Shown here piece by piece: positions 1 to 34,534 of a stretch of 34,534 nucleotides of DNA (positions are counted from its first letter, which is position 1; each line of letters starts with the position of its first letter). Both the position numbers and the translations under genes were made by a program. The notes under the pieces are model-generated. The model was not told the origin of the DNA. It did not search any database and worked only from the letters and a program-made list of their open reading frames with translations. Source of the DNA: an uncultured Gammaproteobacteria bacterium (GTDB taxonomy: Bacteria; Pseudomonadota; Gammaproteobacteria; Immundisolibacterales; Immundisolibacteraceae); contig CAJXVN010000006.1 in NCBI GenBank assembly GCA_913060775.1, forward strand, positions 1-34,534, read 5' to 3'.

Positions 1-38
1 CCTCTTCGTCGGCAGCGTCAGATGTGTATAAGAGACAG
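1..38. other. Illumina Nextera transposase adapter (artefact)
   Basis: Bases 6-38 match the Nextera Read 1 adapter: the TCGTCGGCAGCGTC tail (6-19) followed by the 19-bp Tn5 mosaic end AGATGTGTATAAGAGACAG (20-38). This is library-preparation sequence, not genome. Bases 1-5 lie outside it and are also suspect. Genomic sequence starts at about 39, so only 14 bases of native sequence precede the hisD start codon, and nothing can be said about hisG or a leader. Confidence 0.97.
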
Positions 39-52
39 GTGGGATAGTAACC

Positions 53-1372
53 GTGAGCGCCGACACCGCACTAATAAAAACGCTGGATTCATCGACCCCT
101 GAATTTGAGACGCAGCTGGCTGTGCTACTCGGTCGGCGCGGGGCTGATGATGCGCAGGCACTGGCCGTCGCTGCGGAGGTAATTGAAACGGTCCGTACCC
201 AGGGTGATCAGGCGCTGGTGGCCTATACCAGCCGGTTCGACCAGTTTGAGGTGGCAGGAATTAGCGCTCTACAGGTTTCTGCAGAGCGGCTACAGCAAGC
301 CTACGATCGGGCGGACTCGGCGTTGATAAAGGCACTGGAAGTGGCGGCTGAGCGGTTGCGTGATTATCACCAGCATCAGCAGACGGAGTCCTGGCAGTAC
401 ACGGACGCGTTGGGAAATCAGTTAGGGCAGCAGGTCACGCCGTTGCAGCGGGTGGGGATCTACGTGCCCGGAGGGCAGGCGGCCTACCCTTCGACGGTGT
501 TAATGAACACCATCCCGGCGAAAGTGGCCGGAGTTAATCAGATAATCATGGTCACCCCCGCACCAGGTGGTCAGCTCAATGACACCGTACTGGCGGCGGC
601 CGCCATTGCCGGCGTCGATGAGCTGTTCTCGATTGGTGGCGCACAGGCAATCGCGGCGCTGGCGTGGGGAACGGAAACGGTGCCTGCGGTGGATAAAATT
701 GTCGGGCCCGGAAATCGCTACGTGGCAGCGGCCAAGCAATTACTGTACGGCCGGGTTGGTATCGACATGCTCGCGGGACCGTCGGAGATACTGGTAATCG
801 CCGATTCCAGCGCTAATCCTGACTGGGTGGCGATGGACCTTTTTTCTCAGGCTGAACACGATGAGGTGGCCCAGGCGATCCTGATCACGCCCGATCGTGA
901 TTTTGCACAGGCGGTAGCGGCTTCGATAGCGCGATTATTGCCAACCATGCCCCGTCGGTCGGTGATAGAGTCGGCGCTTCGCGAGCACGGCGCCCTGGTA
1001 ACCGTCGGAAACCTGGCTGAGGCGGTGACGCTTGCTAACCGAATTGCACCGGAACACCTGGAGTTAGCCGTGGCGGAGCCGGAACCGCTGGTCCCGCAAA
1101 TACGTAATGCCGGCGCAATCTTTGTTGGTCACTACAGTTGTGAAGCGGTCGGTGATTACTGCGCGGGGCCTAACCACGTACTACCGACCTCAACAACGGC
1201 GCGATTTAGCTCGCCGCTGGGGGTGTACGATTTCCAGAAGCGAACCAGTATTATTCATTGCAGCCAGCGCGGTGCGGCAGAGCTGGGGCAGATTGCCGGG
1301 GTATTGGCCGATGCGGAGGGGTTGCATGGGCACGCTGCATCGGCTCGTTACCGGGGGCCGCGGGCGAGCTGA
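53..1372 (+). CDS. hisD: Histidinol dehydrogenase
   Basis: HisD catalyses the last two steps of histidine synthesis, oxidising L-histidinol to L-histidine with two NAD+ in the cytoplasm; it is a zinc homodimer. The 439 residues match the family length. Family signatures include [14 protein letters not shown], the zinc-ligand segment SQAEHDE (Gln266, His269), the catalytic pair IAPEHLE (Glu334, His335), [13 protein letters not shown] (Asp ligand) and a C-terminal HGHAASA that supplies the last His ligand. The start is GTG at 53, and the GTGGGA at 39-44 could serve as ribosome-binding site. It is the first gene of the his cluster seen here. The next gene is hisB, 131 bp away, with no hisC between. 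Anything upstream is cut off by the adapter junction. Confidence 0.97.
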
Positions 1373-1421
1373 CGGCGCGACGCAAAGTCTTGCACCGGTT
1401 TTATCGCTGCGTCGGTGAGAT

Positions 1422-1432
1422 TGCTATAGAAT
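1422..1432 (+). promoter_or_regulatory. Possible extended -10 promoter before hisB
   Basis: In the 131-bp hisD-hisB gap there is TG-C-TATAGA (1422-1430), an extended -10 pattern, which overlaps TAGAAT (1427-1432). No good -35 lies at 16-18 bp. An internal promoter would let hisB and downstream genes be expressed separately from hisD. The motif match alone is weak. Confidence 0.3.
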
Positions 1433-1503
1433 CTGACCCTGCGAAAGCATGAACCCTTCCAGCAGATAGACTTGCTCCTTAAAGCAAACGACTTCAAGGC
1501 ATC

Positions 1504-2103
1504 ATGAGCACCACCGAAAGAACGGCATCGATAGATCGTAAAACCCGGGAAACTGAAATTCATGTTGCTGTAAACCTGGATGGGAAGGGTACCGCGCAGA
1601 TAGAAACCGGTATGCCTTTTCTGGATCACATGCTTGATCAGGTGGCCCGTCATGGGTTAATAGATTTACAGATTAACGCGGTGGGTGATCTCGAAATCGA
1701 TGGGCACCACACGGCTGAAGACGTAGGCATTACCCTTGGCCAGGCGGTGGCCTCGGCGGTTGGCGACAAGGCTGGTCTTACTCGTTATGGCCACGCATAC
1801 GTGCCGTTGGACGAGGCGCTTTCCCGCTGCGTTATCGATTTTTCGGGCCGCCCGGGCCTGATTTTCGACGTAAGGTTTCCAACTCAGCGTGTCGGGGAGT
1901 TTGACCTTGAGCTGGTGTTTGAGTTTTTTCAGGGCTTCGTCAATCACGCGTTGGTGACCCTGCATCTGGATAATCTCCGTGGCGCTAACAGCCATCATAT
2001 TGCCGAGACTCTATTTAAAGCCGTTGGCCGTGCCCTGCGCGCTGCGCTGACCGTTGATGACCGGATAATCGGCGTTGTTCCATCGACCAAAGGTACTTTG
2101 TAG
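1504..2103 (+). CDS. hisB: Imidazoleglycerol-phosphate dehydratase (monofunctional)
   Basis: HisB dehydrates imidazole-glycerol phosphate to imidazole-acetol phosphate, a manganese-dependent cytoplasmic step. The 199-residue length is that of the monofunctional enzyme, not the longer E. coli fusion with histidinol phosphatase, so the phosphatase must be encoded elsewhere. Metal-binding signatures are present: DHMLDQ (41-46), HHTAED (68-73) and NSHHIAE (162-168). The ATG at 1504 gives the normal N-terminus (conserved RKTRET follows at 12-17); the ribosome-binding site is weak. hisD lies 131 bp upstream and hisH 116 bp downstream, so this gene may have its own signals. Confidence 0.97.
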
Positions 2104-2161
2104 CGGTTATTCTGCCGCCCTGTGCAAATGGCTCTCCAAATCAACCGCTGTGGTTATCAGT

Positions 2162-2189
2162 TTGACACTTCAATGTTCTGCCATGAAAT
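2162..2189 (+). promoter_or_regulatory. Possible promoter before hisH
   Basis: The hisB-hisH gap (2104-2219) holds a perfect -35 hexamer TTGACA (2162-2167). With a 16-bp spacer it faces TGAAAT (2184-2189), which matches 4 of 6 bases of a -10. The -35 is good and the -10 poor, so the call is tentative. Confidence 0.28.
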
Positions 2190-2219
2190 CGGCGATTCTG
2201 GCCGTGCAGGGGGGCTGAC

Positions 2220-2855
2220 GTGACGGTAGCCATCATCGACTATGGCATGGGTAACGTGCGGTCAGTTGCCAGGGCTTTGGAGCATGTCGGCGCCATGAAA
2301 GTGCTGATCACCGACAACCTGGCGGAGTTACGCGAGGCTGATCGTCTGGTATTCCCGGGGCAGGGGGCCATTGCCAGCTGCTTTAGTCACATCAGGGATC
2401 ATGGTTTGGCTGAGGAACTTGGAAACTTGTTGCGAAGTAAACCAGTGCTCGGTATTTGTCTGGGTTTGCAGGCGCTGTTTGATTTTAGTGAAGAGGATGG
2501 TGGGGTTGCCGGGTTGGGGTTGATTCCGGGCCGGGTGGAAAGGTTTCCTGCCGGGATGATTGATGGGGGTGAGCGGGCTAAGATCCCACAAATGGGCTGG
2601 AACCGGGTCACGCAGCACAGTGCGCATCCCTTGTGGCACGGTATTCCTGACGCGGCCTGGTTTTACTTTGTTCACAGTTACTATGCCAGCGCAGCTGACG
2701 ATAATAATCGCAGCGGGATCTGTCAGTATGGGGATGTCGAATTTACAGCGGCAGCAGCCCGGGAGAATATTTTTGCGGTGCAGTTTCACCCGGAAAAAAG
2801 CCACCGTGACGGACTGCAGTTGCTAAGGAATTTTCTTAGTTGGGATGGAACTTAA
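2220..2855 (+). CDS. hisH: Imidazole glycerol phosphate synthase, glutaminase subunit
   Basis: HisH hydrolyses glutamine and channels ammonia to HisF, which makes imidazole-glycerol phosphate and AICAR. It is a class I glutamine amidotransferase of 211 residues. The nucleophile elbow GICLGLQ carries Cys80, and QFHPEKS supplies His190 and Glu192, completing the triad. The N-terminal IDYGMGNVRSV is the usual family start. The start codon is GTG at 2220, preceded by a G-rich stretch (about 2207-2214) that can act as ribosome-binding site. It lies 21 bp before hisA; its partner hisF follows hisA, the common hisH-hisA-hisF order. Confidence 0.97.
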   Translation: MTVAIIDYGMGNVRSVARALEHVGAMKVLITDNLAELREADRLVFPGQGAIASCFSHIRDHGLAEELGNLLRSKPVLGICLGLQALFDFSEEDGGVAGLGLIPGRVERFPAGMIDGGERAKIPQMGWNRVTQHSAHPLWHGIPDAAWFYFVHSYYASAADDNNRSGICQYGDVEFTAAAARENIFAVQFHPEKSHRDGLQLLRNFLSWDGT

Positions 2856-2876
2856 GGCAAGCCAGGGAGGAAAGAG

Positions 2877-3611
2877 ATGTTATTAATACCGGCAATTGAC
2901 CTGCAGGGTGGTAAATGTGTGCGCCTGCGGCAGGGGGAGATGGATGATGTCACCGTATTCTCTGAAAACCCGGTGGAGATGGCTCGGCAATGGTTTGATG
3001 CGGGTGCGCGCCGGTTGCATATCGTCGATCTGGACGGCGCCCTGAGCGGCGAACCAGAAAACGCCGATGTCATCCATGAGGTGGTTGAAGCCCTGCCGGA
3101 AATGGATATTCAGGTCGGTGGTGGTATTCGTGATGAAGATAGCATCGAGGCTTATCTTAATGCCGGCGTGCGCTATGTGATTTTGGGTACCAAGGCGGTT
3201 AACGCGCCCCACTTTGTGGGAGATGTCTGCGTTGAGTTTCCGGGCCATATTATTGTTGGGCTGGATGCGCGAAATGGCAAAGTGGCAACGGACGGCTGGT
3301 CCAAACTGTCTCATCACGATGTGATTGATATTGCGAAACACTTTGAGCAGGATGGCGTTGAAGCAATTATTTTTACGGATATTGGTCGCGACGGCATGAT
3401 GGGCGGGGTAAACATTGAAGCCACTGCGCAACTCGCTGCAGCAATCACTATTCCGGTAATTGCCTCCGGCGGCGTCACCGATATGAAGGATATTGATGCT
3501 ATTTGCGAGGTCGAAGAAGAGGGTGTGCAGGGAGTCATCATCGGCCGCGCGATTTATGAGGGAACTCTGGACCTTAAAACCGCGCTGGATCGGGTCGCCA
3601 GTCGTTCCTGA
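2877..3611 (+). CDS. hisA: ProFAR isomerase (phosphoribosylformimino-AICAR-P isomerase)
   Basis: HisA converts ProFAR to PRFAR by an Amadori rearrangement, the step before HisHF. The 244 residues form a (beta/alpha)8 barrel. The two catalytic aspartates sit in IPAIDLQGG (Asp8) and in VGLDARNG (Asp130). Phosphate-binding loops are visible as VGGGIRD and ASGGVTD in the two half-barrels. The ATG at 2877 is preceded by a strong Shine-Dalgarno, AGGGAGGA, at about 2864-2871. It follows hisH by 21 bp and probably shares its message. A 107-bp gap separates it from hisF. Confidence 0.97.
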
Positions 3612-3659
3612 GTGATTCAAGTGGTATTCCTCTCCGTGAGGGGCGGCCGTCATTGGCAG

Positions 3660-3672
3660 GGTTGTCACAACC
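3660..3672. repeat. Short perfect palindrome in the hisA-hisF gap
   Basis: GGTTGT-C-ACAACC is a perfect inverted repeat with 6-bp half-sites and a single central base. It sits inside the 107-bp hisA-hisF gap, just after TTGGCA (3653-3658), which could be a -35. The centre is too short for an RNA hairpin loop, so a dimeric protein site is the more natural reading. It could also be chance. Confidence 0.4.
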
Positions 3673-3718
3673 AATTTAGCTAGATCCACCATTCCAGCAC
3701 TGTTTAACAGGTATTTGC

Positions 3719-4483
3719 ATGCCCCTTTCTAAGCGTATTATTCCCTGCCTGGATGTGGATGGCGGCCGGGTGGTTAAAGGTGTTCGCTTCGTTGAAATCA
3801 ACGACGCTGGTGATCCGGTTGAGGTGGCCCGCCGCTACTCAGAAGAAGGTGCCGACGAGGTAGTATTCCTCGATATAACCGCCAGTTCAGATGACCGTGA
3901 AACCATTGTCCATGTGGTAGAACAGGTGGCTGATCAGGTGTTTATTCCGTTGACGGTTGGCGGTGGCATCCGGGAACTGGCGGATGTTCGGCGGATGCTT
4001 AACGCCGGCGCCGATAAAGTCGCGATTAACACTGCCGCAGTGAATCGACCAGAATTTGTCCGCGAAGCTGCGCAACATTTCGGTTCTCAATGTATCGTGG
4101 TGGCAGTGGATGCCAAGCAGACAGAAAGCGGGTGCTGGGAGGTTTTTACCCACGGCGGTCGCCGGGCAACGGGTATTGATGTGGTGGAATGGTGTCGCCA
4201 AATGGCGGATTCTGGTGCCGGCGAAATATTGCTCACCAGTATGGACAGAGATGGCACCCGAGAAGGTTTTGATCTGGCGTTGACGCGGGCAGTCGCCGAT
4301 GCGGTGCCGATACCGGTTATCGCTTCGGGAGGGGTGGGTGATCTGAACCATCTGGTGGCAGGCGTCCGTGATGGCGGCGCGGATGCCGTGTTAGCAGCCA
4401 GTATTTTTCATTTTGGCGAGTACACAATTGATGCCGCCAAACAGGCGATGGCCCAGGCCGGGCTTACCGTGAGAGAGCGCTGA
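3719..4483 (+). CDS. hisF: Imidazole glycerol phosphate synthase, cyclase subunit
   Basis: HisF uses ammonia from HisH to cleave and cyclise PRFAR to imidazole-glycerol phosphate plus AICAR. It is a 254-residue (beta/alpha)8 barrel related to HisA. The catalytic aspartates are Asp12 in [11 protein letters not shown] and Asp131 in VVAVDAKQ. Phosphate-binding segments TVGGGIRE and ASGGVGD are present. The ATG at 3719 gives the standard short N-terminus; the upstream ribosome-binding site is weak. Its stop overlaps the hisI start by one base (TGATG), which indicates coupling. Confidence 0.97.
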
Positions 4484-4911
4484 TGGATATGTCGCAGGAT
4501 TCAGGAAACTGGCTGTCTGAGGTGACCTGGAACGAGGACGGTCTACTGCCGGCCATCGCTCAGGACCATGTTTCTGGTCGCGTGCTAATGATGGCCTGGG
4601 TGAACCCGGAGGCGCTAAAGATGAGCGTCAGTAGCGGTTTTGCGGTTTACTGGTCACGATCGCGGCAGGCGTTGTGGAAAAAAGGTGAACAGTCAGGTAA
4701 TCGCCAGCGGCTGGTTGAGATTAGCCTGGATTGTGATGGTGATACCCTGCTCCTTAAGGTTGAACAGCTGGGTGATATTGCCTGTCATACTGGGCGACAG
4801 AGCTGTTTTTATCGGCGGCTAGATGACCGAGGCGAGTGGCAGATTGTCGATGCCGTGTTACGGTCGCCAGAACAGATGTACGGAAATGACAAAAATGACC
4901 AGAGTGAATAA
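4483..4911 (+). CDS. hisI: Phosphoribosyl-AMP cyclohydrolase
   Basis: HisI opens the adenine ring of phosphoribosyl-AMP to give ProFAR, the third step of the pathway, using zinc. This is the stand-alone cyclohydrolase of 142 residues, not the E. coli-type HisIE fusion. Signatures are [33 protein letters not shown] and the zinc-ligand region [14 protein letters not shown] with [11 protein letters not shown]. The ATG at 4483 overlaps the hisF stop; a second ATG at 4489 is equally possible. hisE follows after 5 bp. Confidence 0.96.
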
Positions 4912-4916
4912 CCTGA

Positions 4917-5264
4917 ATGGCTAATCCGGCGATGGATCGGGCGGCCATGGGAGAAGTTATCGGCGAGCTTGCGGCAGTTCTGGAGACGCGTAAGCAGGCA
5001 GACCCTGAAAGCTCCTATGTGGCTTCGCTGTATGCGGGTGGCGTCGATAAAATACTTAAAAAAATTGGTGAAGAAGCGACCGAGGTGGTGATGGCTGGCA
5101 AGGACGGTGATCCGCAGGCAATCATCGCTGAAGCAGCCGACCTTAGTTTTCATTTAATGGTCCTGCTAGTACAACAGGGAATTGGGCCAGAGGCGGTTGC
5201 TGCAGAGCTGCAGCGCCGGTTTGGATTGTCCGGCCTGGAAGAGAAGGCTCAGCGCTCCAGCTGA
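4917..5264 (+). CDS. hisE: Phosphoribosyl-ATP pyrophosphohydrolase
   Basis: HisE removes pyrophosphate from phosphoribosyl-ATP, the second step of histidine synthesis. It is a small all-alpha protein (115 residues) of the MazG-like fold. The diagnostic segments are [30 protein letters not shown] and [13 protein letters not shown], which carry the acidic metal-binding residues. The ATG at 4917 lies 5 bp after hisI; the internal ATG at 4947 is a less likely start. The arrangement hisI-hisE-tatA-tatB-tatC is also known from Pseudomonas. Confidence 0.96.
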
Positions 5265-5331
5265 ATGTCTGGCTATCGTTATTTGTTGGGATTAGGTCCG
5301 CGCTGCGGTCGTTAATTTAGAGGGTTTTACC

Positions 5332-5556
5332 ATGGGTATGGGTGGGATTAGTGTTAGCTCCCTGCTAATTATTTTGGTCATCGTGCTGGTGCTGTTTGGC
5401 GGTAAACGAATACGCAGCCTCGGGGATGATTTAGGCGGGGCAATCAAGGGCTTTCGACACGCCGTCAAAGAGGGCGATAAAAACGACGGTGAGATAGAGG
5501 CGGGAGAAGACTCACCGCCGCCATCGATCGCTGCCGACGACCCGAAAAAGGACTAA
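5332..5556 (+). CDS. tatA: Sec-independent translocase subunit TatA
   Basis: TatA forms the size-variable pore of the twin-arginine translocase, which exports folded proteins across the inner membrane. The 74-residue protein has the family layout: a short N-terminus, one transmembrane helix (about residues 7-23, [17 protein letters not shown]), the [14 protein letters not shown] hinge and amphipathic helix, then a charged, Pro/Asp-rich tail. Start is ATG 5332; ATG 5338 is an alternative. It follows hisE by 67 bp and precedes tatB by 16 bp. A weak ribosome-binding site (AGAGGG) lies at about 5320. Confidence 0.94.
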
Positions 5557-5572
5557 TGGAGCTTGAGTCGCT

Positions 5573-5944
5573 TTGTTTGACGTAGGCTTCTGGGAATTAG
5601 CAGTTATTGGTCTGGTGGCGCTGATGGTGATCGGACCCGAGCGGCTTCCGGCGGTCGCTCGCACTGCCGGTTTATGGGTAGGTCGGCTGCGACGGGTAGC
5701 CGGCAGCTTCCGGGAAGACCTGGAGCGAGAGCTTCGTACCGATGATCTAAAACGGAGCCTGGTGGCAGAACGAGACGCGCTGGCGGCGCCAATCCGCGAA
5801 GTGGCGGATGAATTGCGTTCCACGGTTAATGACGCGGCGGCTGAAGTGAGCCAGGTGCCGACGGATGCCCCCCAGGGCGACTCGACCGGAGCAAAGACTA
5901 CTAGCGCTGTAACTGAATCACGCTCCGCGCCACCAAATGAGTAA
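5573..5944 (+). CDS. tatB: Sec-independent translocase subunit TatB
   Basis: TatB forms the substrate-binding complex with TatC, which recognises twin-arginine signal peptides. The 123 residues begin FDVGFWELAVIGLVALMVIG, the family transmembrane helix, followed by PERLPAVARTAGLWVGRLRR and a long amphipathic region. The tail is Ala/Thr/Ser-rich and poorly conserved, as usual. The start is a TTG at 5573: it is the only start that gives the conserved MFDVGFWEL N-terminus, and GGAG (5558-5561) stands 11 bp before it. The 3' end overlaps tatC by 8 bp. Confidence 0.93.
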   Translation: MFDVGFWELAVIGLVALMVIGPERLPAVARTAGLWVGRLRRVAGSFREDLERELRTDDLKRSLVAERDALAAPIREVADELRSTVNDAAAEVSQVPTDAPQGDSTGAKTTSAVTESRSAPPNE

Positions 5945-6701
5945 TCAGCCAAGCTCCGGAGAGTTGCCGCTCACCGGTCACCTGATGGAACTACGGCAGC
6001 GGTTAATGCGGTCATTAATCGTGGTGACCGGGTTCATCGTGGTGTTGATGCCTTTCTCAAGAGAACTTTATGCCTTTCTGGCGACGCCATTGCTCGCGGC
6101 TCTGCCCGCGGATACCGGTTTAATCGCGACTGGCGTTGCGGCCCCATTTCTGGCGCCTTTTAAGCTAGTTGCAGTATTGGGCGTGTTTGGTTCGGCCCCT
6201 TATTTGCTCTATCAGTTGTGGAGTTTTATTGCACCAGGTCTTTACCGGCATGAGCAGCGTCTGGCGGTGCCGTTATTGATTTCAAGCGTGGTGCTGTTTT
6301 ACTGCGGAGCGGCCTTTGCCTACTACGTGGTGTTTCCGCTGGTGTTTGTGTTTTTTACTCAGGCAGCGCCGGAAGGCGTGGCGGTGATGACTGATATTTC
6401 CGCCTATCTTGATTTTGTACTGAAGTTGTTTTTTGCTTTTGGGATTGCATTTGAGGTGCCGATCGCGACGCTACTACTGGTGCTTTCGGGTATTGCCAGT
6501 CGTGAGCAACTGGCCTCTTATCGAGCTCACGTTATCGTTGCCGCTTTTGTGCTCGGGATGCTGTTAACCCCACCGGATGTGATTTCCCAGGTGTTGCTGG
6601 CGTTACCGATCTGGCTATTATTTGAGCTGGGACTGCTGCTGTCCCGGCTGGTCGGGGGTAAAAATTCCGCTGATAGTGACGGGTCAGCGGCGTCGAGCTG
6701 A
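5937..6701 (+). CDS. tatC: Sec-independent translocase subunit TatC
   Basis: TatC is the six-helix inner-membrane receptor for twin-arginine signal peptides. The 254-residue length is typical. The conserved N-terminal cytoplasmic motif is present as HLMELRQRL (15-23), and FVFFTQAAPEGVAVMTDISA is the usual periplasmic loop before helix 3. ATG 5937 overlaps tatB by 8 bp, so translation is probably coupled. The last 18 bp overlap, on the opposite strand, the end of the convergent serine protease gene. No obvious hairpin terminator lies between the two. Confidence 0.96.
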   Translation: MSNQPSSGELPLTGHLMELRQRLMRSLIVVTGFIVVLMPFSRELYAFLATPLLAALPADTGLIATGVAAPFLAPFKLVAVLGVFGSAPYLLYQLWSFIAPGLYRHEQRLAVPLLISSVVLFYCGAAFAYYVVFPLVFVFFTQAAPEGVAVMTDISAYLDFVLKLFFAFGIAFEVPIATLLLVLSGIASREQLASYRAHVIVAAFVLGMLLTPPDVISQVLLALPIWLLFELGLLLSRLVGGKNSADSDGSAASS

Positions 6702-7829
6702 CTGTTCTTTGGGTCTTTCGATCACGGCCAGTTCAATTTCGAGCTGTTTGCCCCGCCGCAGAAAGGTCACGGCAACGGTCTGTTCTGGTACCAGTCCGGA
6801 AATCGTGTTCAGTGCCTGATTAGCATCGTTCAGCTTAATACCATCAATTGCAGTAATGATGTCCCCCGGTCGTAGACCGAGCTGGTGAGCGGGGGTGTTG
6901 CGGTAAACCCCTGCAACAATGACTCCCTGCAGGCTTTTAAGACCAAACGAAGTAGCCAGATCTCGATCAATGTTCTGTAGTTCGAGGCCGAGCCAGCCCC
7001 TGACCACTCGGCCATTGTTCACCAGCTGGTCGAGGATGCGTTGAGCCAGGGCCGCCGGCACCGCAAAGCCGATGCCCTGAGAGCCACCCGACTGGCTATA
7101 AATAGCCGTGTTAATACCGACAAGTTCACCAGCAGGATTCACCAGTGCGCCGCCGGAATTGCCCGGATTGATAGCCGCGTCAGTTTGAATGAAATCCTCG
7201 AAGGTATTAATCCCGAGATGTTGTCGACCGGTAGCGCTGACAATTCCCATGGTGACTGTCTGGCCGACGCCAAAAGGGTTTCCTATTGCCAGAACCACGT
7301 CACCGACCAGCAGCTGGTCGGATTGGCCAAATTTCAAGCTGGTCAGGTCGGGTAGATCAATTTCAAGCAGTGCCAGATCGGTACCAGGGTCGCTGCCAAT
7401 CAGTTGTGCCTGGGCGCTACGACCATCATTCAGGGCAACTTTAATTTCGTCGGCGCCAGCAATGACATGATTGTTGGTGAGTACGTAGCCGTCAGCGCTA
7501 ACCAGTACGCCGGAGCCGAGGCTTGATTGAATGCGTTCTCGTGGCACCTGGGGTCCACCAAAAAACTGTTGAAACAGCGGGTTATCCAGGAGCGGGTGAA
7601 GGCGTCGTTTAATGGTTTTGCTGCTATAGATATTGACCACCCCGGGGCCGGCCTGCTTTACCGCCTGGTTGAACGAGGTTTGCCAGGGTTGCCGTGTTAA
7701 AGACAGCGGTGGCTGGTCGGCGCTGATGGTTTCGTCATTGCCGCTCATGGCCCATAAAATTAATAACCCGGCTACCAGTCCAGCGATAGTGGCCTGCAGA
7801 CCGAATCTTAATAGCGGAGAAGCACTCAT
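6684..7829 (-). CDS. degS: Membrane-anchored DegS/AlgW-type serine protease
   Basis: This is an HtrA/Do-family periplasmic protease tethered to the inner membrane. DegS (E. coli) and AlgW (Pseudomonas) sense unfolded outer-membrane proteins through one PDZ domain and cut the anti-sigma factor RseA/MucA, releasing the envelope-stress sigma factor. From the ATG at 7829 (381 residues) a transmembrane anchor spans about residues 10-28. The catalytic triad is His121 (LTNNHVIAGAD), Asp151 (GTDLALLEID) and Ser225 (AINPGNSGGAL). A single PDZ domain follows (about 273-368), which separates it from DegP with two. An in-frame ATG at 7865 would add 12 residues. I prefer 7829 because it puts the anchor at the N-terminus as in AlgW. 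No rseA or sigma-factor gene is nearby. Confidence 0.93.
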   Translation of the reverse strand: MSASPLLRFGLQATIAGLVAGLLILWAMSGNDETISADQPPLSLTRQPWQTSFNQAVKQAGPGVVNIYSSKTIKRRLHPLLDNPLFQQFFGGPQVPRERIQSSLGSGVLVSADGYVLTNNHVIAGADEIKVALNDGRSAQAQLIGSDPGTDLALLEIDLPDLTSLKFGQSDQLLVGDVVLAIGNPFGVGQTVTMGIVSATGRQHLGINTFEDFIQTDAAINPGNSGGALVNPAGELVGINTAIYSQSGGSQGIGFAVPAALAQRILDQLVNNGRVVRGWLGLELQNIDRDLATSFGLKSLQGVIVAGVYRNTPAHQLGLRPGDIITAIDGIKLNDANQALNTISGLVPEQTVAVTFLRRGKQLEIELAVIERPKEQSARRR

Positions 7830-8069
7830 CGGGATTGTCTCAGTGGGGTTGTCTGGAAAAGGCATCGTTGCACAGAGGCCCCAGATAACGCCTCAGGAGA
7901 AGGATACCTCTATCAATTGGCCGCCGGGTTTGCCTAGCCAATTTATCGGTAATTTGAGAGAATAACCGGCTTTGCAAATTGTACCCTGAGTCGATGTTTC
8001 CGGCGCTGTCGAAGGCGGCTGCGTTGAATCAAGTTGGGGGTATCTCCTTAAAGGTTTGAGGGATTTTAG
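7830..8069. promoter_or_regulatory. Divergent control region, degS and petABC
   Basis: These 240 bp separate two divergent genes and must hold promoters for both. On the minus strand, TACAAT (7978-7983) is a 5 of 6 match to a -10 but has no clear -35. On the plus strand, TTGAGA (7954-7959) could be a -35 without a convincing -10. GAGGGA at about 8057-8062 is the petA ribosome-binding site. I see no open reading frame of interest and no terminator here. Confidence 0.35.
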
Positions 8070-8654
8070 ATGAGTGGCGACGAGGTGGATCTCGGCAGGC
8101 GCAGGATGATCACCGGAGCGACGGCGGTCACCGGTGGCGTCGGCGCAGCGTGTGTGGCAGTGCCTTTTGTTTCGTACTGGGAGCCAAGTGTGGCGGCTCA
8201 GGCAGCGGGAGCGCCGGTTGAGGTGGACATTAGTGAGTTGCGTCCCGGCGAGAAAATCACCGTGGAATGGCAGCGTAAACCGGTATGGGTTATCCGCCGT
8301 ACTGAAGAAGAGCTGGCAACTTTGCAGGGCCATGAGGACAGTCTTCGCGATCCGCAAAGCGAGGAGTCGGACCAGCCTGACTATGTCGCCAATGCAAACC
8401 GTTCGCTGAAACCAGAGTATCTGGTGATGATCGGGATTTGTACCCATCTGGGTTGTTCCCCGACGTTTGATCCCGGTCGCGAGTTAGAAAGTGGCTGGAG
8501 TGGTGGGTTTTTCTGTCCCTGTCACGGCGGTAAATATGACCTGGCCGGGCGGGTTCTTAATGGTGTTCCACCACCCAAAAATATGGCGGTACCCCCTCAT
8601 CGTTATTTGAGTGACACGGTAATACTGGTTGGTGAAGACGAGGGAGTAGCCTGA
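8070..8654 (+). CDS. petA: Ubiquinol-cytochrome c reductase, Rieske iron-sulfur subunit
   Basis: The Rieske subunit takes the first electron from quinol at the Qo site of the bc1 complex and hands it to cytochrome c1. The 194 residues contain a twin-arginine signal-anchor (GRRRMITG at 9-16 followed by a hydrophobic helix to about 36) and the [2Fe-2S] motifs CTHLGC (Cys124, His126, Cys129) and CPCHGG (Cys149, Cys151, His152). The twin Arg indicates export by Tat, and tatABC lies about 1.4 kb upstream. ATG 8070 follows a GAGGGA ribosome-binding site. The stop overlaps the petB start (TGATG). Confidence 0.97.
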   Translation: MSGDEVDLGRRRMITGATAVTGGVGAACVAVPFVSYWEPSVAAQAAGAPVEVDISELRPGEKITVEWQRKPVWVIRRTEEELATLQGHEDSLRDPQSEESDQPDYVANANRSLKPEYLVMIGICTHLGCSPTFDPGRELESGWSGGFFCPCHGGKYDLAGRVLNGVPPPKNMAVPPHRYLSDTVILVGEDEGVA

Positions 8655-9895
8655 TGGTAGCCCGACTTAAACAAATTGCGTGCGGGTTGATCGGCTGGAT
8701 CGATGCCCGTTTCCCAATGACCAAATGGTGGAACGAACACCTGGCGCAATACTATGCGCCGAAGAATTTTAATTTCTGGTATTTTTTCGGCTCACTGGCG
8801 CTTCTCGTGCTGGTCAATCAGATACTCACCGGTATCTTTCTGACCATGAACTACAAGCCGTCAGAAGCCGATGCCTTTGCGTCGGTGGAATACATCATGC
8901 GCGATGTCAGCTGGGGCTGGCTGGTGCGTTACATGCATTCCGTGGGAGCGTCACTGTTCTTTGTGGTGATTTATCTGCACATGTTTCGTGGGCTGATATA
9001 CGGTTCCTACAAGAATCCTCGGGAATTGCTGTGGCTGTTTGGCATGGTGATCTATCTGCTGCTGATGGCTGAGGCCTTTATGGGTTATCTGCTGCCATGG
9101 GGGCAGATGTCCTTCTGGGGTGCGCAGGTGATTATCAATCTGTTTGGCGCCATTCCTTTTGGTATTGGTGATGCGCTGACCGTCTGGATTCGTGGTGATT
9201 TTGCCGTCGGAGATCCAACCCTTAATCGGTTCTTTGCGCTCCACGTTGCGGCGATTCCGTTGCTGCTGGTTGCGTTGGTGTTCTTTCACATCATTGCGCT
9301 GCATGAAGTGGGTTCAAATAACCCTGATGGCATTGAGATTAAGAAAAACAAGGGCCCAGACGGGATTCCGCTGGACGGCATACCGTTTCATCCTTACTAC
9401 ACGGTGAAAGACATATTCGGCACCGGGATGTTCCTCATCCTGTTTGCACTCATCGTCTTTTTTGCGCCGGAGATGACCGGGAAGTTCCTTGAGCCGGACA
9501 ATTTTGTCGCTGCCGATGCGATGGTGACCCCTGAGCACATCGCACCGCTCTGGTATTTCGCCCCTTTCTACGCGATTTTGCGAGCAGTGCCGGATAAGCT
9601 GATGGGCGTGATGGCAATGGGTGGGGCCATTGGGGTGATGTTTCTATTGCCCTGGCTGGACCGCTCCAAGGTAAGGTCGATTCGTTACCGCGGGCCGCTT
9701 ACCAAAATTGCGGTGACCCTGTTTGTGATCTCCTTTCTGGTCCTGGGCGCACTTGGGACCATGCCTGCTGGCGACGTGGAGACCTGGATTGCCAGGATCT
9801 GTTCGGTAATCTACTTCGGGTTCTTTCTGCTAATGCCGATCTATACCTCGATCGAAAATACCTTGCCTGAACCTGACCGGGTGACGATGAAATGA
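8654..9895 (+). CDS. petB: Ubiquinol-cytochrome c reductase, cytochrome b
   Basis: Cytochrome b is the membrane core of the bc1 complex, carrying hemes bL and bH and the Qo and Qi sites. The 413 residues contain the heme ligands His95 and His109 in one helix and His197 and His212 in another, so 13 and 14 residues lie between the pairs. The segment HEVGSNNPDG follows as usual. The Qo-site tetrapeptide that is PEWY in mitochondria reads PLWY here (298-301, IAPLWYFAPFYAILRAVP). Eight or so transmembrane helices are evident. ATG 8654 overlaps the petA stop, and the 3' end overlaps petC by 4 bp, so the three genes form one operon. Confidence 0.97.
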   Translation: MVARLKQIACGLIGWIDARFPMTKWWNEHLAQYYAPKNFNFWYFFGSLALLVLVNQILTGIFLTMNYKPSEADAFASVEYIMRDVSWGWLVRYMHSVGASLFFVVIYLHMFRGLIYGSYKNPRELLWLFGMVIYLLLMAEAFMGYLLPWGQMSFWGAQVIINLFGAIPFGIGDALTVWIRGDFAVGDPTLNRFFALHVAAIPLLLVALVFFHIIALHEVGSNNPDGIEIKKNKGPDGIPLDGIPFHPYYTVKDIFGTGMFLILFALIVFFAPEMTGKFLEPDNFVAADAMVTPEHIAPLWYFAPFYAILRAVPDKLMGVMAMGGAIGVMFLLPWLDRSKVRSIRYRGPLTKIAVTLFVISFLVLGALGTMPAGDVETWIARICSVIYFGFFLLMPIYTSIENTLPEPDRVTMK

Positions 9896-10611
9896 GCAAA
9901 GCTATTAGAAAGTTTCTGTTATCCATGATTGCCCCGGCATTACTGCTCGTGTCGGGAGGAGTGTCTGCTTCGGGTGCTTCGGTCGATGTCCACGTTGACA
10001 TCGACCTTGGCAACCAGGCGGCATTGCAGCGCGGGGCTCGCACCTTTGTAAATTACTGCGTCAGTTGCCACAGCGCCAAGTACATGCGCTACAGCCGAAT
10101 GGCGGAGGATATCGGCCTGAATGAAGAGCTGGTGGAAGCCAACATGCTCTTTACGGGCCGGAAGGTGACTGACCATATGTTGGTGGCTTTTGACCCAGAG
10201 GATGCTAAACGCTGGTTGGGACAGGCACCTCCGGATTTGACCCTGGTCGCTCGTAGTCGTGGTCCCGACTGGATATATGCCTATCTGACCAGTTTCCATC
10301 GTGACGCTGATCGCCCCTGGGGTGTAAACAACCCAATATTGCCCGGGACGACCATGCCAGCGGTATTGTCGGGCCTGCAGGGTGAGCAGGAAATGGATGC
10401 CGACGGACACCTGCATTCAGTGACCGAAGGCGAGCTGTCTGAGGCTGAGTTCAACGACCTGGTGAAAGATCTGGTGAGTTTCCTGGTTTATATCGGCGAA
10501 CCGGCTAAGCTGGTGCGTGGTAGTCTCGGCGTTAAAGTTATCCTGTTTCTGATGGTTTTTACCTTTCTTGCTTACTTATTGAAGCGCGAATACTGGAAGG
10601 ACGTTCACTAA
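9892..10611 (+). CDS. petC: Ubiquinol-cytochrome c reductase, cytochrome c1
   Basis: Cytochrome c1 accepts electrons from the Rieske centre and reduces soluble cytochrome c in the periplasm. The 239 residues start with a Sec signal peptide (about 1-28, ending SGGVSASGA), then the heme c site CVSCH (Cys56, Cys59, His60) followed by SAKYMRYSR. The family segment PPDLTLVARSRG is present, and PILPGTTMPAVL probably supplies the Met ligand. A C-terminal transmembrane anchor (about 208-230) ends in KREYWKDVH. ATG 9892 overlaps petB by 4 bp. sspA begins 50 bp downstream. Confidence 0.96.
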   Translation: MSKAIRKFLLSMIAPALLLVSGGVSASGASVDVHVDIDLGNQAALQRGARTFVNYCVSCHSAKYMRYSRMAEDIGLNEELVEANMLFTGRKVTDHMLVAFDPEDAKRWLGQAPPDLTLVARSRGPDWIYAYLTSFHRDADRPWGVNNPILPGTTMPAVLSGLQGEQEMDADGHLHSVTEGELSEAEFNDLVKDLVSFLVYIGEPAKLVRGSLGVKVILFLMVFTFLAYLLKREYWKDVH

Positions 10612-10661
10612 ACCCCGTGAAAATTACCGCATCAGGCAGTCGTCAACCGGAAACAAAATAG

Positions 10662-11279
10662 ATGAATCTCTATTCAGGGAAAGATTGCCCCCATAGTCAA
10701 CGCGCTCGCATCGTCGCGTGCGAAAAAGACATCAATATGGAGGTGCAGTGGGTGGATGAGGAAGATCCGCCTCAGGAAGTTTATGAGCTCAACCCTGACA
10801 ATGACCTGCCTGTTCTGGTCGACCGTGATCTGGTACTCCATAATTCCTACGTGATTATGGAGTACCTTGATGAGCGATTTCCGCATCCGCCGTTGATGCC
10901 CGTTGACCCGGTCGCGCGGGCGCAAGCCCGGTTGATGCTCTACAGCATTGACAATGACTGGTATTCAGCCATGTCTGAACTGCTGGCTGGGGGGTCGAAG
11001 AAATCTCAGGAGGTTGCTAGAAAGGCGATCCGTGATGGCCTGACAGCGGTGGCTCCCATGTTCTCTCGCCAGGAATTTGCAGTCGGTGATGCCTTTAGCC
11101 TGGTGGATTGTTCGTTAGCACCGCTGATCTGGCGCCTGCCCCAGCTTGAGGTCGTGCTACCCAAAGCGGCGGCCCCGCTACTGGCCTATGGGAATCGTTT
11201 ATTTAAACGGGAAGGTTTCCGGTTGAGTCTCGGTCAGGTTGAGCGCGAGACCCGCGCCGAGGCGCTGGCGCAAAGCTAA
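10662..11279 (+). CDS. sspA: Stringent starvation protein A
   Basis: SspA is a glutathione-S-transferase-fold protein that binds RNA polymerase and alters promoter use under starvation and acid stress; it lacks GST activity in E. coli. The 205 residues show the N-terminal thioredoxin-like domain (NLYSGKDCPHSQRARIV) and the signature IMEYLDERFPHPPLMPV. FSLVDCSLAPLIWRLPQL is in the C-terminal domain. An in-frame TAG at 10659-10661 abuts the ATG at 10662, so the protein cannot begin earlier; it lacks the extra N-terminal residues of E. coli SspA. It overlaps sspB by one base (TAATG), the usual sspAB pair. Confidence 0.95.
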   Translation: MNLYSGKDCPHSQRARIVACEKDINMEVQWVDEEDPPQEVYELNPDNDLPVLVDRDLVLHNSYVIMEYLDERFPHPPLMPVDPVARAQARLMLYSIDNDWYSAMSELLAGGSKKSQEVARKAIRDGLTAVAPMFSRQEFAVGDAFSLVDCSLAPLIWRLPQLEVVLPKAAAPLLAYGNRLFKREGFRLSLGQVERETRAEALAQS

Positions 11280-11692
11280 TGGACAACAATGAAACTGGTG
11301 CGCTGACGTCAAGCCGCCCCTATTTGCTACGCGGCTTTTACGAGTGGATCGTTGATAACAGTTTGACACCCTATATTCTGGTAAACGCGACCCATCCGGG
11401 TGTGATGGTGCCGCCGGAGTCGGTGGTTAATGGGCAGATTGTGCTCAACATCAATTCTGCCGCCGTGCAGCGGCTGACACTGGATAACGATGCGGTACGT
11501 TTTGGTGCTCGCTTTGCGGGTACCCACTGGGAGATTTGTGTGCCGGTGGGGGCAGTGCTAGCGATTTATGCCAAAGAAAACGGCCGGGGTATTACCTTTA
11601 GCGATGATGATGAAGATCAGCCGGGTGAGCCACCTTCGGGTGGGTCCAGTTCGCCTGCTAGCAGTCGGCCGCAACTGAAACTGGTTACCTAG
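11279..11692 (+). CDS. sspB: ClpXP adaptor SspB
   Basis: SspB binds ssrA-tagged and other substrates and delivers them to the ClpXP protease. The 137 residues contain the folded substrate-binding domain (RPYLLRGFYEWIVDNSLTPY, then HPGVMVPPE and VRFGARFAG). A flexible acidic, Pro/Ser-rich linker follows, and the short C-terminal tail RPQLKLVT corresponds to the ClpX-binding XB motif (RPALRVVK-like in E. coli). ATG 11279 overlaps the sspA stop. The gene ends 43 bp before the convergent rfaE2; the short gap can form only weak competing hairpins. Confidence 0.95.
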   Translation: MDNNETGALTSSRPYLLRGFYEWIVDNSLTPYILVNATHPGVMVPPESVVNGQIVLNINSAAVQRLTLDNDAVRFGARFAGTHWEICVPVGAVLAIYAKENGRGITFSDDDEDQPGEPPSGGSSSPASSRPQLKLVT

Positions 11693-11735
11693 CACCCTCA
11701 GGTTTGGCTAAAAGCCTGTTCTCTCGTTAATTGCA

Positions 11736-12265
11736 TCAGGAAACATCACCGCTGTCGGTTGTTGTGCGGATACGTTCAAGCAGTGCGGTGGTTGAGCGCT
11801 GGAATCTGAACGGGATGCTGAACACCTGCCCGCCGCGTGCCGTTACTCCTTCTGCGCCGACTATCTGATCGACTGACCAGTCACCCCCTTTCACCAGTAT
11901 GTCGGGCTTCACCAGTTCAATTAGCGCCGCAGGTGTGGGCTCTCCAAACGGAATAACCGCGTCTACTGACTCCAGTGCAGCGAGCAGGGCCATGCGGTCA
12001 TCGAGTGGGTTAATCGGGCGGTCGTCCGCTTTGTTCTGGCGTTTCACCGATTCGTCCGTATTGACCGCCACTACCAGGCTTTTTCCCAGTTGCCGAGCCT
12101 GATCGAGGTAATCTATATGCCCCCGGTGGAGAATATCGAAGCAACCATTCGTGAACACTAATGGCCGGGGCAGGTTGTTAATCACCGCCGCGATATTACC
12201 GGTGATCATCTTGCGCTGGTAATTGCCCTCGGCCGACGTTTCAGTGTCGGCTCCGCTGGAAGCCA

Positions 12266-12266
<1 letters not shown>
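11736..12266 (-). CDS. rfaE2: Stand-alone heptose-1-phosphate adenylyltransferase (HldE C-terminal domain)
   Basis: The enzyme transfers AMP to D-glycero-beta-D-manno-heptose 1-phosphate, making ADP-heptose for the LPS inner core. In E. coli it is the C-terminal half of bifunctional HldE; here it is a separate protein of about 176 residues. The nucleotidyltransferase signature FTNGCFDILHRGH (38-50) has the HxGH pair His47 and His50, and the end RSTTALLERI matches the family. The reading frame is open further upstream to 12359, but that part lies inside dolP. I chose ATG 12266 because it overlaps the dolP stop as TAATG; ATG 12209 would still leave the whole domain. It lies two genes from gmhA, the first enzyme of the same pathway. 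Confidence 0.93.
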
Positions 12267-13467
<1,201 letters not shown>

Positions 13468-13490
13468 TCACCTGTTAACTAAATTAAAGT

Positions 13491-13552
13491 GGGGTCGGTG
13501 CCGGGTGCGCCTGGCACCTGGGGGCCGTTGCGCCTGACCAGGTATCGTCAGG
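13491..13552. repeat. Palindromic spacer between yraN and gmhA (REP-like)
   Basis: The 83-bp gap contains two inverted repeats. The first is GGTGCC (13497-13502), a 10-base loop, then GGCACC (13513-13518); the loop holds a second GGTGCg that could pair instead. The second is CCTGAC (13533-13538), an 8-base loop, then GTCAGG (13547-13552), which overlaps the yraN stop. The first is preceded by AAAGTGGGGTC (13486-13496). No T-run follows in either direction, so an intrinsic terminator is unlikely. The layout resembles dispersed palindromic elements of gammaproteobacteria. Confidence 0.5.
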
Positions 13553-13952
13553 AAGAAAAAGCGTTCTTGATCCAGCGTAGATTTTGTTCGCTTATATCAC
13601 CGTCAAAGTCGACCGTGTCGAAGCGGCAAATTCTATCGAGCCGGCCACCGCCATGCTTGTTTTTTTCGGCTGGTTTCGAGTCACCGAGCAGATAGAGTTG
13701 CGCTGTCTTTATGAGTTTAGCCTGTTTTGTCGAATCGATCGTCTCCACAGCGCTGCCAAAGCGATTGCTTTTACGGCTGCGTACTTCAATGAAGACGAGA
13801 ATATTGCCGTCCTCCATGATCAGGTCGATTTCTCCCTGGCGACCGCGAAAATTTCTCGTCACCAGGGTCAAACCCTGGGCTTTCAAATATCGTTCGGCAG
13901 CCCTTTCAGCGGCATAACCGCGGTCTTGAGAGCTACCTGGCGAGAATTTCAT
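13548..13952 (-). CDS. yraN: YraN family protein (UPF0102, nuclease-like fold)
   Basis: The YraN family is widespread and resembles Holliday-junction resolvases of the PD-(D/E)xK fold; its cellular role is not settled. The 134 residues contain the family core RGYAAERAAERYLKAQG, then GEIDLIMEDG (Asp43) and LVFIEVRSRKS (Glu56), which align with the nuclease catalytic acids. The usual Lys after the second acid is Arg, as in E. coli YraN. ATG 13952 is 11 bp downstream of the lpoA stop, so the two genes are co-transcribed. The C-terminal IKNAF is typical. Confidence 0.93.
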   Translation of the reverse strand: MKFSPGSSQDRGYAAERAAERYLKAQGLTLVTRNFRGRQGEIDLIMEDGNILVFIEVRSRKSNRFGSAVETIDSTKQAKLIKTAQLYLLGDSKPAEKNKHGGGRLDRICRFDTVDFDGDISEQNLRWIKNAFSS

Positions 13953-13963
13953 GGCCGGCCCGG

Positions 13964-15811
13964 TTAATGCCAGCTGGAATGTTTAACGGGGGTTCCACGG
14001 CGAAACCGTCCACAGGTGAGCTGACCGTGAACGCGGCCAGCTTTATCAATGGTCAGGCTTCCAGTGGCGCCCTCGTGGCTTCGAAGATGGCTGCTTGTGA
14101 GTGATGGCAGGTAGGCGACAATTCCGAAGGCATCCTGACCAAGGGCGTTGATGCGCGGTAACGCCTGGTCGTGCGTCCCGCCCGAAAAAATGGTGGGAGC
14201 ATCACAGAACCGAATCTGATTGAGGTCCTGATTGAGTGGCGGGTTGGGTGAGCCTGAGTAGAGGTGAGAGGTAGCAAATATCGGTAAGTCGTCGGCCTGG
14301 TGAAAGCGAAACTGAGGACGGATGGCGCGGGCCTGTTGGGCGAAGGCAGCGAGGAAAATGAAGTCGATATCCTGTCGGCGGCGAGGCGTAAATTGCAGCG
14401 GTACCGCTAACCGCTGCGCCAGCCGCTGGTGGCGTTTCTTGCTTTCGTCCAGATCGAGTAAGGCCATTATCTGGTTGGAGAAGTCGCTAGCGGCCGCCGG
14501 ATAGGCGTGTTGGTTGGCCAGGGAGCCACCTAGTTGGCGCCAGTTTTGTTCAAATGATGATTTCAGGCGGATGCCCAACGGGGTGTCCGGGAAGAAAATG
14601 GACGCCCGCCGATGCCCCAGTGTCCAGGCGAGGCGCGACAGCTGAGCGATCTCATCTTCCGGACTGAGTCCAAACTGGACTAGCTGGGGCGTTACCTGGC
14701 CGGGTAGCTCAACGCGGTTGAGCGCCAGCGTGGGTACCGTAATGAGCTGCTGTTCAACGAGCTGTCGAATGTGCTGCTTATCCAGCGGGCCAATAACCAG
14801 CTCTGCGCCGTCAGTGATCGCCTGGCGATAAAGTGGCGCGATATCCGCTGTGTTTCCGCTATCGTAGCTACGTAGAGTCACCCGGGTGGCTGCGAGCGGA
14901 TCGGTAAAATAACTCGTCATCACGCCCTGGTGCAGGACTGCCGCAGCCTGGGCCATGTCGCCGGTATAGGGGAGTATCAGTGCGACCTGGGTGGGCAGGG
15001 CAGAACGGCTAAGCTCCGGCTGGGCCAATTCCGTCATCAGGGCGGCATCTAACTGGACGAACGGAAACTCCTGCTGCCAGCGGTTAATCTGAGCAACGGT
15101 CTGACCCGGGTTGTCGTTGCTGCGATTGATCGCTGCCAGGCGAAAAAAAGGTAACAGGACTTCAGGTGTCTCGTGAGCACTACGATTTAAAAAAGCGAGC
15201 GGAAATCGCCCGAGTTCCGATAATATTTCAGCCTGTAACGCGGTGCGTCTCTTCGTTGAAGTGACATTGGCTAGCTGGGTAGCCAGATCGAGCAGTAATT
15301 GCGGAAGCTGACCGGTCGATGCTTCAGCGGGTTGCTCCAGTCTGGCCAGTAGCTGTTCCGCCTGGGCTTTTAGCCCGGGTGAAACCGACAGCTGATCGAC
15401 AAACGCCAGAGCCCGGCGCGCGGCGGCACTTTCCCTACGATTAATATGGACTTTTGCGATTAGAAGTTGTCGGCGCAGTAGCCATTCATCGCTATCGGTC
15501 GAGAAATCCAGTTGCTCAGCCAGAGCCAGCGCTGTTTGATCCGCGCCTGCGATTAGCCACTGTTCCGCTGCTTCAAGGTTTATGCGTCCTGCCTGCATCG
15601 GTGGGGCGCTCGTCGCAATTGCCGCTAGCGCCTCCGCCCGCAGCTCTGCGGCAGGTAACCCCATCGCTTGAGCGCGGGCTTGCTGATACCCGGGCTGAGC
15701 GACTGTCGGAGCGGGAGCTTGAACGGTGTTAACGCAGCCCTGCACAGCCACTATGACGAGGGCAAATAACGCCAGTTGGACCAGCCGTTGCGGCGGTTGA
15801 ACGGTTACCAT
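13964..15811 (-). CDS. lpoA: Penicillin-binding protein activator LpoA (LppC family)
   Basis: LpoA is an outer-membrane lipoprotein that reaches through the periplasm to stimulate a class A penicillin-binding protein. From ATG 15811 it has 615 residues: a lipoprotein signal with lipobox VQGC (Cys26), a helical repeat N-terminal part (about 35-260), and a C-terminal periplasmic-binding-protein-like domain (from ALILPYTGDMAQAA) containing ELVIGPLDK. A GTG at 15844 in frame would add 11 residues. I prefer 15811 because it gives a standard signal length and leaves room for a promoter before the divergent rsmI. It heads the run lpoA-yraN-gmhA-dolP-rfaE2. Confidence 0.93.
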   Translation of the reverse strand: MVTVQPPQRLVQLALFALVIVAVQGCVNTVQAPAPTVAQPGYQQARAQAMGLPAAELRAEALAAIATSAPPMQAGRINLEAAEQWLIAGADQTALALAEQLDFSTDSDEWLLRRQLLIAKVHINRRESAAARRALAFVDQLSVSPGLKAQAEQLLARLEQPAEASTGQLPQLLLDLATQLANVTSTKRRTALQAEILSELGRFPLAFLNRSAHETPEVLLPFFRLAAINRSNDNPGQTVAQINRWQQEFPFVQLDAALMTELAQPELSRSALPTQVALILPYTGDMAQAAAVLHQGVMTSYFTDPLAATRVTLRSYDSGNTADIAPLYRQAITDGAELVIGPLDKQHIRQLVEQQLITVPTLALNRVELPGQVTPQLVQFGLSPEDEIAQLSRLAWTLGHRRASIFFPDTPLGIRLKSSFEQNWRQLGGSLANQHAYPAAASDFSNQIMALLDLDESKKRHQRLAQRLAVPLQFTPRRRQDIDFIFLAAFAQQARAIRPQFRFHQADDLPIFATSHLYSGSPNPPLNQDLNQIRFCDAPTIFSGGTHDQALPRINALGQDAFGIVAYLPSLTSSHLRSHEGATGSLTIDKAGRVHGQLTCGRFRRGTPVKHSSWH

Positions 15812-15864
15812 TTGCTTGTTAGTTTGGGAAATTGAATTAGCCACGCCGAGGAGCGTTTTTTAGA

Positions 15865-16725
15865 TTGGAAGCATTAACGGAAACGCTTGTATCTTCCGCA
15901 TTGTACGTGGTCGCTACCCCCATTGGGAACCTCGCCGACATCAGTTTAAGGGCGCTGCATATCCTTGAGGGCGTCGATCAGATTGCTGCCGAAGATACCC
16001 GTCACAGTAGTCGATTGCTTAACCATTATGGAATTCAGTCGTCGTTGATCTCACTCCATGAACATAATGAACAGGTGCGAACAGAAGAATTGATTAACTG
16101 TCTTGCGCAGGGTCAAAACGTTGCGCTCATCAGTGATGCGGGTACGCCGCTAATCAGTGATCCAGGCTATGGCCTGGTGCAACGGGTTGCCGCTGCCGGT
16201 TATCGAGTAATCCCAATTCCAGGGGCCTGTGCAGTGGTAACGGCTCTCTCAGCCGCGGGACTGCCCACCGATGCGTTTACTTTTGTTGGTTTTTCGCCGA
16301 GTAAGGCGGGGGCTAGAAAGCGGTTTTTTGAGAGCCACGCGGGGCGCCAGGAGACCTGGGTGTTTTATGAGTCCCCAAGACGCCTGGTAGCCAGTTTAGA
16401 AAACCTGTTAGACGCTGTCGGAACGGATCGACAGGTGACCATCGCCCGAGAATTGACCAAGATGCACGAAACGCTATTACGAGGCGAGCTTGGCGAGCTG
16501 GTAGACAATTTACGCGCGGATCCCGGGCAATGCCGAGGTGAAATTGTGGTGCTGGTCAATGGCTTGCCGGCGATGGAGGTAGCGGCGCTGGATGATGATG
16601 CCGATCGGCTGCTTAAATTGCTGCTGGCCGAGCTGCCCGTTACCCGAGCAGCCCAGATAGTGGCGCATTATCGAGACCTGCCGCGACGCCAAGTTTACCA
16701 ACGAGCACTGACCTTACAGGAGTAA
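15865..16725 (+). CDS. rsmI: 16S rRNA (cytidine-1402 2'-O)-methyltransferase
   Basis: RsmI methylates the ribose of C1402 in the decoding centre of 16S rRNA, using SAM. The 286 residues have the tetrapyrrole-methylase fold: YVVATPIGNLADIS (14-27), AAEDTRHSSRLL (41-52), ALISDAGTPLISDPG (from about 87) and PIPGACAVVTALSAAGLP. The C-terminal HemK-like extension ends VYQRALTLQE. The start is TTG at 15865, with GAGGAG at 15848-15853 as ribosome-binding site. It is divergent from lpoA, as in E. coli, and followed by the rnpB promoter after about 55 bp. Confidence 0.95.
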   Translation: MEALTETLVSSALYVVATPIGNLADISLRALHILEGVDQIAAEDTRHSSRLLNHYGIQSSLISLHEHNEQVRTEELINCLAQGQNVALISDAGTPLISDPGYGLVQRVAAAGYRVIPIPGACAVVTALSAAGLPTDAFTFVGFSPSKAGARKRFFESHAGRQETWVFYESPRRLVASLENLLDAVGTDRQVTIARELTKMHETLLRGELGELVDNLRADPGQCRGEIVVLVNGLPAMEVAALDDDADRLLKLLLAELPVTRAAQIVAHYRDLPRRQVYQRALTLQE

Positions 16726-16779
16726 ACCGGTGATCTCGCTCCCAGGTGCCAAATTATTCAGTGGATCGGTTGCCTTGTT

Positions 16780-16809
16780 GTGACAGGTTCGTCGGTTTTC
16801 GCGCACAAT
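16780..16809 (+). promoter_or_regulatory. Promoter of rnpB
   Basis: GTGACA (16780-16785) matches 5 of 6 bases of the -35 and CACAAT (16804-16809) is a fair -10, with an 18-bp spacer. The expected start point, about 16816, is where the P1 helix of RNase P RNA begins. The bases between (AGGCGC) are GC-rich, as in promoters for stable RNAs that respond to the stringent response. Confidence 0.7.
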
Positions 16810-16815
16810 AGGCGC

Positions 16816-17170
16816 GGGAGTCGGCCAGGCAATCGCGTGCTGTTTACAGCGCGAGGAAAGTCCGGGCTCCGTAGGACAAGGTGCCAGGTAACGCCTGGGG
16901 GGTGTGAACCCACGGAAAGTGCCACAGAAAACAGACCGCCATTTTTAATGGTAAGGGTGAAAAGGTGCGGTAAGAGCGCACCGCGCTACTGGTAACAGTA
17001 GTGGCAGGGCAAACCCCACCTGGAGCAAGACCAAATAGAGGAACCGTCAGCTTCGGCTGCAAGGCGTGGTCCGCGCTGTTCCTGGGTAGGTCGCTAGAGC
17101 CCTTTGGTGACGAGGGGCGCAGATGAATGATTGTCCTCGACAGAACCCGGCTTATCGGCCGACTCCCACC
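16816..17170 (+). ncRNA. rnpB: RNase P RNA, bacterial class A
   Basis: This is the catalytic RNA of RNase P, which matures the 5' ends of tRNAs. About 355 nt long. The ends pair perfectly as helix P1: GGGAGTCGGCC (16816-16826) with GGCCGACTCCC (17157-17167), followed by ACC. Conserved segments are present in order: GAGGAAAGTCCGGGCTCC (16853-16870), GGTGCCAGGTAACGCCTGG, AAGGGTGAAAAGGTGCGG, AAGAGCGCACCGCG, GGAGCAAGACCAAATAG and, near the 3' end, AGATGAATGATTGTC with ACAGAACCCGGCTTAT. The order rsmI-rnpB-mraZ is that of Pseudomonas, apart from the pil-like gene inserted here. No clear hairpin-plus-T-run terminator follows. Exact ends are inferred from P1. Confidence 0.97.
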
Positions 17171-17197
17171 CAGTTTTGTTAGCGACTCGAACGGTGA

Positions 17198-18328
17198 TCA
17201 ATAACCTTCGAGTTTTAGTCGCAGGTCCGTGACGTTGGTGGCGTTGCTGAGGGCCACTTCTTCAGTAATGGTTTCAGCTTTAACCAGGGTCAGCAGGCAA
17301 TCGTCAAAGCTGATCATGCCGTGCTGTGCGCCGTTGGCGATGGCCTGAATCATCTCTCCCTGACGACTCGGGTCTTCGATCATGTCCTGAATGGTTTTGG
17401 TGACCACCATAACCTCAAAGACCATGACGCGGCCTTTGCCGTCGGCCCGGGGGACGAGTCGCTGACTGATCACACCCTTCAGGTTCTGGGCCAGCGCGAT
17501 CCGCACGGTCTGCTGCTCTTCTGGCGGAAAGTTAGACAGAAGTCTGGTTAACGTCTCCATGGCTCCGGAAGCGTGAAGCGTGGAGAGCACCAGGTGACCC
17601 GTATCCGACGCCTTTACAGCCGTATTAATCGTAATCGCATCGCGCAGTTCACCAATAAGAATGACATCCGGGTCCTGACGCAAGGCTGAGCGCATTGCAT
17701 CAGTAAACGACGGGGTGTCGATACCCACTTCGCGCTGGTTGATGATTGAGCGCTTATCGGCGAAGACGAATTCGATGGGGTCTTCGATGGTAACGATATG
17801 TTTGGCAAAACTCCGGTTGATGAGGTCAATCAGCGCAGCCAGCGTGGTTGATTTGCCCGAACCCGTGGGCCCGGTGACCAGCACCATGCCACGCTTCAGT
17901 TGCGCAAATTTATCCAGCGCATCGGGCATCGCCAGTGCCTTGGGATCGGGCATGTCCGAGGGGATCAGTCGTAACACCATGCTCACGCTGCCGCGTTGCC
18001 TGAACAGGTTGACCCGTACCCGGCCAAAATCATCAAAGCCTTTGGCTAAATCGATCTGGTTGGTGGTCGCAAATTCAGTGCGCTGAGTCTCGTCAGTGAG
18101 GGTTTCGAGCAGACCCACCATCGCTTCGGCCGACAGGGGCGGTAATGAGTCGATGGCCTTGATGCTGCCGGAAAGTCGGAAATAGGGTGCGGAACCGGTT
18201 TTGATGTGGATGTCTGACACCCCCATTTTCACCGCATTACGGATCAGTAGCTGCATGTACTGCTCAGCATTACCAGCCGGGCCAAACAGGGATGAATCCG
18301 ATGGCGAGGGGGCGTTGGTTTCACTCAT
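17198..18328 (-). CDS. PilT/PilU-family type IV pilus retraction ATPase
   Basis: The PilT family are hexameric ATPases that power retraction of type IV pili. The 376-residue protein has the N-terminal PAS-like domain (SDIHIKTGSAPYFRLSG), Walker A GPTGSGKS (153-160), the Asp box VTIEDPIEF (Glu182, Asp183), Walker B DPDVILIGELRD (219-230) and the His box SDTGHLVLSTLHA (241-253). The AIRNLIRE motif typical of PilT is not found. The C-terminus (VTDLRLKLEG) looks more like PilU, so PilT against PilU cannot be settled. ATG 18328 follows GGAG at good spacing. There are no other pilus genes in the window; the gene sits alone between rnpB and mraZ. Confidence 0.88.
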   Translation of the reverse strand: MSETNAPSPSDSSLFGPAGNAEQYMQLLIRNAVKMGVSDIHIKTGSAPYFRLSGSIKAIDSLPPLSAEAMVGLLETLTDETQRTEFATTNQIDLAKGFDDFGRVRVNLFRQRGSVSMVLRLIPSDMPDPKALAMPDALDKFAQLKRGMVLVTGPTGSGKSTTLAALIDLINRSFAKHIVTIEDPIEFVFADKRSIINQREVGIDTPSFTDAMRSALRQDPDVILIGELRDAITINTAVKASDTGHLVLSTLHASGAMETLTRLLSNFPPEEQQTVRIALAQNLKGVISQRLVPRADGKGRVMVFEVMVVTKTIQDMIEDPSRQGEMIQAIANGAQHGMISFDDCLLTLVKAETITEEVALSNATNVTDLRLKLEGY

Positions 18329-18384
18329 GGGTGGTTATCTCCGAGCAGCAGATTGCCGTTTTTTTTAGTGCATTTAGGTAGCCG

Positions 18385-18413
18385 ATTGTATCGGGTTAGG
18401 AATCTCGACTCCA
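18385..18413 (-). promoter_or_regulatory. Possible promoter of the pilT-like gene
   Basis: On the minus strand TACAAT (18385-18390) is a 5 of 6 match to the -10. At 17 bp stands TGGAGT (18408-18413), a poor -35. The position, about 56 bp before the start codon, is suitable. It lies about 50 bp from the divergent mra promoter. Confidence 0.38.
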
Positions 18414-18461
18414 CGCCTGCCGATCGATCTTAAGGCGCTTGTTGTGTAAGCAATATTTCGC

Positions 18462-18490
18462 TTGACACGGATTGTCGTAAGCCCTAGATT
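18462..18490 (+). promoter_or_regulatory. Promoter of the mraZ/dcw cluster
   Basis: A perfect -35 TTGACA (18462-18467), a 17-bp spacer and TAGATT (18485-18490, 4 of 6) make a good sigma-70 promoter. It predicts a start point near 18497, just before the MraZ repeats. No other strong promoter is apparent between here and mraZ. Confidence 0.75.
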
Positions 18491-18500
18491 TGCCTTCGAG

Positions 18501-18545
18501 TGGGAGTGGGTGGATAAAAATGGCATAAAGTGGGAAAAGGTGGCA
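18501..18545 (+). promoter_or_regulatory. MraZ operator: five TGG repeats at 10-bp spacing
   Basis: TGGGA (18501), TGGAT (18511), TGGCA (18521), TGGGA (18531) and TGGCA (18541) start exactly 10 bp apart. A further TGGGT at 18507 is out of phase. In E. coli, MraZ represses its own operon by binding TGGGN direct repeats separated by 5 bp, the same 10-bp period. The array lies between the predicted start point and the mraZ ATG (18556), so bound MraZ would block early elongation or promoter clearance. Confidence 0.82.
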
Positions 18546-18555
18546 ACTTAAAGCG

Positions 18556-19014
18556 ATGTTTCGTGGTGTCAACAATATAAACCTGGATGTGAAAGGTCGG
18601 ATGGCAGTACCAGCACGCCATCGCGAGCAGTTTGCAGTGGGTGATCAGTATGAGCTGATGTTGACGCTGGCCCATCGAGGAACCTGCCTGCTGCTCTATC
18701 CCCTGTCTGAATGGGAAATGATTGAGCGGCGGTTGATCGAGCTTTCTGATTTAAATAATTCTGCTTATCGCCTTAAACAGATTTTGCTTGGCCACGCGAA
18801 TCTATGTGAGTTTGACGGCAGTGGTCGAGTGCTGATTCCCCCCGTGCTTCGTGAGCATCTGCAAATAGGCAAGCGGGCTGCGCTGGTGGGCATGGGCAAC
18901 AAACTTGAGCTGTGGCAGGAAGAGCGCTGGCAGGAAGAGCGTAATTTGAGTTTAAGCCAGATCGGTGAAACCGATCTTGAGGCTTCGGAGGAATTAAGCG
19001 GGTTAACCCTTTAA
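18556..19014 (+). CDS. mraZ: Transcriptional regulator MraZ
   Basis: MraZ is a ring-forming DNA-binding protein with two SpoVT/AbrB-like domains that represses its own dcw promoter. The 152 residues show both repeats: NLDVKGRMAVPARHREQF (9-26) and FDGSGRVLIPPVLREHL (from residue 86). The N-terminus MFRGVNNINLD matches the family, fixing ATG 18556 even though no good Shine-Dalgarno precedes it; AAAGG at 18536-18540 is 15 bp away. The operator repeats directly upstream fit autorepression. rsmH follows after 7 bp. Confidence 0.96.
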   Translation: MFRGVNNINLDVKGRMAVPARHREQFAVGDQYELMLTLAHRGTCLLLYPLSEWEMIERRLIELSDLNNSAYRLKQILLGHANLCEFDGSGRVLIPPVLREHLQIGKRAALVGMGNKLELWQEERWQEERNLSLSQIGETDLEASEELSGLTL

Positions 19015-19021
19015 CCACCTA

Positions 19022-20062
19022 ATGAATAAACGACCCCATATACCGGTAATGCTGGAGGAGGCTATTCAGGCCCTCGCTTTGCACGACGACGGTATTTATC
19101 TGGATGGGACCGCTGGGGCGGGTGGTCATAGCGCGGCCATTGTTGAACAGTTGGGTGATCAGGGTCGCCTTATCGCGATTGATCGCGATCCGTCGGCGGT
19201 CGCCACCGTGAAAACACGATTTGCCGCTGATGAGCGAGTTGAAGTGATTCATTCGCCTTTTTCAAAAATGGCGGCAGTGGTCGAAGGGCTGGGGCTCGTT
19301 GGCCGCATCAACGGGATTTTGCTTGACCTGGGTGTCTCTTCCATGCAGCTAGATCAGCCTGATCGTGGGTTTAGTTTTATGCGCAGCGGTTCGCTGGATA
19401 TGCGTATGGATACTGCAAATGGGGTCACCCTGGCCGACTGGCTGGCGGAGGTGGACGAGGAGCGGTTAATCCGGGTGCTTCGGGAATATGGCGAGGAGCG
19501 CTTCGCCAGAAAAATAGCGCGTGCCATTCTGGAGCGCCACCGCGAACAGCCGTTGACCACGACGGGTGAGCTCGCTGAGCTCGTTGCCGATTCCATTCCC
19601 CATCACCCGCGGGACAAGCACCCGGCTACTCGTACCTTTCAGGCGTTACGGATTGCGGTAAACGACGAGCTTGGAGAGCTACAGCGCATGTTGGCCCAGG
19701 CCATTGGTCTGCTGGCACCCGGTGGTCGACTGGTGGTGCTGAGCTTCCACTCGCTGGAAGATCGCATGGTCAAGCAGTTTATCCAGAAATTCAGCCAGAC
19801 TGGTCTGGATCTGCCACTCGATTTACCGGTGGTCGATCGCGTGATGAGCGCTCCATTAAAACGAGTCCGTGTGGGCAAAAAGCCGGGCCGTGTTGAGGTC
19901 CGTAATAATCCCCGAAGCCGCAGTGTCATCATGCGAGTTGCCGAACGCACAGAAACGGTTTTCGACGCCGCTGATCAGCGCTGGTCTGATTCTGGAAAAA
20001 CTTCAGACCGCCAGGATTCAAATGCCGGCCAGAACCTGGCTGTGGCCGGGTGCCTGGCGTGA
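19022..20062 (+). CDS. rsmH: 16S rRNA (cytosine-1402 N4)-methyltransferase
   Basis: RsmH (MraW) methylates N4 of C1402 in 16S rRNA, the same nucleotide whose ribose RsmI, also in this window, modifies. The 346 residues show HIPVMLEEAI, the SAM site LDGTAGAGGHS (27-37), LLDLGVSSMQLDQPDRGFSF and SFHSLEDRMVKQF (Phe242-Asp247 core). The C-terminal tail after NPRSRSVIMRVAERT is about 30 residues long and poorly conserved. ATG 19022 has no clear Shine-Dalgarno and probably depends on mraZ translation. Its stop overlaps the ftsL start (TGATG). Confidence 0.96.
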   Translation: MNKRPHIPVMLEEAIQALALHDDGIYLDGTAGAGGHSAAIVEQLGDQGRLIAIDRDPSAVATVKTRFAADERVEVIHSPFSKMAAVVEGLGLVGRINGILLDLGVSSMQLDQPDRGFSFMRSGSLDMRMDTANGVTLADWLAEVDEERLIRVLREYGEERFARKIARAILERHREQPLTTTGELAELVADSIPHHPRDKHPATRTFQALRIAVNDELGELQRMLAQAIGLLAPGGRLVVLSFHSLEDRMVKQFIQKFSQTGLDLPLDLPVVDRVMSAPLKRVRVGKKPGRVEVRNNPRSRSVIMRVAERTETVFDAADQRWSDSGKTSDRQDSNAGQNLAVAGCLA

Positions 20063-20352
20063 TGACCCGTTTGAACTCAGCGATGATCGACCGCGCGGTG
20101 ACGCTGGCGTTACTGGGCCTGGTCGTGGCGTCAGCGCTCGCCGTGGTCACCAATATTGATGACCGCCGCCAGGTGTTTGCGGCCCGGCAGGCACAGTTAG
20201 TGGCCAGCGACAAAGCCGATGGTCACTGGCGCCAGCTATTGCTGGAGCAGGCGGCGCAGAGCACGCAGGTAGAGGTCGATAAAGTTGCGCATCATCGGTT
20301 AAAAATGCGTCAGCCAGCGCCTGATGCAATCATTCTGGTGCGTGGCCAGTGA
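20062..20352 (+). CDS. ftsL: Cell division protein FtsL
   Basis: FtsL is a bitopic inner-membrane protein that joins FtsB and FtsQ and activates FtsWI. From ATG 20062 it has 96 residues: a short cytoplasmic start, a transmembrane helix (about 12-30, AVTLALLGLVVASALAVVT) and a periplasmic coiled coil. Sequence conservation is low, so the call rests on size, topology and place between rsmH and ftsI. A GTG at 20050 is in frame, but ATG 20062 overlaps the rsmH stop by one base and is preferred. The end overlaps ftsI by 4 bp (GTGA). Confidence 0.9.
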   Translation: MTRLNSAMIDRAVTLALLGLVVASALAVVTNIDDRRQVFAARQAQLVASDKADGHWRQLLLEQAAQSTQVEVDKVAHHRLKMRQPAPDAIILVRGQ

Positions 20353-22061
20353 AACACCCTGTATTCCCTGAAACTGGCCAGCTGCGTGACGTTATGTTGC
20401 GGAGCCTGTTGCTGTTGGCCGTAGCCGGGCTCGCTTATCGAGCCTTTTACCTGCAGGTATTGCAGACCCCGTTTTTACAGGACAAAGCGGCCAATCGCCA
20501 CGTCCGAGTGGTCGACGAACATGCCCACCGCGGCATGATTCGGGACCGTAACGGCGAACCCCTGGCGATTAGCACCGCGGTTAATTCTGTGTGGGCTGAC
20601 CCCACTCAGTTTGTGGCAGTTCGTCACCGCTGGTCGGAACTGGCAGACCTGCTGGAAATGCCGGCCGGTAAACTGGAACAGCTTATCGGCCAGCGACTTG
20701 AGCGGCGGTTCGTCTATGTCAAACGTCGGTTGACACCGCAGCTTGCCGATCAGGTCAAGGGTTTAGGTTTGCCGGGGATCTATCTGCAACGAGAATATCG
20801 TCGTTATTACCCGACTGGCGAAGTCAGTGGACACCTGCTCGGGTTTACCAACATCGATGATCTGGGTCAGGAAGGCATTGAACTGCAGTTCGATCAACTG
20901 CTAAGTGGCCAGCCGGGTCGTACGCGGGTGGTTCAGGATCTTTACCGGCGCTGGGTCCAACCCGTGGAGTCACTTGAACCCGCGTTGTCGGGTAGTGATA
21001 TGACCCTGACCCTGGACAAGCGGTTGCAGTACCTGGCCTACCGAGAATTAAAAGCCGCGGTGCATCGGCACCGGGCCGCTTCCGGGTCGGTGGTGCTGCT
21101 CGATATTCCCAGTGGCGATATTCTGGCGATGGTCAATCAACCTTCCTTTAATCCCAATGAGACCAGTGGTCGGACACCGGCAAAAGTACGTAACCGGGCG
21201 GTAACTGACGTGTTTGAACCGGGTTCGACGATTAAGCCTTTTATTATCGCAGCGGCCCTGCAGGCCGGTATCTACCGTTCGGATAGTCTGATCGATACGC
21301 GTCCCGGTGTGTTAGAAGTGGGCGGGCATAAAATACGCGATCACCGTTCCTTCGGCCGTATTACCCCCAAACAGATATTGCAGAAATCCAGCAACGTTGG
21401 GGCAGCACGGGTTGCCCTGGGGATGGATGCAGCACAGATTGAAGAGGCGTTACGCAGCCTCGGTATTGGGAGGTCAACCGCCTCGCAACTGCCAGGCGAA
21501 TCCGATGGCATTCTGGCGCCAGCCCATAGCTGGCGAAAGCTGGACCAGGCGACGATGGCCTTTGGGTATGGTCTTTCGGTGACGCCGCTGCAACTGGCAA
21601 AAGCCTATGCGATTTTAGGCAACCAGGGTCGTGATGTTTCTCCACGGATTGTTTCGCAGCCGGCCGCTGCCAGGCCAGCCCAGGTGATTACGCCCGAAGT
21701 CGCCGATAGTGTGGTGAGGATGCTGGAAGCGGTGGTGACGCCGGAAGGGACTGCCATGCAGGCCGACGTGGAAGGCTATCGAATCGCGGGGAAAACCGGC
21801 ACCGCCCATCTGTTTCGCAAAGGTGGTTACGACAAAGAGCGCTACGTGGCCACCTTCGCCGGACTGGCGCCTGCCAGTGCTCCTCGCCTGGCAATGGTGA
21901 TTACCATCCAGGACCCGAAAGGCGAGGCTTACTATGCCGGCGACGTCGCTGCGCCGGTTTTTGCTCGAGTAATGAGTCGGGCATTACAGCTACTCCACAT
22001 TCCCGCCGATGGAGATTCGCTGCCGACTCGCCTTGTTCAGCCCAAAGGAATCCCCGCATGA
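20349..22061 (+). CDS. ftsI: Septal peptidoglycan transpeptidase FtsI (PBP3)
   Basis: FtsI cross-links septal peptidoglycan in partnership with FtsW and is the target of beta-lactams such as aztreonam. The 570 residues have one N-terminal transmembrane helix (about 16-33), a pedestal domain (RGMIRDRNGEPLAIS) and a transpeptidase domain. Active-site motifs are all present: STIK (Ser293, Lys296), SSN (347-349, in LQKSSNVGAARVAL) and KTGTA (482-486). The start codon is GTG 20349, overlapping the ftsL stop. The end overlaps murE by 4 bp. Confidence 0.97.
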   Translation: MKHPVFPETGQLRDVMLRSLLLLAVAGLAYRAFYLQVLQTPFLQDKAANRHVRVVDEHAHRGMIRDRNGEPLAISTAVNSVWADPTQFVAVRHRWSELADLLEMPAGKLEQLIGQRLERRFVYVKRRLTPQLADQVKGLGLPGIYLQREYRRYYPTGEVSGHLLGFTNIDDLGQEGIELQFDQLLSGQPGRTRVVQDLYRRWVQPVESLEPALSGSDMTLTLDKRLQYLAYRELKAAVHRHRAASGSVVLLDIPSGDILAMVNQPSFNPNETSGRTPAKVRNRAVTDVFEPGSTIKPFIIAAALQAGIYRSDSLIDTRPGVLEVGGHKIRDHRSFGRITPKQILQKSSNVGAARVALGMDAAQIEEALRSLGIGRSTASQLPGESDGILAPAHSWRKLDQATMAFGYGLSVTPLQLAKAYAILGNQGRDVSPRIVSQPAAARPAQVITPEVADSVVRMLEAVVTPEGTAMQADVEGYRIAGKTGTAHLFRKGGYDKERYVATFAGLAPASAPRLAMVITIQDPKGEAYYAGDVAAPVFARVMSRALQLLHIPADGDSLPTRLVQPKGIPA

Positions 22062-23533
22062 ATTCGCCCGCTCCCGTGAGAAGTGTCCTCCTGTCTGAAC
22101 TGTTACTCGGTGTGGTCGAAGTCGCTGCCGATCAGGAATGTTCGATCACCGGTATCACTGACGATAGCCGCGATATCCAGCCCGGATACCTGTTCATTGC
22201 TCGCAGCGGCAGTCAGGACGACGGCGCTCGCTATATCGCCGATGCGCTCAAGGCCGGGGCGGCAGCATTGCTGGTGGAGCAGGTCAGCGCAATTCCGGCG
22301 GGCTGCACCCGTCCGGCCCTGGTGGTTGAGAATTTACGAGCACACTTGAGCACGGTTGCGGGCCGTTTTCAGGGTAACCCGGCCGATCAGTTGCGACTGG
22401 TGGGAATCACCGGTACCAACGGAAAAACCAGCAGTTGTACGTTGACTGCCCAGACACTCGAACAGGCCGCGGTCATCGGCACTCGCGGATACGGGCGGTT
22501 AGGTGCAATGAAACCCGTGTGGCAGACCACTCCCGGGGCTGTTCGTCTGGCAGCCATCATGCGTGAACTGGTCGACCAGGGAGTCGATACGGTGGTGATG
22601 GAGGTCTCTTCTCATGCGCTCGATCAGCAGCGGGTGGATGGGTTAAGGTTCGATACCGTGGTCTATACCGGGATTGGCCACGATCATCTGGATTACCACG
22701 GCGACATGGAGGCTTACGCCAATGCCAAGCGTAAGCTGTTTCGCCGTGAAGGCCTGAAGTCCGCCCTGGTTAACGTTTCGGATCAGCTGGGTGAATCAAT
22801 CGCGGCAGAGCTGCACGGGCGCTGCCGACTCCTGACGTTGGGGACCGATAAGGCGGATCTGAACGTCCGCGTGGTATCAAAAAGTATTGACGGGATGCAG
22901 ATTGAGCTGCGTCTGGGTACCGATACCTATGAAGTACGAACACCACTGATTGGCGATTTTAACGCCTATAACCTGCTCACGGTCGCGGGCATCTTGCTGC
23001 TGCTGGACCTGCCTGGGGAAGAGATTATCCGCCGCCTGAGCGGGGTATCACCCGTGCCGGGGCGGATGGAGCGGCTCGAGGAACCGGGCCCCACGGTGGT
23101 AGTGGACTATGCCCACAATCCCGACGGGTTGCGGTCTGCCTTAACGGCGCTGAACAACACCGCGCCTGCCAACGGTGGCAAGTTGTGGTGCCTGTTTGGC
23201 TGCGGCGGTGAACGTGATCAGGGAAAACGGGCGGAGATGGGTGAAATTGCCAGTTCCCTGGCAGACGTGGTAGTTCTCACCGACGATAATCCCCGCCACG
23301 AATCACCGTTGGCCATCGTCGACCAGGTGGTTAGCGGCTGCAGCGGTGATGCAGAGGTACACCGTATTCACGATCGCCGTCAGGCAATCACCTTCGCGTT
23401 ACAGCAAGCCGCTAATGAAGACCTGGTGCTGATTGCTGGTAAAGGCGATGAGCCTGATCAACTTTATGCAGCGGGTCGCTGGCGCTTCGATGACCGCCGT
23501 ATTGCTCGCATTGCGATGAGTCGACGACGATGA
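22058..23533 (+). CDS. murE: UDP-MurNAc-L-Ala-D-Glu:meso-DAP ligase
   Basis: MurE adds the third stem-peptide residue to UDP-MurNAc-dipeptide with ATP in the cytoplasm. The 491 residues carry the Mur ligase ATP site GITGTNGKTSS (116-126). VSSHALDQQRVDG and the C-terminal VVDYAHNPDGL are also present. The DNPR motif (410-413, in LTDDNPRHES) is the known marker for meso-diaminopimelate, so the cell wall is of the usual Gram-negative chemistry. ATG 22058 overlaps the ftsI stop (ATGA), and the end overlaps murF by 4 bp. Confidence 0.97.
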   Translation: MNSPAPVRSVLLSELLLGVVEVAADQECSITGITDDSRDIQPGYLFIARSGSQDDGARYIADALKAGAAALLVEQVSAIPAGCTRPALVVENLRAHLSTVAGRFQGNPADQLRLVGITGTNGKTSSCTLTAQTLEQAAVIGTRGYGRLGAMKPVWQTTPGAVRLAAIMRELVDQGVDTVVMEVSSHALDQQRVDGLRFDTVVYTGIGHDHLDYHGDMEAYANAKRKLFRREGLKSALVNVSDQLGESIAAELHGRCRLLTLGTDKADLNVRVVSKSIDGMQIELRLGTDTYEVRTPLIGDFNAYNLLTVAGILLLLDLPGEEIIRRLSGVSPVPGRMERLEEPGPTVVVDYAHNPDGLRSALTALNNTAPANGGKLWCLFGCGGERDQGKRAEMGEIASSLADVVVLTDDNPRHESPLAIVDQVVSGCSGDAEVHRIHDRRQAITFALQQAANEDLVLIAGKGDEPDQLYAAGRWRFDDRRIARIAMSRRR

Positions 23534-24912
23534 TGTCCCTGCGCGAGGCGGCCATGGTGCTCGGTTCAGTGGCCAGTGCCGATGCGTCTGCCCGATTTCT
23601 GCATATCTCCATCGACAGCCGGGAACTGTTACCCGGATCGCTGTTTGTCGCTTTGCGCGGACCGAACCATGATGGTCATGATCATCTGGGGGCAGTGGCC
23701 GCCGCCGGTGCTTGTGGTGCGGTAGTAGAACAGCGTAAATCGGTCAATTTGCCGCAACTGGTGGTATCCGATACCCGAGTTGCGTTGGCAAGGCTTGCAG
23801 AATACTGGCGTCAACGCTGGCCTCTAAAGCTGGTGGCGATTACCGGCAGTAACGGTAAAACCACCGTGAAAGAAATGACCGGTAAGATCGTCGCATCACA
23901 GGGTCCGGCGTTGATCACCGGGGGTAATCAGAATAACGAACTTGGTGTGCCACTGACCTTATTGCGAGGTCGCCCGTTTCATCAATTCGCAGTGATAGAA
24001 ATGGGCATGAGCAATGCCGGAGAACTCACCCGGTTATCGGCCATTGGGCGCCCGGATATTGCCGTCATCACGAATGCAGGTTCAGCCCATCTGGAGAATT
24101 TTCGTGACAGGCAGGCGCTAGCCCAGGCAAAAGGGGAAATCTTTAACGGGTTGCGTAGCGATGGCGTGGCCGTTGTTAACGCCGATGATCCGGCTGCAGA
24201 CCTATGGCGCGAGCTGGCTGCTCCCCGATCGGTGATTGATTTTGCTCTGGACAACCCGGAAGCGGCCATTCGCGGCCACTGGCGGCCAGCAGACAGCGGT
24301 GGTGTCCTGGAGGTCACCGGCGTCGCGGGTGAGTGGCGGGTTGAGTTAGGGCTGTTTGGTCGGGAAAACGGGGCCAATGCGCTTGCTGCCATTGCCGTTG
24401 GTTTCCTGTTGAAAGTCCCCGCCACCGATATGGCGGTTGCCATTGCCAGTTGTAAGCCTGTTTCGGGCCGTCTGCAGTTGCTGACACTCGCGAATGGCGG
24501 TCGGTTGATCGATGACAGTTACAACGCCAGCCCCGATTCATTAAGGCTGGCGATTGAGGTGCTGGCCCAACAACCGGGTAAACGGATACTGATTCTTGGT
24601 GACATGGCGGAACTGGGGACTGGCAGCGCAGATTTTCACCGGGAGGCTGGCCGTACTGCCCGCGCTGCGGGAATCGATCAACTATTGACTCTGGGCGAGA
24701 TGAGCGAGCTGGCGACCGAGCAGTTTGGTGCCCCTGCACGGCACTATCGGGATATCGATAGCTTGTTGTTAGCAATCGGTCTGCCAAAGGCCGGCGAAAC
24801 CCTGCTGGTAAAGGGGTCGAGAAGTGCCGGGATGGAGCGGGTTGTGACCGCGCTCACGGGTCAACCCAAGGGGGAGCTTCATGCGCCCACTTCGTTCGAT
24901 GAGGAAGGTTAA
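23530..24912 (+). CDS. murF: UDP-MurNAc-tripeptide:D-Ala-D-Ala ligase
   Basis: MurF adds D-Ala-D-Ala to complete the UDP-MurNAc-pentapeptide. The 460 residues have the N-terminal [16 protein letters not shown] substrate-binding part, the ATP site [14 protein letters not shown] (Lys110), [24 protein letters not shown] and the C-terminal [20 protein letters not shown] is also present, as in the family. ATG 23530 (followed directly by another ATG) overlaps murE by 4 bp. The stop lies 2 bp before mraY, the only junction from ftsL to ftsA that does not overlap. Confidence 0.97.
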
Positions 24913-24914
24913 TC

Positions 24915-25997
24915 ATGCTTTACCACCTGCTCGTTGATCTAAGTGACCAGTTTTCTGCGCTTAATGCGTTTCGCTATTTGACCCTGCGGACTATTCTGAG
25001 TGCGGTGACTGCCCTGGCTATCGCGCTGTTGATTGGGCCAAAAATGATTCGTTGGTTAAATCACCTGCGCGTTGGTCAGCAGATTCGTGACGATGGCCCG
25101 CAATCGCACCTGCAGAAGGCGGGCACACCAACCATGGGTGGCACGCTGATATTGGTGGCCATACTGGCCGGTACGCTAGCCTGGGCAGATTTGACCAATT
25201 ACCGCGTCTGGGTCGCCGTGCTGGTGACCGCTGGATTCGGTGGCATCGGCTTTGTCGATGATTACCTCAAATTGAGTCGCAGCAATTCCACCGGCCTACG
25301 GGCCTGGCAGAAGCTGGTGGGGCAGCTGGTGATTGCGACCGCGGCGGGTGTTTACCTTTACGTTAATGCGGATCGCCCGGCTGAGCTGCAGTACATAGTG
25401 CCGCTATTAAAGGAAGTGCTGCTGGATTTTGGCCCCTGGTTTGTATTGGCTACCGTCGTTGTGGTGGTGGGCACCAGTAACGCCGTTAACCTCACCGATG
25501 GTCTGGATGGCCTGGCGATTCTGCCCACCGTCATGGTGGCTGCGGCGCTTGGGATTTTCTGCTACCTGTCAGGTCATCACTTTTTTGCAAGCTACCTGGC
25601 GATTCCATCGTTGCCCGGTGTCGGTGAGCTGGCGATTTTCTGCGGATCAATTACCGGAGCGGGGCTGGGTTTTCTGTGGTTCAACACTTATCCGGCACAG
25701 GTTTTTATGGGCGACGTAGGTGCCCTGGCGCTGGGGGCGGCCCTGGGTATTGTCGCGGTACTGGTTCGTCAGGAGCTGGTGTTGCTGATTATGGGCGGCG
25801 TGTTTGTGATGGAAACCGTCTCGGTGATTATGCAGGTGATTTCCTTCAAGACCACTGGGCGGCGAATTTTTGCCATGGCGCCGTTACATCACCATTTTGA
25901 GCTAAAGGGCTGGCCCGAACCGCGAGTGATCGTGCGCTTCTGGATCATTACCTTTTTACTGGTGTTGCTGGGCCTGGCAACCCTGAAATTACGATGA
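24915..25997 (+). CDS. mraY: Phospho-MurNAc-pentapeptide translocase MraY
   Basis: MraY transfers phospho-MurNAc-pentapeptide to undecaprenyl phosphate, forming lipid I at the inner membrane. The 360 residues, with about ten transmembrane helices, have the same length and catalytic numbering as E. coli MraY. Asp115-Asp116 lie in [21 protein letters not shown] spans about 192-201, and Asp267 is in [10 protein letters not shown]. The cytoplasmic signature [14 protein letters not shown] is near the C-terminus. ATG 24915 is preceded by GAGGAAGG at about 24901-24908, a good Shine-Dalgarno. The end overlaps murD by 4 bp. Confidence 0.97.
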
Positions 25998-27343
25998 TGA
26001 GTGTCGCCATGTCGCAGCAGCCGACCCGAAAAAAGGCCCTGATCCTTGGAGCGGGGGTTACCGGGATTTCCTGTACCCGTTATCTGCTTGCTCAGGGGTT
26101 TGACGTCACCGTTGCGGATAGTCGTAACCATCCACCCGGAACGGCTGAGCTGGAGGCGTTGCTACCTACCAATCATCTGGAGTTCGGCGTGTCGCTGGAC
26201 CAGGTCTCCCTCACCGGCGTCGATAGCCTGGTGGTGAGTCCCGGCCTGCCACGCACCCTGGGTCTGCTTGATCGTGCCCGGGCGCTTGGTATTGAGGCGG
26301 TCTGTGATGTCGAAATTTTTCTGCGCCAGGCAAAGGCTCCGGTCATCGCGGTTACTGGCACCAACGGCAAATCCACGCTGGTCATGATGATCGCGCACCT
26401 GCTTCGCGCTGCCGGGGTGAATGCGCTTGCCGGGGGCAATCTGGGGCCGGCCGCGCTCGACCTGTTAGCCGAACCAACGCCCGATTATTACCTGCTTGAA
26501 CTCTCCAGTTTCCAGCTTGAATGGTTGCAGGAGCCGGCACCCGCAGTGGCAGTGATCACGAACATCACACCCGATCACCTTGATCGCTATGACTCATTTG
26601 CCGATTATCGGGCCGCCAAAGCCAGAGTATTGGGTGGTGCTCAGCGGGTGGTGTTGAACCTCGATGATCGGGAGAGTCGCAAACTGGCGATGACCTTACC
26701 GGTGTCAACACCGGTTGACTGGTTCGGCGCGTCAGCCTCCGAACCCGATGCGACTTTGATCGATCTGAAAGACATCCCGTCAGTTAATGGACTGATGGGT
26801 GAGCACAACCGGATTAACGCCCAGGCTGCGTTGACCGTGGTGTCAGGTCTGGGCCTGACAGCGCAGTTACCAGCGAACTACTGGAACGGCTTTGAGGGAT
26901 TGCCCCATCGATTACAACTGGTCGCTACGATCAATGGGGTTCGCTGGTTGAATGATTCCAAAGCGACCAATGTCGGCGCTACGCTGGCCGCCGCTGAGGG
27001 CCTCGCGGCTGACGAAAAGTCGCGGTTGGTGCTGGTGTTAGGCGGCGAGGGCAAGGGCCAGGATTTCGCTCCACTACGACAGCTGGTGCCGCGCCTACGC
27101 GCGGTTGTAGTGACCGGCCACGATGGGAGTCGTATCGCTAAATTATTGACCGAATGGGTGCCGGTAAAGCGCGCGGTGGACATGAATCAGGTGGTCGATA
27201 TGGCGGCGGCGCTGGCCCAGCCGGGCGATACCGTGTTGTTTTCGCCGGCCTGCGCTAGTCAGGATCAGTACCGTGATTACCAGCATCGTGGCGACTGTTT
27301 TGTGGCGGCAGTTAAAGCACTCGCCCCGAAGGTGGACGAATGA
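25994..27343 (+). CDS. murD: UDP-MurNAc-L-Ala:D-Glu ligase
   Basis: MurD adds D-glutamate to UDP-MurNAc-L-alanine. The 449 residues begin with a Rossmann-like domain ([18 protein letters not shown]), then the ATP site [11 protein letters not shown] (120-130, Lys126), [20 protein letters not shown] and the C-terminal [14 protein letters not shown]. Near the end the characteristic [19 protein letters not shown] is present. ATG 25994 overlaps the mraY stop by 4 bp; in-frame ATGs follow at 25997 and 26009. The end overlaps ftsW by 4 bp. Confidence 0.97.
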
Positions 27344-28479
27344 CCAGCGCGGTTATTAAAAATCTGGCGCCATCGCGGGGCTCGTTGGCCGGGTGGGACT
27401 GGCCGCTAATCTCGGTGGTTCTGGGGCTAGTTTCACTGGGTCTGATTTTTGTCTATTCAGCCTCCATTCCCTACGCCGGGGAACGCCTGGCTGACAGTGA
27501 TTTTTTTCTGCGCCGGCAGCAAATTTTCCTCATCATCTCGATAGCGACGGCCGCCCTGGTAACGCAGGTTCCCGTCGATATCTGGCGCCGGCTGGCACTG
27601 CCGATGACCCTGCTAGGAGTGGGGCTGTTGGTACTGGTGCTGGTCCCCGGGATTGGCCGCGAAGTGAACGGCAGTATGCGCTGGATTACGGCGGCGGGCT
27701 TACGGGTACAGCCGTCCGAATGGGTCAAGGTCAGTTTTGTGTTGTACCTGGCGCTGCTATTAACCCGCCGTAATAAGGATTCAGTGGTCCCGCTGCTGGG
27801 ACCGCTGGTGGTGTTGCTTTTTATTACCCTGTTGTTACTGGCTGAGCCTGACCTGGGCGCCGCCGCCGTGTTAGCCATGACCGCTGCAGGCATGCTATTT
27901 CTGGCTGGTTTACCGATAGGGCAGTTTCTACTCCTTAACACCGGATTGCTGAGTGCGGTTGCGGTGCTCACGGTAATTTCGCCCTACCGCATGGCTCGTC
28001 TCACCGCGTTTGTTGACCCCTGGGCCGATCCGCTGGCGAGCGGCTTTCAGCTCACCCAGTCGTTAATGGCGTTTGGCCGAGGCGGCTGGAGCGGCGTGGG
28101 TCTGGGCCAGAGCGTGCAAAAACTCTTTTACCTGCCGGAAGCCCATACTGATTTTCTACTGGCGGTGATTGCGGAAGAGCTGGGTCTGCTTGCCGTCCTG
28201 CTGATCATTGCCGCTTATGCTTGGCTGACCCTGCGCGCTTTCGCGATTGCCCGTAACGCACTGGCAGCGGGTAATCCGTTTGCCAGTCAGGTGGCCTATG
28301 GACTGGGGTTGCTAATCGGTGTTCAGGCACTGGTAAATATCGGTGTGAACATGGGGGTGCTGCCAACCAAGGGGCTGACCCTGCCCCTGCTCAGTTATGG
28401 CGGTAGTAGTTTGCTGTTCACCGGTCTGGCGCTGGGCCTGTTGCTGCGCATTGACCATGAAACCCGGGCGGCAACATGA
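27340..28479 (+). CDS. ftsW: Septal peptidoglycan polymerase FtsW
   Basis: FtsW is a SEDS-family glycosyltransferase that polymerises lipid II at the septum with FtsI. The 379 residues form about ten transmembrane helices. Family markers are FVYSASIPYA, GREVNGSMRWI, QPSEWVKVSFVLYLA, AEPDLGAA and the catalytic-loop aspartate Asp271 in LPEAHTDFLLAVIAEELG. TKGLTLPLLSYGGSSL lies near the end. The cytoplasmic N-terminus is about 25 residues. ATG 27340 overlaps murD and the end overlaps murG, each by 4 bp. RodA is the main alternative, but the place in the dcw cluster supports FtsW. Confidence 0.96.
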   Translation: MTSAVIKNLAPSRGSLAGWDWPLISVVLGLVSLGLIFVYSASIPYAGERLADSDFFLRRQQIFLIISIATAALVTQVPVDIWRRLALPMTLLGVGLLVLVLVPGIGREVNGSMRWITAAGLRVQPSEWVKVSFVLYLALLLTRRNKDSVVPLLGPLVVLLFITLLLLAEPDLGAAAVLAMTAAGMLFLAGLPIGQFLLLNTGLLSAVAVLTVISPYRMARLTAFVDPWADPLASGFQLTQSLMAFGRGGWSGVGLGQSVQKLFYLPEAHTDFLLAVIAEELGLLAVLLIIAAYAWLTLRAFAIARNALAAGNPFASQVAYGLGLLIGVQALVNIGVNMGVLPTKGLTLPLLSYGGSSLLFTGLALGLLLRIDHETRAAT

Positions 28480-29582
28480 GTCGGGTACTGATTATGGCCG
28501 GTGGCACGGGCGGTCACGTCATGCCAGGGCTTGCCGTGGCGGAAGTCCTGATCAGTCGGGGTGCCGAAGTGAGCTGGCTGGGAACCGTGGCTGGCATTGA
28601 GGCAACCCTGGTCCCCGCGGCCAATATCCCGCTGCATACCATTGCCAGCCGAGGTCTGCGGGGGCATGGTTGGTCACGGTTGGCCGCTGCCCCCTTTATG
28701 TTGATCCGCTCAGCCTGGCAGGCGTGGGTGTTGTTACGCCACCTGAGACCAGCCGTGGTGCTGGGGATGGGTGGCTACGCCGCTGGCCCCGGTGGTGTTG
28801 CGGCCTGGTTAATGCGAGTGCCGTTGGTGCTCCATGAGCAGAACCGGGTAATGGGGCTAACCAACCGATTGTTAAAACCCCTGGCTCGCAGGGTGCTTTA
28901 CGGTTTTCCTTTCTACAGCCGTGATGACCGGTCCCGTCAGAGTTCAGAGGCAGTGGTTGGCAATCCTGTTAGTCAGGCACTATCCGCATCGCCGGCGCCG
29001 GCTACAACAGAATCGACAGCCATTCGAATACTGGTGCTGGGTGGCAGTCAGGGGGCCCGGGCGCTAAATCGATCCGTGGCGCAATGGAGTAACCGCTGGC
29101 GGAGTGGAGCTGAACAGAAGGGGAATCAAGGATACGAATTATGGCATCAGTGCGGCGGCAAATTGCTGGAGGAAACCCGCACACTGTATGGTGCCGAGGG
29201 TGCTGAAAATCGGTCCAGTGTAAGACTCGACGGATTCATTGACGATATGGCGGCTGCGTACCGCTGGGCTGATCTGGTCATTGCCCGAGCGGGCGCATTA
29301 ACAATTAGCGAACTCTGCCTGGCTCGAAAACCATCCATACTGATTCCCCTGCCGAGCGCCGTGGGCGACCATCAGACGGCGAACGCTCAATACCTTGCGG
29401 AACGGGAAGCCGCGCTGCTGTTAGCGCAGGAGGACCTTGACGCTGAAAGCTTAAATTCCGCGATCGACAAGCTTAGTGACGCGGGTATCCGTCAGCAGAT
29501 GATGGCCGCAGCTGGCGAACTGGCCCGGCCAGACGCAGCCGAGCGGGTGGCGCAAGCCTGCCTGGAGTGGTGCGATGCGTAA
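28476..29582 (+). CDS. murG: Lipid II synthase MurG (GlcNAc transferase)
   Basis: MurG adds GlcNAc to lipid I on the inner face of the membrane, giving lipid II. It is a GT-B glycosyltransferase of 368 residues. Motifs are the N-terminal [14 protein letters not shown] (9-22), [31 protein letters not shown], the second-domain loop [11 protein letters not shown] and the UDP-GlcNAc site [10 protein letters not shown] with [20 protein letters not shown] 28476 overlaps the ftsW stop by 4 bp, and the end overlaps murC by 8 bp. Residues around 215-225 ([10 protein letters not shown]) form a small hydrophilic insertion between conserved blocks. Confidence 0.96.
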
Positions 29583-30984
29583 TCGTATCAGTCGCATTCA
29601 TTTTATCGGTATCGGTGGTGTCGGTATGAGTGGCATTGCCGAGGTGCTACTAAACGAAGGGTATCAAATCTCGGGTTCTGATCAACGAGCCAGTTTGCAC
29701 ACCGAGCGGCTGCAGGAACTCGGAGCAACGGTCGTTATTGGCCATCAGGGCGAGCTGATTTCAACCGTTGACGTGGTCGTCACCTCCACCGCGATTGCTG
29801 ATGACAATCCGGAATTATGCGCGGCGCGGGCCGCTCAAATTCCCGTGGTTCCGCGAGCAGAAATGCTCGCCGAGTTAATGCGTCTGCGCAGTGGTATTGC
29901 CATAGCCGGAACCCACGGCAAGACCACGACCACCAGTTTAGTGGCGAGTCTGTTAGCCCAGGAAGGAATGGACCCGACTTTCGTCATCGGTGGGCAGCTA
30001 AAGGCGGCCAATAGCAATGCACGACTAGGTGCCGGTGATTATCTGGTAGCGGAGGCAGATGAAAGTGACGCTTCGTTTCTGCACCTGAATCCGCAAATCG
30101 CTGTCGTGACCAACATCGATCTGGACCACATGGAAACCTATGGCGGTGATCGAGACCGCCTGGATGAGGTATTCACCGAGTTCATCCATCGATTACCGTT
30201 TTACGGACTGGTCGTGCTCTGTGCGGATGATCCGGGGGTGCAGCGCGTTGAGGCGGGTCTACAGAAACCAAAAATTACTTACGGTATCGATCAGCCGGCG
30301 GACTATCGGGCTCACGATATTCGTTATGTCGGCACTCGTACTCATTTCACTGTCGACCGGCCAGGTGAGACTAACTGGCTCACGGTGGAATTAAACATGC
30401 CGGGTCGGCACAACGTACTCAATGCGCTGGCTGCCATTGTCGTCGCCGACGAGGTGGGTGTCAGTGCCGAGGCAATTCGGACAGCACTGCATACTTTTAG
30501 TGGCGTGGGTCGCCGTTTTGAGCAGTTGGGCGATATTCAGATAGGCGATGCCAGCTGCCTGCTGGTGGACGATTACGGACACCATCCACGCGAAGTATCT
30601 GCAACGCTTAAAGCCGCTCGGCAGGCGTGGCCGGAACGACGTCAGGTGGTCATCTTCCAGCCGCATCGTTACAGCAGAACTCGTGATCTGTTTGATGACT
30701 TCTGCATCGAACTGGCTGCTGCCGATGTGCTGATCCTGCTGGAGGTTTATGCCGCCGGGGAAGCAGTCATAGCCGGAGCTGACGGTGCCAGTCTGGCCCG
30801 GGCAATACGCCGACGGGGCAAGCTCGACCCGGTGTTCGTCGCCGATCAGCGTGACCTGGTAGAGACGCTACGGCCGCTGGTCGCGGATGGTGATCTGGTG
30901 CTGACGCTGGGCGCTGGCGATATTGGCAGTCTGGCTGCCAGCCTGGCGACGCAGAATGCATCGCCACCGGGAGCAGGGCAATGA
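29575..30984 (+). CDS. murC: UDP-MurNAc:L-alanine ligase
   Basis: MurC adds the first amino acid, L-alanine, to UDP-MurNAc. The 469 residues have the N-terminal [18 protein letters not shown] dinucleotide-like fold, the ATP site [11 protein letters not shown] (Gly112 to Thr117 core), [23 protein letters not shown] and the C-terminal [25 protein letters not shown] and GAGDIG are also diagnostic. ATG 29575 overlaps murG by 8 bp; the end overlaps murB by 4 bp. In E. coli murC is followed directly by ddlB; here murB stands between. Confidence 0.97.
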
Positions 30985-31892
30985 CGGTCATGCTGGCGGC
31001 TGAAATGTTACCCCAGGAGCGGGTGCGCCGAATGGAACCCATGTCCCAGCACACCAGCTGGCGAGTGGGTGGACCTGCGGACCTGTTTTTTCAGCCTCAG
31101 GATCTGGCCGACCTGTGCAGTTACCTCCGTCAGGCACCGAATGCGGAACCGCCCGCCCTCTGGCTTGGTCTAGGCAGTAATCTGCTGGTGCGAGATGGCG
31201 GTATTCCCGGTCTGGTGATCTGCCTGGCGGGCCGGTTGACCGTGCTGCAGATGCTCGACGATGGCAATTTGCGGGTAGAGAGTGGCGTAACCTGCGCCCG
31301 CCTCGCTCGATATTGTGCGGATGCTGGCTTGGCGGGTGGTGAGTTCTTCGCGGGCATTCCCGGCACCCTGGGTGGTGCATTAGCGATGAACGCTGGTGCC
31401 CACGATGGCAATACCTGGGAGCAGGTGGCCGCCGTCGAAACCATTGACCGCTTTGGTGTCGTCCGTATTCGCCAGCCGGCCGAGTTTGAGGTGGGTTATC
31501 GCTCCGTCAAGGGGGTTGCCGGCGAATGGTTCGTCGCTGCCCATCTGCGAATGATTTCTGGCACCCAGAGTCTGATCCGGGAACAGATGCGTGAAATTCT
31601 CAGGTGGCGTAAGCAGGCACAGCCGCTTGATAAGGCCAGCGCCGGTTCGGTATTCCGTAATCCGACCGGTGATCATGCTGCTCGCCTGATAGAAGCGGCG
31701 GGTCTGAAAGGTTCACAAACCGGTGGTGCCATGGTGTCGCCGAAACACGCCAATTTCATTGTCAATGATGGCACGGCGACGGCCACGGATATCGAGACAC
31801 TGATCAACCGTGTACGCCAACGAGTGCAGCAAGTTCATGGCGTTGAATTGAAACTGGAAGTTCATATCGTCGGGGTGCCTGTTGAAAGCTAA
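30981..31892 (+). CDS. murB: UDP-MurNAc dehydrogenase (enolpyruvylglucosamine reductase)
   Basis: MurB reduces UDP-GlcNAc-enolpyruvate to UDP-MurNAc with NADPH and FAD. At 303 residues it is the shorter, type II-like form, not the roughly 340-residue type I of E. coli. Signatures are [11 protein letters not shown] (24-34), the FAD segment [12 protein letters not shown] (63-74), [20 protein letters not shown] and the catalytic residues Arg174 (VGYRSVKG), Ser223 (AGSVFRNP) and Glu293 (KLEVHIVG). ATG 30981 overlaps murC by 4 bp. It lies inside the dcw cluster, which is not so in E. coli or Pseudomonas, and overlaps ddlB by 11 bp. Confidence 0.96.
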
Positions 31893-32868
31893 CGGCAAAG
31901 TGGCTACGCCGGCCTGGTCACCCGCCGATTTTGGTCGGGTAGCGGTCTGCGCCGGCGGCGATTCGGCTGAGCGAGAAATATCACTGCGCAGCGGTGCCGC
32001 CGTGGCGGAAGCCCTGCAGGCCGCGGGAGTTGACGTCCAGCTGGTCGACCTGGATAAACAGTTTTTTGGGCAGGCAGTGGCCGGGAAATTTGATCGAGTC
32101 TTCGTCGCAATCCATGGGAGGGGTGGAGAAGACGGCGCCCTCCAGGGTTTTCTTGATCTGATTGGCTTGCCCTACACCGGAAGCCGCGCGGCCGCTTCTG
32201 TTCTGGGCATGGATAAGCAGTTGACTAAGTTGCAGTGGCAGGCCGCGGGCCTGCCGACACCTGCCTGGCGCATGGTCGCCAGTTTGACGGAACTTGCCGA
32301 GGCGGCCGAAGCGATTGGCCTGCCGGTGATGGTGAAACCCGTGGGTGAGGGGTCAAGTATTGGCATGTCGCTGGTTGAACAGGAACAGCAATTCGAAGCA
32401 GCCTGGCTTGCAGCCAGCGCCACAGAACAGCCAGTCATGGTGGAGCGGTATGTGGTCGGTAACGAGTATACGGCCGCCATGGTTCTTGATCAGCAACTAC
32501 CACTGGTAAGGATTACCACGCCACGAAAATTTTATGATTATGAAGCCAAGTACGTCAGTGATGAGACTGGCTATCACTGCCCGGCTGGGCTGGCTCCCGC
32601 CGCTGAAGAACAGTTAGCCGATCTGGCAGCGCGAGCCTTTGCTGCGATTGGTGGAGGCGGCTGGGGTCGGGTCGATCTGCTGGTTGATGAGTCAGGCGCC
32701 GCCTGGTTGATAGAAGTGAACACGGTTCCGGGGTTAACCGATCACTCACTGGTGCCAATGGCTGCTCGGGTTCACGGTTGGGATTTTGGAGCCTTGGCGC
32801 TGGCGATTCTGAGCTCAAGCATGAATGAGTGCGCTGCAACGGCTGCCGAGGGGGTGGCCCATGGCTAG
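31882..32868 (+). CDS. ddlB: D-alanine:D-alanine ligase
   Basis: Ddl joins two D-alanines with ATP, supplying MurF. The 328 residues form an ATP-grasp enzyme: GGDSAEREISLRSG (25-38) at the N-terminus, AIHGRGGEDGALQGFLDL, LPYTGS, VMVKPVGEGSSIGMSLV and the C-terminal metal site LIEVNTVPGLTDHSLVP. The start chosen is TTG 31882, 11 bp inside murB, with GGGG about 6 bp upstream; an in-frame GTG at 31900 is an alternative that keeps all motifs. The end overlaps ftsQ by 8 bp. Confidence 0.95.
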   Translation: MKANGKVATPAWSPADFGRVAVCAGGDSAEREISLRSGAAVAEALQAAGVDVQLVDLDKQFFGQAVAGKFDRVFVAIHGRGGEDGALQGFLDLIGLPYTGSRAAASVLGMDKQLTKLQWQAAGLPTPAWRMVASLTELAEAAEAIGLPVMVKPVGEGSSIGMSLVEQEQQFEAAWLAASATEQPVMVERYVVGNEYTAAMVLDQQLPLVRITTPRKFYDYEAKYVSDETGYHCPAGLAPAAEEQLADLAARAFAAIGGGGWGRVDLLVDESGAAWLIEVNTVPGLTDHSLVPMAARVHGWDFGALALAILSSSMNECAATAAEGVAHG

Positions 32869-33679
32869 ATTCGCCACCCGTCTGTTCGGTACGCCTGCCG
32901 GCGCAAGCCGCGTGACTGCTCGTGACCATACCGGTACGGACTGGTTAAGTCGTTACCGCTGGTGGGCTTTGTCTCTTTTGCTGATTGCGCTGGGTGCGGT
33001 GTTGCCCGGTGCGCTGGTGGCCATTCCTGAATTACCGAATGGGCCACTGTTTCCATTACGCAAGGTGGAAGTAACCGGCGAATTGCGACGGCTGGATCCC
33101 AATCAGCTTCAGGAGCGATTGCAACCGGCGGATATTGGCGGATTTTTTGATGTAAATGTGGTCGAGCTAAAGAGTCTGGTCAGTGACATTCCCTGGGTAG
33201 CCGGTGTGCAGATTAGCCGTAGCTGGCCTGACCAGCTGGTGATAACGATTACTGAACGAGAACCCGTAGCACGGTGGCGCGCAGAAGGTCTCCTCGATGC
33301 GGAGGGTGGCTTTTTTACGGTTAAGTCGTTGCTGGAATTTGCCGCGCTGCCACTGCTTTCCGGCCCACCCGGCACTGAGCGGCAGGTGTTTGCGGGTTAT
33401 GAGTATCTGCGCGGCGCACTGATGCAGCTGCCACAGCCGATTAATGAGGTTGAGCTGGATAGTCGCGGGGTATGGCGTCTGCGCACCGTCGACGGAGTGC
33501 TGTTGACCTTGAGTGGGGAGCCGCAGAGCGCGCCGGTGGATCGATTAGTAAGGGTTTATCGTCAGCAACTGATTAGCCACTGGGACAAGGTGCGCCGAAT
33601 CGACCTGCGTTATGACGATGGCCTGGCAGTGGCGTTCGCACCTAATACGGTAATGGTTGAGGAAGGTAGTCGGCAATGA
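32861..33679 (+). CDS. ftsQ: Cell division protein FtsQ
   Basis: FtsQ is a bitopic inner-membrane protein that recruits FtsL and FtsB to the divisome. From ATG 32861 it has 272 residues: a basic cytoplasmic part, a transmembrane helix (about 33-54), a POTRA domain (about 65-135, FPLRKVEVTGEL to ITITEREPVARW) and the beta domain with SRGVWRLRTVDGVLLTL. The frame is open to ATG 32825, which would add 12 residues inside ddlB. I prefer 32861 because GAGGGGG at about 32849-32855 is a clear Shine-Dalgarno. The end overlaps ftsA by 4 bp. Confidence 0.95.
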   Translation: MARFATRLFGTPAGASRVTARDHTGTDWLSRYRWWALSLLLIALGAVLPGALVAIPELPNGPLFPLRKVEVTGELRRLDPNQLQERLQPADIGGFFDVNVVELKSLVSDIPWVAGVQISRSWPDQLVITITEREPVARWRAEGLLDAEGGFFTVKSLLEFAALPLLSGPPGTERQVFAGYEYLRGALMQLPQPINEVELDSRGVWRLRTVDGVLLTLSGEPQSAPVDRLVRVYRQQLISHWDKVRRIDLRYDDGLAVAFAPNTVMVEEGSRQ

Positions 33680-34534
33680 ATCGAACGCAAGATAAAAGCT
33701 TGCTGGTGGCAATGGATATTGGCACCTCGAAGATCGTCACGATTGTTGGCGAGGTTTCGGACGACGGCGAAATAGAGATTATTGGTCTGGGTAGCCACCC
33801 CTCAAACGGGTTGAAAAAGGGGGTGGTGGTCAATATCGAGTCCACCGTGTTGTCGATGCAGCGTTCCGCTGAAGAGGCCGAGCTCATGGCCGGATGCCAG
33901 ATTCATTCGGTTTACGCGGGTATCGCCGGTTCTCATATTCGGAGCCTGAATTCCCATGGCATCGTTGCGATTCGTGATCGTGAGGTGACCCAGATTGACG
34001 TGGATCGAGTCATCGACGCGGCGCGGGCGGTTGCTATTCCGATGGATCAACGAGTACTTCATGTGTTACCGCAGGAGTACATCATTGATGATCAGGAGGG
34101 TATCCGGGAGCCCATTGGCATGGCCGGTGTGCGCCTGGAAGCCAAGGTCCATATAGTCGCGGGGGCCGCCAGTGCAGCACAGAATATCGTCAAATGTGTT
34201 CGCCGGTGTGGCCTGGAAGTTGATGATTTCATTCTCGAACAACTGGCGTCGAGTTATTCGGTTCTGACGACGGATGAGAAAGAGCTCGGAGTCTGCCTGG
34301 TCGATATCGGCGGCGGTACGACGGATATCGCCGTGTTTATTGGCGGGGCGATTGTCCATACGGCGGTGATTCCGATCGCCGGTGATCAGGTGACCAACGA
34401 CATTGCGGTGGCCTTACGAACACCGACTCAGTTTGCGGAACAGATCAAAATTAAATATGCCTGCGCGCTGGCGCAACTGGCGACGACCGACGAGACCATC
34501 GAGGTGCCCAGTGTGGGTGACCGGCCAGCACGAC
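33676..34534 (+). CDS. ftsA: Cell division protein FtsA (3' end missing)
   Basis: FtsA is the actin-like ATPase that tethers FtsZ filaments to the membrane and signals to FtsWI. About 286 codons are present and remain open to the window edge; the full protein is usually a little over 400 residues. Actin-fold phosphate motifs are visible: VAMDIGTSKIVTIVG (about 11-25) and CLVDIGGGTTDIAVF (Asp210 to Asp217). The 1C domain lies between (VYAGIAGSHIRS, VLPQEYIIDD). The missing C-terminus would hold the membrane-targeting helix. ATG 33676 overlaps the ftsQ stop (ATGA). ftsZ is expected next but is outside the window. Confidence 0.96.
   Translation, partial: MNRTQDKSLLVAMDIGTSKIVTIVGEVSDDGEIEIIGLGSHPSNGLKKGVVVNIESTVLSMQRSAEEAELMAGCQIHSVYAGIAGSHIRSLNSHGIVAIRDREVTQIDVDRVIDAARAVAIPMDQRVLHVLPQEYIIDDQEGIREPIGMAGVRLEAKVHIVAGAASAAQNIVKCVRRCGLEVDDFILEQLASSYSVLTTDEKELGVCLVDIGGGTTDIAVFIGGAIVHTAVIPIAGDQVTNDIAVALRTPTQFAEQIKIKYACALAQLATTDETIEVPSVGDRPAR

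Follow-up and report, generated by a model that had tools for sequence, protein, structure and literature searches.

A phased array of five TGG boxes upstream of mraZ, very probably an MraZ autoregulatory operator, in an uncultured gammaproteobacterium

The window, the whole stretch of 34,534 nucleotides analysed from contig CAJXVN010000006.1 of an uncultured member of the Immundisolibacteraceae, contains a dcw cluster on its forward strand. The first gene of the cluster, mraZ (18556..19014, +), encodes a protein of 152 aa, the putative binder of the array described here. It is followed by rsmH (mraW; 19022..20062, +), the second gene of the operon, which matches Pfam Methyltransf_5 (E 4.8e-105), and by ftsL from 20050, after which the cluster continues through ftsQ; the genes between ftsL and ftsQ are presumably dcw genes as named from their translations. 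Just upstream of the cluster, a class A RNase P RNA lies at 16817-17170 (+, 345.5 bits), flanked by a PilT/PilU-like ATPase gene (Pfam T2SSE) and by a gene that is, judging from its translation, presumably rsmI. A consensus scan found a single promoter-like site upstream of mraZ, a predicted sigma-70 promoter TTGACA-17-TAGATT with 10 of 12 consensus matches. It consists of a predicted -35 element at 18462..18467 (+) and a predicted -10 element at 18485..18490 (+), from which transcription would start at about 18497. The -35 element, the 17-bp spacing and the -10 element are all present in two congeners, L002 and L003, so that the TAGATT is conserved in three genus members; it differs from the common TATAGT.

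The array sits between the predicted -10, which ends at 18490, and the mraZ start at 18556, leaving 12 nt from its end to the start codon. The region 18537-18556 contains no clear Shine-Dalgarno sequence at the usual spacing before mraZ, and the closest AAGG (18537-18540) is 15 nt from the start codon, in the interval that separates box 4 from box 5. Some relatives have their last box no more than 4 nt from the start codon, so the boxes may double as ribosome-binding sequence.

Five TGG triplets begin at 18501, 18511, 18521, 18531 and 18541, opening the segments TGGGAGTGGG, TGGATAAAAA, TGGCATAAAG, TGGGAAAAGG and TGGCAACTTA, respectively. On re-reading of the sequence, these positions and the period of exactly 10 bp proved to be just as the first-pass annotation had given them. 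Boxes were scored with a matrix made from 258 boxes of 86 three-box genomes. Box 1 (gagTGGGA, TGG at 18501..18503, +, score 4.6), box 2 (gggTGGAT, 18511..18513, +, 5.2) and box 3 (aaaTGGCA, 18521..18523, +, 5.8), the last with A for G before TGG, are weak, while box 4 (aaagTGGGA, 18531..18533, +, 13.6) is a consensus box and the strongest, and box 5 (aaggTGGCA, 18541..18543, +, 9.6) is good. The AAAG preceding TGG is clear in box 4, nearly so in box 5 as AAGG, and partial or absent in boxes 1-3. The array had been called more degenerate than that of E. coli, which holds for boxes 1-3, ranking at percentiles 3.5, 5.4 and 8.1 among the 258 canonical boxes, but not for boxes 4 and 5.

A turn of B-DNA takes about 10.5 bp, slightly more than the period of the array, and on straight DNA this difference would add up to a drift of about 70 degrees over five boxes. 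The earlier description of the boxes as one turn apart on a single DNA face is therefore right as to the 10-bp period, but the spacing falls short of a full turn and the face is not strictly kept. An additional TGGGT at 18507..18511 (+, score 7.3) lies out of phase and had been suggested to allow a shifted register. This alternative register was rejected: there is no TGG at 18497 or 18517, so the element has no in-phase partner 10 bp either way, and no TGG occurs at the equivalent of 18507 in L002 or L003. The extra TGGGT is probably incidental.

The array is not readily produced by base composition. When 18426-18555 was shuffled 20,000 times with dinucleotides preserved, none of the shuffles gave five TGG in a row at period 10 and 2 gave four; with every period from 6 to 15 allowed and the best one taken, none gave five either. 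Across the whole window, on both strands, no other period-10 TGG run longer than three was found, and in the organism's own genome (G000, 3.06 Mb, 90% complete) the five-run is unique to the mraZ array. Four-runs occur at two other places in G000, both inside open frames and largely in CTGG contexts, so the strict pattern gives no second MraZ operator in this genome (four-run TGG, no mismatches allowed, genome 90% complete). A wider MraZ regulon was rejected as far as this strict pattern reaches.

When 369 gammaproteobacterial genomes were scanned by pattern alone, with genes ignored, five RTGG at period 10 were matched in 6 of them. Four of the six matches lie directly upstream of mraZ (this window, G365, G325 and G296), and the remaining two (G363 and G218) are simple tandem repeats. 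Since a backwards control pattern likewise matched 6 genomes of the 369, the count of matches shows no enrichment, and it is their location that is informative. The G363 match (locus L177) is a perfect 10-bp tandem repeat of ATGGTTTGGG that runs for more than 100 bp from base 1502 of the locus; no MraZ frame was found in the L177 locus, and the repeat is unrelated to mraZ.

Comparison with relatives bore the array out. The five TGG triplets are found in exact phase in both congeners, L002 and L003 of the same genus, whose mraZ proteins are 72-73% identical; of the three members of the genus in this comparison, two have assemblies that are not complete (60 and 81%). By box-to-box alignment, the TGG core is identical at 15/15 positions in both congeners, whereas the spacers agree at 12/35 and 14/35 (Fisher p 8e-6 and 4e-5). 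The -10 and box 1 are 10 bp apart here but 11 bp apart in the congeners, and the distance from the array start to the start codon is 55 nt here versus 63. Because both distances have changed while the TGG phase has not, the internal phase is what is kept. Box 3 has ATGG in place of GTGG in each of the three genus members, and in the congeners box 1 is weak and box 2 good (9.8 and 11.6). No mraZ was seen in the fourth congener, G001, whose assembly is 72% complete. Judged by this conservation, the array is to be regarded as functional.

The commonness of such arrays was assessed in a class-wide survey of mraZ upstream regions, taken from the higher-scoring genomes among 212 with MraZ. From 167 loci, L040 (truncated) and L166 (dummy) had no MraZ frame, giving 165 upstream regions. 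Eight second genome copies (L031, L032, L045, L047, L050, L058, L063 and L071) and L103, with less than 100 nt upstream, were left out of these, and 156 remained. The 156 regions are not phylogenetically independent, as three belong to this genus and L035-L037 and L042 look close, and the 9 named contigs among the sources may overlap with other genomes of the set. The longest period-10 TGG run was one in 10 regions, two in 32, three in 86, four in 21, five in 6 and six in 1, so that at least three TGG in phase were found in 114/156. At periods 7, 8, 9, 11, 12 and 13, runs did not exceed two, apart from one three-run at period 12. At least five boxes were found in the three genus members, in L096, L113 and L154, and doubtfully in L157, whose six-run scores low, shows GTGG in few of its boxes and may in part have arisen by chance. 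The sister genus has three strict boxes in L008 and L010 and two in L014; four occur in L009, another member of the order. The first-pass annotation had called the array extended, and it does exceed the three boxes of E. coli; its length, however, is not special, with at least four boxes in 28/156 regions and at least five in 7/156.

In the usual layout across the survey, three AAGTGG boxes come after CTATAGTGT, and 77/114 arrays of at least three boxes have TATAGT close to the first one. An in-phase TG precedes the first TGG by 10 bp in 67/114, mostly inside TATAGTG; the -10 very often reads TATAGTG(T), and a degenerate "box 0" seems to be built into the -10 element in many arrays, a feature for which no description was found in the accessible parts of the literature. 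The window has such an in-phase TG (TGC at 18491), which is poor as a box (score -9.0) and which the one-base shift in the congeners removes. The last box lies 4 to 125 nt from the start codon across the 114 arrays. Within L034-L042, which are OM182 and other marine MAGs, L035-L037, L041 and L042 carry phased boxes about 100 nt upstream of mraZ, implying a longer leader, and L034 has no TGG run of two or more. Operators of MraZ thus differ in length within one class while the 10-bp phase is almost perfectly kept, a pattern consistent with one subunit of the ring for each turn of the DNA.

Box quality changes with array length. With leave-one-out scoring, the mean box score falls from 10.5 at three boxes to 9.2 at four and 9.1 at five (three versus at least four, p 0.0002); a matrix trained on three-box arrays alone is biased for this comparison, and its value (p 4e-6) was set aside. 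For the best three consecutive boxes, the score is no different between three-box arrays and longer ones (p 0.74). It is thus the weak outer boxes that lower the mean, and a longer array resembles a normal core supplemented by weak additional boxes. Compensation, in which more boxes would be needed because each is weaker, was rejected, as the best-three core is not weaker.

The equality of the best three boxes, and the low scores of boxes 1-3 beside the good scores of 4 and 5, also speak for a shorter working operator, formed by the 3' part alone (boxes 3-5 or 4-5), with boxes 1 and 2 as weak or chance extensions. Against this stand the retention in both congeners of every TGG, those of boxes 1 and 2 among them, despite the change of the spacers, and the strength of box 2 there. 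On balance, a working operator confined to the 3' boxes is a real possibility, held to be somewhat less probable than its negation.

The product of mraZ matches Pfam PF02381 with 101.5 bits against a cut-off of 23, in two stretches corresponding to the AbrB-like halves. An AlphaFold2 model, built from 12 sequences with a mean pLDDT of 83.7, superposes on 1n0e and 9qlg with Z 19.2 and rmsd 3.1 over 136 residues, on the DNA complex 9sz7 with Z 18.5 and rmsd 3.2 over 138 residues, and on the DNA complex 9r4j with Z 17.8 and rmsd 3.5 over 138 residues; the next unrelated fold reached Z 5.2. The identity of the protein as MraZ is confirmed by family and fold.

Taken together, the phasing, the location before mraZ and the conservation in congeners uphold the earlier reading of an MraZ-type operator at the level of sequence, and the five-box array is very probably the MraZ autoregulatory operator of the dcw promoter, with binding and repression carried over from other species. 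By analogy with other species, each TGG box, ideally AAAGTGG, would make contact with a single subunit of the MraZ ring, adjacent subunits being matched to successive turns of the DNA by the 10-bp spacing. On the predicted transcript the boxes would extend from about +3 to about +47, touching the downstream edge of the promoter as well as the early transcribed bases, so that bound MraZ would block the start of RNA polymerase or its escape from the promoter. Box 4 would probably be the anchor of the ring, with help from its neighbours 5 and 3, and boxes 1 and 2 would add weak contacts on the outside. More ring subunits may be engaged than at a shorter operator, as the first-pass annotation suggested; given the low scores of boxes 1-3 and the A before TGG in box 3, fewer than five may be bound.

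A bolder proposal is that the operator was remodelled in this genus, in that the -10 box is not kept in all members and two boxes were gained downstream, so that five adjacent subunits would hold one DNA, exceeding the number in the solved four-box complex, and would give steeper cooperative autorepression. This is considered unlikely. If true, the natural number of boxes, from 2 to 6 across the class, would be an evolvable dial for dcw expression. Natural operators of two to five boxes are ready material for measuring box number against the strength of dcw autoregulation, while the locus itself is an ordinary operator.

Two readings other than a protein-binding DNA site were weighed. An RNA-level element in the mraZ leader, whose UGG/GGA repeats would be bound by an RNA-binding protein or would act on translation, gains something from the position of the array, downstream of the predicted transcription start and ending shortly before the start codon, yet is very improbable: the 10-bp phasing is a signature of DNA geometry, the in-phase TG of many arrays lies mostly within the untranscribed -10, and the last box lies at widely differing distances from the start codon. 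No leader RNA was found at the array by Rfam. Hardly credible, and slightly less so than an RNA element, is a G-quadruplex controlling mraZ, as reported for the S. aureus mraZ promoter region with a claim of Gram-negative conservation in the accessible part of PMC11796246, since the 130 nt upstream of mraZ contain no G4 motif (four G-runs of 2 or 3, loops of at most 7), the 3-tetrad form is found in 0/3 genus members and in 7/114 arrays of at least three boxes, and G4 folding would leave the exact 10-bp phasing unexplained.

The operator reading of the array agrees with the known MraZ systems. E. coli had been said to have three repeats of this period, and its mraZ upstream region (L167) was confirmed to contain three boxes at 10 bp. 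As here, the TGG boxes of the E. coli promoter Pmra (mraZ1p) lie downstream of the promoter and just before mraZ; they differ in number, three versus five, and are closer to consensus, with a mean score of 11.7 versus 7.9. MraZ of E. coli is a dodecamer. Repression of Pmra by E. coli MraZ is cited in the available portions of PMC8475190 and PMC7761207, and repression by MraZ of M. genitalium in those of PMC8475190. In the portion of PMC7761207 available, Burkholderia cenocepacia MraZ shifts a 250-bp fragment with four 7-nt repeats separated by 3-nt spacers, placed downstream of the -10 and over the transcription start; this promoter, PmraBc, resembles the array in its period of 10 and in its position downstream of the -10, and differs in having four repeats. 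The Mollicutes site is given as (AAAGTGKN3)3 in the available text of PMC5282649, and it shares with the array the AAAGTGG core and the period, along with a matching protein fold; its sites have three or four boxes, and its MraZ is distant, with 24-25% identity in the aligned structures. Entries 9r4j and 9sz7, as far as their records go, are cryo-EM structures of M. genitalium MraZ with promoter DNA, the latter titled "in complex with 4 box promoter"; no paper describing these 2026 MraZ-DNA structures was found in the literature, and the text of PMC9395523 contains no box terms. Arrays of five TGG at 10 bp before mraZ also occur in L096, L113 and L154 and in G365, G325 and G296, of other families, with the difference that at least in L113 the array starts upstream of the -10. 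In conclusion, four-box operators are already on record for B. cenocepacia and, by the title of 9sz7, for M. genitalium, and an array of five, one box above these recorded operators, is a length variant from the upper tail that nevertheless recurs.
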